A stretch of DNA of 64,000 bases, from positions 2,526,001 through 2,590,000 of the forward strand of contig NZ_AP022870.1 of the NCBI RefSeq assembly GCF_011764545.1, read 5' to 3'. Under the pieces are notes generated by a model, which saw nothing but the letters and a program-made list of their open reading frames with translations, did not search any database and was not told where the DNA came from. The first letter of the stretch is position 1. Each line of letters opens with the position of its first letter. This document shows positions 1-64,000 of this stretch, piece by piece. The stretch comes from Phytohabitans flavus. GTDB lineage: Bacteria > Actinomycetota > Actinomycetes > Mycobacteriales > Micromonosporaceae. Position numbers and translations under genes: made by a program.

Positions 1-692
1 CAGACAGTGGGCAGCCGACTCATCGGCCAGGCGTTCACCGACGCCGACGGCAACCCGATCCCGAGGTACTTCCAGTCCCGGCCCTCGGCCGCCGGCGACG
101 GGTACGACCCGACGTCCACCGCGGCCAGCAACCTCGGCCCGAGGATGTGATCGACACGGCGGACCGCCAGAGCCTCCTCACCCAGGTGTGCGCGCGAAGC
201 GTCGCTGTGGGCGAGCTGGAGGGCGTCGACGGGAGCCGGCCGTACTGCACTACGGACGGCGTGGGCGCGGTCCTGGCCGTGTTCCACCGGGACGGGCTCA
301 CCGGCCCGATCACCCGGGTGGTCAGCGTCAACCAGACCGGTACCCCGTTCATCGCCACGTACCAGGGTGTGCCGGTGCAGAGCGCCCAGGTCGGGGTCGA
401 CTACGTCGCCGAGGGCGGCCTGATCGTCCCGATCCGGGGTGACGCACCCGCCAAGCCGGCGGTACCCGCGGACGCGGTCACCGCCAGCGGCAGCGGCCTC
501 GACCCGCACATCAGCACCGCGTACGCGCAGCTCCAGGCGGCCCGCGTCGCACGGGAACGGGCCACCGACGTCGCCGCGGTCCGGCGGCTGATCGACGAGC
601 ACACCGACGGTCGGGCACTCGGCTTCATGGGTGAGCCCGCGGTCAACGTGCTTCAGCTCAACCTGGCCCTCGACCGCGAGTTCCCCCGGTAA
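1..692 (+). pseudogene. kdpC: KdpC, K+-transporting ATPase subunit C (5' partial, frameshifted)
   Basis: KdpC is the small membrane-anchored subunit of the KdpFABC high-affinity K+ pump. The window opens inside the gene, so the N-terminal membrane helix is missing. Frame 1 reads GSRLIGQAF and then SNLGPRM, with a stop at 148-150. From about 141 a different frame carries the rest of the protein to a TAA at 690-692, including the family signature [10 protein letters not shown]. Adding one G near 141 would give SNLGPEDVIDT, the expected family pattern. The break is therefore a single-base deletion, either real or a sequencing/assembly error. kdpD follows 17 bp downstream on the same strand, the usual kdp order; kdpA and kdpB should lie upstream of the window. 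Identity is firm; functionality is uncertain. Confidence 0.85.
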
Positions 693-709
693 AGCGAGAA
701 GATCGAGTC

Positions 710-3361
710 ATGGCACGTGGTCAGCTGCGCATCTACCTCGGCGCCGCCCCGGGGTGGGCAAGACCTTCACGATGCTGGAGGAGGCCCACCGCCGTAAGAG
801 CCGGGGCACCGACGTGGTGGTCGGGTTCGTGGAGACGCACGGCCGCAGGCACACCGCCGACATGATCGGCGACCTCGAGGTGGTGCCGCGGGCACAGGTT
901 CCGTACCGCGGCACCACCTTCGAGGAGATGGACGTCGACGCGGTCCTGGCCCGCCGGCCGGAGGTCGCGATCGTCGACGAGCTCGCGCACACGAACGTGC
1001 CGGGCTCCCGCAACACCAAGCGATGGCGGGACATCCAGGAGCTGCTCGAGGCCGGCATCACGGTGCTGACCACGGTCAACATCCAGCACCTGGAGTCGCT
1101 CAACGACGTGGTACAGCAGATCACCGGCGTCGTACAGCAGGAGACCGTGCCCGACGCGATCGTGCGCGGCGCCGACCAGGTCGAGCTCGTCGACATGACA
1201 CCGGAGGCGCTGCGCCGGCGGATGGCGCACGGCAACGTGTACAAGCCCGACAAGGTCGACGCGGCGCTGGGCAACTACTTCCGGGTCGGCAACCTCACCG
1301 CGCTGCGCGAGCTGGCGCTGCTGTGGCTGGCCGACAAGGTCGACGAGCAGCTCGACAGGTACCGCGCCGAGAACCGGATCGGCGGTACCTGGGAGACCCG
1401 CGAACGCGTCGTCGTCGCGCTCACCGGCGGGCCCGAGGGCGACACGCTGATCCGGCGGGCGGCCAGGATCGCCGCCCGCAACAAGGGCGCCGAGCTGCTC
1501 GCCGTACACGTCACCCGCGCCGACGGCCTGGCCGGTGCCGACCCCGCGCTGCTGGCCCGCCAGCGGCTGCTCGTGGAGGGGCTCGGCGGCACGTACCACC
1601 AGGTCGTGGGCAACGACGTGTCCGACGCGCTGCTCGCCTTCGCCCGCGGCGTCAACGCCACCCAGCTCGTGCTCGGCGCCAGCCGCCGCGGCCGGCTCGC
1701 GCAGATCTTCGCCGCGGGCATCGGCGTGACGACCACCGCGCGGTCCGGCGCGATCGACGTACACCTGGTCACCCATGAGGAGATCGGCCTGGGCCGCCGC
1801 CGCCCGATCATCTCCAGCCGGGCCGCGCTCTCCCGCCCGCGCCGGCTCGCCGGCTTCGGCCTCGCCGTCTTCGGCCTGCCGCTGCTGACCCTCCTGCTCT
1901 GGGTCGAGCGCGGCGAGCTGGCGCTGGCCAGCGACATCCTCTTCTACCTCGCCTGGGTCATCCTCGTGGCGCTGGTCGGCGGGATGTGGCCGGCGCTGCT
2001 CACCGCCGCGGCCGGCTCGCTGCTGCTCAACTACTTCTTCACGGCACCGATCCGCCGGTTCACCATCGCCGAGACGGAGAATCTGCTCTCCCTCGCCGTG
2101 TTCCTGATCATCGCGGTCGCGGTCAGCGCGGTCGTGGACACCGCCGCACGCCGTACCCGGGAAGCCGCCCGGGCCAGCGCGGACGCCTCCACCCTCGCCA
2201 CCGTCGCGGGCAGCGTGCTGCGCGGCGCCCGCCCGCTGCCGGCCCTGCTGGAACGCCTGCGCGAGCTGTTCGGCCTCGGATCGGTCACCCTGCTCGAACG
2301 CCGCCCCGACGTGCCCGTGGCCCCGGACCGACAGCGCGACCCGGACGCCTGGCAGGTCGCCGCGACGGTCGGCGACAAGCCGTGCGCCGCGCCGGGGGAG
2401 GGCGACGTGGACGTACCGGTCGACGACAACCTCGCGCTCGTGCTGCGCGGCCGCCCGCTCGCCGCCGAGGACCGGCGCGTCGTGGAGGCGTTCGCCGCGC
2501 AGGCCGCGCTGGCGCTGCGCCAGGAACGCCTCGCCGCCCAGGCAGCCAAGGCCCAGCCGCTCGCCGAGGCGGACAAGATGCGCACCGCGCTGCTCGCCGC
2601 GGTCAGCCACGACCTGCGTACCCCGCTCGCCTCCGCCAAGGCCGCGGTGACCAGCCTGCGCAGCCACGACGTCGACTTCTCCGACGACGACCGCGAGGAG
2701 CTGCTCGCCGCCGCGGACGAGTCGCTGGACAAGCTCGGCCGCCTTGTCGCCAACCTGCTGGACATGAGCCGCCTCCAGGCCGGTGTACTCGGTCTCACGC
2801 TCGCCGAGATCGGCATCGAGGACGCCGTACCGCGCGCGCTCGACGAGCTGGGCGACCGGGGCGGACGGTGCGCATGCGGTACCCGGACGACCTGCCCGCC
2901 GTCCGCGCCGACCCCGCGCTGCTGGAACGCGTCCTTGTCAACGTCATCGGCAACGCGCTCCGCTACAGCCCGCCCGACCGCCCGCCGACCGTCACCGCCA
3001 GTGACCTGGACGGGCAGGTCGAGCTGCGGGTGGTGGACCACGGGCCGGGGATACCGGAGGACCAGCGGGGCAGCATGTTCATGCCGTTCCAGCGGCTCGG
3101 CGACCGGGACAACCACAGCGGCGTCGGTCTCGGCCTCGCCCTGTCCCGGGCCTCGCCGAGGCGATGGGCGGCACCCTGACCCCGGACACCACGCCCGGCG
3201 GCGGCCTGACGATGGTGCTGCGCCTGCCGTCGGCCGAGCCGCCGGTCGCGGCCAGCGAGGAGGAGGCCACCGCGCTGGCGGACCGGGCGATTCTCGAACG
3301 CATCCAGCGCCGCCCCCGCACGGCTTCCGAGCCTGCCAGCGACGGACGTGAAGGAGGCTAG
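710..3361 (+). pseudogene. kdpD: KdpD, turgor/K+ sensor histidine kinase (three frameshifts)
   Basis: KdpD is the membrane sensor kinase that phosphorylates KdpE. The natural ATG at 710 starts ARGQLRIYLG in the frame expected for the Walker A motif GAAPGVGKT, but the G-run at 751-754 is one base short and the frame jumps. The long middle frame carries the KdpD sensor domain, a universal-stress domain (about residues 245-365), four membrane helices (about 395-500), a GAF-like domain and the H-box SHDLRTPL (about residue 630). A second deletion at 2858-2861 and a third at 3148-3150 move the kinase ATPase domain (MRYPDDLPAVRADP, then VVDHGPGIPED) through two further frames to the stop at 3359-3361. 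Repaired, the protein would be about 884 residues, a normal KdpD length. All three lesions are one missing G in a run of G. The 3' end overlaps the kdpE ribosome-binding site. Confidence 0.85.
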
Positions 3362-4333
<972 letters not shown>

Positions 4334-4581
4334 ACCCCACCGTGGTCGGGGCCGACGAGCTCGTCGAGACTGTCGGCAACGAGCACAGGGCGGTTGGGCC
4401 GCGCCAGATGGATGACGCGACCGGTGCTGGTACCACCCGCCACGAACCTCACTTTACCGGCCCCTCAGCCCGCAACGGCCCCCGACGGTTGCGCGGACAC
4501 CCCGACCGGTACTCCCGAACGGCGCCGACCGCACAAGTGGAGCGGGTTAGTGGGCGGGCAGTCGTGGGTAACCGGCAAGCA

Positions 4582-5004
4582 ATGGGACCGAACACTGCAC
4601 CAGCAGGTGAAACCCGGTTCGCGTTCGACTTCCTCACGTCGGCGCGGTTGCCGCTGGCGGTGATCGGCGTTACCCCGGCGACCGCGTGGGTGGTGCTGGC
4701 GGACGGCAGGTTCGAGATCAGGTTTGGCTTCTGGCGGCTGACGACCACCCGGGCGAACGTGGTCTCCGCCCGGCGGACCGGCCCGTACCGGTGGTGGCGG
4801 GGCCTCGGTCCGCGGCTCTCGATGGTCGACCGGGGTGTCACCTTCGGTACGAGTACCGGCCCGGGCGTCTGCGTCAGCTTCGCCTCCCCGGTGCCCGCGC
4901 TCGCGCCCGGCGGGTGGCTGCGCCATCCCGCGGTGACGGTCACCGTCGCCGACCCGGACGCGCTCGTCAATGCCTTGACCCGCGGCGAGCGTGCCGGGCC
5001 GTGA
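4582..5004 (+). CDS. conserved hypothetical protein (PH-like small protein)
   Basis: 140-residue protein from the ATG at 4582. An upstream in-frame extension to 4342 is Arg/Pro-rich, overlaps the divergent gene and is rejected. The pattern RFEIRFGFWRLTTTRANV, then TGPYRWWRGLGPRLSMVDRG, then GVCVSFASPVPAL and HPAVTVTVADPDALV, matches a family common in mycobacteria and other actinomycetes. That family has a beta-rich, PH-like look and unknown function. I see no signal peptide. A perfect hairpin overlaps the stop codon and separates it from the convergent gene. Function is unknown; the gene itself is well supported. Confidence 0.65.
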   Translation: MGPNTAPAGETRFAFDFLTSARLPLAVIGVTPATAWVVLADGRFEIRFGFWRLTTTRANVVSARRTGPYRWWRGLGPRLSMVDRGVTFGTSTGPGVCVSFASPVPALAPGGWLRHPAVTVTVADPDALVNALTRGERAGP

Positions 5005-5020
5005 GCCGGCCCGGCACGCT
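4988..5020. terminator. bidirectional hairpin terminator
   Basis: Perfect 13-bp inverted repeat AGCGTGCCGGGCC / GGCCCGGCACGCT with a 7-base loop that contains the stop codon of the plus-strand gene. It lies between convergent genes, so it can serve both. There is no U-tract, as is common in high-GC actinomycetes. Confidence 0.7.
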
Positions 5021-5032
5021 ACCGCTGAGCGG

Positions 5033-8023
5033 TCAGGTGAGGGGTTCGATCCAGATGTTGCGGTACTGCACGGTGTTCTGGTGGTCCTGGAGCCGGATCG
5101 ACCCGGTCGCCGGGCCTTCGGGGATGCTGCCGCCGGTGGGTCCGGTGATGGCGACGTTGTCGTGGACGACCACGCCGTTCCAGGTGACGGTGACCCGGGC
5201 ATCCTCGGTCTTGGCGCCGTCGCTGCCGTAGCGGGCGGCGCGGAACTCGATGTCGTACGCCTGCCAGGTCTCCGGCGCCGTGGCCGCGTTGACGTCGGGC
5301 GGCTTCTGGAGGTAGATGGCGCCGGCCTCGTTGTTGTCCAAGGTCGGGTCGCCGTACGAGTCGAGGATCTGGACCTCGTACCGTTCCTGGAGGTAGACGC
5401 CGCTGTTGCCGCGGTTCTGCCCGGTCACGTCGGGCGGCAGGAGCGGCACCTTGAACTCGACGTGCAGCCGGAAGTCACCGAACGCCTGCTTGGTGCGCAG
5501 GTCGCCGTTGCGGACCTCCATCGCATCGCCGGGTACGAGCGGCCAGCTCGCGGTACGCCCGTCGGTGTGCTGCCACTCCGCGCGGGAGCCGCCGTCGAAC
5601 AGGACGATCCGCTCGCCCGGCTTGCGCACCGAGATCAGGTCCAGGTTGACGTGGCCGGTGTCGGTGGCGTCCACCCGGTACTGGATGGCGTTGACGCCCC
5701 GGCGCAGCGTGAGCCGTTCCGTCTTGGTGGCCCATTCGTCCCAGGTGACCGTCGTGGGCAGCACGGTCTGTCGCACTTTGCGGCTGTTGACGTGGATGCT
5801 CACCGACTTGTCGCCCCGGAACGGGTTGGGTCCGTTGCTGTAGCGGAGCCCGACCTCGTACTCGCCGGCCTCGCTCACCTCGACGTGCATGGTGGTGGCC
5901 GCGTTCAACGAGCCGTACCCGTCAACGAAACCGACGCCCGAGTAGCCGCGGTGGTCCGTGTTCAGCCCGGCGCCGCCCTCGCGGTGGCCTTCCTCGGCCT
6001 CGTAGAAGACCCGGTCCGGCTGGGGGCCGGGGATCTCGTTCAGGGTGTACCAGGCCTCGGTGTTCCACAGCTCCTCACCGTTGGCGGCGGTGAACGGGCG
6101 GGGCGAGCGCAGGTGCACCACACGGTCACGCTGGAGGCCGTCGACGGTCAGCGTGACGATCTTGCGGTCGGCGGAGACCTTCACACCGGTGACGGTCAGC
6201 GCCTCCTCGTCGATCTTCGGGCCGCCGTACGCCGGGGTGGGCGCGTACCGCCACTGCGCGAGGCGGTAGCCCTGCGCGATGCTCTCGATGGTGGCGGTGG
6301 AGAGCGGGCGGGTGTACTCGATCTTGAAGCCGTCGCGGGTCGCGCTCATCGACTTCATGTCGAACACGTTGGTGCCGTTCGGGGTCAGCTTCTGAAGCCC
6401 GTACGCGAGCTTGCCGGGCTGTCCCCAGTTGCCGCCCGCGCCGAGGCCGCCGACGTAGATCGCGCCGTCCGGGCCGATGTTGACCTCGTTGACGCCGGCC
6501 TCGAGTCCCTGGGTGTGCCGGAAGACCGCGCCCTGGTACTCGCCGTGCACCTGCTCCAGGTACGCGCGCTGAAGCCCGCCGTACGTGACGTCGCCGATCA
6601 GGAGCTGGCCACGGTACGGCCCCGACTTGAGCAGTACCGGCGTGCTGGGGGAGTTGGCGATGTCGTTCTGTGGCAGCCACAGGATCGGGCGGGTCACCGG
6701 GTTGGCGTCGAACGGCCCAGCCGGGTTCGTGTAGTGGTTGAAGAACGTGTCCTGCTCGATCCGGACGAGCTTGGAAGCGGGCAGCCAGCCACCCTGGTTG
6801 TCGGTGACGAGCAGGTCGTTGTCCGGGCCCCAGCCGATGCCGTTCGGGGTGCGCAGGCCGCCGGCGGCGTAGCTGATCTTGCCGGTGCGCCGGTTCACCA
6901 CGATGCTGGTACCCCGGTTCGGCGCGGGCTGCGGGTTGGTGGTGGCGCCGCCCAGGTTGATCGCGACCGAGAGGTTGAGGTAGAAGTTGCCGCCCTTGTA
7001 GAGCAGGCCGAACGCGAACTCGTGGAAGTTGCCGCCGAACGGCCAGGTGGCCAGCGTGCGGTACTCGTCGGCGACCTCGTCACCGTTCGTGTCGCGCAGC
7101 TCGGTGAGCTCGTGCTTCTGGGACACGTAGACGATGCCGTCGACGACCGCCACGCCCATCGGCTCTTTCAGGCCGCTCGCGATCCTCTTGTACGTGACCT
7201 GGGCGGGGCCGGTCGCGCCGGTCGCACCGTCCACGATGTACACCTCGCCGAGGAGCTTGTCGCTGCCGCCCCAGGTGCTGATGACCAGCCGGCCGTCGGC
7301 GGTCCAGGCCATCCCGGTGACCTGCGGCTCGAAGCCGGCGGGCCGCAGGTCGGTCAGGGTGTAACCGGGGTGCACCGACTCCAGCGGGAGGCCGTCTCCC
7401 GGCGCGTCGGCGACACCCTGGCACGCCTTGTACCCCGGCGCGGTCACCCGGACGACGCCGGCGTCCGTGCTCAGCACCGAGTTGGGTACGACGGCGAACG
7501 CCGCGGCGCCCGGCGGCTGCCACGACAGGGTGAGCTGCTGGCCGCCGCCGGCCTCGAAGTGCTCCACCCGCAGCGCGTGGTAGCCCTCGGTCAGCGTGAC
7601 CGTGCCGTCCTTCGGCGTGGCGCCGTGCAGGCCGTCGTGGTCGACCACCAGCGCGTCGTCGATGTACAGCCGGGAGCCGTCGTCGCTGGTCAGGCGGAAC
7701 GTATACGCACCCGCGGCCGGGATGTCGATGTTGGCCAGCGCGTGGGTGAGGAAGTTGTCCTCGAAGCCGAAGTCGGCCGCGCTGGACCAGTCGATGACCG
7801 GCATCAGCTTGTCGACGTTCGGTGTCTGTCCGGGCTTGAGGGTGCAGATCTCGGCGAGCGGCACCCGTATGTCGTACGTGCGCAGGGTTACGCCGGGCTC
7901 CTGAGGCGGCAGGTCGGCGGCCCGGGCAGGGGCCGGCGACGTGCCGGTGGCCATCAGCGGGCCGAGGAGCGCGGCACCGAGAAGCGCGACGAGGCGGCGC
8001 GCTCGTGGGGGGCGAAGGGGCAT
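5033..8023 (-). CDS. secreted multidomain protein: PA14, sugar-dehydrogenase-like beta-propeller, carbohydrate-binding module, DUF1080
   Basis: 996-residue exported protein. The ATG at 8023 is chosen because AAGGAGGAAGG sits just upstream and a Sec signal peptide follows (MPLRPPRARRLVALLG to ATGTSPAPARA); a 46-residue upstream extension is ignored. Domains in order: PA14 at about 50-180 (DDGSRLYIDDALVVDHDG); NHL/PQQ-dehydrogenase-like propeller at about 200-560 (GMAWTADGRLVISTWG, GIGWGPDNDLLVTDNQGG); CBM6/35-like module at about 660-795 (VFYEAEEG); and at about 800-996 a DUF1080 3-keto-disaccharide hydrolase-type fold (NSGVYLQERYEVQILDS). This architecture suggests extracellular oligosaccharide binding and processing, possibly of 3-keto sugars. 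The exact reaction cannot be read from sequence. A 16-bp palindrome lies 138 bp upstream. Confidence 0.85.
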   Translation of the reverse strand: MPLRPPRARRLVALLGAALLGPLMATGTSPAPARAADLPPQEPGVTLRTYDIRVPLAEICTLKPGQTPNVDKLMPVIDWSSAADFGFEDNFLTHALANIDIPAAGAYTFRLTSDDGSRLYIDDALVVDHDGLHGATPKDGTVTLTEGYHALRVEHFEAGGGQQLTLSWQPPGAAAFAVVPNSVLSTDAGVVRVTAPGYKACQGVADAPGDGLPLESVHPGYTLTDLRPAGFEPQVTGMAWTADGRLVISTWGGSDKLLGEVYIVDGATGATGPAQVTYKRIASGLKEPMGVAVVDGIVYVSQKHELTELRDTNGDEVADEYRTLATWPFGGNFHEFAFGLLYKGGNFYLNLSVAINLGGATTNPQPAPNRGTSIVVNRRTGKISYAAGGLRTPNGIGWGPDNDLLVTDNQGGWLPASKLVRIEQDTFFNHYTNPAGPFDANPVTRPILWLPQNDIANSPSTPVLLKSGPYRGQLLIGDVTYGGLQRAYLEQVHGEYQGAVFRHTQGLEAGVNEVNIGPDGAIYVGGLGAGGNWGQPGKLAYGLQKLTPNGTNVFDMKSMSATRDGFKIEYTRPLSTATIESIAQGYRLAQWRYAPTPAYGGPKIDEEALTVTGVKVSADRKIVTLTVDGLQRDRVVHLRSPRPFTAANGEELWNTEAWYTLNEIPGPQPDRVFYEAEEGHREGGAGLNTDHRGYSGVGFVDGYGSLNAATTMHVEVSEAGEYEVGLRYSNGPNPFRGDKSVSIHVNSRKVRQTVLPTTVTWDEWATKTERLTLRRGVNAIQYRVDATDTGHVNLDLISVRKPGERIVLFDGGSRAEWQHTDGRTASWPLVPGDAMEVRNGDLRTKQAFGDFRLHVEFKVPLLPPDVTGQNRGNSGVYLQERYEVQILDSYGDPTLDNNEAGAIYLQKPPDVNAATAPETWQAYDIEFRAARYGSDGAKTEDARVTVTWNGVVVHDNVAITGPTGGSIPEGPATGSIRLQDHQNTVQYRNIWIEPLT

Positions 8024-8160
8024 TTCCTTCCTCCTTGGAACGGTGCTCGTGGGCGATCGCCGTCGAGACCGCGCCGAGGGTGCCTGCCCGGTGGCGGAGA
8101 GATGAACCTCGATCATGGCGATAGGGGACATCATCGACCACATTCGTCGGCGCCGCCACA

Positions 8161-8176
8161 TCTTTCGATCGAAAGA
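8161..8176. promoter_or_regulatory. perfect 16-bp palindrome, candidate repressor operator
   Basis: TCTTTCGATCGAAAGA is its own reverse complement. It stands in an AT-richer patch between the divergent genes starting at 8023 (minus) and 8332 (plus). The symmetrical CG-centred form resembles LacI- or ROK-type sugar-regulator operators, and the neighbouring secreted glycan protein is a plausible target. The regulator is not identified. Confidence 0.55.
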
Positions 8177-8331
8177 CTCAAACTTTTATCTACGTGAGCG
8201 AAACCGAGGGTCCCGTGGTGTTGGGGACTTTGGTCCCGCCGAGGTGGGGAGTCACGGCCCGGGTGCCGGCGGCCGGTGAACGCGAGGCTGTAGGTGTCAA
8301 CAAGTCAAGGACTTCCATCCCGGAGGCGACG

Positions 8332-8928
8332 ATGTCCACCACCAACAGCGGTCAGGTCAAGGTGCCGGCCCACACTCTGGAGAAGGCCGAGGCTCCCGGC
8401 CACATGCTCACCACTTCCGCGGCCCGTGCGCTGGCTGTGCTGCGGGTCGGTACCGGGTTCGTGTTCTTGTGGGCGTTCCTGGACAAGACGTTCGGGCTCG
8501 GCTTCTCGACCGCGAGCGAGCGGGCTTGGGTCAACGGCGGTTCGCCCACCAAGGGCTTCCTGTCCCACGTCGGGGTTGGTCCGTTCCAGTCGATCGCGCA
8601 CAGCATCGCTGGCGCCTGGTGGGCCGACACCCTCTTCATGGTCGGTATGGGCGCGGTCGGTATCGCGTTGATCGCCGGTGTCGGCCTGCGCGTCTCGGCG
8701 GCGGCTGGTTCGCTGATCATGGTGATGATGTGGGCGGCGGAGTTCCCGCCCGACCGGTTCACGGCGGCTGGTGAGGCGTCGGGGTCGACCAACCCGTTCA
8801 TGGACTACCACCTGATCTACGCGCTCGTCCTGGCCGTGCTCGCGCTCACCTACGCCGGGCACACCTGGGGGCTGGGCCGGGTTTGGGCCCGCTTGCCTCT
8901 CGTCCAGAAGAACCGCTGGATGATCTGA
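8332..8928 (+). CDS. DoxX-family integral membrane protein
   Basis: 198-residue polytopic membrane protein. The ATG at 8332 is preceded by CGGAGG; the in-frame upstream stretch from 8194 lacks membrane character. About four hydrophobic helices are visible (ALAVLRVGTGFVFLWAFLDKT; LFMVGMGAVGIALIAGVGL; AAAGSLIMVMMWAAEF; LIYALVLAVLALTYAG), the DoxX / thiosulfate-quinone-oxidoreductase-subunit-like arrangement. The substrate is unknown. It is transcribed away from the large secreted protein and ends in a strong hairpin, so it is probably monocistronic. Confidence 0.75.
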   Translation: MSTTNSGQVKVPAHTLEKAEAPGHMLTTSAARALAVLRVGTGFVFLWAFLDKTFGLGFSTASERAWVNGGSPTKGFLSHVGVGPFQSIAHSIAGAWWADTLFMVGMGAVGIALIAGVGLRVSAAAGSLIMVMMWAAEFPPDRFTAAGEASGSTNPFMDYHLIYALVLAVLALTYAGHTWGLGRVWARLPLVQKNRWMI

Positions 8929-8941
8929 CCCCCTCCGGGAG

Positions 8942-8974
8942 CGTGGCCGGGCCGCCATTGGCGGCCCGGCCACG
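8942..8974 (+). terminator. hairpin terminator after the DoxX gene
   Basis: Perfect 15-bp stem CGTGGCCGGGCCGCC / GGCGGCCCGGCCACG with the loop ATT, starting 13 bp after the stop codon. There is no U-tract. Confidence 0.75.
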
Positions 8975-8980
8975 TGCGCG

Positions 8981-9156
8981 CCTACCGCCCTTCGGCGGCC
9001 TGCCCGGGCGGTGTGTCCAACCGCTGTCGACCACCTGGCCGGACGTGCGGTCTACCTATCGTCGGGCGGCCCGGCCGGGTGTCGCCTAGCCGCTGTCGGC
9101 GGCGTTGCCGGGCGTGTGGCCTACCGGCCGCCGCCGGCGGCCTCGCCGGGCGCGGG
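8981..9156. repeat. degenerate ~35-bp tandem repeat, five units
   Basis: Units of 34-37 bp at about 8981, 9016, 9051, 9085 and 9120 share the pattern CCTACCG..(G/C)TCGGCGGCCTGCCGGGCG. The last unit lies inside the minus-strand acetoacetate decarboxylase-like gene and supplies its TAG stop (CTA at 9121-9123) and GEAAGGGR tail. The others fill the space up to the DoxX terminator. The units are diverged, so the array looks old. Confidence 0.5.
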
Positions 9157-9843
9157 CCGCCGGCCGAATACCAGGCGGAAGTCGTGCAGAGCGAACGTGA
9201 GCAGGGGACGCCGTCCGGCGAGGTAGGCGAGCGGCCCGTCCGGCGCTACCCGCCAGGCCGCCTTCGCGAGGCGGACGGTGGCGCGGGCGCGGACCGGCGT
9301 GGTCTTCGTCCGGTCGCCGACTACCTGGATGACCGAGAACCCCGCGGGCCAGCGCCCCGGCAGGCGTAAGCCCGCCCGCAGTTCGGCCTCGGCAATCCCA
9401 CCGGCCGAGTCGCCGGTTGCGGCCCCCGCGTCAAGCCCGGCCCGGGCGTCCGCTACGGGTCGCGCGTCCGCTGTGGCGCGGGCGTCGAGACCGGGGCGCG
9501 TGGTGGTGCGGAAGTCGAGGTCGGCCAGTTCCTTCGGGATGCCCCACAGCTCGCGCCCGCCGTCCCGCGAGGCGGTGCTGTCCACCCAGATGTCCACGAT
9601 GGACACCAGCGGCCGCCCGGCGCGGCGGACCAGCACGGCGGAGAGCAGCTCGCGGTACTCCAGCACCCCGCCCGGTCCGTAGTCCACCCACGCGGTACCG
9701 ATCAGGCCACGGCCGGCGACGATTAGCGGCCGCACCTCGGCGGCGAGCGTGGCGGGCAGCGGCGGGAGCAGGGCGCGGGGGAGCGGCCAGACCGAGACGT
9801 ACATCTGGCCGCGCAGGTCCCAGGGCTCGGGCGGGTAGCTCAC
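9121..9843 (-). CDS. acetoacetate decarboxylase-like protein
   Basis: 240-residue protein assigned to the ADC-like fold (PF06314-type). Segments are VSYPPEPWDLRGQMYVSVW, VDYGPGGVLEYRELL, SIVDIWVDSTASRDGGRELWGIPKELADL and FSVIQVVGD. The GTG at 9843 is chosen because homology-like sequence begins there; the extension to 10221 is low-complexity Arg/Pro and crosses an intergenic palindrome. A stretch of about 35 residues in the middle (ARATADARPVADARAGLDAG) is an Ala/Asp/Gly-rich internal repeat that looks like an insertion in a loop. The catalytic Lys of true decarboxylases is not clearly identifiable, so the activity may differ. Confidence 0.65.
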   Translation of the reverse strand: MSYPPEPWDLRGQMYVSVWPLPRALLPPLPATLAAEVRPLIVAGRGLIGTAWVDYGPGGVLEYRELLSAVLVRRAGRPLVSIVDIWVDSTASRDGGRELWGIPKELADLDFRTTTRPGLDARATADARPVADARAGLDAGAATGDSAGGIAEAELRAGLRLPGRWPAGFSVIQVVGDRTKTTPVRARATVRLAKAAWRVAPDGPLAYLAGRRPLLTFALHDFRLVFGRRPAPGEAAGGGR

Positions 9844-10276
9844 CGCTCCATGCTGACGCCCACACCCGAACAATGCCCGGCAAGCCCGAGAACCCCTGAA
9901 CCAAACCGGTGGATCTAGAGAGGGCAGATCATGGTACTTAGTTGCCCCTGGAGGGGCAGTTCGGTACCACGATCCGTCGCGTACACCAACCCGACCGCGC
10001 CGATCAAGGAAGCGTCTGCGCGGTCGCCGCGGGACCAGCATCTGCGCCTGCGCACCCACCTCTACCCCGCGTCCGGCAACACCCCCGGGGGGCTTGGACC
10101 GCGGACGTGGCAGCGGAGGTCGGGGATCTCGGCGAGCGCCAGCGAGCCGCCGGCCTGCGCGGTGCCCGCGGGAGCAAACGGTCAGCGGCTGACGCGGACC
10201 GGGGCAAATACCTTGTCTCAAGAAATCGAATGTGACCCCTACCCCAGAAGATCTCGAAATCCAGAGCGTGGCCGTC
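9844..10276. other. 433-bp intergenic region with a palindrome
   Basis: No convincing gene. It holds the upstream region of the minus-strand gene at 9121-9843, a 48-bp inverted repeat (9927-9974) and a notably AT-richer patch at about 10205-10262 just after the end of the cyclase gene. Short reading frames here on both strands are Arg/Pro-rich shadows. Confidence 0.5.
9927..9974. repeat. imperfect palindrome with GATC(A/G)TGGTAC ends
   Basis: The left arm GATCATGGTACTTAGTTGCC(CCT) pairs with a right arm whose complement begins GATCGTGGTACCGAACTGCC, over 23 positions with a few mismatches and a 2-base loop. It resembles the palindrome at 28254-28303, which has the same GATCGTGGTA ends, so this is probably a dispersed REP-like element. 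Confidence 0.55.
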
Positions 10277-11185
10277 CTATTCGGACAGTATGGCGTACGC
10301 GCGCACCGGGAAGGTGCCGAAGTCCCGTACGCGCGGCGGTGCGGCGTGCAGGCGGGCGCCGGTGGGCGGCAGCTTGTCGAGCCCGGTGAGGTGCTCCAGC
10401 ACCGGGATGCCGGCGGCGAGCAGGATCGAGTGGGCGGGGCGGGTGTCGCCGGCGGTGCTGTCGATGTTGACGCTGTCGATGCCGACGAGGCGGGCTCCCG
10501 CGGCGGCGAGCGCCTTGGCGCCGTCCTCGGTGAGGTATGGGGCGTCGGACGCGCCGTACTCCTCGGTGCCCCAGTGCCGGTCCCAGCCTGTGTGCAGCAG
10601 CACCGCGGCGCCGGCCACCTCGTACGGGGCCAGGGCCCGCGCGCTCACTCCCGGCTCGGCGCTACCGGTCACCCGGACGAGTACCACGGACAGGTCGGCG
10701 ACCGCGTCGAGCGGGAGACCGGCCAGATCGGTGCCGTCCGCGTACCGGTGGAAAGGGCTGTCGAGGTAGGTGCCCGTGTTGCCCACCATGCTGATGCGGT
10801 CGATGCCGAACTCGGTGCCGGGCGCGTAGCGCCCGCGCGACTCGGCCCGCGTCAGGTGTGGCGTGATCTCCGGTCCGGGCAGGCCGGGATAGGTGGTCAT
10901 GCCGGCGCTGATCACGTGGTTGAGCTCGACGAGCCGTCGCCCGCCGCCGCCGACAGCGGACCGCGACGCGACACGCGTGCCCTTGTGCGCCTCGGCGACG
11001 ACCCGCACGTCGCGCAGCCGCACCTCGCCGACCATCAGCAGGCCCAGCTCGCGCACGAACAGGTCGGCGAGCACGTCCTCGGCGACCTCGGCGCCGGGCA
11101 CGTCCAGCCGGAAGCCCCGCACCCGCAGGTCGCCCCCGTTGGTAAAGGTCACGTCGGCGTCGAAGGCCGCCCGGTACTCCGTCAT
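10277..11185 (-). CDS. cyclase-family (KynB-like) metal-dependent hydrolase
   Basis: 302 residues, ATG at 11185. The cyclase/kynurenine-formamidase fold occupies about residues 85-290, with the signature GTYLDSPFHRY (family pattern HxGTxxDxPxH; the first His is replaced, here NTGT) and LVGIDSVNIDS. The N-terminal ~70 residues (DVTFTNGGDLRVRGFRLDVP, then GLLMVGEVRL) are an extra segment I recall from other actinobacterial members. The substrate is unknown; formamides, lactones and cyclic amides are all possible for the family. Loss of the first metal-ligand position should be checked before assuming activity. Confidence 0.75.
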   Translation of the reverse strand: MTEYRAAFDADVTFTNGGDLRVRGFRLDVPGAEVAEDVLADLFVRELGLLMVGEVRLRDVRVVAEAHKGTRVASRSAVGGGGRRLVELNHVISAGMTTYPGLPGPEITPHLTRAESRGRYAPGTEFGIDRISMVGNTGTYLDSPFHRYADGTDLAGLPLDAVADLSVVLVRVTGSAEPGVSARALAPYEVAGAAVLLHTGWDRHWGTEEYGASDAPYLTEDGAKALAAAGARLVGIDSVNIDSTAGDTRPAHSILLAAGIPVLEHLTGLDKLPPTGARLHAAPPRVRDFGTFPVRAYAILSE

Positions 11186-11340
11186 GGCCTGATCGTCCCG
11201 TGCTCAGGCATTCAGCGGTAGCGCATGCTTCTACATCCCGCGTTCAGAATCCCTGAATTCCGGAGAGAACCCGGCGCCGGGCGGGTATCTCTGGCACGCG
11301 ACGGCGGCCCAACCGCCGGCGGGGGAGGGCGGAGGCGGTC

Positions 11341-12495
11341 ATGGGGGACAACTGGCGCACCAAGGTACGTCCGCGGCTGTTGCGGCGCTCCGAAAGCCGT
11401 ACCCCGACCGGTCCTCCGCCGGAGCTCTCGATGGACCCCCGGGCGGCCCAGGACGGCCAGGTCCCGCCGGTGGAGGAGAGCGTCGTCACGTCGGCGATCT
11501 ACGCCGGCGGGCGGCGGATGGATACCCCACAGACCGTGGCGGGGACCTCGGAGTGCATGCGGAACACGCCGAACGCGATGGCTTGGATCGGGCTGTACCG
11601 GCCGGCGGAGGCGCAGCTGCTGACCGTGGGTGAGGAGTTCGGGCTGCACGAGCTGGCGCTGGAGGACGCGATCGTCGCGCACCAGCGGCCGAAGCTGGAA
11701 CGGTACGGCGACACGCTCTTCGTGGTGCTGCGCGCGGCGCGCTACCTGGACGACCTGGAGGAGGTCGACTTCGGCGAGTTGCACCTGTTCGTCGGGCCCG
11801 AATTCGTGGTCACCGTGCGGCACGGCGCGGCGCCGGACCTGCCTGCCGTGCGCCGGCGGCTGGAGGGGGACCCGAAGCTGCTGGCGCGGGGTCCGGAGGC
11901 GGTGCTGTACGCGATCCTGGACACGGTGGTGGACGGGTACGCGCCGGTGATCGCCGGCCTCCAGAACGACATCGACGAGATCGAGACCCAGGTGTTCGGC
12001 GGCGACCCGAAGGTGTCCCGCCGCATCTACGAGCTGTCCCGCGAGGTGGTCGAGTTCCAGCGGGCCACCCGGCCGCTGCTGGAGATCCTGGCGGGACTGA
12101 CCGCCGGGTTCGACAAGTACCGCACGGACCCCGAGTTGCGCCGCTACCTGGCGGACGTGGCCGACCACGCGACGACGGCGGCCGAGCGGGTGGACGGGTT
12201 CCGGCAGGCGCTCGCCGACATCCTCACCCTCAACGCGACGCTCGTCTCGCAGTCGCAGAACGAGGAGATCCGGCAGCTGACCCGCGCGTCGTTCGCGCAG
12301 AACGAAGAGATAAAGCGGGTCTCGGCCTGGGCGGCGATCCTGTTCGCGCCGACGCTGATCGGCACCATCTACGGGATGAACTTCGACCACATGCCGGAGC
12401 TGCACTGGCTGTTCGGCTACCCGTTCGCCCTCGCCCTCATGGCATTGACGTGCGCCACCCTGTACAGCTTGTTCCGTCATCGCGGCTGGCTCTGA
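11341..12495 (+). CDS. corA: CorA-family Mg2+/Co2+ channel
   Basis: 384-residue inner-membrane divalent cation channel. A long cytoplasmic N-terminal funnel (about 60-300, with the helix-rich DIDEIETQVFGG and FRQALADILTLNATLVSQSQN segments) is followed by two C-terminal membrane helices. The hallmark YGMNFDHMPE filter loop is near residue 345 and the C-terminus is short and basic. The start at 11341 is supported by GGCGGAGG upstream. The first ~40 residues are Arg/Pro-rich and of low conservation. It stands alone; the gene is followed within 7 bp by a dispersed repeat copy and then by a strong bidirectional hairpin. Confidence 0.9.
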   Translation: MGDNWRTKVRPRLLRRSESRTPTGPPPELSMDPRAAQDGQVPPVEESVVTSAIYAGGRRMDTPQTVAGTSECMRNTPNAMAWIGLYRPAEAQLLTVGEEFGLHELALEDAIVAHQRPKLERYGDTLFVVLRAARYLDDLEEVDFGELHLFVGPEFVVTVRHGAAPDLPAVRRRLEGDPKLLARGPEAVLYAILDTVVDGYAPVIAGLQNDIDEIETQVFGGDPKVSRRIYELSREVVEFQRATRPLLEILAGLTAGFDKYRTDPELRRYLADVADHATTAAERVDGFRQALADILTLNATLVSQSQNEEIRQLTRASFAQNEEIKRVSAWAAILFAPTLIGTIYGMNFDHMPELHWLFGYPFALALMALTCATLYSLFRHRGWL

Positions 12496-12501
12496 AGAAA
12501 T

Positions 12502-12562
12502 TGAGCTACCGCGGCGTTCGTCGTGGTCCAGACCGTCGCTCCCGCGGCCTCACCCTTCGCGT
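12502..12562 (+). repeat. dispersed ~60-bp repeat core, copy A
   Basis: Begins TGAGCTACCGCGGCG and ends CGCGGCCTCACCCTTCGCG, 7 bp after the corA stop. It closely matches sequences at 28152-28215, inverted at 28362-28424, and at 59425-59480. Confidence 0.75.
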
Positions 12563-12586
12563 TTGGCAAGCTCAGCCCCCAAAGGT

Positions 12587-12619
12587 GGGGCCGCCGCCAG
12601 CGGCGCTGGCGGCGGCCCC
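12587..12619. terminator. bidirectional hairpin terminator
   Basis: Perfect 15-bp stem GGGGCCGCCGCCAGC / GCTGGCGGCGGCCCC with loop GGC, between the convergent corA and M6 protease genes. Confidence 0.75.
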
Positions 12620-12635
12620 GAAAGGTGGTGCGGGG

Positions 12636-15473
12636 TTACGGCGCCGCGGGCGGCGGGGTCACCTGGACGGTGACCCACTTGTTGCCGTGGCCGGGGTAGA
12701 GCAGCCGGAACCCGACGCCGAAGTTGACGCCGGCGTCACCGGGGTTGCCCGTGCCGGTCAGGACGCCGCCACCCAGGTCGAGGCCGTACTGGCCCTTCGC
12801 CGGCTTGCCGTTCTTGTCCACGATCCGGACGGTGTACGGCGTGTTGCCCTCGGAGGGCAGCACGACCGACGCGTCGATGTCGCGGTAGAAGTACGGGTTG
12901 GCGGCGTTGAGGTCGGGCCGGTACTCGATACCGGGGTACCAGGTCTTGGCGTCGGTGAAGCTCGTGACGCCGGGCTGCGACTTGAACTTCGTGCAGTACG
13001 CGCTGAACGGCTCGTTCGGCGCCTCGTAGCAGTCGGTGAACGGGTACGTCTTGCCGAATCCGAACGCCGCGTTCGACGACTGCGGCCGGGACGGCAGGTT
13101 GTTGAGCCCCGACGGGTCCTTGTCGGCGGCCAGGCCCTGCCGGCGCAGCGGATCGAAGTGCGAGTCGACGATCAGCAGGCCGCCCTTGCTACCGATGCTC
13201 GGCGGGTCGCCCAGGTTGTTGAGGACCAGGTTGAGGTTGCCGTAGCTGGTGTCGCGGTACCACACCAGCAGACCCGGCGCGTTGTAGGGCACCCGCTCGA
13301 CCTTCCAGGCACCGTCCCGGTTGTAGTTCGTGTTGTACGCGTACTTCAGGCCCTCGTCGAAGCCGTCGTGGTTGCGCCACTCGGCGAGGTAGTAGTGCGC
13401 GTACGAGAACTTGCCGGGCGAGATGCTCCAGCCGGTGCCGGTCGTGTTGGTGAACGAGGTGACCGTCGGCGTCCAGCCGTTGTTGCCGCTCTCCGCGTCG
13501 TCCGACCAGGTCGTGGTGCCGTCCGCGGTGACCGAGAAGTCGTCCGTGAACCAGCCGACGTCCTCGAACGCCTCGTCGGTGGCGTACCGCAGCCGCAGCT
13601 GGACGGTCTGCCCCGCGAACGGGGTCAGGCTGACGTAGTCGTGCCGCCAGTCGCCGCCCGTGTTGCCGGTGAGGCCGTACTTCTTGTCGCCGAAGTCGTG
13701 CATCCGGCCGTGCGGGTCGGCGTAGCCGTCGTCCGTGGAGACGAGGGTGCCCGCCGCGTCGAAGACCTTCTGCTCGGCCCAGGTGGCGCCACCGTCGGTG
13801 GACACCTCGACGAAGCCGAAGTCCCAGTCCTCTTCGATCTGGTAGTGGTTCCACAGCCAGAACCGAATGTCGCCGCCGGCCGGAACCGCCAGCTCGCGGG
13901 TCATGCGGATGTCCGCCCACGCCTGGTCGTTGTTGGTCCACCACTGGCCCGTGCCGCTGTGCGGTGTGGAGAGGGCGACCTCCTTGGTGGGCAGGTTGAC
14001 CCGGACGCCGTCCTCGGTGCCCACCGGGGTGCGCGACGTCTGGCCCACCTTGACCCGGGCCGGGTCGTCGCCCGGGTTGAGGATCAGCGGGTCGGCCCAG
14101 CCGAGCACGAACTTGTCCCAGAGGCCCATGTGCGTCGGGATGCCCTGGAAGATCGGCCCGGTGTGCGAGCCGGAGGACATCAGGTCCCAGAAGTCGACGT
14201 CGGACTCGCCGCCGGACGCGATGTCGTACAGGTCCGGCAGGCCGAGGTCGTGGCCGTACTCGTGGGCGAAGACACCGACGCCGGAGTCCTCGGGCTGCAC
14301 GATGTAGTTGCTGATCATCGTGTTGGTACCCGGGATCGTGTGACCGGGGACGACGGTGGAGGAGTGGGCCCAGATCGCGTACGGACCCTGGGCACCGCCG
14401 CCACCGGACTTGTCCTCACCCGCGTGCACCAGCACCAGGTGGTCGACGACGCCGTCCGGCTCGTTGATGTTGCCGTCGCCGTCCGCGTCCGACACGTCCT
14501 CGAGGTCGTAGTCGGCCCACGGGAAGTTCGGGTTCTGCGCCGCGAGGACGTTGACCGCGTCGATGCCCAGCGTCGCCGCGCCGCCCGGGTTGTCCGGGTG
14601 CCCGTTCATGTCCTGGCTCTGGCCGGCCACCCACTCGCCGTCGACGAGCGTGCAGGTGTCGGCGCCGTACCACGCCTCGGAGTGCGGAACCGTCACCCAC
14701 GGGGTCGCCTCACCGTCTACGGTGTACGCCCCCTTCGACATCTCCAGGTACATGTTGTGCATCGTGTACCCACGCAGGTTGATGCCCCGCTTGCCGTCCG
14801 GGCCGCGCAGGTCCTTGCGCACTCGGTCGGTGATGCCGTCTCGGGTGTAGAGCATCTTGTTGTACAGGTCCGGCGAGAAGTCCGGCACCCAGAAGCTGTT
14901 GTTGTCCGGGTGGGACGCGTTGGCCGGGTTCGGGATGTTGTTGTGCAGCGGCCCGCTCTGTACGTTGCCGGGCACGCAGTCGCGTTCGTTCTGCGGAGTG
15001 GTGGCGTCGTCGAATGTCGCCTGCGGCACCATCACACCGGAGAAGTCGTCATTCGCGTTCGGGTTGAACTCGACGAGAATTGTCAGCAGCTTCGCGACCT
15101 GGGTCTCGTCGGCCTGCTTGTAGCGGATGTGCCGGGGGTTCTTGCCGGTGCGGATCGCTTCGGCCTCGGTCCTGGCCAGGCTGCGGGCGGCGACCGGGTT
15201 GCCCTCGGAGAACTTGCGACCGTACTGGGTCACCGGGTCCGGCTGCGCCTGCTTGACCTTGTGCTTGCCGGCCGTGGTCACGACTTCTTTGCCGTCCGAG
15301 GCGCGCTCCACCTTCGGCTCGACATAGTTGATGTAGAAGTCACGGTCCGTCGGGATGAATCTGGCGGGGCGGTCAGCCGCCGCTGGACCGGCCGAGGTCA
15401 CCGACACACCAGCGATTGCGACGACCAGCATGGGTACCGAAATCAGTGCCCGTCTTTTCCTGCTTGTCCACAT
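12636..15473 (-). CDS. secreted immune-inhibitor-A-type M6 metalloprotease
   Basis: 945-residue exported zinc endopeptidase. The signal peptide is MWTSRKRRALISVPMLVVAI to AGPAAA. The catalytic zinc motif HEYGHDLGLPDLYD lies near residue 404, matching the M6 pattern HExxHxxGxxD. The N-terminal ~200 residues look like a propeptide plus the start of the catalytic domain. The C-terminal half has jelly-roll segments (WFTDDFSVTADGTTTW, DIRFWLWNHYQIEEDWDFG) like those of InhA. ATG at 15473. It probably digests extracellular protein. It is monocistronic, with a shared terminator at its 3' end. Confidence 0.9.
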   Translation of the reverse strand: MWTSRKRRALISVPMLVVAIAGVSVTSAGPAAADRPARFIPTDRDFYINYVEPKVERASDGKEVVTTAGKHKVKQAQPDPVTQYGRKFSEGNPVAARSLARTEAEAIRTGKNPRHIRYKQADETQVAKLLTILVEFNPNANDDFSGVMVPQATFDDATTPQNERDCVPGNVQSGPLHNNIPNPANASHPDNNSFWVPDFSPDLYNKMLYTRDGITDRVRKDLRGPDGKRGINLRGYTMHNMYLEMSKGAYTVDGEATPWVTVPHSEAWYGADTCTLVDGEWVAGQSQDMNGHPDNPGGAATLGIDAVNVLAAQNPNFPWADYDLEDVSDADGDGNINEPDGVVDHLVLVHAGEDKSGGGGAQGPYAIWAHSSTVVPGHTIPGTNTMISNYIVQPEDSGVGVFAHEYGHDLGLPDLYDIASGGESDVDFWDLMSSGSHTGPIFQGIPTHMGLWDKFVLGWADPLILNPGDDPARVKVGQTSRTPVGTEDGVRVNLPTKEVALSTPHSGTGQWWTNNDQAWADIRMTRELAVPAGGDIRFWLWNHYQIEEDWDFGFVEVSTDGGATWAEQKVFDAAGTLVSTDDGYADPHGRMHDFGDKKYGLTGNTGGDWRHDYVSLTPFAGQTVQLRLRYATDEAFEDVGWFTDDFSVTADGTTTWSDDAESGNNGWTPTVTSFTNTTGTGWSISPGKFSYAHYYLAEWRNHDGFDEGLKYAYNTNYNRDGAWKVERVPYNAPGLLVWYRDTSYGNLNLVLNNLGDPPSIGSKGGLLIVDSHFDPLRRQGLAADKDPSGLNNLPSRPQSSNAAFGFGKTYPFTDCYEAPNEPFSAYCTKFKSQPGVTSFTDAKTWYPGIEYRPDLNAANPYFYRDIDASVVLPSEGNTPYTVRIVDKNGKPAKGQYGLDLGGGVLTGTGNPGDAGVNFGVGFRLLYPGHGNKWVTVQVTPPPAAP

Positions 15474-15789
15474 AGTCCCCCGCTGGATGTACGACGTAAC
15501 AACGTCCTCCCCTTTCCGCGCGCGTCAGTGCACGAGGTGATCACCGCACGTACCCGGTCGGACACGCGGGCGACGAGAGGACGCTATGCCACACCCGGTC
15601 CATGGACAACCACCGTTGCCGATTGAGCGGCGGGCGAGTTCGATCAACCGGACAGTTGGTGCTTGTCCGTCATGCCGGGCTCGTCGACCCGGCCGACCCG
15701 AGCCTGGGGCGCCGTGCTGCCACTACTCCGCCGCGCCTGAAAAGCGTGGACTCCGGGCACGGGGGTACCTGCCAAAGGGGGTGAGAGCT
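15474..15789. other. 316-bp divergent intergenic region
   Basis: Lies between the minus-strand protease and a small plus-strand gene. I see no convincing small gene. A possible weak hairpin (GGACAgttggtgctTGTCC, about 15652-15670) is the only structure noted. Promoters for both genes should be here, but no clear -35/-10 pair stands out. Confidence 0.35.
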
Positions 15790-15972
15790 ATGACGGACAA
15801 CAGTGCGGAGCGGCGGCGGGAGAAGCAGCCGCGGACCGGTGCGGAGCAGCCGTGGGAGCCGGAGGACCTGGTGATCTCGGAAGGGAAGGATCCCACGCCG
15901 GAAAGGCTCGAGGAGGCGCGGCGCCGGCTGGCCGACGAAGGGCCCTCGGCGATCGAGCGGTCGGCGCCGTAA
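15790..15972 (+). CDS. small charged hypothetical protein
   Basis: 60 residues from the ATG at 15790, preceded by GGGGGTGAG; the long upstream extension to 15586 is rejected. It is rich in Glu and Arg: WEPEDLVISEGKDPTPERLE, then ARRRLADEGPSAIER. It has no membrane segment and is probably helical. I recall similar small proteins in Micromonosporaceae without known function. Confidence 0.6.
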   Translation: MTDNSAERRREKQPRTGAEQPWEPEDLVISEGKDPTPERLEEARRRLADEGPSAIERSAP

Positions 15973-16047
15973 CGGCCGGCTACCGGGCGTTGCCTGGCCC
16001 TGAGGGCTGCTGTACCGTCGCCTACGCCCTAAACCGGCACGGGGCCG

Positions 16048-17496
16048 GTGGCAGGGCTTCGGGGAATAGTGCTGTGGCGCCTGTTGCGCGGTCATTGGCC
16101 ATTTCTCGTGGTGGTCGCCGCGGGTGCGGCATTCCGCGTGCTGGCGATGATCGGGTATTCGCCGGGGTTCTGGTTTTTCGGTGACTCCACCATTTACGTC
16201 AATGGTGCGTACACCCATGTTCCCAACCCGTCCCGGCCGTACGGGTACTCGTTCGTACTTTCGGTACTGTCGCCGCTGCATTCGGTCCGCCTGATCATCG
16301 GCCTTCAGCACCTGCTCGGCCTCGCGGTGGCGATACTCATGTACGCCTTCCTGCGCCGCCGCGACCTCGCCCGGTGGCTGGCCACGATCGCCGTCGCGCC
16401 GATCCTGCTGGACGCGCGCACCGTGCTGCTGGAGCACTTCCTGATCGCCGAGTCGCTCTTCATCGCGCTGCTGGTGGGCGCGGTGATCGCGCTGTGCTGG
16501 TCGGAGCGGCCGGGCTGGTGGGCCGCGGCCGGCGGCGGGACGCTGCTCGCGGCGGCCGCCCTGACCCGTACGATCGCGCTGCCGCTGGTCGTCGTCGTGG
16601 CGCTCTACCTGCTGGTACGCCGTGCCGGGCTGCTGCGCGTCGGCGCCTTCGCCATGGCGTTCGCCATACCGCTGGCCGGGTACGCGGTGTGGTACGAGCA
16701 CCACCACGGCACCTACTCGCTGGGCACGTTCACCGGCCGGTTCATGTGGGCCCGCACCATGTCGTTCGTCGACTGTGCCAAGGTCCACAACCTCACCGCG
16801 CGGGAGCGGCAGATCTGCCCGCCCGAGCCGCTGGGTGAGCGGAGGGCCGTCGACCTGTACATCTGGTCGCGCGCCTCGCCGGCCGCCAAGTTTCAGAAGC
16901 GGGAGCACGACGCGATGTTCGCGTCGTTCGCGCGCAAGGCGATCATGGCCCAGCCGCTCGACTACGCCCGGACCGTCGCGGTCGAGACGTGGTTCATGGT
17001 GCGCGTCGGCCCGGATCCCGACGACCGGTATTCGTGCTTCGACCAGCTGTGGAGCTTTCCCACCGCCGGGCTGACCAACTGCCAGCCGATCATGGCGCCC
17101 GAGGACATCGCGACGCGGCGCGAGGGGGTCAACGGGTCGGAGCACCGGACCGCCCTCACCGGCCCGCTACACACTTACAGCCAGGTGGGGACGCTGCCGG
17201 CCACGTTCACCGCGCTCTGCCTCCTGCTCGCGATCGCCGCGCCGCTGGTCCGGCGCTGGCGGCGGGTGGCGCAGGACCGGCGGGACGTGATCGACGGGCT
17301 GTTCCTGACCGGCGTCGCGTTCGGCATGATCGTCATCTCGGTCGCGACGTCGGTGATGGAGCCCCGGTACACGGTGCCGTCGATCCCGCTGGCCGCCATG
17401 GGCGCGGCCCTCGCGCTCAGGCGCGGACACCGCGCCCGCGCACCGGAGCCCACGCTCACGCCCGCGGCCGCGCCGGCGGAGCAGATCGCGGCCTGA
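16048..17496 (+). CDS. polytopic membrane protein, GT39/GT-C glycosyltransferase-like
   Basis: 482 residues with about ten hydrophobic helices. The first helix follows RLLRGHWPFLVVVAAGAAFR. The first extracytoplasmic loop carries GYSPGFWFFGDSTIYVNGA, where an acidic residue after the first helix is the GT-C hallmark. Next come YGYSFVLSVLSP, the region LLEHFLIAESLFIALL, and a large loop with several Cys (DCAKVHNLTARERQICPP; CFDQLW; TNCQPI). The start is the GTG at 16048. It probably transfers a sugar from a polyprenyl carrier on the outer face of the membrane; donor and acceptor are unknown. Confidence 0.7.
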   Translation: MAGLRGIVLWRLLRGHWPFLVVVAAGAAFRVLAMIGYSPGFWFFGDSTIYVNGAYTHVPNPSRPYGYSFVLSVLSPLHSVRLIIGLQHLLGLAVAILMYAFLRRRDLARWLATIAVAPILLDARTVLLEHFLIAESLFIALLVGAVIALCWSERPGWWAAAGGGTLLAAAALTRTIALPLVVVVALYLLVRRAGLLRVGAFAMAFAIPLAGYAVWYEHHHGTYSLGTFTGRFMWARTMSFVDCAKVHNLTARERQICPPEPLGERRAVDLYIWSRASPAAKFQKREHDAMFASFARKAIMAQPLDYARTVAVETWFMVRVGPDPDDRYSCFDQLWSFPTAGLTNCQPIMAPEDIATRREGVNGSEHRTALTGPLHTYSQVGTLPATFTALCLLLAIAAPLVRRWRRVAQDRRDVIDGLFLTGVAFGMIVISVATSVMEPRYTVPSIPLAAMGAALALRRGHRARAPEPTLTPAAAPAEQIAA

Positions 17497-17636
17497 GACG
17501 GCCGTCGCCGGGCGGGGAGTATCCCGTCCGGCGAAGTGGTGGCGCAGGCGATAGGGAAAGCCGGTAAACGCCAGAAATCGGGACGGTTCCGTGCGGAGGA
17601 TAGGGCGCAGGCCGTCACGAGAGAGGCAGGGCCACC

Positions 17637-18470
17637 ATGTCGTTTGTGAAGGTCGGCGCCGAGAACGGCGCCGACATCAAGCTCTACTACGAGGACCACG
17701 GGCAAGGACAGCCCGTGGTGCTGATCCACGGGTACCCGTTGAACGGGCGCTCGTGGGAGCGGCAGCACCGTGAGCTTCTGGACGCCGGCTACCGGGTGAT
17801 CGCGTACGACCGGCGCGGGTGGGGCATGTCAAGCCGTCCCACGCTGGGGTACGACTACGACACCTTCGCCAGCGACCTGAACATGCTCATGGAGCAGCTC
17901 GACCTCAGCGACGCCGTGCTTGTCGGCTTCTCGATGGGCACCGGCGAGGTGACCCGCTACCTGGGCAACTTCGGCTCGTCCCGGGTAACCAAGGCGGCGC
18001 TGCTCGGCGCGATCCCGCCGTTTCTGCTGAAGACCGGCGACAACCCCGAGGGCGTCGACCAGCAGGTGTTCGACGACATCAAGAGCTCGATCCTGGCTGA
18101 CCGGTACGCGTACTTCAAGATGTTCTTCGACAACTTCTACAACGTCGACAAGCTGGCCCCGACCCGGATCAGCCCGCAGGCGTGGCAGGCCAGCTTCAAC
18201 GTGGCCGCGGACGGCTCGCCGTGGGCCTCCTACGTGTGCGTCGACTCGTGGCTGACCGACTTCCGCGGCGACCTACCGAAGATCGACGTGCCGGTGCTGG
18301 TCATCCACGGCACCGAGGACCGGATCCTGCCGTTCCCGAATACCGCCCAGCGGCTGCCCGCCCTGCTCAAGGACGTGCGGCTGGTACCGGTCGAAGGCGG
18401 GCCGCACAACGTCGGGTGGACCCACCCGGAAGAGGTGAACCCGGCGCTGATGGGCTTCCTGGCGGAGTAG
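17637..18470 (+). CDS. alpha/beta hydrolase, non-heme chloroperoxidase-like
   Basis: 277 residues, ATG at 17637 with a GAGAGGCAGG upstream. The alpha/beta-hydrolase fold is clear: VLIHGYPLNGRSW oxyanion loop, nucleophile elbow GFSMGTGE (Ser near residue 99), an acid Asp in VIHGTEDRILPF, and a catalytic His in EGGPHNVGWTHPEE. The YDRRGWGMSSRP segment and length match the cofactor-free haloperoxidase/esterase group. True substrates of this group are usually esters. It ends in front of a hairpin region and converges on the next gene. Confidence 0.85.
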   Translation: MSFVKVGAENGADIKLYYEDHGQGQPVVLIHGYPLNGRSWERQHRELLDAGYRVIAYDRRGWGMSSRPTLGYDYDTFASDLNMLMEQLDLSDAVLVGFSMGTGEVTRYLGNFGSSRVTKAALLGAIPPFLLKTGDNPEGVDQQVFDDIKSSILADRYAYFKMFFDNFYNVDKLAPTRISPQAWQASFNVAADGSPWASYVCVDSWLTDFRGDLPKIDVPVLVIHGTEDRILPFPNTAQRLPALLKDVRLVPVEGGPHNVGWTHPEEVNPALMGFLAE

Positions 18471-18485
18471 TGGGCGCTCGCCTCA

Positions 18486-18533
18486 TGTGGCTGGCGGGGC
18501 GGGTTTCCCTCCCGCTCCGCGGGGCCGGCCACA
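18486..18533. terminator. probable bidirectional hairpin
   Basis: Outer arms TGTGGC / GGCCACA with an inner GC-rich pairing (GCGGGGCGGG against CCCGCTCCGC) between convergent genes. The pairing is imperfect. Confidence 0.4.
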
Positions 18534-18536
18534 GCC

Positions 18537-19205
18537 TCAGCGGCGCGCGCGGTGCAGCGCCGCGGCCAGCGCCTCTTCCACGTCCGCGTCGGTGAGCTGG
18601 GCGAAGTCCGTGTACCACTCGCCAACCGCGACGAAGTCCGCCGGCTGCATCACGCAGTAGACGTCGTCCGCCTCCTCGCTCAGCAGCGGGGCGGCCTGTG
18701 CCGCGCAGACCGGCGCCGCGAAGTCCAGCCGGGACGGCTCCCGCGCCCGTATCGCGCGCAGCGCGGCTCGCGCGGTGACGCCGGTGGCGAGGCCGTCGTC
18801 GACGATCACGACGGGCCGGCCCTCGACCCGGGGCGGCGGGCGGTCGCCGCGGTACCGGAGCAGCCGCCGCTGGGCCTCGGCCCGCTCCCGTTCCACCTCC
18901 GGTTCGAGGCGCTCGGGGTCGAGGCCGAACTGGTACAGCGAGCGGTGGTCGAAGACCGCCGGCCCGCCCGCGGTGACCGCGCCGATACCGAGCTCGGGCT
19001 GGCCGGGCATGCCGATCTTGCGGGCGACGAGCACGTCGAGCTCGCCGTCGAGCGCCTCCGCGACGTACCGCGCCACCGGTACGCCGCCGCGCGGCAGGCC
19101 GAGCACCAGCGTGCCCTGGCCGACCAGCTCCGGCGCCCGGGTCGTGACCGCCTCGGCGAGGACCCGTCCGGCCTCGTCGCGGTCGGTGAACTGTGACTCA
19201 CGCAT
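18537..19205 (-). CDS. phosphoribosyltransferase-domain protein
   Basis: 222 residues. The PRPP-binding signature VVIVDDGLATGVTA is near residue 120, after the flexible-loop-like GLPRGGVPVARYVAE at about 35-50. The start is the ATG at 19205, with GGAAGG on the minus strand about 8 nt before it; a GTG three codons earlier is possible. The start overlaps the stop of the upstream hydrolase by 8 bp, implying translational coupling. Proteins of this type often occur fused or next to a dienelactone-hydrolase-like domain, as here. The nucleobase substrate and physiological role are unknown. Confidence 0.8.
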   Translation of the reverse strand: MRESQFTDRDEAGRVLAEAVTTRAPELVGQGTLVLGLPRGGVPVARYVAEALDGELDVLVARKIGMPGQPELGIGAVTAGGPAVFDHRSLYQFGLDPERLEPEVERERAEAQRRLLRYRGDRPPPRVEGRPVVIVDDGLATGVTARAALRAIRAREPSRLDFAAPVCAAQAAPLLSEEADDVYCVMQPADFVAVGEWYTDFAQLTDADVEEALAAALHRARR

Positions 19206-19887
19206 GGCCGCCACCTTCCATGATCACGCCTTCCGGCTCCTGGACATCGCCGCCGCGCTCGTCCAAGTGGACGTTGAACCACGCCGTTGCCGCGTTCGCC
19301 ACCTCCTCCAGCGCGCCCGGTTCCTCGAAGAGGTGGGTGGCGCCGTCGACGACCCGCAGTCCCCATTCGCCACCGATCCGGGTCGCGGCCGACCGGTTGA
19401 GGTCGAGCACCTCCTCGTCCTGCCCGCCCACGATCAGCAGCGTCGGCGCGGCCACGCCGGCCAGGTGGTCGCCGGCCAGGTCGGGGCGGCCGCCGCGGGA
19501 GACGACCGCGTCTACCCGGGTGGGCCGGGCGGCGGCGGCCACCAGCGCGGCGGCCGCGCCGGTGCTCGCGCCGAACAGGCCGATCGGCAGATGGCGTACC
19601 TGGGGCAGCTCGGGGAGGCGGTCGATGATCGCGTTCAGTCGGCCGGCGAGCAGCTCGATGTCGAACCGCAGCTCCGCGGTCGCCGCGTCGACCCGCTCTT
19701 CCTCATGTGTGAGGAGGTCGGTCAGCACCGTGCCGAAGCGTTCCGCGTTCAGCCGGCTGGCGACCATGCGGTTGCGCGGGCTCAGCCGCGAGCTGCCGCT
19801 GCCGTGTGCGAAGAGCACCATCCCGCGCGGCTCCTCCGGCACGACCACGTCGGCGTCGAGAACGGCGCCGGCGGCATCCAGCTTCAT
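19198..19887 (-). CDS. alpha/beta hydrolase, dienelactone-hydrolase-like
   Basis: 229 residues, ATG at 19887. Oxyanion segment VLFAHGSGSSRLSPRNR, nucleophile motif FGASTGAAAAL (Ser near residue 107), acid in LLIVGGQDEEVLDLN, and catalytic His in VDGATHLFEEPGALEEV: a complete triad. It is the first gene of a two-gene unit with the phosphoribosyltransferase. The PRT/hydrolase pairing is recurrent in actinomycetes and suggests the two act together, but the reaction is not established. Confidence 0.8.
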   Translation of the reverse strand: MKLDAAGAVLDADVVVPEEPRGMVLFAHGSGSSRLSPRNRMVASRLNAERFGTVLTDLLTHEEERVDAATAELRFDIELLAGRLNAIIDRLPELPQVRHLPIGLFGASTGAAAALVAAAARPTRVDAVVSRGGRPDLAGDHLAGVAAPTLLIVGGQDEEVLDLNRSAATRIGGEWGLRVVDGATHLFEEPGALEEVANAATAWFNVHLDERGGDVQEPEGVIMEGGGHA

Positions 19888-19945
19888 GCCGAAGGTGTAC
19901 CCAGCGTCACGGTCGCTATGCGCGCGGCCGGACGCGGCACCCGGC

Positions 19946-19975
19946 TTGACGTGTAGGAAATCTCCTACGTATTGT
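19946..19975 (+). promoter_or_regulatory. leaderless promoter with ArsR-type operator
   Basis: -35 TTGACG (19946-19951) and -10 TATTGT (19970-19975) are separated by 18 bp. The palindrome GTAGGAAATCTCCTAC (19953-19968) fills the spacer. The ATG at 19983 lies where transcription should start, so the mRNA is probably leaderless. The ArsR-family gene two positions down is the likely repressor. Confidence 0.7.
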
Positions 19976-19982
19976 CTCCGGC

Positions 19983-20336
19983 ATGACGATCGACAGCGTG
20001 CGGACGATGACCGTATTCGTTTCCGACCAGGACAAGGCCCGCGACTTCTACGTGGACGTGCTCGGCTTCGAGGTGAAGGCGGACCGGGCCTTCGGCGACA
20101 ACCGGTGGCTGGAGGTGGGCCCGGCGGGCGGCACGTCGCTGGTCCTGCACCGGCCGTTCCCGGGTACGAGCGCGGGCGCCGCCCAGGGCACCGTGCTGGC
20201 CAGCTCGGACGTCGAGGCCGACGTGGCGCGGCTGCGAGGTGCCGGCGTGGCGGTCGAGGGCCCGACGGACATGCCGTGGGGCCGCCAGGCCACGTTCGCC
20301 GACCCGGACGGAAACGGGTACGTCCTCAACGGATGA
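19983..20336 (+). CDS. VOC-family (glyoxalase/bleomycin-resistance fold) protein
   Basis: 117 residues. Single VOC domain with paired beta-alpha-beta-beta-beta modules: MTVFVSDQDKARDFYVDVLG, then LVLHRPFPGT, and the closing MPWGRQATFADPDGNGYVLNG. It could be a small metal-dependent isomerase/dioxygenase or a binding protein; the substrate is unknown. It is first in a three-gene operon (VOC, ArsR, SRPBCC) under the palindromic promoter directly upstream. This combination is frequent in actinomycetes. Confidence 0.85.
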   Translation: MTIDSVRTMTVFVSDQDKARDFYVDVLGFEVKADRAFGDNRWLEVGPAGGTSLVLHRPFPGTSAGAAQGTVLASSDVEADVARLRGAGVAVEGPTDMPWGRQATFADPDGNGYVLNG

Positions 20337-20348
20337 GATGCTGGCGCC

Positions 20349-20690
20349 GTGCCCCGACGCGTCAAGGAAAGCCCGCTCGACCAGCTCTTCGGTGCGCTGG
20401 CCAACCCGACGCGCCGGGACATCCTCGACGCGCTGCTGGACGGCGACCGGAGCGCGGGCGACCTGGCCCGCCTCTTCGAGATGAGCCGGCCGAGCGTGTC
20501 GGAGCACCTGCGGGCACTGCGCGAGGCCGGGCTGGTGGAGGAGCGGGCGGTGGGCCGGCAGCGGATCTACCGGGTCACCGCCACGCCCCTCGCCGGCCTG
20601 GTCGACTGGCTGGGCCCGTACGAGCGCTTCTGGCGCGACCGCCTCGCGGCGCTCGGCGAGGTCGTCGACCGGATGGATCGCGATGAGTGA
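20349..20690 (+). CDS. ArsR-family transcriptional repressor
   Basis: 113 residues, GTG start at 20349, 12 bp after the VOC gene. Winged helix-turn-helix: LFGALANPTRRDILDALLDG, then recognition helix MSRPSVSEHLRALREAGLV, wing ERAVGRQRIYRVT. No metal-binding Cys pair is visible, so this is the SdpR-like, non-metal type. Its C-terminus (GPYERFWRDRLAALGEVVDR) is typical of ArsR proteins paired with AHSA1 proteins. It overlaps the next gene by 8 bp. It most likely binds the GTAGGAAATCTCCTAC site. Confidence 0.88.
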   Translation: MPRRVKESPLDQLFGALANPTRRDILDALLDGDRSAGDLARLFEMSRPSVSEHLRALREAGLVEERAVGRQRIYRVTATPLAGLVDWLGPYERFWRDRLAALGEVVDRMDRDE

Positions 20691-21159
20691 CGAGTGGACG
20701 GTCCCCGAGGACCTGAAGGCGATCCGAGTGGACCAGTTCTACCCGCACCCACCGGCGAAGGTGTGGCGGGCACTGACCACACCGGACCTGATGGCGCAGT
20801 GGCTGATGCCGAACGACTTCCGCGCCGAGCCGGGACACCGCTTCACGTTCCAGGCCCGCCCGGTCGGCGCGACCCGCTTCTCCGGCGTGATCGCTTGCGA
20901 GGTCCTCGAGGTCACGCCGCCGCACCGGCTGCGGATCAGCTGGACGGACGCCGCCCGCCCGGACGCCAACCGCACCGAGGTGTCCTGGACCCTGACGGCC
21001 GAGGGCACCGGTACACGGGTGCTGCTCGAACACAGCGGCTTCGACCCCGACGACCCCACCCAGCAGCTCGCCCGTCGCATCATGGGCGGTGGCTGGCGCG
21101 GCCAGATCCTCCGCCGCCTCGCCGAGGTGCTCGACGGGCCGGGTGCGGGTATGACCTAG
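20683..21159 (+). CDS. SRPBCC/AHSA1-domain protein
   Basis: 158 residues. AHSA1-type START-like fold: FYPHPPAKVWRALTTPDLMA, MPNDFRAEPGHRFTF, VTPPHRLRISW, then TRVLLEHSGFDPDDP and GGGWRGQILRRLAEVLDG. It probably binds a hydrophobic ligand; despite the name it need not touch Hsp90. It overlaps the arsR stop by 8 bp, so the two are translationally coupled. Last gene of the VOC-ArsR-SRPBCC operon. Confidence 0.85.
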   Translation: MSDEWTVPEDLKAIRVDQFYPHPPAKVWRALTTPDLMAQWLMPNDFRAEPGHRFTFQARPVGATRFSGVIACEVLEVTPPHRLRISWTDAARPDANRTEVSWTLTAEGTGTRVLLEHSGFDPDDPTQQLARRIMGGGWRGQILRRLAEVLDGPGAGMT

Positions 21160-21227
21160 CCGACACACTTCCCGGAACCTGAGTTTTCGCTTGGCCGGCT
21201 CACGATTACCCACATAGGGTCAGGTGG

Positions 21228-22303
21228 ATGGCGCAGCGCACGTACCGTATCGCGATCGTCGGCACCGGTGGCATAGCCGGCGCCCACGCGCGGGCGGTGC
21301 GGGACTCGGGCCGGGGCCGCCTCGTCGCGGCCGTCGACGTGGACGCCGACCGGGCCCGCGCGTTCGCCAAGGAGTGGGACGTGCCGCGGGTGTTCGCGAG
21401 CCTGGACGAGCTGCTCGGCGCGGAGGAGCTCGACCTCGCGCACATCTGCTCGCCCCCGGATCGCACGCGTCGCTGGCGGCGCGGTGCCTCGCGGCCGGCG
21501 TCACCGCGCTGGTGGAAAAGCCGCCGGTCGTCTCGCTCGACGAGCTCGACGAGCTGATCGAGGCCGAGCGCGGCTCGGGGGCGTATGTGACGACGGTGTT
21601 CCAGCATCGGTTCGGGCCCGGCGTCGCACGGCTGCGCCGGATGGCCGCGGCGGGCGAGCTGGGCCGGCCCCTCACCGCCACATGCCTCACCCAGTGGTAC
21701 CGAGGCGACGCCTACTACGCCGTCCCCTGGCGCGGCTCCTGGGAGACCGAGGGTGGCGGGCCGACGATGGGGCACGGCATCCATCAGTTCGATCTGCTCC
21801 TCTCGACGCTCGGACCGTGGCGCGAGGTCACCGCCGTGGCGGCCCGCCTCGCCCGGCCGGTGAAGACGGAAGACGTGTCGATGGCGCTTGTCACGTTCGA
21901 GAGCGGCGCGGTCGCCACGGTCGTCAACTCCGTGCTCTCGCCCCGCCAGGTGACCGCGCTGCGCTTCGACTACGAGTACGCGAGTGTGGAGCTCGAGCAC
22001 CTCTACAGCTACAGCGACGCGGACTGGCGGGTGACGCCGGCGCCCGGACACGAGGCGGTGGCGGCCCGCTGGGCGGCCGACCCGGTGCCCGGCGAGAGCG
22101 GCCACAGTGGACAGCTCGCGGCGGTGTACGACGCGCTCGACGCCGGCGAGCCACCGCCCGTCACGCTCGCCGACGCCCGCCCGACGGTGGAGTTCATCGC
22201 CGCGCTCTACGCCTCCGCCTTCACCGGCGAGCGGGTGCGCGGCGGAGCGGTACCAGCGCCGTTCGCGGCACGGATGGACGGGACGGGCGCCCCATGGGGC
22301 TGA
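21228..22303 (+). pseudogene. Gfo/Idh/MocA-family oxidoreductase (frameshifted)
   Basis: NAD(P)-dependent sugar or inositol dehydrogenase family. From the ATG at 21228 the frame gives a Rossmann start (YRIAIVGTGGIAGAHARAV) as far as LDLAHICSPP. The next part (GSHASLAARCLAAGVTALVEKPP, with the EKP motif) is in another frame. One G is missing at 21458-21460 after a run of C; restoring it yields a ~359-residue enzyme with the C-terminal domain (TTVFQHRFGPGVARLRRM; GHGIHQFDLLLSTLG, whose GxHxxD is the usual catalytic His region). It overlaps the next gene by 10 bp in an operon with a PmoA-like protein and a cupin. Break is real or a sequencing indel. Confidence 0.85.
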
Positions 22304-23190
22304 AGGCACACCACGACACCGGCCGGTCGGTCACGGTCACGGCCGGCAACGTCGACCTCCTCACGTACGTGTACGCGCCGGACACCCCCACGCTCGAGTC
22401 GCCGAAGCCGTACCTGCACCCGGTACGGACGCTCGCCGGTGACGTGGTGACCGCGTTCCGCCCCGACGACCACGTGTGGCACAAGGGCATCGCGTGGTCG
22501 CTGCCGTACGTGGGGAAGCACAACTTCTGGGGCGGTCCGACCTATGTGGACGGCCAGTACGTACAGCTGGCCAACAACGGCAGCGCCACGCACCAGGAAA
22601 TGACCGCGCTCACCACCGACGGCGACAAGTTGGCGGTCGCGCACCGGCTGGACTGGCGCACCGAGGCGGGGGAGCCGGTCTTCGACGAGCGGCGCAGCCT
22701 CGCCGTTACCGTGCTGGACGGGCGCGCCTGGGCGCTTGTCTTCGCCACCGAGATGGCGAACGTCTCCGGCTCCACACTGGACATCGGGTCGCCCACCACC
22801 AAGGGCCGGCCGAACGCCGGCTACGGCGGGCTCTTCTGGCGCGGCCCGCGCTCGTTCACCGGGGGTACCGTGCAGTCGCCGGAGCGCACCGGCGGCGGCA
22901 ACGACCTGCGCGGTACCCGGGCCGAGTGGCTCGCCTACCGCAGCGACGGCGGGCGCGGCTCGACGATCGTGATGGTGGACGACCCGGCCAACCCTCGGCA
23001 CCCGACACCGTGGTTCGCGCGCAGCGAGGAGTTCGCCTGCCTCTGCCCGGCCCCGTTCTTCCACGAGGAGGTCGCCGTGCCGCACGGCGAGACAGTCGGC
23101 TTCCGGTACGCGGTCGTGGTGGCCGCCGGTGACCACGGCGACGAGGGCACGCGGAAGCTCGCCGAGCGCGGCCGGAAGGTGCTGGCATGA
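22294..23190 (+). CDS. PmoA-like protein (DUF6807 family)
   Basis: 298 residues from the ATG at 22294. Sequence features: PKPYLHPVRTLAGDVVTAFR, DHVWHKGIAWSLPYVGKHNFWGG, and GYGGLFWRGPRSFTG. These match the family annotated as methane-oxygenase PmoA-like / DUF6807, which has no real link to methane oxidation. It is usually found next to Gfo/Idh oxidoreductases in sugar-degradation clusters, as here. The conserved His/Asp/Trp-rich stretches suggest a carbohydrate-active fold. There is no signal peptide, so it acts in the cytoplasm. Starts inside the preceding gene and overlaps the next by ATGA. Confidence 0.75.
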   Translation: MGLKAHHDTGRSVTVTAGNVDLLTYVYAPDTPTLESPKPYLHPVRTLAGDVVTAFRPDDHVWHKGIAWSLPYVGKHNFWGGPTYVDGQYVQLANNGSATHQEMTALTTDGDKLAVAHRLDWRTEAGEPVFDERRSLAVTVLDGRAWALVFATEMANVSGSTLDIGSPTTKGRPNAGYGGLFWRGPRSFTGGTVQSPERTGGGNDLRGTRAEWLAYRSDGGRGSTIVMVDDPANPRHPTPWFARSEEFACLCPAPFFHEEVAVPHGETVGFRYAVVVAAGDHGDEGTRKLAERGRKVLA

Positions 23191-23900
23191 ACACGCCGGC
23201 CTTCCCGGGCGGTACCTCGGTCAGCCGGCTCTCCGTCTACAGCGGACAGTGCGCGGACGGCCTCGAGGGCGGTACCCCGCACGTGCACACCGCATCCACC
23301 GAGGGCTACGTGGTGATCGGCGGCCACGGCGCGCTACAGACCCTGTCCGGCGCCGGCTTCGCGGAGACGCCGCTGCGCGCCGGCACGACGGTGTGGTTCA
23401 CGCCCGGCACGATCCACCGCGCGGTCAACCACGGTGGTCTGGAGGTCGTCGTGGTGATGTCGAACGCCGGTCTGCCGGAGGCCGGCGACGCGGTGATGAC
23501 GTTCCCGGACGAGGTGCTGGCCGACCCTGAGGCGTACCGTGCCGCGGCGATCCTCCCGGACGAGGGTGTCGAGGCCGCCGTCGCGGTGCGGCGCGACCTC
23601 GCGGTCGAAGGCTTCCTGCGGATCGCGGACGCGCTGCGCGCCGGCGACCCGGAGCCGCTGGCGCGCTTCTACGCGAGCGCGGTCGCGCTGGTCCGCCCGG
23701 CGGTCGCCGGCTGGCGGCGGATCTGGGAGGAGACGGTCGCCCGCGAGGCCAGCCGCACCGCCGGCATGCTTGACGCCCTGGCGCGGGGCGACGCGGCCCA
23801 CCTTGGCGACGCCGCGGTGCTCGAAGCGCCGAACGGCGCGCGGTGGGGGATGTGCGGCCGCCTCACCACGCACGACACGGCCCACCCCGAGGTCCGCTAG
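23187..23900 (+). CDS. cupin-domain protein
   Basis: 237 residues, ATG overlapping the previous stop by 4 bp (ATGA). The cupin core is in residues 30-100: PHVHTASTEGYVVIGGHGAL (motif 1, two His and a Glu) and FTPGTIHRAVNHGGLEVVVV (motif 2). The C-terminal ~120 residues are helical (FLRIADALRAGDPEPLARFY, ARGDAAHLGDAAV) and unlike simple cupins. Its position after Gfo/Idh and PmoA-like genes suggests a sugar isomerase, epimerase or sensor in the same catabolic pathway. A hairpin follows at 23920. Confidence 0.75.
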   Translation: MNTPAFPGGTSVSRLSVYSGQCADGLEGGTPHVHTASTEGYVVIGGHGALQTLSGAGFAETPLRAGTTVWFTPGTIHRAVNHGGLEVVVVMSNAGLPEAGDAVMTFPDEVLADPEAYRAAAILPDEGVEAAVAVRRDLAVEGFLRIADALRAGDPEPLARFYASAVALVRPAVAGWRRIWEETVAREASRTAGMLDALARGDAAHLGDAAVLEAPNGARWGMCGRLTTHDTAHPEVR

Positions 23901-23919
23901 GCCGGCCCGGGGGCCCGCA

Positions 23920-23936
23920 GGCCGGCACCGCCGGCC
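23920..23936 (+). terminator. short GC hairpin after the cupin operon
   Basis: GGCCGGC / GCCGGCC with loop ACC, 20 bp after the stop codon. No U-tract. Confidence 0.45.
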
Positions 23937-23956
23937 CGACCAGGCAAGATGGGGTC

Positions 23957-24430
23957 GTGGAGAAGATCGAGATCAGGCGGGTCGGCTACCTCGACCCGGA
24001 CGCGCAGGCGCTCGTCGAGGCCGCTCTGGCCGACCTGCGCGAGCGGTACGGGGACGGGGACGGCGACGGTACCCCGATCGACGCCGCCGACTTCGACCCG
24101 CCGCGCGGCGCGTTCTTCGTGGCCTATCTCGACGGCGAACCTGTCGCGTCCGGTGCCTGGCGCGGGCACGGCCCGGACGGCACGACCGCGGAGATCAAGC
24201 GGATGTACACCGCGCCGGCCGCCCGAGGGCGCGGCCTCGCGCGGGCGGTACTCGCCGAGGTGGAGCGCTCCGCCCACGAGCACGGGCGGCGCCGGGTGGT
24301 ACTGGAGACCGGCATCCGCCAGCCCGAGGCGATCCAGCTCTACCTGACCTCGGGGTACGGCCGTATCGCCGACTTCGGCTTCTACCGGGACGCGCCGGAC
24401 GTCCGCTCGTTCGGCAAGGAGCTCTCCTAA
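23957..24430 (+). CDS. GNAT-family N-acetyltransferase
   Basis: 157 residues from the GTG at 23957; an upstream in-frame extension overlaps the previous gene and lacks homology. The acetyl-CoA-binding motif is clear: AEIKRMYTAPAARGRGLARA (R-x-x-G-x-G/A type) followed by VLETGIRQPEAIQLYLTSGY. The substrate is unknown. It lies 56 bp after the cupin gene, beyond a hairpin, so it is probably a separate unit. Confidence 0.85.
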   Translation: MEKIEIRRVGYLDPDAQALVEAALADLRERYGDGDGDGTPIDAADFDPPRGAFFVAYLDGEPVASGAWRGHGPDGTTAEIKRMYTAPAARGRGLARAVLAEVERSAHEHGRRRVVLETGIRQPEAIQLYLTSGYGRIADFGFYRDAPDVRSFGKELS

Positions 24431-24632
24431 CTCTGGGTCACGGCCCACCGATGGTGGCATAGCGGCGCGAGTAAGTAAAGACGTCAAACTATCTCTTGCA
24501 TCGACGCTGGTAATGGGCGTATCTCTGTAGCAGATCGATTCTCTTCATTGTCTGCTGTTGTTCCGGAGCGTCTACCCGGGTGCCGCATCTGCCACGGCGC
24601 CTCGCTCACCGTGACCACAGAGGAGTCCCAGG

Positions 24633-25895
24633 ATGATCCAACTGAGACGTACCGGCCGGCGCCGCCTGGCGCTCGTAGCCGGTGCGACCGCCCTCGTCGC
24701 CGCCGGTGCGATCACCACCGTCGGCATCACCTCGGCGTCGGCGGCGAACGTCAGCACAAGCGTGAACTACGTGTTCGTCAACCGGCACAGCGGCAAGGCG
24801 ATGGACCTGTACAACTGGGCCACGAACGACGGTGCCCCGATCGTGCAGTTCACCCGCAACAACCTCGCCGTACAGCAGTGGCGCTTCGTCGACGCGGGGA
24901 GCGGCTACTACAAGATCAGGTCGGCGCACAGCGGCAAGGTCCTCGAGGTGCCGAACGCCACCGACGGCGCCCGCCTGGTCCAGATGACCGACAACAACAA
25001 CACCCGCCAGCACTTCCGGCTCGCCGACTCGGACAGCGGCTACGTGCGGTTCATCAGCCGGCACAGCAACAAGGCCCTCGACCTGTGGGAGTGGTCCACA
25101 GTGGACGGTGCGCCGATCGCCCAGTTCACCGACCTGAACGGGTGGAACCAGCAGTGGCAGCTGATCAACGTGGGCGGCGGCAGCACGCCACCACCGACCA
25201 CCGGGCCGCCGCCGTCGGGCAGCTGGCCGACCCCGACCGGGCAGGTCTCGGTGAACGGGACGATCAACGTCTCCGGCACGCTCGACGGCGGGATGCGGCG
25301 CTACTGCTGTATCGGTGACGGTGGGCAGGAAGAGGACCAGGACCCGATGTTCAGCCTGGCCTCCGGCGCCACCCTCCAGAACGTCATCATCGGCGCCCCG
25401 GCCGGCGACGGCGTGCACTGCGCCGGCCCGTGCACGCTGCGCAACGTGTGGTGGGAGGACGTGGGCGAGGACGCGGCCACGTTCCGGGGCAGCGGCTCGC
25501 CGAGCTTCCTGGTCGACGGCGGTGGCGCACGCAGCGCCAGCGACAAGGTCTTCCAGCACAACGGCCCGGGCACGCTGACCATCCAGAACTTCCAGGCGTC
25601 GAACTTCGGCACGTTCTACCGGTCGTGCGGCAACTGCTCCTCGCAGTACCAGCGCAACGTGGTGATCCGGAACGTGACGCTCACCCGGCCCGGCAACACG
25701 ATCGCCGGCGTCAACGTCAACTACGGGGACACCGCGCGGTTCAGCGGGATCACCATCGTGAACGACTCGTCGCGCGCGATGGTCATCTGCCGCAAGTACA
25801 ACGGGAACAACAGCGGTGACGAGCCGTCGCAGGTGGGCACCGGCGCGGACAGTACCAACTGCTTCTACGCCAGCTCGGACCTCACGTACCGGTAA
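24633..25895 (+). CDS. secreted pectate lyase (PL3) with N-terminal ricin-B lectin module
   Basis: 420-residue exported enzyme that cleaves polygalacturonate by beta-elimination. Signal peptide RTGRRRLALVAGATALVAAG to SASAA. Residues 45-180 form a ricin-B/CBM13-type trefoil with three repeats (RHSGKAMDLYNWATNDGAPI; AHSGKVLEVPNATDGARLVQ; RHSNKALDLWEWSTVDGAPI). A Pro/Thr linker (STPPPTTGPPPSGS) leads to the PL3 beta-helix from about 210 (FSLASGATLQNVIIG, CTLRNVWWEDVGEDAATFRG, DKVFQHNGPGTLTIQNF), with Cys-rich stretches. ATG at 24633 with GAGGAG upstream. It sits next to a cellulase, which fits plant-cell-wall attack. The 200-bp upstream region is AT-richer than its surroundings. Confidence 0.9.
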   Translation: MIQLRRTGRRRLALVAGATALVAAGAITTVGITSASAANVSTSVNYVFVNRHSGKAMDLYNWATNDGAPIVQFTRNNLAVQQWRFVDAGSGYYKIRSAHSGKVLEVPNATDGARLVQMTDNNNTRQHFRLADSDSGYVRFISRHSNKALDLWEWSTVDGAPIAQFTDLNGWNQQWQLINVGGGSTPPPTTGPPPSGSWPTPTGQVSVNGTINVSGTLDGGMRRYCCIGDGGQEEDQDPMFSLASGATLQNVIIGAPAGDGVHCAGPCTLRNVWWEDVGEDAATFRGSGSPSFLVDGGGARSASDKVFQHNGPGTLTIQNFQASNFGTFYRSCGNCSSQYQRNVVIRNVTLTRPGNTIAGVNVNYGDTARFSGITIVNDSSRAMVICRKYNGNNSGDEPSQVGTGADSTNCFYASSDLTYR

Positions 25896-25917
25896 CGCTC
25901 GCATCGGTACTCACCGA

Positions 25918-25947
25918 TTGACAAAGTTTGCCGACCCAACTTAATGT
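25918..25947 (+). promoter_or_regulatory. sigma-70-type promoter of the cellulase gene
   Basis: Consensus -35 TTGACA (25918-25923), 18-bp spacer, -10 TAATGT (25942-25947). Just upstream and abutting the -35 is the inverted repeat ATCGGT-actc-ACCGAT (25903-25918), either an operator or the end hairpin of the pectate lyase gene. Confidence 0.65.
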
Positions 25948-26005
25948 TCACGGCGCGCGCGGGTGGCGCCCGGCTCCCCGCGCCGCCGTGACCTGGAGGG
26001 CACCT

Positions 26006-28084
26006 ATGAGGCGTACCCGTTGGCGGCTCGGACTCGCGGCGGCCACCGCCGGACTCGTCGCGGTGGCCGGCATCGTCGTGGCAACCAGCGCGCAGGCGGC
26101 GGCCGGCTGCCGTGTCGCGTACACGGCCGGCAGCCAGTGGCCCGGCGGCTTCACCGCGAACGTCGGCATCACCAACCTCGGCGACCCGGTCAACGGCTGG
26201 AGCCTGGTCTGGACGTTCCCGTCCGGACAGCGGGTGACCCAGGCGTGGAACGCGACCGTGACGTCCTCGGGTGCCCAGGTCACCGCGACGAACGTCGGCT
26301 ACAACGGCGCGATCGCCACCAACGCGACCGTCTCGTTCGGGTTCAACGGCTCGTGGACGGGCACCAACACCGCGCCCACCTCGTTCACCCTCAATGGCGT
26401 CACCTGCACGGGAAGCGTGGGCGGCACCACACCGCCGCCCACGACCAGCGTGCCGCCCACCTCGCGGCCGCCGACCACGCCGCCGCCGGCGGGGAACGCG
26501 ATGGCCGCCGTGGCCGCGATGCAGCCCGGCTGGAACCTGGGCAACTCGTTCGACGCGGTCGGCGCGGACGAGACCGCGTGGGGCAACCCTCGGGTCACCG
26601 AGGCGCTGCTGGACAACATCCGCGCGCAGGGCTTCAACAGCATCCGCATCCCGGTCACCTGGAGCAACCACCACGGCGGCGCGCCTAACTACACCATCGA
26701 CGCGGCCTGGCTCGCCCGGGTCCGCGAGGTGGTCAACTGGGCCCTCGCCGACGGCTTCTACGTGATGATCAACCTGCACCACGACTCGTGGCAGTGGATC
26801 AACACGATGCCCACCGACCGCACGAACGTGCACAACCGGTACAACGCGCTGTGGACGCAGCTCGCCGCCGCGTTCCGGGACGCCTCACCTCGGCTGACCT
26901 TGGAGAGCGTGAACGAGCCGCAGTTCACCGGCAGCTCCGGCGACGCCCAGAACGCACAGCTGCTGAACGAGCTCCACACCTCGTTCCACCGCATCGTGCG
27001 CCAGTCCGGCGGCGGCAACGCGACCCGGCTGCTCGTGCTCCCCACGCTGCACACGTCGGCGGACCAGCCCAGGGTCGACGAGCTTTTGAACACGTTCAAC
27101 ACATTGAACGACCCGAATCTCATCGCGACCGTCCACTTCTACGGCTACTGGCCGTTCAGCGTGAACGTCGCCGGCGGCACCCGCTTCGACGCCACCGCGC
27201 AGCAGGACCTGGTCGGCCAGTTCGACCGCGTCTACAACGCCTTCGTGTCGCGGAACATCCCGGTCATCATCGGCGAGTACGGCCTGCTCGGCTTCGACCG
27301 GCACACCGGGACCATCGAGCAGGGCGAGAAGCTGAAGTTCTTCGAGTACCTCGGCTGGTACGCCCGCAGCCGGCGGCTCACCACCCAGCTGTGGGACAAC
27401 GGCCAGCACTTCGGCCGCACGTCTTTCCAGTGGAGCGACCCGGAGCTGATCGCCCAGGTCAAGTCGAGCTGGACCACCCGCTCCGGCACCGCGTCGAGCG
27501 ACCAGGTGTACGTGCCGCGTACCGGCTCGGTCACCAGCAAGAGCCTGACGCTCAACCTCAACGGCCTGTCGTTCCAGGGGCTGCGGCAGGGGAGCACCGA
27601 CCTGGCCAGCGGTACCGACTACACGGTCTCCGGCAGCACGCTGACGCTCACCGCCGCCGCGGTCACCCGGCTCGTCGGCTCCCGGGCGTACGGCGTAAAC
27701 GCGAACATCCAGGCCCGCTTCTCGGCCGGCGTGCCATGGCGGATCAGCATCATCACGTACGACCCGCCGGTGCTCGGCGCCGCGACCGGCCAGACCGGCG
27801 CGTTCAGCCTGCCGGCACAGTTCCGCGGCGACCAGCTAGCCACGATGGAGGCGAGGTACGCGGACGGCAGCAACGCCGGCCCGCACAACTGGACCTCCTT
27901 CAAGGAGTTCGACGTCGCGTTCGCGCCGAACTACAGCGCCAACACCATCACGCTGAAGCCCGAGTTCTTCGCCGAGGTCAACGACGGCCAGCGGGTGACG
28001 CTGACATTCCACTTCTGGAGCGGCACCACGCTCACGTACTACGTCACCAAGTCCGGCAGCAACGTCACCGGCACCTTGAGCTAA
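26006..28084 (+). CDS. secreted GH5 cellulase with CBM2 and CBM_X2 modules
   Basis: 692-residue endoglucanase-type enzyme. ATG at 26006 after CTGGAGGG; signal peptide RRTRWRLGLAAATAGLVAV to SAQAAA. CBM2 at about 35-135 (AYTAGSQWPGGFTANVGITN, NGWSLVWTFPSGQ); linker rich in Pro/Thr/Ser; GH5 domain at about 165-490 (GWNLGNSFDAVG; acid/base Glu in LESVNEPQF near 304; nucleophile Glu in VIIGEYGLLGFD near 423). An X2-type beta-sandwich (TYTLNLNG-like KSLTLNLNGLSFQGL) and a C-terminal beta module (TFHFWSGTTLTYYV) follow. It hydrolyses beta-1,4-glucans outside the cell. Promoter is at 25918-25947. Confidence 0.92.
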   Translation: MRRTRWRLGLAAATAGLVAVAGIVVATSAQAAAGCRVAYTAGSQWPGGFTANVGITNLGDPVNGWSLVWTFPSGQRVTQAWNATVTSSGAQVTATNVGYNGAIATNATVSFGFNGSWTGTNTAPTSFTLNGVTCTGSVGGTTPPPTTSVPPTSRPPTTPPPAGNAMAAVAAMQPGWNLGNSFDAVGADETAWGNPRVTEALLDNIRAQGFNSIRIPVTWSNHHGGAPNYTIDAAWLARVREVVNWALADGFYVMINLHHDSWQWINTMPTDRTNVHNRYNALWTQLAAAFRDASPRLTLESVNEPQFTGSSGDAQNAQLLNELHTSFHRIVRQSGGGNATRLLVLPTLHTSADQPRVDELLNTFNTLNDPNLIATVHFYGYWPFSVNVAGGTRFDATAQQDLVGQFDRVYNAFVSRNIPVIIGEYGLLGFDRHTGTIEQGEKLKFFEYLGWYARSRRLTTQLWDNGQHFGRTSFQWSDPELIAQVKSSWTTRSGTASSDQVYVPRTGSVTSKSLTLNLNGLSFQGLRQGSTDLASGTDYTVSGSTLTLTAAAVTRLVGSRAYGVNANIQARFSAGVPWRISIITYDPPVLGAATGQTGAFSLPAQFRGDQLATMEARYADGSNAGPHNWTSFKEFDVAFAPNYSANTITLKPEFFAEVNDGQRVTLTFHFWSGTTLTYYVTKSGSNVTGTLS

Positions 28085-28111
28085 GGACCTTTGGGGCCGC
28101 GGTCATCAGGC

Positions 28112-28465
28112 CTGTCCACAATGGTGGCCGCGGCTCTTTACGAAAGAGACTTGAGCTACCGCGACGTCCGCGGTGGTCCAGACCGCCGCTCCCGCGGCCT
28201 CACCCTCCGCGCTTCACAACCCAACCTGCCCGGCTCCCAGCCGGCATCACGAAAGATCGTGGTATTTTAGCTGTCCTACAGCGACAGCCAAATACCACGA
28301 TCTGTTGGATCGCCTCCGGCGCCGCCGCGACGGCTGGCCGTGGCGGAGGGTTTGGTTGTGGGACGCGGAGGGTGAGGCCGCGGGAGCAGCGGTCCGGACC
28401 ACAACGGACGTCGCGGTAGCTCGAGTCTTTGTCCTGATTGGATCCGCGGACACCATTGTGGACAG
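28112..28465. mobile_element. MITE-like element with long terminal inverted repeats
   Basis: The left arm starts CTGTCCACAATGGTG and contains AGACTTGAGCTACCGCGACG and CGCGGCCTCACCCTCCGCG; the right arm (to 28465) is its inverted, slightly diverged copy over about 110 bp, with one poorly matching patch of about 10 bp. The centre holds a palindrome at 28254-28303. There is no transposase or other credible reading frame. Solo copies of the arm core occur at 12502 and 59425. Mobility is inferred from structure only; no target-site duplication was established. Confidence 0.6.
28254..28303. repeat. palindrome with AGATCGTGGTATTT ends
   Basis: Arms AGATCGTGGTATTTTAGCTG(TC) and the complement of GACAGCCAAATACCACGATC(T), about 21 bp with two differences, and a 7-base loop. 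It lies inside the MITE-like element and is related by its GATCGTGGTA ends to the palindrome at 9927-9974. Confidence 0.65.
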
Positions 28466-28480
28466 CCGCGAGGCCGACCG

Positions 28481-29008
28481 TTATTCGAGGAGGCTGGGTG
28501 GGACGGGGGCGCCGAGGTGTTGGAGGAGCGCGGCGACCTTGCGGTCCAGCTCGACGCCGACCTCGGCGATGCGGCCGTCGCTGAACGAGGCGAAGGCCGC
28601 GCCCGGGCGTTCGATGGTGAATTTGGTGGGTCCGCCGTCGCGCTGTGAGATCACCGGGCGCAGCGGTGCGTACATCATCGCGGCCGGGTCGTACCGGTAC
28701 ATCCGCTCGGCGATGATGTGGTTGCCCATCAGGTACGCCGCGCACTCACCGGGGTCGCCGGCCAGGCTCATGAGTGGCCCGGGGTTGCTGGTCCAGTACC
28801 TGAGGAAGCCCTGCGGCGCCGAGCCGTCCACGAAGGTGGTCATCTCCGACCAGTCCGCCTTGCGGCCCACGAGCGCGTCCAGCGTCGCGTCGTCGATGGC
28901 GGGGACCGCCGTCTCGAACCGTCGCCTGAACTCGTCGAACGGCACGTCGACGGAGACCTCGAGCCGATGGGTCTGGTACGTGGTGTCGGAGATTGGACCG
29001 GTTGCCAT
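28481..29008 (-). CDS. DUF302-like protein
   Basis: 175 residues from the ATG at 29008 (MATGPISDTTYQTHRLEVSV); the longer upstream frame to 29491 overlaps the divergent methyltransferase gene and is rejected. Pattern RRFETAVPAIDDATLDALVG, then YLMGNHIIAERMYRYDPAAM, MYAPLRPVI and FTIERPGAAF resembles DUF302 proteins, a small alpha/beta fold of unknown function. No signal peptide or membrane helix. It borders the MITE-like element at its 3' end. Confidence 0.65.
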   Translation of the reverse strand: MATGPISDTTYQTHRLEVSVDVPFDEFRRRFETAVPAIDDATLDALVGRKADWSEMTTFVDGSAPQGFLRYWTSNPGPLMSLAGDPGECAAYLMGNHIIAERMYRYDPAAMMYAPLRPVISQRDGGPTKFTIERPGAAFASFSDGRIAEVGVELDRKVAALLQHLGAPVPPSLLE

Positions 29009-29194
29009 CAGTGGCTGCTCCCGACGCGGTGAGGTGAGTGGCGCAAGACTATCGCCGCCCCGGCTGCCGCCGGGGCGCAACGCGAATCGCCGGGAGCGCT
29101 GCCAACGTGGCCGGTCCGGACCCGGTCGTAGCGGCCGACCTCCGGTCATCTCCCAGGCAGTACCTCTAGGATCCCTGCGGACTGGGAGGAGCAA

Positions 29195-30436
29195 GTGGTG
29201 GCTGAGACCTGGGTAACGGACGACGAGCTGCGCGAGGCGCATCAGCGGTACGCGGCCGGCATTCCCGGCTACGTCGCGCCGGCCGCGCACGGCGTGGCCC
29301 GCAAGGACGGCGACGACCTCACGTTCGGCCACATCAACCCACCCGGCGCCGCCCGCCCGCTGCCCTCGGTGGTCATGGCATCGGTCTGCGGGTACGTGTC
29401 GACGACCGGCGTCTTCCGCCTGGACCGTGAGCGGTTCGCCGAGGCTGTCGCGCGTCTCACACCGGCCGAGTCGGCGACCCACATCCCGCACCCCAACCTG
29501 TGGACCTGGCGCGAGCTGCTGGCCGGCGGCGACGCGGACAGCGAGTTCCTCGCCTTCTACCTGGCGGACGAGGACGACCCGGTCGTCGACGGCGACGACG
29601 CCCGCTTCCGCGAGCGCTTCCCGGCGCCGGCGGACCAGCCGTCCTGGGCGAAGGGCGTCGACCTCTCACGGCCCAGCCCGGCCCGGGTGTACGACTATCT
29701 GCTGGGCGGCGGGCACAACTTCGCGTCGGACCGGGCCTTGGCTGAGCAGTTGCTGGCGGTCGAGCCGGAGGCGCGGCGGTGGGCGGCGGCGAATCGCAGC
29801 TTCCTGGGCCGCGCTGTCGAGTACCTGCTGGACGCGGGCGTGCGGCAGTTCATCGACCTGGGCGCGGGCATCCCCACGGTGGGCAACGTGCACGACATCG
29901 CGCTCGGGGCGACCTCGGACGCGCGGGTGGTGTACGTGGACGTCGACCAGGTGGCGGTCACGCACAGCCGGCACCTCGTGGCCGACGTCGCGGACCGCGT
30001 GGGCGTGGTGCAGGCCGACATGCGGTCGCCGCACGCCGTTCTCGCCGATCCGGAGACCCAGCGCCTGATCGACTTCGACCGCCCGGTCGGCATCCTGATG
30101 GTCGCGGTCCTGCACTTCGTCTCGGACGCGGACGACCCGTGGGCGGCGCTGGCGGCGTACCGCGACGCGGTGCCGTCCGGCAGCGGCCTCGTCATCTCGC
30201 ACATTAGCCATCCGGCGGAGATGACCGACGAGGTGAAGCAGAGCGTGCGCACCTACAGCTCCAGCGCCGCGCCGCTGACGCTCCGCTCGCAGCCCGAGGT
30301 GGAGGCATTGTTCGCCGGCTGGCAGCTCGCCGACCCCGGCGTGGCCCGGGTGTTGCGGTGGCGCGCCCCGGCGGCCGCGGACGCCGACAGCACGCCGGAC
30401 ATCCCCGGCCTGGTCGGCGTCGCCCTCAAGCCGTAG
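29195..30436 (+). CDS. fusion of a conserved N-terminal domain with an S-adenosylmethionine methyltransferase (PF04672 type)
   Basis: 413 residues, GTG start at 29195 after GGGAGGA. The first ~145 residues (RYAAGIPGYVAPAAHGVARK; FRLDRERFAEAVARLTPAES; HPNLWTWRELLAGG) look like a small actinobacterial protein that I recall as free-standing. From about 152 (PSWAKGVDLSRPSPARVYDY, then LLGGGHNFASDR) begins a complete PF04672 methyltransferase with the SAM-binding FIDLGAGIPTVGNVHDIA and YVDVDQVAVTHSRHLV. It ends normally (VLRWR..PGLVGVALKP). The join is clean and in frame with no sign of an indel. The methyl acceptor is unknown. Confidence 0.8.
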   Translation: MVAETWVTDDELREAHQRYAAGIPGYVAPAAHGVARKDGDDLTFGHINPPGAARPLPSVVMASVCGYVSTTGVFRLDRERFAEAVARLTPAESATHIPHPNLWTWRELLAGGDADSEFLAFYLADEDDPVVDGDDARFRERFPAPADQPSWAKGVDLSRPSPARVYDYLLGGGHNFASDRALAEQLLAVEPEARRWAAANRSFLGRAVEYLLDAGVRQFIDLGAGIPTVGNVHDIALGATSDARVVYVDVDQVAVTHSRHLVADVADRVGVVQADMRSPHAVLADPETQRLIDFDRPVGILMVAVLHFVSDADDPWAALAAYRDAVPSGSGLVISHISHPAEMTDEVKQSVRTYSSSAAPLTLRSQPEVEALFAGWQLADPGVARVLRWRAPAAADADSTPDIPGLVGVALKP

Positions 30437-30524
30437 CCGCGCGCGTTGCTGTATCGCGCAACGAAGTTCGTCGACGAGGTTGCGCGCGACGGACAGGCAT
30501 GGGCGGCTGTGCTTGGATCGGTGC

Positions 30525-31049
30525 GTGTCGTACGTAGCGTTACCGAAGCGCGCCCTCGTGGCGCTGATCGCCGTCGCGGTCGGGGTGCTGTCGTCCGGTC
30601 CGGCGATGGCCGCGGACCCGGTGTGGCACCGGGCGCGGTGCTTCTCCGGGGCCATCGACGCGGTCGAGGTGTCCGAGCGGGGGCAGGCGTTCCTGACGCT
30701 GCGGGGCCATCTCGACTGCTCAGTCCATAACAGGCAGGCCCGGTTCGGGTACGCCCGGTACGACGGCGACAGCGAGTCGGGGCAGCTGCGCGCGGCCGAC
30801 CTGAGGCGGTACCGGCATGCGGCATGGGTGCCGTTCGAGGAGGGGCGGTACGTCGAGGACGGCCCGGTGTACTTCGCGATCTGCGTGGTCACCGACTACG
30901 ACGTGGCGGTCGACTGCGTCGGGGTGCTCCGCGAGAGCGCGGCGGCGCCGCTCGAGGTGACGCCGTTGCCGAGGAAGGACGTCGCGTACAGCCGCGACAT
31001 CCGGTACGGCCACGGCGGTGGCCGCCCGGCGTGCGGCGGCTGCTGGTAG
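30525..31049 (+). CDS. secreted hypothetical protein
   Basis: 174 residues from a GTG at 30525; the 15-residue upstream extension to 30480 would spoil the signal peptide. Signal peptide LPKRALVALIAVAVGVLSSG to AMAADPVW. The mature part has pairs of Cys (RARCFSGAIDAVEVSERGQA; HLDCSVHN; FAICVVTDYDVAVDCVGVL) and a Gly/Cys-rich tail (RPACGGCW). It looks like a small disulfide-bonded exported protein. Function not recognised. It converges on the STAS gene, 4 bp apart. Confidence 0.65.
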   Translation: MSYVALPKRALVALIAVAVGVLSSGPAMAADPVWHRARCFSGAIDAVEVSERGQAFLTLRGHLDCSVHNRQARFGYARYDGDSESGQLRAADLRRYRHAAWVPFEEGRYVEDGPVYFAICVVTDYDVAVDCVGVLRESAAAPLEVTPLPRKDVAYSRDIRYGHGGGRPACGGCW

Positions 31050-31053
31050 CGGC

Positions 31054-31371
31054 TCAGCCTGGCGGAGCGGGGGGATCGCCGGTCGGTACACCGTGGACGG
31101 TGGCCAGCTCGGTGAGTCCGGAGATGGTCAGGACCGGGCCCAGCTGGGCGTTGGCGATCAGCGTGAGGCCGTCGGCGTGGGCGAACAGGACGGCGAGGCC
31201 GGCGCTGTCCAGGTAGTCGACGGCGGTCAGGTCGACGACCACGCGGTTCGGTACGCCTTCCAGGGCTATGGCGAGCGCGCCGGCGTTGCTCATGTCGATC
31301 TCGCCGGCGACGGTCAGGACGGTGGCGCCGTCCGGGCCCTGGCTGGCGCTGATGGCAAGCGGTGCGCTCAT
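31054..31371 (-). CDS. STAS-domain anti-anti-sigma factor
   Basis: 105 residues from the ATG at 31371, overlapping the upstream stop by ATGA. STAS fold: VLTVAGEIDMSNAGALAIAL, then VVVDLTAVDYLDSAGLAVLF, where the Ser in DSAGL is the expected phosphorylation site. In partner-switching systems the unphosphorylated STAS protein captures the anti-sigma kinase and frees the sigma factor. The upstream giant protein carries both the matching kinase-type (RsbW-like) and phosphatase (RsbU/SpoIIE-like) domains, so the two form one signalling unit. Confidence 0.85.
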   Translation of the reverse strand: MSAPLAISASQGPDGATVLTVAGEIDMSNAGALAIALEGVPNRVVVDLTAVDYLDSAGLAVLFAHADGLTLIANAQLGPVLTISGLTELATVHGVPTGDPPAPPG

Positions 31372-34300
31372 CCTGTGATCCTCGTGTCCATGTCGACGAC
31401 GGTGCCGCCGGTGCCGGCGTCGATGGCGACCCGCCGCATCATCGCGCGCATCAGCTTCAGGCCGCGACCCCGGTAGGCGTCCGGCACCGGTGCCTTCCAC
31501 CGGCCGCTGTCGGTGACGGTCAGGTGCAGCCGGTCGACATAGGCCTCGGCCCGTAGCCGGATCGGGCCGCCGGGTGCGTCGCGGTGGCCGTGCTCGATCG
31601 CGTTGGCGCACGCCTCGCCCACGGCGACGAGGACGTTCTGCGCGGTCGGCGCCGGCACGCCGCACAGGTCCAGCCACCGGCGCAGCGCCCCGCGGACGGG
31701 TGCCAGCTGGTCGGCGTCGGCCGGGAACGTCACGTCCAGGGGACCGGGGTGTCGGTACAGCAGCACGGCCACGTCGTCGTGGTACCCACCACCCGACGCG
31801 AGCTGCGCCATGAGGCCGGTGGCCAGCTCGTCGAGGCCGCGGTCGGCGCCGTCGAGGACCGAGCGCCCCGCCAGGTCGATGCCGTCGGTCAGCGGGCGCC
31901 GCCGCCGCTCGACCAGACCATCGGTGTACAGCAGCATGGTGGCCCGGGCCGGGACGACGTGCTCGGCCTGGCGGCGCACCCGGCCGGGCCGGACCGCCAG
32001 CGGCAGCGAGCGGCCGCCGTCCAGCAGATGCCGGGTGCCGTCGGCGTGGGCGAGGATGCCCGGCGGGTGTCCGGCGCTGGCGTAGGTCAGGTGCCCGGTC
32101 GCCGGGTCGAGGACCCCGCAGAAGACGGTGGTACAGGCGGCGCCCGGTACCCCCGCCGCGAAGTGGTCCATCGTCATGAGCGTGCGGGCCGGGCTGGGAT
32201 CCTGGAGCAGCAGCGCCCGGCAGGCGCTGCGCAGCTGGCCCATGACCGCCGCCGCGGCGAGGCCGCGGCCGACGCAGTCGCCGACGACGATGCCGATCCG
32301 GCCGTCGGTGAGGGTGACGATGTCGTACCAGTCGCCGCCGACTTCGAGGGGGCGGGCGGCCGGCTCGTAGCGGGCGGCGAAACCGGGCGGGAGCAGGGAC
32401 GGCCCGAGGATGGAACGTTGCAGCGCGATCGCGGTCTCGCGTTGCTGGCCGATCTGCTGGGCCCGCGCCAGGCCCTGGGCGAGGTGTCCGGCCAGCAGGG
32501 ACAGCAGCAGCCGGTCGTCAGCGGTGAACGGGCGGCCCGGCCCGAGGTCGAGCCAGAGCGCCAGCGTCCCGTCCGGATGCTCCAGGGTGATGCCGGCCGC
32601 ACTGCCCTCGACGGGTACGGCGGTCAGCGTCGGACCGTCCCGCAGCGCGGCCAGCGCGGTCCGCCGTTCGGTGGCAAGCTCGCCCCAGCCGGCGACCTCC
32701 GGTCCGCTCACCGTCACGGCCGGCTCCCCGCCGGCGGTGAAGACCGCCGCTGTCACCCGCTCGGCGTGCCACAGGCCGCGCAGCTCGTCCAGCGCGCCGG
32801 CCAGCGCCTCGTCGAGCGTGGCCGCCCCGGAGAGCCGTACGCTCAGCGCGGCCAGCGCCGTCTCCCGCTGGGTCGCGTGGTGGTTGCGCAGCCGCGCGAG
32901 CTGCACGTTCGCCCGGACCCGGGCCAGCAGCTCGGCGGCGGCGAAGGGCTTGACGAGGTAGTCGTCGGCGCCGGCCTGGAGGCCCTCGATGGAGGCCTCC
33001 TGCCCGGCCCGCGCGGAGAGCAGCAGGACCGGCACGGCCGCCGTGCGCGGGTCCGCGCGCAGCGCGCCGAGCAGCGACAGGCCGTCCCGGTTGGGCATCA
33101 TCACGTCGCTGACCACCAGGTCCGGGGCGGACGCGCGGACCGCGTCGAGGGCCTGCTGGCCGTCGGCGACAGCGGCGACCTGGTAGCCGGCGCCGGAAAG
33201 CAGCCGGGTCAGGTACTCCCGCATGTCGGCGTTGTCGTCGGCGACCACGAGCGTCCCGGCGGCCGGCTCGACCACGCCGGGGTCGGGACCGGCGCGGCCG
33301 GGCAGCCAGCGCAGGGCCTCCTGCACGTACGGGCCGGCGGTGGCGGAGACCGCGGTGGCGCTGCTGGCGGGTACGACCGAGTCGGCCGGCAGGTGTGCGT
33401 AGCCGAACGGCAGGCGGATCACGAACCGGGTGCCGCGCCCCTCGACGCTGTCCGCGGTGATGGTGCCGCCGTGCAGGGCCACCAGCTCGCGGACCAGCGC
33501 CAGGCCGATGCCGCTGCCCTCGTTGGAGCGGGAGCGGCGGTTTTCGACCCGGTGGAACCGCTCGAACAGCCGCGGCAGCTGGTCGGCCGCGATGCCGATG
33601 CCGGTGTCGGCCACGGTCACCACCGCCTCGTCACCGACCGCCTGGACCGCGACACTGACCGAGCCCTCGAAGGTGAACTTGAGCGCGTTGCTGAGCAGGT
33701 TGAGGACGACCTTCTCCCACATGCCGAGGTCCGCGTACACCGGCTCGGCGAGGGGTGGGCAGTCGACCGTGAGGGCGAGCCCGGCCCGTTCCACCGCGGA
33801 ACGGAACACGCTGGCCAGCTCGGCGGTGACCCCGGACAGGTCGACGGGCTCGTACCGCGCCCGCACCCGTCCGGCCTCGATACGCGAGAAGTCGAGCAGC
33901 GTGTTGACGAGCTTGCCCAGGCGCAGCCCGCTGCGGTGGATCGCGTCGAGCTCGTCACGCACCCCCTGGTCGGCGCCGGCCAGGCGGCCGCGCAGCTCCT
34001 CCACCGGTCCCATGATCAACGTGAGGGGGGTACGGAACTCGTGGCTGACGTTGGAGAAGAAGGCGGTCTTGGCGCGGTCGAGTTCGGCGAGCTCCTCGGC
34101 CCGCCGCTGCTGCGCCTGGTAGCTGCGGGCGCTCGATATCTCGGCGGCGACGTGCCCGGCGACAAGCTCGACGAACGAGCGGTAGCCCTCGTCCAGCGGC
34201 CGGTAGCGGTTGAGCGCCGCCACCAGGAAGCCGTTCGGCGCGCTGCCCTGCTGAAGCAACGGTACGACGAGGGCCTGCTCCGGCGGCTCGGCCCAGTCGC

Positions 34301-35096
34301 CGGCCGGCAGCCCGGTGAACGGCGCGCGATCCAGGTCGACCAGGACTGCCTCGCCCTTGCCCAGCGCGGTGCTCGGCCACACCCGGTCGGGGTCGTGCGG
34401 CGGCAGGACCGCTGGCGCGGCCGGGTGCTCCCGCGCGATACCCGTCGTGGCCGCCAGCCGGGCCGTGCCGTCCTCGAACAGGTACGTGAGCGTGAACGGC
34501 AGGTCGCGCCGGTTGCGTTCGAGCTGCCGGCCGGCGGAGGCCAGTATCTCCTGCTCGCCGCGGACGACGCCCGGGTCCGCGCCCAGGTCCCGCAGCGTTT
34601 CCAGGCGCCGCTCGCCGATGACCCGCTTCGTGTCCTCGCTGACTACGCAGAGCATGCCCACCGGTACGCCGTCGTCGTCGCGGAGCGGGCTGTAGGAGAA
34701 CGTGTGGTAGGTCTCCTCCGGGTAGCCGGACCGCTCCAGGAACAGCAGCAGCGCCTCGTCCCAGGTGGCGCTGCCCGTGGTCAGGACCGACTCGATCCGC
34801 GGGCCGGCGTCGGTCCAGACCTCCGCCCACACTTCGCTCGCCGGCCGGCCCAGCGCCCAGGGGTACTTGCGGCCCAGCGTGTCCCGCCGGTACGCGGCGT
34901 TGCAGAAGAACGTCAGCTCCGGGCCCCACGCCATCCACATCGCGAAGCGCGACGACAGCAGGATGCTGACCGCGGTGTGGAGGCTCTGCGGCCAGGTGCC
35001 GGGTGGGCCCAGCGGGGTCGACGCCCAGTCGACAGCCGCGAGGTCCCGGCCGACCTCCTCGTCGGCGCCGAACACGCCGAGGCCAGCCACCGGCAT
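31368..35096 (-). CDS. hybrid histidine kinase / PP2C phosphatase / anti-sigma kinase fusion
   Basis: About 1242 residues. Order: PAS-like sensor (about 30-170), GAF (about 185-330), HisKA with SHEFRTPL near 354, kinase ATPase (VTVADTGIGIAAD; EGSGIGLALV), receiver (LVVSDVMMPNRDG near 664; LVKPF), second GAF, SpoIIE/PP2C phosphatase (LEVGGDWYDIVTL near 920; YTDGLVE), and a C-terminal RsbW-like HATPase (VGEACANAIEHGHRD near 1157). The first five are soluble, so the sensor is cytoplasmic. SD GGGGAGG abuts the ATG at 35096, while a GTG two codons later (35090) has ideal spacing and may be the true start; an extension to 35180 looks like leader. It is followed by a coupled STAS gene. Confidence 0.88.
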   Translation of the reverse strand: MPVAGLGVFGADEEVGRDLAAVDWASTPLGPPGTWPQSLHTAVSILLSSRFAMWMAWGPELTFFCNAAYRRDTLGRKYPWALGRPASEVWAEVWTDAGPRIESVLTTGSATWDEALLLFLERSGYPEETYHTFSYSPLRDDDGVPVGMLCVVSEDTKRVIGERRLETLRDLGADPGVVRGEQEILASAGRQLERNRRDLPFTLTYLFEDGTARLAATTGIAREHPAAPAVLPPHDPDRVWPSTALGKGEAVLVDLDRAPFTGLPAGDWAEPPEQALVVPLLQQGSAPNGFLVAALNRYRPLDEGYRSFVELVAGHVAAEISSARSYQAQQRRAEELAELDRAKTAFFSNVSHEFRTPLTLIMGPVEELRGRLAGADQGVRDELDAIHRSGLRLGKLVNTLLDFSRIEAGRVRARYEPVDLSGVTAELASVFRSAVERAGLALTVDCPPLAEPVYADLGMWEKVVLNLLSNALKFTFEGSVSVAVQAVGDEAVVTVADTGIGIAADQLPRLFERFHRVENRRSRSNEGSGIGLALVRELVALHGGTITADSVEGRGTRFVIRLPFGYAHLPADSVVPASSATAVSATAGPYVQEALRWLPGRAGPDPGVVEPAAGTLVVADDNADMREYLTRLLSGAGYQVAAVADGQQALDAVRASAPDLVVSDVMMPNRDGLSLLGALRADPRTAAVPVLLLSARAGQEASIEGLQAGADDYLVKPFAAAELLARVRANVQLARLRNHHATQRETALAALSVRLSGAATLDEALAGALDELRGLWHAERVTAAVFTAGGEPAVTVSGPEVAGWGELATERRTALAALRDGPTLTAVPVEGSAAGITLEHPDGTLALWLDLGPGRPFTADDRLLLSLLAGHLAQGLARAQQIGQQRETAIALQRSILGPSLLPPGFAARYEPAARPLEVGGDWYDIVTLTDGRIGIVVGDCVGRGLAAAAVMGQLRSACRALLLQDPSPARTLMTMDHFAAGVPGAACTTVFCGVLDPATGHLTYASAGHPPGILAHADGTRHLLDGGRSLPLAVRPGRVRRQAEHVVPARATMLLYTDGLVERRRRPLTDGIDLAGRSVLDGADRGLDELATGLMAQLASGGGYHDDVAVLLYRHPGPLDVTFPADADQLAPVRGALRRWLDLCGVPAPTAQNVLVAVGEACANAIEHGHRDAPGGPIRLRAEAYVDRLHLTVTDSGRWKAPVPDAYRGRGLKLMRAMMRRVAIDAGTGGTVVDMDTRITG

Positions 35097-35248
35097 CCTC
35101 CCCACACGGGCCCTGGTCCCAAGGCCCCCCGGCTTATTCTGCACCCTCGCCGCCGAGCCGGCCGGCTGAGAGCGGCGCATCTGATCAAGCGTCCACAGTG
35201 GTCAGGCGTTTGGGACGGGCTTCACGGGGGCACGGCGGCGCTGCGAGA

Positions 35249-35428
35249 ATGCCGGTCATGGATGACACGGAGCGGGGCTCGGTGGACGAGCGCGCCGAGG
35301 CCACCATCGGCCGGCGGGCCTTTTTCGGCCGGGCGTTCATGGCGACCGGGGCCGCGGTGGGGCTGCTGACGCTCACCGCCTGCCCGGGCGGCGAGAGTGA
35401 CGACGATGACGACGATGATGACGACTAG
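35249..35428 (+). CDS. small Tat-type lipoprotein with poly-aspartate tail
   Basis: 59 residues from the ATG at 35249 (an ATG at 35258 is equally possible). A twin-arginine-like signal (GRRAFFGRAFMATGAAVGLL) runs into a lipobox (LTAC), so the mature lipoprotein would begin at Cys and consist of CPGGES followed by nine Asp. The tail is encoded by alternating GAC/GAT codons, which argues against simple codon slippage. It is divergent from the hybrid kinase gene and overlaps the convergent mannosidase stop by 4 bp. No known function; a surface acidic or metal-binding patch is conceivable. Confidence 0.6.
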   Translation: MPVMDDTERGSVDERAEATIGRRAFFGRAFMATGAAVGLLTLTACPGGESDDDDDDDDD

Positions 35429-38400
35429 GTCGCGGTTCGTCCGGGTCTGAGCCGCAAGGTAACGATCTGGAACGGGCGCAGCGACAGCCGTACGGCGCCC
35501 CCGGCATCCAGCTCCAGGCCGGATCCGGGGGTCTGCCGCTCCAGGAGGTCGACCACCGCGGCGGTGACCAGCGGAAACCCGGTGCGCAGCACGGCCTCGG
35601 CCCGGCCGCCCAGTGACTCGTAGAGCCGTACGACCACGTCCCCGGAGCGGTCGTCGGCGAGCTTGACCGCCTCCACGACCACGGCCGCGCTGTCGCAGGA
35701 CACCAGCGGCGGCGGGACCGCGGCGGACGCCGGCCCGTCGCCGGTCACCCGCAGCGGCAGGTTCAGCGCGTAGCCCTCGGCCACCGCGTCGGCCACCGTC
35801 GCGCCCGGCACGATGGCGTACGTGAAGCGGTGGTGCCCCTGGTCCGCGTGCGGGTCGGGGGAGCGGGGCGCGCGCACCAGGCTCAGCCGTACGGTGGTGG
35901 TCGTGCCGCCGCCCTCGCGGGTGTTCCGGCTGGCGTCGTGCCCGTACGTCGAGTCGGTGACCAGCGCGACGCCGTAGCCGGGCTCGCCGGCGTGTACCCA
36001 CCGGTGTGCCCACACCTCGAACCGGGCCGCCTCCCAGCCGGTGTTGGTGTGCGTGGGCCGGTACACGTGCCCGAACTGGATCTCCGACGCGACCCGGTCC
36101 GCGTGTACGTCCAGCGGAAACGCGGCCTTGAGGATCTTCTCGGTCTCGTGCCAGTCGACCTCGGTGAGGACGTCGACGCGGCGGCTCCCGGCCCGTACCT
36201 GGATTGTCTGCGACACCCGCGAGGAGCCGAAGCTCCGCTCGACCCGGATCTCACCCACCAGCGGCCCGGCGGAGACGACGGTGATCGCGTCGGCGGCGGT
36301 GAGGTCCACCCGCTGCCGCCGGTAGTGCTCGTCGATGTCCCACGCGTCCCACTTGTTCGGCAGGTCGGCGTGGAGTTGTAGCAGGTTGCCGCGGGTGCCG
36401 GGTGCGAGCGCCTCCCGGCCCGTGGCCAGGTCGCGTACCGACGTGAACAGGCCGTCGTCGTCGATCTCGACCCGGACGAGGCCGTTGTCCAGGCCGCGCG
36501 GCGTGACCGTCACCGGGGCGGGCGGCTCCGCCGGCGTCAGCGGCGCGGCGCCCAGCGCGGGCACCGCCACGAAGGCGTCCCCGACCACCTCGGCGCGCGC
36601 GTGCGGTGCGGCGTTGAAGACCGTCGCAGTCGCGCCCAGTGCCGCGATCGAACCGTCGACAATGGACTCCAGCTCGGCGATGACCCGCGCGTACGTCCGC
36701 TCGGCCTCGTGGTGCACCCAGGCGATCGAGCTGCCCGGCAGGATGTCGTGGAACTGGTGCAGCAGCACGATCTTCCACAACCGGTCCAGGTCGTCGTACG
36801 GGTAGGGACGTCCGGTGTGGACGGTCGCGGTCGCGGCCCACAGCTCGGCCTCGCGCAGCAGGTGCTCGCAGCGCCGGTTGCCGGCCTTCATGTGCGCCTG
36901 CGTGGTGTACGTGGCGCGGTGCAGCTCCAGGTACAGCTCGCCGGACCAGACCGGGGCGTCCGGGTACTCCGCCTCGGCGGCGCGGAAGAAGTCGGACGGC
37001 CGCTCGACGACCACCTTCGGCGAGCCTTCGAGGTCACGCAGGCGCCGGGCGCGCTCCATCATCTCCCGGGTCGGGCCGCCACCGCCGTCGCCGTACCCGA
37101 ACGGGACCAGCGACCGGGTGCCGCGCCCCTTCTCCGCGTAGTTGGCGACCGCGTGGGCCAGCTCCTTGCCCGAGAACTCCGCGACGTACGTGTCGATCGG
37201 CGGGAAGTGGGTGAACACGCGCGTCCCGTCGATCCCCTCCCACCAGAACGTGTGGTGCGGCAGCTGGTTGGTCTGGTTCCAGGACAGCTTCTGGGTCAGG
37301 AACCAGCGCATCCCGGCCAGCCGGGCGATCTGCGGGAACGCGGCCGTGTAGCCGAACGAGTCGGGCAGCCACACCTCCTCGCACTCCACGCCGAACTCGT
37401 CGAGGAAGAACCGCTTGCCGTGTACCAGCTGCCGGGCGAGCGCCTCGCCGCCGGGCAGGTTGGCGTCCGACTCCACCCACATCCCGCCGACCGGCACCCA
37501 CTGTCCACTCTCGACAGCGGCGGCGATCCGGGCGTAGACCTCCGGCTGGTGCTCCTTCACCCACGCGTACTGCTGGGCCTGGGACGCGGCGAAGACGAAC
37601 TCCGGGTACTCGGCGGCGAGCGCGGTGACGCTGGCGAACGTACGCGACGACTTGCGGATCGTCTCCCGCAGCGGCCACAGCCAGGCGCTGTCGATGTGCG
37701 AGTGGCCGGTGGCGGAGAGGATGTGCGCGCTGCGGTGGGCCGGGCGGGACAGGGCGTCGGACAACTCCTTGCGGGCCCGGACCGCGGTACCGGCGACGTC
37801 CCGCAGGTCGAGCACGTCGATCGCGCGTTCGAGGGCGCGCAGGATCTCGTGGCGGCGTGGCTCACCCGTCGACAGTTCGAGCATCAGCTCGCCGAGCACC
37901 TCGATGTCGAGCGTGAGGTGCCACACCTCCTCGTCGAGGACGGCGAGGTCCGCGCGGAGCAGCCGGTAGAGCGGCGCGTCGCCGGCCGTGGCCAGGTCGC
38001 CGAGCGGCGTGGGCAGGAAGCCGTTGGCGAGGATGTCCGGGTTGGCGGCGGCCTCGACGAGCAGCTGCACCTCGCCCTCGGAGGGGACAGGTACGTACTG
38101 GTTGCGCGGCGCGACGCCTTTCAGCGGGTGTCCACTGTGGTCGTACACGAGCGCCTCGGCCTGGTTTCCCGGCCAGCCGGGCCCGAATCCGAGGTCGAAG
38201 ACCGCCTCCACCCGCCGGCCCGCCCACGCCGGCGGCACCGTTCCGTGTACCCGGAACCAGGTGGTGGACCACGGCGGACCCCAGGCGTCGCCGACCGTGA
38301 AGGGTGTGTAGCCGGCGGCGAGCGCGTCCGCGACCGGCACCGGCTCGCCCGGGACCGGCCACGCCTCGACCCGCAGCGGTACGGCGGCGGCATACCGCGC

Positions 38401-38466
38401 GGGCTGGATCCGCTCGCGCAACGCGCGGGCGATGCGTTCCTCGACGATCCTTCGGTTGTCGTGCAC
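35425..38466 (-). CDS. GH38 alpha-mannosidase
   Basis: 1013 residues, GTG start at 38466. The zinc-binding start of the catalytic domain is SATGHSHIDSAWLWPLRETI (near 255), with the nucleophile Asp in VWLPDSFGYTAAF (near 368) and HDILPGSSIAWVH, all GH38 hallmarks. The N-terminal ~240 residues form the usual helical/beta entry domain and the C-terminal half the beta-sandwiches (PLDVHADRVASEIQFGHVYR). It has no signal peptide, so it acts on imported manno-oligosaccharides or glycoprotein glycans in the cytoplasm. It follows the GH4 gene by 9 bp in one operon. Confidence 0.92.
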   Translation of the reverse strand: MHDNRRIVEERIARALRERIQPARYAAAVPLRVEAWPVPGEPVPVADALAAGYTPFTVGDAWGPPWSTTWFRVHGTVPPAWAGRRVEAVFDLGFGPGWPGNQAEALVYDHSGHPLKGVAPRNQYVPVPSEGEVQLLVEAAANPDILANGFLPTPLGDLATAGDAPLYRLLRADLAVLDEEVWHLTLDIEVLGELMLELSTGEPRRHEILRALERAIDVLDLRDVAGTAVRARKELSDALSRPAHRSAHILSATGHSHIDSAWLWPLRETIRKSSRTFASVTALAAEYPEFVFAASQAQQYAWVKEHQPEVYARIAAAVESGQWVPVGGMWVESDANLPGGEALARQLVHGKRFFLDEFGVECEEVWLPDSFGYTAAFPQIARLAGMRWFLTQKLSWNQTNQLPHHTFWWEGIDGTRVFTHFPPIDTYVAEFSGKELAHAVANYAEKGRGTRSLVPFGYGDGGGGPTREMMERARRLRDLEGSPKVVVERPSDFFRAAEAEYPDAPVWSGELYLELHRATYTTQAHMKAGNRRCEHLLREAELWAATATVHTGRPYPYDDLDRLWKIVLLHQFHDILPGSSIAWVHHEAERTYARVIAELESIVDGSIAALGATATVFNAAPHARAEVVGDAFVAVPALGAAPLTPAEPPAPVTVTPRGLDNGLVRVEIDDDGLFTSVRDLATGREALAPGTRGNLLQLHADLPNKWDAWDIDEHYRRQRVDLTAADAITVVSAGPLVGEIRVERSFGSSRVSQTIQVRAGSRRVDVLTEVDWHETEKILKAAFPLDVHADRVASEIQFGHVYRPTHTNTGWEAARFEVWAHRWVHAGEPGYGVALVTDSTYGHDASRNTREGGGTTTTVRLSLVRAPRSPDPHADQGHHRFTYAIVPGATVADAVAEGYALNLPLRVTGDGPASAAVPPPLVSCDSAAVVVEAVKLADDRSGDVVVRLYESLGGRAEAVLRTGFPLVTAAVVDLLERQTPGSGLELDAGGAVRLSLRPFQIVTLRLRPGRTAT

Positions 38467-38475
38467 GCGGCCTCC

Positions 38476-39813
38476 TCAGCTCAGATACGCCAGCTGCGGG
38501 TGATGTCGGATGTACGCGTCGAGCAGGCGCCGGGCGACCGTGACCGAGTCGACCAGCGGGTGCAGCGCGATGGCCTGGAGAGCCGCCGCGCGGGAGCCGG
38601 TGTCCGCGGCCTCGATCGTCGCCCGCTCCACCGCCTTGACACCGCACACGAGCCCGGCCGCGTGCTCGGGCAGCGGGTCCACCGGAAGCGGGTGGGCGCC
38701 GGCTGCGTCGACCGCGCAGGGCACCTCGACGACCGCGTCGCCGTCGAGGATGCCGAGCGTGCCGCGGTTGCGGACGTTGAGGATCAGCGTGGTGCGCTCG
38801 TCGTGGGCGATGGCGCGCATGAGGGCGAGCGCGACCCGCTCGTAGCCGCCGCCGTCGAGGTCGCGGGAGTCGCGCGGGCCGGCGCCGGTGGCGGCCCGGC
38901 TCTCCGCGCCGTACGTCCGCTCGCGCTCCAGGCGGGCTTCCTCCCAGACGGCCAGCGCCGAGCCGGCACCGCCGGCGGCCGAGTAGAAGCGCTCCTGCTG
39001 GTTCAGGAGGAGGGCACCGCGGGTCCGCTCGCTCGCCCGCCCGGCGGCGACCGCCTCGCGCGTGTAGTAGTAGTGGTGCAGGTACTCGTTGGGCAGCGTG
39101 CCGAGCGTGCGCAGCCAGTCGGCGCCGAAGAGCCTGCCCTCCTCGAACGAGGCGAGCGCCTCCGGGTCGGCCAGCAGCCGGGGCAGGTGGTCGACCCCGC
39201 CGGCGTACACCGCGCGCAGCCAGCCCAGGTGGTTGAGGCCGGCGTAGTCGAACCGGACCTCGGCGGGGTCCAGGCCGAGCGCCCACGCGACGCGGCGGAC
39301 CAGCCCGACCGGTGTGTCGCAGATGCCGATGACCCGGTCGCCGAGGTGCGCGGCCATCGCCTCGGTCACGACGCCGGCCGGGTTGGTGAAGTTGACGACC
39401 CACGCCTCCGGCGCCAGGGCGGCGACTCGCCGGGCGATGCCGGTCGCGACGGGCAGGGTGCGCAGCGCGTACGACACGCCGCCGGCGCCGACCGTCTCCT
39501 GGCCGAGCACGCCCTCCTCCAGGGCCAACCGCTCGTCGGCCGCGCGGCCGGCCATGCCGCCGACCCGGATCGCGGAGAAGACGAAGTTGGTACCGCGGAC
39601 GGCCTCGTCCAGGTCGGTGGTGGCGGTGACGCCGGGCGGGGCGGCGACGCCCTCGGCCTGCTCGGCGAGGACCCGCCGGATCGCCGCCAGCCGGCCGGCG
39701 TCGACGTCGTGCAGGACGACGTCGGTGACCCGCCCGTCCCGGACATCGTCGAGGAGGGCCCGATACACAAGCGGGACACGGAAGCCGCCACCGCCGAGGA
39801 TGGTCAGCCGCAT
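38476..39813 (-). CDS. GH4-family NAD-dependent glycosidase
   Basis: 445 residues, ATG at 39813 (the five codons upstream are ignored). GH4 enzymes use NAD+ and Mn2+ to cleave 6-phospho-glucosides or alpha-galactosides by an oxidation/elimination route. Visible features: dinucleotide-binding MRLTILGGGGFRVPLVYRAL, the substrate segment NFVFSAIRVGGMAGRAADER, and metal-site regions VVNFTNPAGVVTEAM, GICDTPVGLVRR and YAGLNHLGWLRAV, the last being the classic GLNH motif. Membership is clear; whether the substrate is phosphorylated is not. It starts 4 bp after the AI-2E-type transporter gene and 9 bp before GH38. Confidence 0.9.
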   Translation of the reverse strand: MRLTILGGGGFRVPLVYRALLDDVRDGRVTDVVLHDVDAGRLAAIRRVLAEQAEGVAAPPGVTATTDLDEAVRGTNFVFSAIRVGGMAGRAADERLALEEGVLGQETVGAGGVSYALRTLPVATGIARRVAALAPEAWVVNFTNPAGVVTEAMAAHLGDRVIGICDTPVGLVRRVAWALGLDPAEVRFDYAGLNHLGWLRAVYAGGVDHLPRLLADPEALASFEEGRLFGADWLRTLGTLPNEYLHHYYYTREAVAAGRASERTRGALLLNQQERFYSAAGGAGSALAVWEEARLERERTYGAESRAATGAGPRDSRDLDGGGYERVALALMRAIAHDERTTLILNVRNRGTLGILDGDAVVEVPCAVDAAGAHPLPVDPLPEHAAGLVCGVKAVERATIEAADTGSRAAALQAIALHPLVDSVTVARRLLDAYIRHHPQLAYLS

Positions 39814-39817
39814 GCGG

Positions 39818-40909
39818 CTAAGTATCACTCGACTTTTGCTTAGGGCCGATCGGTCGTTGGTCGCCGAGCCGCGCTTTGTGCGCCTCCCACATGTCGCGGC
39901 CGATGATCTGGATCATGCTGGCGACCGGGATGGCCAGGAGCGCGCCGAGGATGCCGGCCAGCTGGGCCGCGAGCAGGACCGCGATAAGCACGGTGAGCGG
40001 GCTCAGCTTGACCGTCCGGGAGAAGACAACGGGCTGTAGCAGGTGGTTCTCCAGCTGCTGGTACACGATGAAGAAAGCGATCAGGACGATGCCGGCGACG
40101 ACCGAGTGGGTGAAGCCGGCGAGTATGGCGACGGTGGCGCCGATGGTGGCGCCGACGAGCGGGAGGAGGTCGGCGATCGCCACGAACAGTGCGATCAACC
40201 CGGCGAACGGCACACCGAGGATGAACAGGACGATAAAGGTGAGTACGCCGGCGACGAGGCTGATCAGCAGGTTGCCGGTGATGTATCCGGTGATGGTCCG
40301 GGCGCAGGCCGACCCGACCCGCCGGATCCGCCCGGCCAGCCGCGGTTCGAAGGCGCCGAGGAACCCGTCGACGAGCCTCGGCGCCTGGAGCACCATCAGG
40401 TAGGCGAGCACGAAGACGCTGATGGCGCCGATGACCGTCGCCGCGATCCCGGTCAGGAACGCGATCGCGGGCGGGGCGAGGTCGGTCGCGCGCTGGCGGA
40501 TCTGTTCGGAGTGGCTTTCGACGTAGTCCAGGACGTGGAACCGCTCGGCCAGGCGGCCGGCCGGGCCTCGGCCCGCCTTGACATCCTGGGCGATCTGGGG
40601 AAGGTCGTCGTACAGCTGGATCCCCTCGCGGATCAGCGGCACCACGAGCGCCGCCACCAGCCCCGCGAGCAGCAGGGAGACCGCGAGGAACACCATCAGC
40701 GCGGCCAGCCACCGCCGGCACCACGCCAGCTTTCGCTCCGTCCAGCTGACCGCGGGGTAGAGGGCCACCGCGAAGAACGCGGCGACGATGATCCAGACAA
40801 GCACGCGGGCGGTGTGCGTGATGAAAAAGATCAGCAGCGCCGTCAACAGCAGCAGGCCGATGACGACCAGCGTGTGCCGGGCGGTGGTGCGTGTGTCGGC
40901 CGAAACCAT
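39818..40909 (-). CDS. AI-2E-family (TqsA/PerM-like) membrane transporter
   Basis: 363 residues with about eight membrane helices: HTLVVIGLLLLTALLIFFIT, AFFAVALYPAVSWTERKLAW, a soluble loop at 95-145, then ITGNLLISLVAGVLTFIVLF and PLVGATIGATVAILAGF. The pattern PxVGxTIG and the terminal ENHLLQPVVFSRTVKLSPL are typical of the AI-2E exporter superfamily. Substrates are poorly known. Being directly upstream (4 bp) of two glycosidase genes is unusual and suggests a sugar-derived export role or simple operon read-through. Confidence 0.85.
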   Translation of the reverse strand: MVSADTRTTARHTLVVIGLLLLTALLIFFITHTARVLVWIIVAAFFAVALYPAVSWTERKLAWCRRWLAALMVFLAVSLLLAGLVAALVVPLIREGIQLYDDLPQIAQDVKAGRGPAGRLAERFHVLDYVESHSEQIRQRATDLAPPAIAFLTGIAATVIGAISVFVLAYLMVLQAPRLVDGFLGAFEPRLAGRIRRVGSACARTITGYITGNLLISLVAGVLTFIVLFILGVPFAGLIALFVAIADLLPLVGATIGATVAILAGFTHSVVAGIVLIAFFIVYQQLENHLLQPVVFSRTVKLSPLTVLIAVLLAAQLAGILGALLAIPVASMIQIIGRDMWEAHKARLGDQRPIGPKQKSSDT

Positions 40910-41035
40910 GTTGCCGGCTACCCGCGAAGCACGCGGTCAACCGTCGGTGCCCCGCCCGCTGCGGTGGCTGCGGCGTAGCTCCGGAGGCATACCGCCGTAC
41001 GTTCCAGAGCGCGCGGAAATAATGTTTTGGCGGGC

Positions 41036-41062
41036 TGTCGATTCCGGCCGACCCCGTCCGTC
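41036..41062 (+). promoter_or_regulatory. candidate ECF42 promoter before the first DGPF gene
   Basis: TGTCGA (41036-41041), 17-bp spacer, CGTC (41059-41062), about 45 bp before the ATG at 41107. It has the same spacing as the element at 42320 and agrees with the motif I recall for ECF42 sigma factors (TGTCGA, CGA/TC). Confidence 0.6.
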
Positions 41063-41106
41063 GGCGAGACGTAGGAACACAAAGAACGAGAAACCAGGAG
41101 CAGACG

Positions 41107-41448
41107 ATGCCGCAGTACGCCATCCTCATCCACTCGCCCGCGCCGGCCGACCCGATGACCATCACGCCGGAGTACCTTGAGCAGCTCGATCGCTACCCGG
41201 CCCAGGTCACCGAGCTGGGCGGCAATATCGTGACCGGCTTCGCGCTGGAGCCGAGCACCAGGGCCACCTCGATCCGGGGTGACGTGGTCACCGACGGGCC
41301 GTTCATCGAGGCCAAGGAGGTCGTGGCCGGGTTCTTCATCCTGGAGGCGCCCGACTACGACACCGCGGTGGCGATCGCCAAGCTCAACCCGGCCACGATC
41401 GACGGCGGCGTGGAGGTGCGGCCGCTGTTCTTCCCGCCGGCGGAGTAG
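41107..41448 (+). CDS. DGPF/YCII-related protein
   Basis: 113 residues, ATG at 41107 with AGGAG upstream. Single YCII/DGPF domain: MPQYAILIHSP, LEPSTRATSIRG, the namesake TDGPFIEAKEVVAGFFIL and a closing VEVRPLFFP. Such proteins are soluble dimers of unknown function and are the standard genomic partners of ECF42 sigma factors. One such sigma factor lies 1.6 kb downstream, and this gene carries an ECF42-like promoter. Confidence 0.85.
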   Translation: MPQYAILIHSPAPADPMTITPEYLEQLDRYPAQVTELGGNIVTGFALEPSTRATSIRGDVVTDGPFIEAKEVVAGFFILEAPDYDTAVAIAKLNPATIDGGVEVRPLFFPPAE

Positions 41449-41513
41449 CACCGCGGTGCTACCGCCAGACGAGTAGCGTGCGCTCGCTGTACGGCTGGCC
41501 GACAATTGCGGCC

Positions 41514-42293
41514 ATGCGGGTTGCCAGCACCCTGTCGTACGACGTCGCCGGGCCGGCGGAGGTCGCCTTCCAGGTGGCCGTCGCCGGCCCCGTCACGTCC
41601 GAGGTCCTGACCGTCACGCTCGACGGCGCCGCCGTGCCGGTGACCGCGGTCGACCGTACCCACCTGGTGCGCGTCGGGGCGACGGGGCGGCTTGTCGCCG
41701 CCTACGCGGCGGAGCTGCCCGACCGCCGGGAAGGACCCCCGCCGCCCTCCGACCGTGACCGGCTCGTCGCGCTGCGGCCGAGCCGCTACTGCCCGTCCGA
41801 CCGGCTCGCCGGGTACGCCACAAGTCGCTTCGGCACGCTCTCCGGCGCGGATGCGGTACGAGCCATCGTGGATCACGTGCACCGGCACCTGGTGTACACC
41901 CTGGGAGCGAGCGGGCCCACGACGGACGCCGCGGACACGCTGCTGGCCGGCCAGGGGGTGTGCCGCGACTACGCCCACCTGGTCGCCACCCTGTGCCGGG
42001 CGGTCGACGTGCCGGCCCGGGTCGCCGCCGTGTACGCGCCCGGCCTCGACCCCATGGACTTCCACCTCGTCGCCGAGACCGCGCTCGACGGCGGCTGGTG
42101 GGTGTGGGACGCGACCCGGCTGGCGCCGCGCCCGGCGCTCGCGCGGATCGCGACGGGGCGGGACGCGGCGGACGTCGCGTTCGCCACGATGCTCACCGGC
42201 ACGCTCAACCCGATCGGCCAGGAGATCGTCGCGACGACCGCCGCCGACCTGCCCGAAGACGACCACACGTCGCTGGTCGCGCTGCCCGGCTGA
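41514..42293 (+). CDS. transglutaminase-like cysteine-protease-fold protein
   Basis: 259 residues from the ATG at 41514. Transglutaminase core: Cys in LLAGQGVCRDYAHLVATLCR, His in PGLDPMDFHLVAETALDGGW, Asp in WWVWDATRLAPRPALARIA, a complete triad. The N-terminal ~95 residues are a beta-rich domain (LSYDVAGPAEVAFQVAVAGP; RYCPSDRLAGYA). No signal peptide. These actinobacterial proteins probably act as peptidases or amidases rather than cross-linkers. It lies between two DGPF genes, but no ECF42-type element is visible directly upstream. Confidence 0.85.
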   Translation: MRVASTLSYDVAGPAEVAFQVAVAGPVTSEVLTVTLDGAAVPVTAVDRTHLVRVGATGRLVAAYAAELPDRREGPPPPSDRDRLVALRPSRYCPSDRLAGYATSRFGTLSGADAVRAIVDHVHRHLVYTLGASGPTTDAADTLLAGQGVCRDYAHLVATLCRAVDVPARVAAVYAPGLDPMDFHLVAETALDGGWWVWDATRLAPRPALARIATGRDAADVAFATMLTGTLNPIGQEIVATTAADLPEDDHTSLVALPG

Positions 42294-42319
42294 AATTTTC
42301 GACGTTTCCGGGTGCCGGC

Positions 42320-42346
42320 TGTCCGGATTCGCGCGGACCGTTCGTC
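42320..42346 (+). promoter_or_regulatory. candidate ECF42 promoter before the second DGPF gene
   Basis: TGTCCG (42320-42325), 17-bp spacer, CGTC (42343-42346). Same layout as the element at 41036-41062 with two changes in the -35-like half. Confidence 0.55.
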
Positions 42347-42352
42347 AGGGTG

Positions 42353-42382
42353 GTGAGATCCAGACGAGTGAGATCCAGACGA
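42353..42382 (+). repeat. 15-bp perfect tandem duplication in a 5' UTR
   Basis: GTGAGATCCAGACGA occurs twice in immediate succession, between the ECF42-like promoter and the GAGGAGGAG ribosome-binding site of the second DGPF gene. Confidence 0.8.
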
Positions 42383-42396
42383 GGAGGAGAGCTGAG

Positions 42397-42729
42397 ATGA
42401 AGTACATGATGTTTGTCTGCACCGACACCGAGCCGGACACCGACAAGAGCGCCGAGCCGGACATCGAGGTATGGGTGGCGGAAAACGACGCGAGCGGCCG
42501 CCGCCTCGACGGGTACCAGCTCGCGTCGGTCAACGCCGCGACGACGGTGCGGGTGCGCAACGGCGAGCTGCTGGTGTCGGACGGGCCGTTCGCCGAGACC
42601 AAGGAGGTGATCGTGGGCTACGACCTGCTGGAGTGTGCCGACCTGGACGAGGCGATCGAGATCGCCCGGGCCCACCCGATGGCGCGGGCCGGGCGGATCG
42701 AGCTGCGCCCGTTCGCCGACCTTGGCTGA
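42397..42729 (+). CDS. DGPF/YCII-related protein, ECF42 partner
   Basis: 110 residues from the ATG at 42397, with a strong SD (GAGGAGGAG at 42381-42389). MKYMMFVCTDTEPDTD, then VRNGELLVSDGPFAETKEV (DGPF motif), GYDLLECADLDEAIEIARAH and RIELRPFADLG. Paralogue of the protein at 41107, about one third identical by eye. Its 3' end overlaps the TTG start of the sigma factor gene by 8 bp, so the two are translationally coupled, as in ECF42 loci generally. Confidence 0.88.
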   Translation: MKYMMFVCTDTEPDTDKSAEPDIEVWVAENDASGRRLDGYQLASVNAATTVRVRNGELLVSDGPFAETKEVIVGYDLLECADLDEAIEIARAHPMARAGRIELRPFADLG

Positions 42730-43966
42730 CGGCGGCGCCGTCCGGGCCGCGCCCGCGGTAGCGGCGGAGGCCGCCGCGCACGCGGCGCGGGACTCGCATG
42801 CCCAGATCGTCGCGACGCTCATCCGCGTGACCGGCGACTGGACGCTCGCGGAGGACTGCGCCCAGGAGGCCCTCGTGCAGGCCCTCCAGCGCTGGCCGGC
42901 TGCCGGCGTCCCCGCCAACCCGGCGGCCTGGCTCATGACCGTGGCCCGCAACCGGGCGACCGACGTCCTGCGCCGCGCCACCGTGGAACGCCGGAAGCTA
43001 CAAGAGCTCGCCACCCTCGCGCCCACCGACGCGGAATCGCCGGCGGCGGGAGAGGAGGAGGTCGTGGACGACCGGCTGCGGCTCATCTTCACCTGCTGCC
43101 ACCCCGCGCTCGCCCTCGACGCCCGGGTGGCGCTCACGCTCCGGACGATCTGCGGGATCCCGACCACCGACATCGCGCGCGCGTTGCTGGTCACGGAGTC
43201 GACCATGACCCGCCGCCTCACGCGAGCCAAGACGAAGATCGCGGACGCCCGTATCCCGTACCGCGTGCCGTCCGGCCCGGCCCTCGCCGAGCGGCTGCCC
43301 GGCGTGCTGGCCGTGCTGTACCTGCTCTTCACCCGTGGGTACAACGCGGACGGTGAGCCGGCGTTCGCGGACGAGGCGATCAGGCTGGTCCGGCTGCTGG
43401 ACGACCTGATGCCCGGACAGCCCGAGATCTCGGCGCTGCTCGCCCTCTTCCTCTTCCAGCACTCCCGCCGCGATGCCCGCCGCGACGGCGACGGCAACCT
43501 GGTGCCCCTCGACCGGCAGGACCGCGACCGCTGGGACCACGCCGCGATCGCGGAAGGGCTGGCCGTGCTGGGCCGGGTGCGGGAGGACGGCCCGTACGCG
43601 CTCCAGTCCCGCATCGCCGCCTGCCACGCGACCGCCACCTCGTTCGACGCCACCGACTGGCCGGCGATCGCCGCTTGGTACGACGCACTGGCCGCCCGCT
43701 CGGCGTCGCCGGTGGTGGCACTCAACCGTGCGGTCGCGCACGGCTACGCGTACGGGCCGGCGGCTGGGCTGGCGTTGCTCGCCGAGGCGCGGGCGGGTGG
43801 GGCGCTGGACGGGTACCCGCTCGCGGTGGCCGCCGAGGCCGACCTCACCGCCCGCCAAGGCGACCGGGAGCGGGCGGCGGCGCTCTTCCGGGAGGCCGCC
43901 GCGCGGACCCACGCCGAGCCCGAACGCCGCGCACTCCTCGACCGCGCCGCCGACCTTTCTCAGTAG
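42722..43966 (+). CDS. ECF42-type RNA polymerase sigma factor
   Basis: 414 residues. No ATG or GTG precedes the sigma2 domain, so the TTG at 42722, inside the end of the DGPF gene, is taken as start. Sigma2: IVATLIRVTGDWTLAEDCAQ and ANPAAWLMTVARNRATDVLR. Sigma4: ALTLRTICGIPTTDIARALL and VTESTMTRRLTRAKTKI. After about residue 190 comes a ~220-residue helical, TPR-like extension (VLAVLYLLFTRGYNADGEPA; SPVVALNRAVAHGYAYGPAA; ARQGDRERAAALFREAAART), which is diagnostic for ECF42 and probably replaces an anti-sigma factor in control. It likely drives its own locus through the two elements at 41036 and 42320. Confidence 0.88.
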   Translation: MADGGAVRAAPAVAAEAAAHAARDSHAQIVATLIRVTGDWTLAEDCAQEALVQALQRWPAAGVPANPAAWLMTVARNRATDVLRRATVERRKLQELATLAPTDAESPAAGEEEVVDDRLRLIFTCCHPALALDARVALTLRTICGIPTTDIARALLVTESTMTRRLTRAKTKIADARIPYRVPSGPALAERLPGVLAVLYLLFTRGYNADGEPAFADEAIRLVRLLDDLMPGQPEISALLALFLFQHSRRDARRDGDGNLVPLDRQDRDRWDHAAIAEGLAVLGRVREDGPYALQSRIAACHATATSFDATDWPAIAAWYDALAARSASPVVALNRAVAHGYAYGPAAGLALLAEARAGGALDGYPLAVAAEADLTARQGDRERAAALFREAAARTHAEPERRALLDRAADLSQ

Positions 43967-44135
43967 CACCGCGCGGCCTGCGGTCTCACTCGCAACCATG
44001 GTCCGATCACGGCTTCCGTACGACCCGGTCACGAGGCTCACGCTTGAGTATCGGCTTGGCTACGGCGGAGTCCTCCCTGCCCTTCGACCTGTCCCAATTG
44101 CCATCAGGTCACCCGTACACGGGGAGGGAAGGAAG

Positions 44136-45611
44136 ATGGTCAAGCTTAGACAGTTCGCGTTGGTCGTGGGGGTCGCCGCGGTGCTGGGCGTCGCGGCATG
44201 CGGGGGAGGCGGGCGCAGCGACAGCCTCGTCGCACCGGAGCCGTTGCCGGACCGGCACGGCCCGGCCACCCCGCGCACGGACCGGGACGGCGAGACGAGC
44301 GTCACGGACGATCCACAGTCGACATTCGCGATCGACGTGGACACCGCGTCGTACGGCTACGCCCGCCGGCTCATCACCGAGGGCCGCAAGCCGGATGCCA
44401 GCCAGGTACGGCCGGAGGAGTTCGTCAACTCGTTCGAACAGGACTACCCCGAGCCGAGCGGTGACGGCTTCGCGGTGCACCTCGACGGCGCGCGGTTCCC
44501 GGAGTTCCACGAGGCCGGCACCGATACCCGGCTGATGCGGGTGGGCCTGCGCACGCGCGGCGAGGACCCCACGACGCGGGAGGACGCCGCGCTGACGTTC
44601 GTGGTCGACGTCTCCGGCTCGATGGCCGAGCCCGGCCGGCTCGACCTGGTACAGGACTCCCTGCACACGCTCATCGACGAGCTGCGCCCGACCGATTCGG
44701 TGGCGATCGTGGCGTTCAGCGGCGAGGCGGAAGTGGTCACCGAGATGACCCCCGTCTCGGACGCGCGTGCCCTCCACGAAGCGGTCGACGCGCTGCGCAC
44801 GCGGAGTAGCACCAACCTCGAAGCCGGGCTTGTACTCGGGTACCAGGTGGCGCGCGAGGGCTTCCGGCCCGGCCGTACCAACCGGGTGATCGTGCTCTCC
44901 GACGGGCTGGCGAACACCGGCGACACCGACGCCGACGCGATCCTGCGGCGCGTGAGCGAGGAGGCCGGCAAGCAGATCGCGCTGCTCGGCGTCGGCGTGG
45001 GCAGCGAGTACGGCGACGCGCTCATGGAGCGGCTCGCCGACCGCGGCGACGGCTTCGTCGTGTACGTCAGCGAACGCGAGCAGGCCCGCGGGGTCTTCGT
45101 CCGCGAGCTTCCGGCCACGCTCGCGGTACGGGCACTGGACGCTAAGGTCCAGGTTACCTTCGACCCGGCAGCCGTTCGTTCGTACCGCCTGATCGGCTAC
45201 GAGAACCGCGCGATCGCCGACGAGGACTTCCGCGACGACCGGGTCGACGGCGGCGAGGTGGGCCCGGGCCACAGCGTGACCGCGCTGTACGCGGTGCGGC
45301 TCACCGCCGAGGCGGCCGGAAACGCGCGGGTGGCCCAGGTGCGGGCGCGCTGGCTGGATCCGGGCTCGCGGGACGCGGCCGAGGTGTACGAGTCCCTCAC
45401 CGTCGCCGACCTGGGCGCCCGGTTCGACGCCGCCGGGCCACGGCTGCGGATGTCTTACGCCGCCGGCTATTTCGCCGAGGCGCTGCGCGGAAGCGGTGTG
45501 GTGTCACTCGGATCGCTCGCTCCCGTGGCCCGCCGGGCCGGCGACGACACCCGCGACCCCGCAGTGGACGACCTCGCCTCGCTCATCGGTCGCGCCGCCG
45601 AGCTGGACTGA
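44136..45611 (+). CDS. vWA-domain lipoprotein (YfbK-like)
   Basis: 491 residues from the ATG at 44136 with GGGAGGGAAGGA upstream. Lipoprotein signal MVKLRQFALVVGVAAVLGVA with lipobox VAAC. An N-terminal von Willebrand domain-associated region (FAIDVDTASYGYARRLITEG; VNSFEQDYPEPSGDGF) precedes a vWA domain with an intact MIDAS (FVVDVSGSMAEPGRLDL; later TNLEAGLVLGYQVAR and VIVLSDGLANTGDTDAD). The C-terminal ~120 residues are another beta domain (GPGHSVTALYAVRLTAEAAG). It is surface-exposed and probably binds a partner through Mg2+. It follows the sigma factor by 169 bp and may or may not belong to its regulon. Confidence 0.88.
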   Translation: MVKLRQFALVVGVAAVLGVAACGGGGRSDSLVAPEPLPDRHGPATPRTDRDGETSVTDDPQSTFAIDVDTASYGYARRLITEGRKPDASQVRPEEFVNSFEQDYPEPSGDGFAVHLDGARFPEFHEAGTDTRLMRVGLRTRGEDPTTREDAALTFVVDVSGSMAEPGRLDLVQDSLHTLIDELRPTDSVAIVAFSGEAEVVTEMTPVSDARALHEAVDALRTRSSTNLEAGLVLGYQVAREGFRPGRTNRVIVLSDGLANTGDTDADAILRRVSEEAGKQIALLGVGVGSEYGDALMERLADRGDGFVVYVSEREQARGVFVRELPATLAVRALDAKVQVTFDPAAVRSYRLIGYENRAIADEDFRDDRVDGGEVGPGHSVTALYAVRLTAEAAGNARVAQVRARWLDPGSRDAAEVYESLTVADLGARFDAAGPRLRMSYAAGYFAEALRGSGVVSLGSLAPVARRAGDDTRDPAVDDLASLIGRAAELD

Positions 45612-45618
45612 GCCCGCC

Positions 45619-46062
45619 TCACCGCGCGCGGCGGGTGGCCCGCAGCAGCACGTAGGCGCCCGCCGCGAGCAGCACCAGGCCCACTCCGCCGGTGGCCAGG
45701 CCGATCCAGGCGGGCGTCTCGACCACGGTCGTGCCGCCGTTGTACCGCACGCGGACCGGCGCGCCGGGCACATACTGATCGCCGTCGAGGTCAAGCTGGG
45801 CGGTGCGGGTGTGCTCACCGTCCATCCAGGACACTTCACACCGCTGCCGGTACGTCCGGGTGCCCGACGTCCCGGTGCGGTTCGAGACGGTGGTGCACGA
45901 CTGTACGGTGCCCGTGGCCGACGGCCACGTCTGGCTGGCGGTCAGCGTCGCGCCGACGATGGCCGCGACGACGCCGACCAGGATCACCAGGATGCCGGCG
46001 GCGACGCGGAACAGCCGGATCCGCCGTGCGACGCGGGCCGCCGGCGATAGCGGGTCGCTCAT
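45619..46062 (-). CDS. DUF3592-like membrane protein
   Basis: 147 residues from the ATG at 46062 (15 residues upstream are ignored). Two membrane helices: RLFRVAAGILVILVGVVAAI near the N-terminus and IGLATGGVGLVLLAAGAYVL at the C-terminus. Between them lies an extracytoplasmic beta domain (WPSATGTVQSCTTVSNRTGT; DGDQYVPGAPVRVRYN) with two Cys. This topology fits DUF3592 proteins of unknown function. It converges on the vWA lipoprotein gene with 7 bp between stops. Confidence 0.75.
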   Translation of the reverse strand: MSDPLSPAARVARRIRLFRVAAGILVILVGVVAAIVGATLTASQTWPSATGTVQSCTTVSNRTGTSGTRTYRQRCEVSWMDGEHTRTAQLDLDGDQYVPGAPVRVRYNGGTTVVETPAWIGLATGGVGLVLLAAGAYVLLRATRRAR

Positions 46063-46256
46063 GATCCGAGACCCTAGGGCCGGGACGTGGGTGGCCGGAT
46101 CCGACATCCGGCCCGCACTCGCTGGACCGTCGGCGCAGGTCCGCGACCGCTATCGACCGGCGAGTAGCGGCGCGCCGTCACCGTTCTGCGTTGTCAGCCC
46201 CGGTTGGGCCGGACCGCCGCCGTCGCGGGCCCGTGCCCGCGCATAGGGTGGGCGGC

Positions 46257-46997
46257 ATGTTGCCCCACAGCCTCACCGTCCCGCGCGATACAAGTGCGGC
46301 GCTACTCACGTACTGCGACGACGCTACCGGCGAGCGCACCACCCTCACCGCGGTGGAACTGGGCGAGTGGGCGGCCCGCACGGCCGCGCTCCTGACCGAG
46401 GGCCGCCTGGTGGCGGGCGACCGCGCGGCCGTGCTGCTGCCGCCGCACTGGCAGACCGCCGCGGTGCTGCTCGGGGCCTGGTCGATCGGCGTCACCGTCT
46501 CGTACCGTTCGTGGGCGACCGCGGGTCTGCCGGCGGTGGGGCCGGGCGAGTACGAGCCGTTCGACGCGGTGTTCGTCTCCCGGCAGCGCCTCGACAGCTG
46601 GCTGGAGCGGGTGCCCGAGGCACGGCACCGCTTCGTGCACGACCTCGCACCCGGCGCGGCCGACGAAGTGCCCGAGGGCTACCTCGACTACATCTCCGAG
46701 GCCAGCCGCCACTCCGGCGACGTGCCGGCCCGCCAGGCGGTGCGGTACACCGACCCGGCCAGCCCGGACGGCACCACCTACCGCCAGTGGGGCGGCCTGG
46801 CCGCCGAAATCGCCACGACGCTCGGCCTCGCCCCGGGCGACCGCGTGCTGGTCGACGCCGACGCCGCGCATGTCCAGCCGGTCACCTGGCTACTCGCGCC
46901 GCTCGCGGCCGGCGCGTCGATCCTGGTCTGCGCCAACCTCGACCGCGACGAACTGGACCGGCGGGTCGCCGCCGAGGGCATCACCCACGTCCTCTGA
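46257..46997 (+). CDS. TIGR03089-family protein (truncated acyl-adenylate-ligase-like)
   Basis: 246 residues from the ATG at 46257. Actinobacterial TIGR03089 protein resembling the N-terminal part of AMP-forming ligases (LTYCDDATGERTTLTAVELG; AVLLPPHWQTAAVLLGAWSI). It lacks the C-terminal ATP/adenylation motifs, so it is unlikely to activate a substrate itself. It ends GITHVL. Family function is unknown. It converges on the aminotransferase gene. The 114-bp gap carries a 22-bp imperfect direct repeat (GCGCGGCGGTC(A/G)CC). Confidence 0.8.
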   Translation: MLPHSLTVPRDTSAALLTYCDDATGERTTLTAVELGEWAARTAALLTEGRLVAGDRAAVLLPPHWQTAAVLLGAWSIGVTVSYRSWATAGLPAVGPGEYEPFDAVFVSRQRLDSWLERVPEARHRFVHDLAPGAADEVPEGYLDYISEASRHSGDVPARQAVRYTDPASPDGTTYRQWGGLAAEIATTLGLAPGDRVLVDADAAHVQPVTWLLAPLAAGASILVCANLDRDELDRRVAAEGITHVL

Positions 46998-47111
46998 CGC
47001 GCACCCCGGCTCGCCCAGCGGCGGTCCGTTCAAGCGGAGCCGGCGCGGCGGTCACCCTCGGCCGATCGGCTCACCCGCGCGGCGGTCGCCGTCGGCCGGC
47101 GCGGCCCCGAC

Positions 47112-48464
47112 TCAGCCGGCAAGCTCGCCCAGCGCGGCGGTGAAGATGTCGTGGTGCCGGGCCACGTCGTCGTGTGTCGTCTGTGGACAGGCCAGGGCCA
47201 TGTTGTGGAACGGGGTGAGCAGGACTCCCCGGTTGGCCAGGTAGGCGTGCAGGTAGTCCTCCAGCTCCGCGTCGGCGTGCGCGGCCGACTCGCCACCGCT
47301 GCGGGGCGCGGGGGAGGCGAAGCGGTACTCCACGCGGGCGCCGAGCTGGCTGACCGACCACGGCAGCCCGTACCCCTCGATGATTTTCCGGGCTCCGGTG
47401 GCGAACCCGGTCGCCACCTCGACCATGCCCGCGAACGCCGCGTCGGTCAGCACCTCGCCCAGCGTCGCGCGGGCGGCGGTGAGGGAGAGCGGGTTGCCGG
47501 CGAGCGTGCCGCCCACGCCGCCCATGTCGACGAGGTCGAGGTCTGAGCGGCCACTCAGCGCGGCGGCGAGTTCCTCGGTGAGGCCGTACGCACCGATCGG
47601 GATGCCGCCCCCGATCGCCTTGCCGATAGTGACGACATCGGGCTGGAGGTCCCAAGCTGCGGTGGCGCCGCCCGGCCCGGCGGAGAACGTGTGCGTCTCG
47701 TCGTTGACGAGATACGTGCCGTGCTGGCGGGTCAGCTCGCGGACGCCAGCGAGATAGCCGGGCTCGGGTAGCACGATGCCGATGTTCGTGAGCGCGGGCT
47801 CCATCAGCACCGCGGCCACGTCGCCGTGGGCCAGCTCCCGCGCCAGGCCGTCGAGGTCGTTGTATTCGGCGACTCGGCTGGTCTCCGTCACGTCGTACGG
47901 GGCGCCCACGTTGCCTTCACGGCTTTGCGCCTGCCCGTCCGGCCCGACCACGATGAGCGACTCGTCGACCGAGCCGTGGTAGCAGTAGCTGTTCACGAGG
48001 ATGCGCGGGCGGCCGGTCACCGCGCGCAGCAGGCGGATCGCCCACCGGTTGGCGTCCGTCGCGGTCAACGTGAAACTCCACTGTGGAACTCCGAAGCGCC
48101 GCGCCAGCTCGGCGCCGACCACGTCCGCTTCCTCGGTGGGCAGCATCGTGGCCAGTCCACCCCGCTCGGCCAGCCGCCGGGTGACCGCCTCGACCACCGG
48201 CGCGGGCGCGTGGCCGGCCATCGCGCCCGTGTCGCCTAGGCAGAAGTCGACGTACTCGTGTCCGTCCACATCGGTCACCCGCGCGCCGTACGCGGTCTCG
48301 AAGTAGATAGGGAAGCCGGCCGCGGTCTTGTTCATCCAGGTCATCGGCACGCGGCCGAAGAGGTGCCGGGCACGCTCGTACGCGGCGGCGGAGCGGGGAT
48401 GCAGGTCCGCGTAGGCCGCGCGCTCGCGGGCCAGCAAGGCGGTCAGTCGGCTGCGATCGAACAT
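47112..48464 (-). CDS. class III PLP-dependent aminotransferase
   Basis: 450 residues, ATG at 48464. Fold-type I transaminase of the glutamate-1-semialdehyde-aminomutase-like group: DVDGHEYVDFCLGDTGAMAG, cofactor segment TATDANRWAIRLLRAVTGRP, YCYHGSVDESLIV, VNDETHTFSAGPGG, and the Schiff-base Lys in VVTIGKAIGGGIPIGAYG. It is probably not HemL itself: the N-terminal ~40 residues and VGGTLAGNPLS segment match the larger amino-acid or amine aminotransferase relatives. The substrate is unknown. Monocistronic as far as can be seen. Confidence 0.85.
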   Translation of the reverse strand: MFDRSRLTALLARERAAYADLHPRSAAAYERARHLFGRVPMTWMNKTAAGFPIYFETAYGARVTDVDGHEYVDFCLGDTGAMAGHAPAPVVEAVTRRLAERGGLATMLPTEEADVVGAELARRFGVPQWSFTLTATDANRWAIRLLRAVTGRPRILVNSYCYHGSVDESLIVVGPDGQAQSREGNVGAPYDVTETSRVAEYNDLDGLARELAHGDVAAVLMEPALTNIGIVLPEPGYLAGVRELTRQHGTYLVNDETHTFSAGPGGATAAWDLQPDVVTIGKAIGGGIPIGAYGLTEELAAALSGRSDLDLVDMGGVGGTLAGNPLSLTAARATLGEVLTDAAFAGMVEVATGFATGARKIIEGYGLPWSVSQLGARVEYRFASPAPRSGGESAAHADAELEDYLHAYLANRGVLLTPFHNMALACPQTTHDDVARHHDIFTAALGELAG

Positions 48465-48582
48465 CCGGAACGCTCCTCACCTGGGCTTTCACCGCAGCCT
48501 AACTGGGCATCCCGATTACTCACGACAGCGGCGCCCGCGGCTCCTACCCTTTCGGCAGGCCTTTCCGGAAGGAGTCACCCAC

Positions 48583-48741
48583 ATGTCCGCACGCCTCAGG
48601 CTGCGCCGGCTCGCCGTCGCGTCCACAGCACTCGCCGGGGCGGCGCTGATCGCCGTCGTCTCCGGCGGCGCGCAGATGCTCTCCACCGCCGCGACCGCCA
48701 TCGAGTACGGCTTGATCGCCGCCCTCATCGCGGTGGCCTGA
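48583..48741 (+). CDS. orphan Flp/Fap-type pilin, C-terminally short
   Basis: 52-residue gene, ATG at 48583 with AAGGAG upstream. N-terminus: basic then hydrophobic (LRLRRLAVASTALAGAALIA). Then ATAIEYGLIAALIAVA, the highly conserved core of Flp/TadA-exported type IVb pilins, where the Glu is the fifth residue of the mature pilin. The protein stops right after this core, while ordinary Flp pilins continue for another 10-20 residues, and the leader is longer than usual. No tad/rcp genes are in the window. It may be a minor pilin or a degenerate copy. Confidence 0.65.
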   Translation: MSARLRLRRLAVASTALAGAALIAVVSGGAQMLSTAATAIEYGLIAALIAVA

Positions 48742-48748
48742 ATCCGTC

Positions 48749-49315
48749 CTATCCCCTCGGCGACAGCGGCCGGGCCCACCGCGGGTCCCGGCCGCTCAGC
48801 CCGAGCGCACGGTCCAGCAGCGCCGCGTCCCGCGCCACCGGTACCGGGGCCGCGAAGATGCCCATCTGCCGGCCCTGCTCGCCGGTCTCCAGCACGAAGC
48901 GGTAGGTCAACTCGGCCACTTCCGGGTCGCACCGGTACTCCTGTCCGGTCGCGCGGGCCAGGTCCCACCCGTGGAGCACCGCGTCGCTGACCAGCATCGC
49001 CGCCACCACCGACGCCGGCATCTCCGCCTCGCCCACCCGCGCCATCCCCGCCCACTCGGCCGGTACCGCGGGCGCGGCCAGCGACTCGAACCGGTCGGCC
49101 CACCCGTCCGCCATCAGCTCCCGCCCCCACAACTCGCCCGGCACCGGCTCGCCCCGCCCGGCCAGGCTGAGCGCGGTGGCCACCTGGAGCAGGTGGTTGG
49201 CGAGCGTCTGTACGTCCCAGTCCCGGCACGGCGTCGGCAGCCCGAGCTGGTCCGGCTTCACACCCCGCATCACGGCCGCCGTCTCGGTGATCGCTTTCTC
49301 CAGTACATCGCGCAT
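48749..49315 (-). CDS. TIGR03086-family metal-binding protein (DinB/maleylpyruvate-isomerase-like)
   Basis: 188 residues, ATG at 49315. N-terminal mycothiol-dependent maleylpyruvate isomerase fold with the metal-binding triad: LGLPTPCRDWDVQTLANHLL (first His) and AAMLVSDAVLHGWDLARATG (second His), followed by the family's C-terminal ADPRWARP-like end (GRDPRWARPLSPRG). Family members are four-helix bundles binding a divalent metal, and some are mycothiol transferases. Substrate unknown. It is divergent from the AraC-type gene. Confidence 0.85.
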   Translation of the reverse strand: MRDVLEKAITETAAVMRGVKPDQLGLPTPCRDWDVQTLANHLLQVATALSLAGRGEPVPGELWGRELMADGWADRFESLAAPAVPAEWAGMARVGEAEMPASVVAAMLVSDAVLHGWDLARATGQEYRCDPEVAELTYRFVLETGEQGRQMGIFAAPVPVARDAALLDRALGLSGRDPRWARPLSPRG

Positions 49316-49381
49316 TGGCGAAGGCTAGACGCGGCCGTGCGGCACCGTCTTGAAGAAACGCGACGCTGCTACCGTGCCGGT

Positions 49382-50158
49382 ATGCCGGCGATCCTGCACC
49401 CCGGCGCGGGGCTGCGAAAGTTCCGGTTCAGCACGCCCGAGGCCGCGCCGGCGCTGCGCCCGTTCGTCGCGCATTACTGGGTCGTGAGCTGGGACCTGCG
49501 CGGCGAGGAGCCGTACGAGCAGCACGTTCTCCCGTACCCCGCCGTCAACGTCACCTTCACCGCCGGCCGCTGCCGCGTCGCCGGAGTACCGCGCGGCCGC
49601 TTCTCCGAGGTGCTGCACGGCGTAGGTCGCGTGTTCGGCGCCCGCTTCCTCCCCGGCGGGTTCCGCCCGTTCCTCGACGCGCCGGTCTCGTCGATCACCG
49701 GCCGCTTCCTCCCGGTCGAGGCCGTCTTCGGCCCGGACGCGCGCGACCTCGCGGACGCCATCCGCGCCGCCGGCGACGATGCCGCCGCCACACTCATGGA
49801 CGATTTCCTGGGTACCCGCGCCCCGCGCGAACCCGACCCCGCCGCCGAACTTGTCGCCGAAGTAGTGGCCCGAGTCGCGGCCGAGCCCGGCATCACCCGG
49901 GTCGACGACCTGGCGAGCGAGTTCGGTGTGGGGATGCGGCAGCTCCAGCGGCTCTTCTCGGAGTACGTCGGCGTCGGCCCCAAGTGGGTCATCCGCCGCC
50001 ACCGGCTACACGAGGCCGCGGCCCGGGCCACGTCTGGCGCTACCCTCGACCTGGTAGCGCTCGCGGCTGAGCTCGGCTACAGCGACCAGGCGCACCTCAC
50101 CCGCGACTTCGCCAGCCTGGTCGGCCTGCCGCCATCCCGCTACGCGAGGGCCCAGTGA
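49382..50158 (+). CDS. AraC-family transcriptional regulator
   Basis: 258 residues from the ATG at 49382. The N-terminal DUF6597-like sensor domain (residues 1-140: LRPFVAHYWVVSWDLRG; VTFTAGRCRVAGVPRGRFSE; GVGRVFGARFLPGGFRPF) is followed by a C-terminal AraC double helix-turn-helix (GITRVDDLASEFGVGMRQLQ; VGPKWVIRRHRLHEAA; LVALAAELGYSDQAHLTRDF). Its target is probably itself or the divergent TIGR03086 gene, which starts 66 bp away. Confidence 0.88.
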   Translation: MPAILHPGAGLRKFRFSTPEAAPALRPFVAHYWVVSWDLRGEEPYEQHVLPYPAVNVTFTAGRCRVAGVPRGRFSEVLHGVGRVFGARFLPGGFRPFLDAPVSSITGRFLPVEAVFGPDARDLADAIRAAGDDAAATLMDDFLGTRAPREPDPAAELVAEVVARVAAEPGITRVDDLASEFGVGMRQLQRLFSEYVGVGPKWVIRRHRLHEAAARATSGATLDLVALAAELGYSDQAHLTRDFASLVGLPPSRYARAQ

Positions 50159-50285
50159 GTCCCCAGCTGCGCTGGCGGTGGCTCCAGCCCGGCGTGTCCG
50201 GGCCCGGCTTGGTCGGTGGCGCCGGGGGCCGCGCGCGGTGGGCCGGGCGGCATAATGGCGACGATTCGGAGGTACCGCCAGCAAC

Positions 50286-51065
50286 ATGATCATCCTGATG
50301 CACAGCTCCAAGACCATGCGTCCGCCCACGTCCGGGCTCGCACCGACCGGCACGCCGGCCCTGCTCGACCGGGCGGAGGAGCTCGTCGCGCACCTGCGGG
50401 CCCACTCGCCGAGCGAGCTGGCCCGGGTCATGAAGGTCTCCGACGACCTCGCCGCCAAGGTGCGCGACCTGCATGATGAGTGGAGCACCAAGCCCGACCG
50501 CCAGGCGCCCGCGGCCGCCACCTTCGTGGGCGACATCTACAGCGGGCTTCAGGTCGACACCTTCAGCGCGGCCGACCGCGCGTACGCGGACCGGCACCTG
50601 CGCATCCTCTCCGGCCTTTACGGCATCCTGCGCCCCTTCGACGGCATCAGCCCGTACCGGCTGGAGATGGGCTACCGCCTCCAGCCCGGGCGGCACTCGA
50701 ACCTGTACGCGTTCTGGGGCACCGCGATCGCCGAGCAGCTGCCGGCGAAGGGGCGGATCGTCAACCTCGCGGCGAACGAGTACAGCCGCACCGTCCTGCC
50801 GCACGTCGACGCCGCCCGCGTGGTCACTCCTCGCTTCCTGACCGTGGACGCGGCCTCTGGCGAGGCGAAGTTCGTGGTCGTCCACGCGAAGATCGCGCGA
50901 GGTGCCTTCGCGCGGTGGCTCGTGACCGGGCGGGTCAAGGAGGGCGCGATCCGGGAGTTCGCGGAGATCGGCTACCGGTACGACGAGGCGCTCAGCACGC
51001 CGGCCGAGCCCGCATTCGTATGCGAGGAGTTCGGCGGCAAGGGCCTGTCGGTCCGCCTGACCTGA
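50286..51065 (+). CDS. yaaA: YaaA-family peroxide stress protein
   Basis: 259 residues. YaaA/DUF328 features: MIILMHSSKTMRPP at the N-terminus, ATFVGDIYSGLQVDTFSAAD, LRILSGLYGILRPFDGISPY (the core RILSGLYGxLRPxDxxxPYRLEMG), NLYAFWGTAI, IVNLAANEYSRTV, and the terminal VCEEFGGKG. YaaA binds DNA and lowers free iron during hydrogen-peroxide stress in E. coli; the same role is assumed here. A -10-like CATAAT lies about 35 bp upstream. The gene ends just before the truncated regulator scar. Confidence 0.9.
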   Translation: MIILMHSSKTMRPPTSGLAPTGTPALLDRAEELVAHLRAHSPSELARVMKVSDDLAAKVRDLHDEWSTKPDRQAPAAATFVGDIYSGLQVDTFSAADRAYADRHLRILSGLYGILRPFDGISPYRLEMGYRLQPGRHSNLYAFWGTAIAEQLPAKGRIVNLAANEYSRTVLPHVDAARVVTPRFLTVDAASGEAKFVVVHAKIARGAFARWLVTGRVKEGAIREFAEIGYRYDEALSTPAEPAFVCEEFGGKGLSVRLT

Positions 51066-51118
51066 TCTCGTCTACCTCCACGTGTGGACGCCGATCTCCA
51101 CCGCGGTGGGCGCGTAGG

Positions 51119-51418
51119 TCAACCCCGCAGGTACGCCAGCACTGCCCGCACCCGGCGGTGGTCGTCCTCCGCGGGCGGCAGGTCGAGCTTGGCGAGCAGG
51201 CTGCTGATGTGCTTGGCTACCGCCGCCTCGGTGACGAAGAGCGCGCGGGCGATCGCCGTGTTGGAACGCCCCTCCGCCATCAGCGCCAGCACCTCGCGCT
51301 CTCGCGGCGACAGGCGGGCGAGCGGGTCGCGGCGGTCCCTGATCAGCTGCCGCACCACCTCCGGGTCGACCACAGTGTGGCCGCTGGCAACCCGGTCGAG
51401 CGCCTCGACGAAGTCCAC
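51119..51418 (-). pseudogene. truncated NarL/LuxR-type response regulator (C-terminal part only)
   Basis: About 99 residues. Starts inside what should be the end of a receiver domain (DFVEALDRVASGHTVVDPEV) and continues through a complete LuxR-type helix-turn-helix (ARLSPREREVLALMAEGRSN, TEAAVAKHISSLLAKLDLPP). The N-terminal receiver with its phospho-acceptor Asp is absent; at about 51420 the sequence switches to an oppositely oriented permease fragment. The GTG at 51418 is probably not a real start. Remnant of a two-component system. Confidence 0.75.
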
Positions 51419-51420
51419 GA

Positions 51421-51563
51421 TGTCGCCGGTCCTCGAACGCCTGCCGTGGGGCTTCCTCGCCCTGTATCTGGCGGTCGGCGCCGCGGTCGGCGTGCTCGCC
51501 GCCCTACTGCCGGCGGTTCGCGCGTCCAGGGTCGACGTTCTGCGGGCGATCTCCTATGAGTGA
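51421..51563 (+). pseudogene. C-terminal fragment of an FtsX-like ABC transporter permease
   Basis: About 47 residues: LERLPWGFLALYLAVGAAVG, then VLAALLPAVRASRVDVLRAI and SYE before the stop. This is the last membrane helix and the conserved PAxRAxRxxxLxA(I/L) tail of MacB/FtsX-type permeases. Everything upstream is missing. It abuts the truncated response regulator in divergent orientation, so a rearrangement removed both 5' parts. Confidence 0.7.
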
Positions 51564-51591
51564 CCGGAGCACGGCGCCGGAGCCGGCGCGG

Positions 51592-52701
51592 TCAGGGCTT
51601 CGGCGGGTGCGGCCGCAGCCGCCCGGCCGGGGGAGCGGCGAGCACCCGGGCCCAGAGCGACTCGTAGCGTGCCGCCATCCGATCCGCCGTGAATGCGGCC
51701 AGTGTCCGCTTCCGGGCCCGCTGGCCGAGCTGCTCCCGGGCGGCTGGATCGGAGGCAAGCCGGCTGATCGCCTTGGCGAGCGCGGCGCTGTCGCCGACCG
51801 GTACGAGGCGCCCACACCGGCCACCGTCGAGGAGTTCGGGCACGCCACCGGTGGCGCTCGCGACGCACGGCAGACCGTGCCCCATGGCCTCGATGAGGGC
51901 GAGCCCGAGCGTCTCGTAGCGGGACGGCTGACAGTAGATGTCCACGTCCCGGAGCTGTTCACTGACCTGGTCGGTCCAGCCGGTCAGCTCCACCCGGTCC
52001 GCGACACCGAGGCTCGTGGCCCGGGCCCGCAGCGCGGCCTCCTCGGCGCCCGCGCCGACCAGCCTGGCCCGCATCCCCGGCAGCCGGGGCAGCGCGTCGA
52101 TCAGCACGTCCTGCCCCTTCACCGCGTCGAGCCGCCCGACGCAGCCGATCACGATCTCCCCGTTCGGGCGGCTCGCGGGTGCCGGACCCACCACTGTGGA
52201 CTCCGCGATCGGCACGCCGTTGTGGATCACCTGGACCGAGCCACGGCCCAGGGCGTAGAAGTCCTCGACGCGCTTGGCGCCGTTCGCACTGACCGCGACG
52301 TTCCCGTCCAGCCGGAGCGCGAGCGCACGCGTGCGCAGCAGGAGCGCCAGGTCCACGGTGCGCGCGGCCATGTGCTGCACGGCGACCACCCGTGGCCGCC
52401 GCAGCGCGAGCGCCGTACCGAGCATCGTTGGCGACGCCCACGGCACCTCAAGGTTCGCCTGTACCAGGTCCGGGCGCACCCGCCGCAGCAGGCGTACGTG
52501 GGCCAGGGCCCCGGCCGCGGTCACGTGGCATGGCGTGCCGGGCGAATGCCCGGCCAGCCACCGCACCACTGGCTCGTCGGTGCCGGCAACGTGTACCTCG
52601 TACGTGTCGCCGAGCCCTCCGACGAGGTTGCCCAGCGCGACCTCCGCGCCGCCGATCGCGTCGACGCTGGTGTAGAGCAGGACCCGTGGCCGCCCGGCCA
52701 C
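51592..52701 (-). CDS. GT4-family glycosyltransferase
   Basis: 369 residues, GTG start at 52701. GT-B fold of the GT4 family: N-terminal VLLYTSVDAIGGAEVALGNL, linker HNGVPIAES, then GCVGRLDAVKGQDVLIDALP, ELTGWTDQVSEQL, and the nucleotide-sugar-binding PSRYETLGLALIEAMGHGLP with the E-x7-E motif (ETLGLALIE). It transfers a sugar from a nucleotide donor to an unknown acceptor, possibly a surface glycan or lipid. It starts 3 bp after the preceding small gene, in one operon. Confidence 0.88.
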   Translation of the reverse strand: MAGRPRVLLYTSVDAIGGAEVALGNLVGGLGDTYEVHVAGTDEPVVRWLAGHSPGTPCHVTAAGALAHVRLLRRVRPDLVQANLEVPWASPTMLGTALALRRPRVVAVQHMAARTVDLALLLRTRALALRLDGNVAVSANGAKRVEDFYALGRGSVQVIHNGVPIAESTVVGPAPASRPNGEIVIGCVGRLDAVKGQDVLIDALPRLPGMRARLVGAGAEEAALRARATSLGVADRVELTGWTDQVSEQLRDVDIYCQPSRYETLGLALIEAMGHGLPCVASATGGVPELLDGGRCGRLVPVGDSAALAKAISRLASDPAAREQLGQRARKRTLAAFTADRMAARYESLWARVLAAPPAGRLRPHPPKP

Positions 52702-52704
52702 GCG

Positions 52705-53103
52705 TCAGGCGTCCTCGCGGTTGGGGTTCTCCAGCCGGAAGAAGTTGCTTTGGCGGCCGTCGCTGCGCTCCTCCTGGTACATGAAGTTCAGGTTGCGCTC
52801 GTCAAAGCTGCGAAACCAGTCGTCCCAGCTGATCCGTCGCAGCCGGCTGCCGCTGTTGCCGAGTGGAAAATCGAATGTCAGGACGCCCGCTCGATCTTCG
52901 GGCCCGGTCCCAGTAATCGTCGCCGGCGCGGCGTCTCGCCGATCCGCCCACTGCTGGATCACCTCGCGGCTGCTGGTGACCAGGCTGCGCCCTGGGCGCT
53001 CGGGCTGGTCGTCGGTCGACGTGATCTCCTGTGCGTACCGCAGCGACCGCGAGGTGTCCGGACCCGTGCGGATCCCGCCGCGCTGCCCCTTGTGCTGAGC
53101 CAT
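52705..53103 (-). CDS. conserved actinobacterial hypothetical protein
   Basis: 132 residues, ATG at 53103 with AAAGGA upstream. Basic, polar N-terminus (MAQHKGQRGGIRTGPDTSRS). The C-terminal half GVLTFDFPLGNSGSRLRRIS, WDDWFRSFDERNLNFMYQEE and SNFFRLENPNREDA is a strongly conserved pattern I recognise from many actinomycetes, with no function known to me. Soluble, no signal peptide. Co-transcribed with the downstream glycosyltransferase. Confidence 0.7.
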   Translation of the reverse strand: MAQHKGQRGGIRTGPDTSRSLRYAQEITSTDDQPERPGRSLVTSSREVIQQWADRRDAAPATITGTGPEDRAGVLTFDFPLGNSGSRLRRISWDDWFRSFDERNLNFMYQEERSDGRQSNFFRLENPNREDA

Positions 53104-53481
53104 CCTGCGTTCCTTTCCTCATCGTCGCTAAGCAGATGGCTACCCGCCACCGCGGATCCGATTCCTCCGTGCGGCCGCCGTTCGCCCGCGGAAACCCGAA
53201 CCTCGGGCACGAACACCCCATGCAGCCGGGCGTGCCGAGGCAATGCACTCGTGGGACATACGGTCAGGATCAGGGCGTTGTCGAAGCCAGGTGACGCTGA
53301 GCTACGAGCTGGCAGCGGTCGCCGACGACCACCGGGCCGGGACCGGGCCAGTCCAATGAGGACGCGGGTACCCCGGCCACCCCCGACGCGGCCAAGCTGG
53401 CCGACGCCCGGGGCGCCGCCAGCGCGACCGCCGCCGGAGCGGGCGGTGCATAGCGGTGCCGGCCCTGGGTATCCGCGCGGC
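53104..53481. other. 378-bp intergenic region, possible decayed small gene
   Basis: A stretch at about 53291-53453 reads like protein in two adjoining frames (VTLSYELAAVADDHRAG in one, QSNEDAGTPATPDAAKLADA in the next). This could be a small frameshifted gene or chance coding potential in GC-rich DNA. I do not call it. No terminator or promoter stands out. Confidence 0.3.
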
Positions 53482-53634
53482 GTGAACACAGCCAATGAGC
53501 CGAACCCCTACGGCTACGCCGGTGGGGGCACGTCGCCGGACCCGCGCCTGGAGGACCTCGAGGACACGGCCGAGAGCATCACCGTGCCCGACGACCTGGC
53601 GGAGCCGATGGGCGATACCGACGACGAGCAGTAG
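53482..53634 (+). CDS. small acidic hypothetical protein
   Basis: 50 residues from the GTG at 53482: NEPNPYGYAGGGTSPDPRLE, then DTAESITVPDDLAEPMGDTD and DEQ. Strongly acidic, no membrane segment. The long frame upstream is antisense to the glycosyltransferase and is rejected. No function known. Confidence 0.45.
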   Translation: MNTANEPNPYGYAGGGTSPDPRLEDLEDTAESITVPDDLAEPMGDTDDEQ

Positions 53635-53663
53635 CGGCGGAACGGCCGGCGGCGAGGGCGGTA

Positions 53664-53685
53664 GCCCGGGTCACAGACCCCGGGC
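53664..53685. terminator. hairpin at the end of araA
   Basis: GCCCGGG / CCCGGGC with an 8-base loop that contains the araA stop codon. It also faces the convergent small gene. Confidence 0.45.
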
Positions 53686-55182
53686 GAGTCGGTAGTAGGC
53701 CGCGTTCCAGCGCAGCTCCTTGGCGAGGCCTCGGCGGGTGGTGTCGGCGTCGATGTGGACCAGTTCGATGCCGAGGTGGTCGGCCAGGATCTGGATCTCG
53801 TCGCCCTGTACCGCGGTGGACAGCACGGTGTGGTGCGGTCCGCCGGCGTTCAGCCAGCCCTCCGTGGCGGTGCCGAAGTCGGGGCGAGGCTGCCAGATCG
53901 CGCGGGCTACCGGCAGGTTGGGCAGCAGCTCGTCGGGCGGTACAAGGTCGATGTCGTTGGCGACCCAGCGAAACCTGTCGCCGAGGTCCGCCCAGCCGAC
54001 CACGACGCCGGGGCCTGTACCGGCGGTGAACACAAGCCGGGCCGGATCCTCGCGGCCGCCGATGGACAATGGGTGCACCTCGACGCGGGGGCGTTCGCCG
54101 GCGATCGTCGGGCAGACCTCGAGCATGTGCGCGCCGAGCACCTTCGGAGTGCCGGGAGCCAGGTGGTACGTGTAGTCCTCCATGAAGGACGTGCCGCCGG
54201 GGCGGCCGGCGCCGACCACCTTGAGGACGCGCAGCAGGGCCGAGGTCTTCCAGTCGCCCTCGCCGCCGAAGCCGTACCCGGCCGCCATCAGCCGCTGCAC
54301 CGCGAGGCCGGGCAGCTGGCGCAGGCCGCCGAGGTCCTCGAAGTTCGTGGTGAACGCCCCGAACCCGCCCTCACCCAGAAACTGCCGCAGCGCCGCCTCG
54401 ACCCTCGCCTGGTAGCGGACGCTCTCGTGCCGGTCGCCGCCGGGGCGCAGGTCGGGCGCGATCTCGTACGCGTCCAGGTACTCGTCGACAAGCGTGTCGA
54501 CCTCGCTGCTCTTGACCCCGTCGACGATCTGGACGAGGTCGTTCACGCCCCAGGTGTTGATGGATACGCCGACCCGCAGCTCGGCCTCGACCTTGTCGCC
54601 CTCGGTCACCGCGACGTCCCGCATGTTGTCGCCGAACCGGGCCAGGCGCAGCGACCGCGCCTCGGCAACCCCGGCGGCGGCGCGGGCCCAGGAGCCGATC
54701 CGGGCCGCGACGGCGGGGTCGCTCACGTGCCCGGCGACCGTGGTACGCGGTACCCGCAGCCGGGTCAGCGCGAAGCCGAACTCGCGGTCGCCGTGCGCGG
54801 CCTGGTTGAGGTTCATGAAGTCCATGTCGATCGTCGCCCAGGGCAGGGCGGCGTCGGCCTGGGTGTGCAGGTGCAGCAGCGGGCGGCGGAGCGTGTCGAG
54901 GCCGGAGATCCACATCTTGGCGGGGGAGAAGGTGTGCATCCACGCGATCACACCGATGCAGGCAGGGTCCTCGTTGGCCCGGCCCATCAGCTGGCGGATG
55001 GCATCCGCGCTGGTCAGCACCGGCTGCCAGGTGACCTTGACGGGTACGTCGCCGGCGCTGTCCAGGGCCGCCGCCACCCGCTGGGACTGCTCGGCGACCT
55101 GGCGCAGTGTCGCCTCGCCGTACAGTCCCTGGCTCCCGGTGAGAAACCAAACCTCTTTGCCGCTGTAGAAGTCGCCGGTCAC
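53671..55182 (-). CDS. araA: L-arabinose isomerase
   Basis: 503 residues, the normal AraA length, from the GTG at 55182 (SD AAAGGA upstream; an extension to 55263 is rejected). Converts L-arabinose to L-ribulose in the cytoplasm. Features: [60 protein letters not shown], and the catalytic region [17 protein letters not shown] with the Glu residues of the metal site. It is last in the operon chvE-mmsA-mmsB-araA, so arabinose is the most likely imported sugar. araB and araD are not in the window. Confidence 0.93.
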
Positions 55183-55278
55183 GGCCGTCCTTTCGAAGTG
55201 CTCCAGAAAAATCCTCAACCAGGACGCTGCGCTGGGCGCGGCGGACGCCAGCGGCGGGGTCACGATCGGCGCGACGAA

Positions 55279-56520
55279 TCAGCGCGTAGCCCCGGCGCGG
55301 CGCTTGTTGTAGATGTCGAATGCCACGGCCAGGAGCAGGACCAGGCCCTTCACCACGTACTGCGTCGACTGGTCGACGCCCTCGAGCTGCATGCCGTTGC
55401 TCATCACCGCCATGATCAGACCGCCGACCATCGCCCCGACGACGGTGCCGACACCGCCGGCGACGGCCGCGCCGCCGATGAACGCGGCCGCGATCGCGTC
55501 GAGCTCGAACATGTTGCCGGCGGCCGGCTGCGCCCCGTTGGAGCGCGACGAGTAGATGACGCCCGCGATGCCGGCGAGCAGCCCCATGTTCACGAAGATC
55601 CAGAAGTTGACCTTGCGGACCTTGACGCCGGAGAGGGTCGCGGCGGACAGGTTGCCGCCGATCGCGTAGATCTGGCGGCCGAAGACGGTGTTCTGCGTCA
55701 TCAGCCCGTACACGATGACCAGGGCGGCCAGGATGATCAACACGATCGGCAGGCCGCGGGCGTGGGCGAGCTGCCAGGCGAAGTACATGACGACCGCGGC
55801 GACCAGCAGCACCCGCGCGACGAAGAGCGGGAACGACTCCACCGACTGCTGGTACCGGATCCGGGCGAGCCGCGTGCGGAAGACGCTCACCGCGTACCCG
55901 ATGATGGCGAAAGCGGCGATGAAGAGCGTGAACGCGTCGTAACCGTGACCACCGAGCAGGCCGTTCAAGAAGCCGGTCGCGACCTTCTGGTATTCGGCCG
56001 GAAACGGCGAGAGCGAGACGTTGTCGAGCACCCGCAGCGTCAGGCCGCGGAAGAGCAGCATGCCGGCGAGCGTCACGATGAACGCGGGCATACCCACGTA
56101 GGCGACCCAGAAGCCGTGCCACGCCCCGACCGCGACGCCGACGGCGAGCGCCGCCGCGACGCCGATCCACCACGGGTACCCCTGCTGGATGACGAGCACG
56201 GCCGAGACCGCGCCGGTGAGCGCGACCACCGATCCGACCGACAGGTCGATGTGTCCGGCGATGATCAGGATCACCATGCCGATCGCGAGCACCAGGATGT
56301 ACGAGTACTGGAGCACGATGTTGGTGATGTTGCCCGGACTGAGCAGCACCCCGTCGGTCAAAAACGCGAAGAGTGCCACGATGACCACGAACGCGATGTA
56401 GATGCCGCTCTGGCGCAGGTTGCGCAGGATGAGCGTGCGTGGGTCGCGGATCCCGCCGTGCAGCGCCGCCGCGGGGGCGCTGCCCTCGGACGCGGTCGGG
56501 GGCGGCTTGAGGCTGGTCAT
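55279..56520 (-). CDS. mmsB: multiple monosaccharide ABC transporter permease
   Basis: 413 residues, ATG at 56520, overlapping the ATPase stop by ATGA. About ten membrane helices; typical ribose/xylose-family landmarks are [58 protein letters not shown] and the cytoplasmic-loop [20 protein letters not shown]. It matches GguB/MmsB-type permeases, which work with ChvE-like binding proteins. Forms the membrane channel of the arabinose importer. Confidence 0.92.
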
Positions 56521-58058
56521 CCGGCGAGCTCCTTCTCCTTCGTCATGAGCGCCATGAGGTTTTCCTGGGTGGCCAGCTCGACCGGCAGCTCACCGGTGAT
56601 CCGCCCGGCCGACAGCGTGTAGATGCGGTCGCACATGCCGAGCAGCTCGGGCAGCTCGGACGAGATCACGATGACCGCCTTGCCCTCCGCCACGAGGCGA
56701 TTGATGATCGTGTAGATCTCGTACTTGGCGCCGACGTCGATGCCGCGCGTGGGTTCGTCCAGGATCAGCACGTCCGGGTCGGTGAGCAGCCACTTGGAGA
56801 GCACGACCTTCTGCTGGTTGCCGCCGGAGAGGGTGCCAACCGGGTCCATGACGCTCTGCGTCTTGATGTTCAGGTCCTGCCGGCTCTGCTCGGCGACCTT
56901 GATCTCCTCGTTGCCGTTGACCCAGCCGGCGCGCGAGAGCTTGTCGAGGGCGGCGGCGGAGACGTTGGCCCGCACGTCGGCGATGAGGTTGAGGCCGTAC
57001 CGCTTGCGGTCCTCCGTCGCGTACGCGATGCCGTTGTCGATCGCCTCCGCCACGGTGCGCGCCTTGATCGGCTTGCCGTGTTTGTAGAGGCGGCCGCTGA
57101 TGTCCCGCCCGTAGGCGCGGCCGAACACGCTCATCGCCAGCTCGGTGCGACCGGCGCCCATCAACCCGGCGATGCCGACGACCTCGCCGGCCCGCACGTT
57201 GAGGCTGGCGCCGTCGACGACCTTGCGGGGCTGGACCGGGTGCCACACGGTCCAGTCCTCGATCCGCAGCACCTCCTCACCCGGCGCCGACTCGCGGCTG
57301 GGGTAAAAGCTGTCCAGGTCGCGGCCGACCATGCCGCGGATGATCCGCTCCTGGGTCACGTCACCGGAGCGCATGTCGATCGTCTCGACGGTACGCCCGT
57401 CGCGGAGCACCGTCGTGGAGTCGGCGATAGCGGTGATCTCGTTCAGCTTGTGCGAGATCATGATGCAGGTGATGCCCTGGTCCCGCAGCCGCCGCAGCAG
57501 GTCGAGCAGGTGCGCGGAGTCGATGTCGTTGAGCGCGGCGGTCGGCTCGTCGAGGATCAGCAGACGCACCTCTTTGGACAGTGCTTTCGCGATCTCGACA
57601 AGCTGCTGCTTGCCGACGCCGAGCTGGATCACCGGCGAGACCGGGTTTTCGTCCAGGCCGACCGAGGCCAGCAGCCCGGCCGCGTCGGCGTTGGTGCGGT
57701 TCCAGTCGATGAAACCGGCACGCCCGCGGCGCTCGTTGCCGAGGAAGATGTTCTCCGCGATCGACAGGTACGGCACCAGCGCGAGCTCCTGGTGGATGAT
57801 GACGATCCCGACCGCTTCGCTGTCCCGGATACCGCCGAAGTGCACAGCCCGCCCGTCGAAGACGATCTCACCGTCGTAGCTGCCGGCGGGGTACACACCG
57901 GACAGTACCTTCATCAGCGTGGACTTGCCCGCGCCGTTCTCCCCGCAGATCGCGTGGATCTCCCCGCGCCGGACGGCGAGCGACACGTCCTCGATCGCGG
58001 TGACACCGGGGAAGCGCTTGGTGATACCGCGCATCTGGAGCAGTACGTCGGCGTCCAA
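56517..58058 (-). CDS. mmsA: multiple monosaccharide ABC transporter ATP-binding protein
   Basis: 513 residues. The TTG at 58058 is taken as start because GGAGG lies 5 bases upstream and the family N-terminus ([20 protein letters not shown]) follows; the frame upstream has no homology. Two tandem ATPase domains: first Walker [10 protein letters not shown] with signature [20 protein letters not shown] and Walker [12 protein letters not shown]; second [17 protein letters not shown] with [17 protein letters not shown] and [13 protein letters not shown]. This is the layout of sugar importers of the RbsA/GguA type. A hairpin sits between it and the upstream binding-protein gene. Confidence 0.92.
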
Positions 58059-58079
58059 TCCGTCCTCCGTTCGTGGCCC

Positions 58080-58110
58080 GGTGCCCGGCGGCCACCGACC
58101 GCCGGGCACC
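58080..58110 (-). promoter_or_regulatory. intercistronic hairpin between chvE and mmsA
   Basis: Perfect 12-bp stem GGTGCCCGGCGG / CCGCCGGGCACC, 7-base loop, directly after the chvE stop. It probably stabilises or terminates most transcripts so that the binding protein is made in excess over the ATPase and permease. Confidence 0.7.
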
Positions 58111-58120
58111 GAGTCGCGGC

Positions 58121-59260
58121 CTACTTGGCCTGGCCGGCGGCGACTTCCTCCGCCGTGTAGTAGCCGGAGTCGACAAGTGCGGTCTTGATGTCCTCCTTGT
58201 AGACGGTCTGAACCGGCAACAGGTAGGACGGCACGACCTTCACGCCATTGTCGTACGTCTTGGTGTCGTTCGCCTGCGGCTGCTTCTTCTGCAGGAACGC
58301 CTCCGCCGCGACGACCGCCTGCTCGGCCAGCAGCCGGGTGTCCTTGAAGATCGTGGAGTTCTGCACGCCGTCGTCGATGAGCTTGACCGAGGCGATCTCC
58401 GCGTCCTGCCCGGTCACCACCGGAATCGGGTTGGCGGCCGTGCCGTAGCCGGCGTTCTGCAGAGCGGTGATGATGCCCCGGGACAGCCCGTCGTACGGCG
58501 ACAACACACCATTGACCTTCGTGCCGTCGTTGTACGTGGAGGTCAGCAGATCCTCCATCCGCTTCTGCGCGGTCTCCTGCTGCCAGCGCAGGATCGCCAC
58601 CTTCTCGATGTCGGTCTGCTTCGACTTGACCACCAGCGAACCGTTGTCGATGAACGGCTTCAGCGTCTCCATCGCACCGTCGAAGAAGAAGTGCGCGTTG
58701 TTGTCGTCCAGCGACCCCGCGAACAGCTCGACGTTGAACGGCCCGGTCTTCGTGCCCTTCGCGCCGTCCTTCGTCTGCAACCCCAGACCGACCAGCAGCG
58801 CGTTGGCCTGTGCCACGCCCACCTTGAAGTTGTCGAAGCTGACGTAGAAGTCAACATTCTGGCTGTCCCGGATCAGCCGGTCGTAGGCGATCACCGGAAT
58901 CTTCTTGTCCGCCGCCGCCTGAAGCTGGCCACTCAGCGCGGTGCCGTCGATGGCCGCGATGATCAGCACGTCGGCGCCCTGCGTGATCATCTGGTCGACC
59001 TGCTGCGACTGCGTCGGGATGTCGTCGCCCGCGTACTGGAGGTCGACCTTGTAGCCCTTCGCCTCCAGCTTCTCCTTCACCGAGTTGCCGTCGGCGATCC
59101 AGCGCTCCGAGGTCTGCGTCGGCATCGACACGCCGATCGTCAGGTCCTTAGGGTCCTGAGCGGACGTGTCGGTATCCCCTCCGGCGCCCTCACCGCCACA
59201 GGCCGCGAGGCTCAGGGCCAGGGCGGCGGCTCCCAGCGTGGCCAGGAGTTTTCTGTTCAC
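58121..59260 (-). CDS. chvE: ChvE-like sugar-binding lipoprotein
   Basis: 379 residues, GTG start at 59260 with GGAGGGGA upstream. Lipoprotein signal [20 protein letters not shown] with lipobox LAAC. Periplasmic-binding-protein type 1 fold: [60 protein letters not shown] and [20 protein letters not shown]. Closest in pattern to ChvE/multiple-monosaccharide binding proteins. As araA is the last gene of the operon, L-arabinose (and perhaps D-xylose, D-galactose or D-glucose) is the expected ligand. Promoter and operator at 59318-59346. Confidence 0.92.
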
Positions 59261-59317
59261 GTGATCTCCCCTCCGGAACAGGTCACATCCATGGACATGA
59301 TGATCAGGACGAGCACA

Positions 59318-59346
59318 TTGTTAGCGCTCACATCTATGCTGGTCAA
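59318..59346 (-). promoter_or_regulatory. promoter and LacI-type operator of the arabinose operon
   Basis: On the minus strand: -35 TTGACC (59346-59341), 17-bp spacer, -10 TAACAA (59323-59318). The near-palindrome TGTTAGCGCTCACA (plus-strand 59319-59332) covers the -10. Its GTTAGCGCTAAC-like core is the usual form of actinobacterial LacI-family sugar-operon operators. The repressor is not in the window. Confidence 0.75.
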
Positions 59347-59424
59347 GCCCCTCTCTCGACCTCCAGTCGTCACGGTCTCGTAACGAGTGCTCCGCCTGTC
59401 CGCGCACGGCTTTCCACATAGAAA

Positions 59425-59480
59425 TCGAGCTACCGCGATGTCCGCGGTGGTCCGGACCGTCGCTCCCGCGGCCTCACCCT
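59425..59480 (+). repeat. dispersed ~60-bp repeat core, copy D
   Basis: Starts TCGAGCTACCGCGATGTCCG and ends CCCGCGGCCTCACCCT, upstream of the arabinose promoter. Related to copies at 12502 and within 28112-28465. Confidence 0.7.
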
Positions 59481-59580
59481 GATCGTTTCCACACCGCCGT
59501 GACGACCAGGGCCAGCCAGCGCGGTCGCAGACCTTGTCCCGCCGCCGCGCCGTCGCGGAAAGATCGGATCGGGCGGCAGA

Positions 59581-59687
59581 CCAGGTGGCACCGGGGCCCG
59601 CGGGCCGCAGCCTTGATCGCGCGGTGGGCCAGGTGGCGCGGGATGGCCCGCGCGGTGCGCGGGCCGCAACCCCGAGTGCGCGGTAGG
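59581..59687. repeat. two-unit degenerate tandem repeat after yjfF
   Basis: Units at 59581 and 59629 share CCAGGTGGC, a GCCCGCG(C)GG block and GGGCCGCA(G/A)CC, ending GCGCGGT(G/A)GG. Together with copy D they occupy the 452-bp gap between the arabinose operon and the end of yjfF; I see no gene in the gap. Confidence 0.45.
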
Positions 59688-59712
59688 CCCGGTCCTGCCT
59701 CGCGGCTGGCTT

Positions 59713-60702
59713 TCATTGCTTGCGTGGCGTGATCAGGCGCTGAAGGAGGATGAACGCGAACAGCAGCGCGCCGATCACGATCTTCGTCCACCATGAACTG
59801 AGCCGGCCGTCGAACGTGATCAGCGTCTGGATGATGCCCAGCACGAGCACGCCCAGCACCGTCCCCAGCACGAAACCTGACCCACCCGTCAACAACGTGC
59901 CGCCGATGACGACCGCGGCGATCGCGTCGAGCTCCATGCCGACCGCGTGCAGGCTGTTGCCGGAGAGCATGTAGAAGCTGAGCAGCACACCGCCGAGCGC
60001 GGAGCAGAAGCCGCTGATCGTGTACACCCCGATGCGGGTACGCGCGACCGGCAGGCCCATGAGGTGCGCGGAGCGCGGGTTGCCGCCGATCGCGTACGTG
60101 TTGCGGCCGAGCCGGGTGAACGCCAGCACGTACGCGGCGACGAGCACCACGACAAGCGCGATGACGACGCTGGGGGAGATGAAGTTGTCCCCGAAGCGGA
60201 CCTTCGACTGCGCCATCGTCGTCCAGAACGGCTCGTCGATGGTGATCGACGAGGTGCCGATCGTGTAGCAGAGGCCGCGGGCGAGGAACATGCCGGCGAG
60301 CGTGACGATGAACGGCTGTATCTCGAAGTAGTGGATGATGCAGCCCATGCCGAAGCCCAGCGTGGCACCCATCAGCAGCACCAGCGGCAGCACGGCGAAC
60401 GCGGGCCAGCCCTGACCTTCCAGCAGCGTGGCCGACACCATCGTGGTGAGCGCCACCACCGCGCCCACCGACAGGTCGATGCCACCGGTCAGGATCACGA
60501 ACGTCATGCCGACCGCGACAACGAGCAGAAAGCCGTTGTCGATGAACACGTTCAACACAACCTGCGGATCGCTGAACGCCTCGTACTGCACCACGCCGCT
60601 GCCGTACATCAGGGCGAGCAGGGCGAGGGTGGCGTAGAGCGGCAGGTACCGGCGCTGCCGCGTCCCCGCCAGCCGGGACCGCACCTCGGCGAACGTGGTC
60701 AC
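59713..60702 (-). CDS. yjfF: galactofuranose-type ABC transporter permease YjfF
   Basis: 329 residues from the GTG at 60702 (an apparent longer frame is a shadow of the upstream gene). About nine membrane helices; landmarks [79 protein letters not shown] and the closing WWTKIVIGALLFAFILLQRL. The length and the tandem arrangement with a second permease match E. coli YjfF, part of the YtfQ-YtfR-YtfT-YjfF galactofuranose importer. Starts inside the ytfT stop (GTGA overlap). Last gene of the operon. Confidence 0.9.
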   Translation of the reverse strand: MTTFAEVRSRLAGTRQRRYLPLYATLALLALMYGSGVVQYEAFSDPQVVLNVFIDNGFLLVVAVGMTFVILTGGIDLSVGAVVALTTMVSATLLEGQGWPAFAVLPLVLLMGATLGFGMGCIIHYFEIQPFIVTLAGMFLARGLCYTIGTSSITIDEPFWTTMAQSKVRFGDNFISPSVVIALVVVLVAAYVLAFTRLGRNTYAIGGNPRSAHLMGLPVARTRIGVYTISGFCSALGGVLLSFYMLSGNSLHAVGMELDAIAAVVIGGTLLTGGSGFVLGTVLGVLVLGIIQTLITFDGRLSSWWTKIVIGALLFAFILLQRLITPRKQ

Positions 60703-61760
60703 GCCGGCACCTCCACCTTCTCCGTCGTGGCCGCCGCGGGGCCAGCCGGTGGCGCCGAGGGTCGCCGGCGCCGGCCCTTGAAGACCTTGGCCCGGAACGC
60801 GGGCGACTGGACGAGGCAGACGACCGTCACGACGAGCGCCTTGAACAGCAGCGTGGTCTCCGGCGGGATGCCGGTCGTGTAGATGGTCGTGGTGAGCGTC
60901 TGGATGAGCAGCGCGCCGACGACCGTACCGGCGATGGAGAACCGCCCGCCGGCCAGCGACGTACCGCCGATGACGACCGCGAGGATCGCGTCGAGCTCGT
61001 ACCAGAGGCCGGCGTTGTTGCCGTCCGCGCTGGAGACGTTCGAGCTGATCATCAGGCCGGCGATGCCCGCGCAGAGCCCCGCCACGATGTACGCCATCAG
61101 CGTGATCCGCCGCGAGTGGATGCCGGCGAGGCGGCTGGCCTCGGCGTTGCCGCCGACCGACTCGATCAGCATGCCGAGTGCCGTGCGCCGGGTAAGCAGT
61201 ACCGCCAGCGCGGTGACCGCGAGCGCGACGAGGATCGCGAACGGCACGGTGAACAGGTAACCGCCGCCGATCAGCTTGTACGGCGAGCTGTTGACCGTGA
61301 TGATCTGCCCGTCCGTGATCAGCTGGGCCAGGCCGCGGCCGGCGACCATCAGGATGAGCGTGGCGATGATCGGCTGGATGCCGACGACCGCGACGAGGAA
61401 GCCGTTCCACGCGCCGAGCAGCAGCGCCAGCCCCAGCGCGAGCGCGACGGCGACGAGCACCCCGGCCACGCTGTTCTGGTCGCCCTGCTCGCTGATCCGC
61501 CAGCACGCGAGGGCGCCGCAGATCGCCACGACCGAGCCGACCGACAGGTCGATGCCGCCGGTGGCGATGACAAGCGTCATGCCGAGCGCCACCATGATCA
61601 GCGGAGCGCCGAAGCGGACGATGTCGATCAGGCTCCCGTAGAGGTGGCCGTCCCGCACCTCCACGCTGAAGAAACTTGGGGTGAAGGCCAAGTTGGACAG
61701 CAACAGGGCCACCAGCATGGCGACCGGCCAGAAGAGGCGATGTTTGACCAAGGTGTTCAC
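60699..61760 (-). CDS. ytfT: galactofuranose-type ABC transporter permease YtfT
   Basis: 353 residues from the GTG at 61760, overlapping the ATPase stop by GTGA. Membrane segments: [81 protein letters not shown]-terminus extended and basic (KVFKGRRRRPSAPPAG). Pairs with YjfF as a heterodimeric channel. The substrate is inferred from gene order; other pentoses or galactose derivatives are possible. Confidence 0.9.
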   Translation of the reverse strand: MNTLVKHRLFWPVAMLVALLLSNLAFTPSFFSVEVRDGHLYGSLIDIVRFGAPLIMVALGMTLVIATGGIDLSVGSVVAICGALACWRISEQGDQNSVAGVLVAVALALGLALLLGAWNGFLVAVVGIQPIIATLILMVAGRGLAQLITDGQIITVNSSPYKLIGGGYLFTVPFAILVALAVTALAVLLTRRTALGMLIESVGGNAEASRLAGIHSRRITLMAYIVAGLCAGIAGLMISSNVSSADGNNAGLWYELDAILAVVIGGTSLAGGRFSIAGTVVGALLIQTLTTTIYTTGIPPETTLLFKALVVTVVCLVQSPAFRAKVFKGRRRRPSAPPAGPAAATTEKVEVPA

Positions 61761-63268
61761 GGCTTGGCTCCACTGGCGATGGTTTCCATGACGCGGTCGA
61801 CGTCGAGGGTGTCGTCGTTGGGCAGCTCGGCGATCAGGTGGCGGTCGCGCAGCACCGCGACCTTGTGGCTGAGCCGCAGCACCTCCTCCAGCTCGGCCGA
61901 GACGAAGAGCACCGCCATGCCGCCGTCGGAGAGCTGGGCGACCAGGCGCTGGATCTCCGCCTTGGCGCCGATGTCGATGCCGCGGGTCGGTTCGTCGAGG
62001 ATCAGCAGCCGCGGCTCGGTGATCAGCCACCGGGCCAGCAGTACCTTCTGCTGGTTGCCGCCGGACAGGTCGCGGACCGGTGCGTCCGGGTTGGCCGGCC
62101 GGATGTCCAGCGCCTTGATGTACCTGTCGACGAGCTCGTCCTGCCGCCGGCGCGGGATGGGCCGGGTCCAGCCCCGCGTGGCCTGCATGGCGAGGACGAT
62201 GTTCTCCCGCACGGTGAGCTCCTCGATGAGCCCTTCGGTGCGGCGGTTCTCCGAGCAGAACGCGATGTTCTTCGCCATCGCCGACCGCGGCCCGCGCATC
62301 GTGACCGCCCGGCCGTCGACGGCGAGCTGGCCGTGGTCGGCCCGGTCCGCGCCGTAGAGCAGGCGGGCCACCTCGGTGCGGCCGGAGCCGAGCAGGCCGG
62401 CCAGGCCGACCACCTCTCCCTTGTGGATGGTCAGGCTGAACGGTGCCACCGCCCCCTTGCGCCCCAGCTCCCGCGCGTCCACAAGCGGTACGTCACCCTC
62501 CTGCGCGCGCTTGGGCCGGTCCTCCAGCCGCTCCAGGACCTCCAGCTCCTTGCCGATCATCTTGCCGATCAGGTCGATCAGCGTCAGCTCGGCGGTCCGG
62601 TACTCGCCGACCCGCCGGCCGTTGCGCAGCACGGTGATCCGGTCGGCGATCTCGTACACCTGGTCCAGGAAGTGCGTGACGAACAGGATCGCGATGCCCT
62701 CGTCCTTGAGCTGCCGCATGACCCGGAAGAGCTGCCCCACCTCACCGGCGTCCAAGCTCGACGTCGGCTCGTCGAGGATCAGCACCTTGGCCGAGATGTC
62801 GATCGCTCGGGCGATCGCGACCATCTGCTGCACCGCGATCGAGTACGTGCCGAGCATCGCGGACACGTCGATGTCGAGCTGGAGCCGGCGCAGCAGCTCG
62901 CTCGCCCGTCTCTCGACAGTGGACCACCGGATGTGGCCGAGGAGGCGCGGCTCGCGCCCGATGAAGATGTTCTCCGCCACCGAGAGGTTGGGGCAGAGGT
63001 TGATCTCCTGGTAGACGGTGCTGATGCCGGCGTGCTGGGCCTGGAGCGGCCCGCTGAACTCCACCGGCCGGCCGTCCAGCACGATGCTGCCCTGGTCGAT
63101 GTCGTACACACCGGTGAGCACCTTGATGAGGGTGGACTTGCCGGCGCCGTTCTCGCCCATGAGGGCGTGCACCTCACCCGGCAGCAGCCGGAAGTCGACC
63201 TCGCTCAGCGCCTTGACGCCGGGAAACTCCTTGCCGATCCCGGTCATCGTCAGGATGGCCTCGGTCAC
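61757..63268 (-). CDS. ytfR: galactofuranose-type ABC transporter ATP-binding protein YtfR
   Basis: 503 residues, GTG start at 63268. Two ATPase domains: first [14 protein letters not shown] with degenerate signature GTYSIAVQQMVAIARAIDIS and LILDEPTSSLDAGE; second GLLGSGRTEVARLLYGADRA with [20 protein letters not shown] and [16 protein letters not shown]. Typical RbsA/YtfR architecture. Separated from the binding-protein gene by a perfect hairpin, the same layout as in the arabinose operon. Confidence 0.92.
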   Translation of the reverse strand: MTEAILTMTGIGKEFPGVKALSEVDFRLLPGEVHALMGENGAGKSTLIKVLTGVYDIDQGSIVLDGRPVEFSGPLQAQHAGISTVYQEINLCPNLSVAENIFIGREPRLLGHIRWSTVERRASELLRRLQLDIDVSAMLGTYSIAVQQMVAIARAIDISAKVLILDEPTSSLDAGEVGQLFRVMRQLKDEGIAILFVTHFLDQVYEIADRITVLRNGRRVGEYRTAELTLIDLIGKMIGKELEVLERLEDRPKRAQEGDVPLVDARELGRKGAVAPFSLTIHKGEVVGLAGLLGSGRTEVARLLYGADRADHGQLAVDGRAVTMRGPRSAMAKNIAFCSENRRTEGLIEELTVRENIVLAMQATRGWTRPIPRRRQDELVDRYIKALDIRPANPDAPVRDLSGGNQQKVLLARWLITEPRLLILDEPTRGIDIGAKAEIQRLVAQLSDGGMAVLFVSAELEEVLRLSHKVAVLRDRHLIAELPNDDTLDVDRVMETIASGAKP

Positions 63269-63286
63269 CTGCCTGCCCTTCTCGGG

Positions 63287-63328
63287 AGCGGCCGCCCCGC
63301 CCGCCGCGCTGAGGACGGGGCGGCCGCT
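63287..63328 (-). promoter_or_regulatory. intercistronic hairpin between ytfQ and ytfR
   Basis: Perfect 13-bp stem AGCGGCCGCCCCG / CGGGGCGGCCGCT with a 16-base loop, 6 bp after the binding-protein stop. Same position and likely role as the hairpin at 58080-58110. Confidence 0.7.
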
Positions 63329-63334
63329 GTGGGG

Positions 63335-64000
63335 TCAGTACTGCCGCTCGGGCAGGACGGCTTTGGCCTGCTCCTGGGTGAAGGTGGTCTCCTTGGTGAT
63401 CACCCGAGGCTCGACGGTCTCACCCGCGTTGACCTTCTTGACCAGCTCCATCAGCTGTGGGCCGAGCAACGGGGAGCACTCGACGATAAAGTTGATCTTT
63501 CCGTCGGCCAGGGCCTGCATGCCGTCGCGGACCGCGTCCACAGTGATGATTTTGATGTCGGTGCCAGGTTTCTTGCCCGCGCCTTCGATGGCCTCGATCG
63601 CGCCCAGGCCCATGTCGTCGTTGTGGGCGTAGAGCACGTCGATGTCCGGGTTGGACTTCAGGAAGGCCTCCATGACCTCCTTGCCCTTGGCGCGGGTGAA
63701 GTCGCCGGTCTGTGAGGCGACGACCTTGAACTTCGGCTCGGCGGCGATGACGTCGCCGAAGCCTTTCTTGCGGTCGTTGGCCGGGGCGGAGCCGGTGGTG
63801 CCCTGGAGCTCGACGATGTTCACCGGATCGGTCGCCGAGGCGTACTCCTTGACCAGCCAGTCACCGGCCTTCTTGCCCTCCTCGACGAAGTCGGAGCCGA
63901 TGAAGGTCTTGTACAGGCTGGTGTCGGGGGAGTCGACCGCGCGGTCGGTGAGGATGACCGGGATGTTGGCGTCCTTGGCCTCCTTCAACACCGTGTCCCA
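63335..64000 (-). CDS. ytfQ: YtfQ-like sugar-binding protein (5' truncated by window end)
   Basis: The last 221 residues of a periplasmic-binding-protein type 1 sugar receptor. The frame is open to the edge of the window; the GTG at 63991 is internal, not a start. Features: DANIPVILTDRAVDSPDTSL, VNIVELQGTTGSAPANDRKK, NPDIDVLYAHNDDMGLGAIE and VDAVRDGMQALADGKINFIV. Pattern and operon position match YtfQ, the galactofuranose-binding component of the YtfQRT-YjfF importer. The signal peptide lies beyond the window. Confidence 0.88.
   Translation of the reverse strand, partial: WDTVLKEAKDANIPVILTDRAVDSPDTSLYKTFIGSDFVEEGKKAGDWLVKEYASATDPVNIVELQGTTGSAPANDRKKGFGDVIAAEPKFKVVASQTGDFTRAKGKEVMEAFLKSNPDIDVLYAHNDDMGLGAIEAIEGAGKKPGTDIKIITVDAVRDGMQALADGKINFIVECSPLLGPQLMELVKKVNAGETVEPRVITKETTFTQEQAKAVLPERQY

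Follow-up and report, generated by a model that had tools for sequence, protein, structure and literature searches.

Two promoter addresses at one Phytohabitans flavus locus: an ECF42 sigma factor cassette beside a DGPF gene that probably belongs to another ECF42 branch

In the present study, we analyzed a 64,000-nucleotide stretch of DNA from the soil actinobacterium Phytohabitans flavus (the window), in which two DGPF genes are preceded by ECF42-type promoters of different kinds. The locus probably has two origins: an autoregulated DGPF-2/ECF42 cassette and an orphan DGPF-1 gene addressed to another ECF42 sigma factor. The window sigma factor seems to switch on its own operon only, because two residues of its recognition helix match two bases of its promoter; the neighboring DGPF-1 seems to carry a sibling's address. 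The locus is of a known kind, a sigma-factor cassette, and the additions are a within-group address code and an orphan target. The features are listed in Table 1.

Table 1. Coordinates of the features in the window.
Feature	Position	Strand	Description
Promoter of DGPF-1	41036..41062	+	TGTCGA-N17-CGTC, class B (other ECF42 branch)
DGPF-1, YCII family, 113 aa	41107..41448	+	Pfam PF03795, E 2.4e-10
Transglutaminase-like protein	41514..42293	+	Pfam PF01841, E 1e-17; between DGPF-1 and DGPF-2
Promoter of DGPF-2/ECF42	42320..42347	+	TGTCCGGA-N10-CCGTTCGTCA, class A
Tandem duplication, 15 nt	42353..42382	+	Immediately 3' of the -10 element, predicted leader
DGPF-2, YCII family, 110 aa	42397..42729	+	Pfam PF03795, E 1.2e-13
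ECF42 sigma factor, 414 aa from TTG	42722..43966	+	Pfam Sigma70_r2, Sigma70_r4_2, DUF6596
T163-R164 codons, sigma4 recognition helix	43208..43213	+	Predicted to read -35 positions 6 and 5
C-terminal extension, residues 185-414	43274..43963	+	11 helices in the model, TPR-like

An earlier note had described the locus as a self-contained ECF42 regulon with two matching promoters. As it had claimed, both DGPF genes were preceded by TGTC(G/C)(A/G), a 17-bp spacer and CGTC. The site at 41036 begins 71 bp 5' of the DGPF-1 ATG (41107), and the site at 42320, TGTCCG-N17-CGTC, begins 77 bp 5' of the DGPF-2 ATG (42397); the spacer is exactly 17 bp in both. The claimed translational coupling was also borne out, as the sigma frame, starting with the TTG at 42722, overlaps the DGPF-2 stop codon (TGA, 42727-42729). 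The transglutaminase-like gene may alternatively start at a GTG at 41478. No anti-sigma gene was recognizable beside the sigma factor, in agreement with the same note; the adjacent genes encode AI-2E transporter, transglutaminase-like and VWA/YfbK proteins.

The Pfam results supported the ECF42-type assignment. Sigma2 and sigma4 domains occurred in one protein with no sigma3, followed by an extension of about 200 residues (DUF6596, E 1.9e-31), and the DGPF/YCII gene nearby, DGPF-2, overlaps the sigma gene. In a structure search with the extension, TPR proteins dominated the matches (VIA Z of up to 13.8, 3.6 Å over 204 residues), with Z values that are not decisive for helical repeats. Foldseek returned no match for the extension at E of 0.001 or below, the best being 2.1e-3. 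The group consensus of the ECF42 -35 element is TGTCGA. The -35 element of the window cassette, TGTCCG, differs from this motif.

The cassette half of the proposed regulon stood. Of 80 orthologous loci, 79 carried DGPF-2 ahead of the sigma gene, with NGTCCG...CGTC retained in 78 of the 79; the -35 element read TGTCCG in 68, (G/C)GTCCG in 10 and TGTCCT in one, with CGTC 16-18 bp downstream in each. A looser form of the strict pattern matched 73 of 82 upstream regions; the reverse complement gave 6 matches, and ten shuffles gave 0-8. Across the 9.6-Mb Phytohabitans genome, the complete 42320 motif had one perfect match (42320 itself), none at one or two mismatches, and 17 at three mismatches, compared with 7 for a reversed-pattern control. 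These results upheld the ECF42-type promoter proposed for DGPF-2 and indicated that the sigma factor likely autoregulates. The transglutaminase-like and AI-2E genes were ruled out as conserved cassette members, being found in L086 alone among the 80 ortholog loci, and so was the VWA gene (0/80). Besides this genome, the transglutaminase-like gene adjoined the cassette only in P. suffuscus (1/80). A genome scan for TGTCGA-N16-18-CGTC, for which the earlier note had proposed a spacer of N17, gave 256 matches, compared with 66 for a reversed-pattern control; the motif alone is not specific, and as a genome-wide target predictor it was ruled out.

The membership of DGPF-1 was not supported. The two promoters differ at -35 positions 5-6, which read GA for DGPF-1 and CG for DGPF-2. 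We scored both sites on class A and class B promoter matrices trained without the window sequences. On class A, to which the window sigma factor belongs, the DGPF-2 promoter scored 33.1 and the DGPF-1 promoter -1.7; on class B, they scored 6.6 and 31.2, respectively; training members ranged from 20.8 to 40.4 in class A and from 12.3 to 30.9 in class B. It is unlikely that one sigma factor reads both promoters, with both DGPF genes as its regulon and the -35 difference tolerated. The TGTC core, spacer and CGTC element are alike at sites about 1.3 kb apart, and ECF42 promoters are otherwise similar, but the class A score of the DGPF-1 promoter argues against such a regulon, as does the absence of GA at positions 5-6 from all 83 T163-R164 sigma factors for which a promoter was scored. 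The position of DGPF-1 beside the cassette is not conserved either; it was found only here and in P. suffuscus, where the 5' part of DGPF-1 is missing.

The closest relative of DGPF-1 that we found (81% identical, locus L167) adjoins an ECF42 that is 47-49% identical to the window sigma factor. The promoter of the L167 cassette is nearly identical to that of DGPF-1 and of the same TGTCGA kind, and promoters of the 41036 type recurred upstream of DGPF-1 relatives. DGPF-1 thus looks like an orphan from the cassette of another ECF42 branch. A resident ECF42 at 4,217,728 (L050), which has no DGPF neighbor, shares 70% identity with the L167 sigma factor; this is lower than expected had DGPF-1, at 81%, been its partner, and L050 was therefore set aside as an unproven former partner. 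No resident ECF42 is clearly a partner by descent, no match above 54% identity was found in four other Phytohabitans genomes searched, and the P. suffuscus DGPF-1 lacks its first 28 codons and a recognizable promoter; these observations would fit a decaying relic with a promoter that ECF42 factors have all ceased to use. We consider such decay improbable, as the frame of 113 codons is intact here and the promoter scored above the highest class B training member.

To relate the promoter bases to the sigma factors, we compared 244 ECF42 promoters. A basic residue 164 was associated with C at -35 position 5 in 101/102 promoters and a non-basic residue with G in 136/142, so that 237/244 agreed overall. 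In a scan of 351 columns for position 5, column 164 ranked first (0.65; runner-up 0.35); position 6 was explained weakly by residue 163 (0.36, compared with 0.35 for the next column). For the -10 difference, the column scan gave no clear sigma2 residue, and its top columns (188, 37 and 299) are implausible contacts. Applied to unseen cases, a residue-base code of the Todor type, set beforehand, predicted position 5 from the recognition-helix residues in 75 of 77 held-out promoters. Position 6 was predicted less well, GG from the residue pair GQ being right in 3 of 7 held-out cases, and one held-out A163-R164 sigma factor is a counter-case with a TGTCGA promoter.

A promoter threshold of 11.5 was abandoned, as up to 107-127 of 198 were reached under the null; at 13, promoters were found in 167/198 (null 13-30/198) and, in the actinobacterial held-out set, in 62/78 (null 4-25/78). 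The loci came from listed matches, with 80 more taken mostly in listing order and 58 more from another listing. The main set came to 210 once 11 duplicates and 6 short proteins had been removed, and 12 of these lacked a DGPF neighbor; the held-out set lost 4 short proteins, and 6/84 lacked one. The 22 plasmid loci were picked for diversity from 60 listed among 138 matching records; the three without a same-strand DGPF gene were cyanobacterial, with a divergent YciI gene.

The link could in principle mirror the shared descent of cassettes rather than recognition, and the data are mostly one large class (83 TR promoters) of cassettes inherited whole. We regard this as very improbable. On a tree built without the recognition helix, we counted 14 independent switches for residue 164 and 15 for the base, and 10 fell on the same branch, compared with a mean of 0.92 and a maximum of 6 in 20,000 draws of a branch-placement null. 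Moreover, CG also accompanied T163-R164 outside class A (L039 and, among the held-out loci, L308 and L325) and S163-K164 on a Paraburkholderia plasmid.

The predicted recognition by these residues was compared with known structures. In the predicted structure (model pLDDT 91.9), the recognition helix spans residues 159-176. According to two structural reports (PMC6713349, PMC6411747), T163 and R164 align with the base-reading residues R171/S172 of sigma-E, K170/T171 of sigma-W and M181/S182 of sigma-H, in which the equivalent of 164 touches -34 and that of 163 touches -31. As far as those contacts are described there, the bases implied by co-variation did not map onto them one-to-one; since the 164 equivalent contacts -34, reading of position 5 by residue 164 would need a different register or reach. 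The general ECF promoter code of Todor 2020, as described in PMC8103513, likewise links sigma residues to -35/-10 bases position by position, from autoregulated ECFs. Unlike that code, the present link lies within one ECF group, among co-resident paralogues, and the orphan target contradicts gene adjacency.

The genome contains 13 ECF42 genes, namely that of the window and 12 outside the earlier reader's view; 3 of the 13 have no DGPF neighbor, and no two of the 8 whose DGPF promoter is clear share an address. Within genomes, 8/120 pairs shared positions 5-6 and the -10 element, compared with 15.5 expected (P ~0.014, taking non-independent pairs as independent). Positions 5-6 alone gave no depletion (47 pairs, 49.3 expected), and with the spacer added at a stricter threshold 2/56 pairs shared an address (5.4 expected; P 0.068). 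These results are only suggestive of insulation between co-resident paralogues. Tentatively, the thirteen may be separated by private addresses, with residue 164 reading position 5, residue 163 reading position 6 and further letters supplied by the spacer and the -10 element. Each would then read mainly its own operon, and orphan DGPF and ECF42 genes would be cross-wired by address rather than adjacency, DGPF-1 being one target.

Previous studies describe related systems. According to PMC8999054, which cites Liu 2018 and Wu 2019, Sven_0747, Sven_7131 and Sven_4377 of Streptomyces venezuelae share with the window factor the sigma2-sigma4 core, a TPR-rich extension some 200 residues long, a YCII/DGPF neighbor and the lack of an anti-sigma factor, and the extension is essential for activity in the ECF42 group. 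Here, unlike in S. venezuelae as described there, thirteen paralogues occur and a further DGPF gene, differently addressed, lies alongside. For RpoE10 of Sinorhizobium meliloti, PMC6180224 reports that a YCII gene and the sigma gene are coupled, as in the window, and describes mapped promoters of the same layout, TGTCGG-N17-CGTC. We located these promoters in L363, whose sigma factor carries E163-Q164 and whose positions 5-6 read GG. When RpoE10 was overexpressed, expression of its own DGPF gene was not increased, and other targets lie downstream and on pSymB (PMC6180224); autoregulation is therefore not universal in the ECF42 group. The literature searched yielded no publication connecting ECF42 with either DGPF or TGTC.

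From conservation, co-variation and promoter scores, we infer the following scheme of binding and transcription, including a second reader and a signal. DGPF-2 and the sigma gene would form one operon transcribed from the 42320 promoter, and the sigma factor would read TGTCCG through T163-R164 and CGTC through its sigma2 domain; no target other than this operon is strongly predicted for it. The TPR-like extension probably governs the activity of the sigma factor, and the DGPF protein may act as a partner; such control has been proposed in print for ECF42. The DGPF-1 promoter would be read, if at all, by a resident A163-A164 sigma factor and not by its neighbor, for example the DGPF-less ECF42 at 4,217,728 or the one at 8,514,053. 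The transglutaminase-like gene probably belongs with the orphan DGPF-1.

Actinobacteria can carry at least a dozen near-identical ECF42 sigma factors. The question at stake is whether such paralogues form a single network or work as independent switches. The present locus cautions that adjacency together with a matching short motif is insufficient for calling a regulon. If the address code is true, the pairing of promoter and sigma factor would be readable from two residues, and targets could be assigned from sequence instead of gene order.

Both sites with which an earlier note had equipped the two DGPF (YCII-family) genes were present as claimed (see the table below). The genome consists of one contig of 9,607,004 bases, and a scan for TGTCGA-N16-18-CGTC alone yielded 256 matches vs 66 for the reversed pattern; thus, such short sites are meaningful only with context. 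The same note had described the regulon as self-contained, a claim that was weakened by the 13 DUF6596 (ECF42-type) genes and 16 YCII matches in this genome. The closest relatives by sigma gene were Phytohabitans suffuscus and P. maris. A VWA/YfbK protein gene at 44136-45611, 3' of the sigma gene, was found in none of the 80 orthologous loci described below.

Features of the ECF42 locus (window positions)
Feature	Position	Remark
Promoter before DGPF-1	41036	TGTCGA-N17-CGTC
DGPF-1	41107-41448	
Transglutaminase-like gene	41514-42293	
Promoter before DGPF-2	42320	TGTCCG-N17-CGTC
DGPF-2	42397-42729	
Sigma factor, 414 aa		overlaps DGPF-2 stop codon; Sigma70_r2, Sigma70_r4_2, DUF6596

To describe the conservation of the cassette, 80 loci from named actinobacterial genomes were used. 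In 79 of them, DGPF-2 preceded the sigma gene; the -35 read TGTCCG (68), another first base followed by GTCCG (10) or TGTCCT (1). In all 79, CGTC followed 16-18 bp downstream of the -35, and the site lay 50-85 bp before the gene. The logo of this promoter class (class A) read TGTCCGGA ... CCGTTCGTCA, plus a conserved TGGTGA further downstream. In the genome, the full motif occurred once without mismatch (42320); no site differed by one or two bases, and 17 differed by three (reversed control, 7). Based on this distribution, the DGPF-2/ECF42 cassette is predicted to be self-regulating, with few other targets. Directly after the -10 of the DGPF-2 promoter, a perfect 15-nt tandem duplication was observed (42353-42382, GTGAGATCCAGACGA twice), which fits a leader 15 bp longer than usual at 77 bp, vs 62 and 61 bp in two other loci (L057 and L060).

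Of the 80 loci, a single one, that of P. suffuscus (L086, 2394-3489), had DGPF-1 and the transglutaminase-like gene next to the cassette; there, DGPF-1 lacked its first 28 codons and had no recognisable promoter; the transglutaminase-like gene beside it was intact in the alignment (85%). A search of the four other Phytohabitans genomes covered gave no match to DGPF-1 above 54% identity. Among 30 DGPF-1-like loci, including those of the window and P. suffuscus, 26 had an ECF42 gene directly downstream, 44-52% identical to the window sigma factor, and 17 of these 26 carried TGTCGA with a strict -10. The locus of the closest DGPF-1 relative among them (L167, 81%) had the promoter TGTCGAATCCGGCCGGACCCGTTCGTCGG, close to TGTCGATTCCGGCCGACCCCGTCCGTCGG of the window DGPF-1, and its sigma factor was 47-49% identical to that of the window. 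On matrices trained without the window, members scored 20.8 to 40.4 (class A) and 12.3 to 30.9 (class B, the TGTCGA type of the other ECF42 branch). The DGPF-2 promoter scored 33.1 on A and 6.6 on B, and the DGPF-1 promoter -1.7 on A and 31.2 on B; the all-spacer version gave the same picture. Judged by sequence, the first half of the locus is probably of other origin than the cassette.

To relate the sigma factors to their promoters, 210 distinct ECF42 proteins were collected, 198 with an upstream DGPF gene, and each promoter was chosen by a score that ignored -35 positions 5-6, the last two bases of the hexamer. At the threshold of 13, 167 of the 198 were retained, vs 13-30 in reverse-complement and shuffled controls. 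Positions 5-6 tracked the sigma factor tree and the recognition-helix residues 163 and 164 (T163-R164 in the window). In a 351-column scan with relatives down-weighted, the top column for position 5 was 164 (0.65; runner-up, 0.35), and that for position 6 was 163, by a narrow margin (0.36; runner-up, 0.35); column 164 also ranked first when 1836 residue partitions were compared. Over all 244 promoters, including the held-out ones described below, a basic residue 164 went with C at position 5 (101/102) and other residues with G (136/142); at a score of at least 14, the counts were 90/91 and 102/102. A tree built without the recognition helix showed 14 switches of the residue and 15 of the base, and in 10 cases the two coincided on a branch; random placement gave 0.92 such cases on average and at most 6.

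The prediction, recorded beforehand, was then compared with 62 phylum-wide promoters and 15 from plasmids, proteobacteria among them. Position 5 agreed in 75/77 (basic with C, 4/5; other with G, 71/72); one of the four agreeing basic cases (L384) was itself a class A member. For both bases, TR->CG held in 3/3, AQ/AA->GA in 49/53 and GQ->GG in 3/7, and the AR case had GA, contrary to prediction. A Roseibium plasmid locus (L374) encoded an R163-Q164 sigma factor and carried three TGTCGC sites with CGTC (1232, 2908 and 3922), a -35 that no other sigma-associated class in the set shared. In three cyanobacterial plasmid loci (L364, L368 and L369), a YciI gene diverged from the ECF42 gene and was preceded by TGTCGA-N17-CGAC, in two copies in L364 and L368.

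Previous work has reported TGTCGG-type RpoE10 promoters in S. meliloti (PMC6180224). The SMc01151 and SMc01149 promoters were located in an S. meliloti locus (L363) whose sigma factor carried E163-Q164. Its source, CP090106.1 (3.7 Mb), seems to be mistitled: the record is named pSymB yet contains dnaA and the rpoE10 locus of the chromosome. The alignment counterparts of 163 and 164 were M181 and S182 (sigma-H), R171 and S172 (sigma-E), and K170 and T171 (sigma-W), residues described as reading -35 bases in the respective structures (PMC6713349, PMC6411747). However, the base described there as read by the counterpart of 164 is -34, and in simple register this is not position 5. When the sigma factor was modelled (mean pLDDT 91.9, pTM 0.74), residues 163-164 fell within the first third of a helix spanning 159-176, and the extension formed 11 helices; structure matches were mostly TPR proteins, of non-decisive strength.

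Among the 13 resident ECF42 genes, three (L041, L044 and L050) had no upstream DGPF gene according to the pipeline; L271, which corresponds to L050 in P. suffuscus (91%), likewise had none. A DGPF promoter scoring at least 13 was found for eight, and no two of these eight agreed in positions 5-6, -10 and spacer taken together. Co-resident paralogues shared addresses in 8/120 pairs vs 15.5 expected, a depletion that is suggestive only; positions 5-6 alone showed no depletion of sharing (47 vs 49.3 expected). Two further YCII genes of the genome without a nearby ECF42 gene (L051 and L053) were preceded by TGTCGA-N17-CGAC and TGTCGA-N18-CGAC, respectively, and are candidates for cross-wired targets.

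The most likely mechanism is positive feedback, with the sigma factor activating its own operon and its extension acting as the gate; the DGPF protein may be a partner, as proposed for the ECF42 group (PMC8999054). For DGPF-1, the predicted regulator, if any, is a different resident ECF42 factor with A163-A164 (L050, at 4,217,728 of the contig, or L048). The cassette itself is an ordinary ECF42 member, and a residue-base code covering ECF sigma factors in general has already been published (Todor 2020, as cited in PMC8103513). What the present analysis may add is such a code within a single ECF group, across paralogues that share a genome, and an example of gene adjacency misleading.
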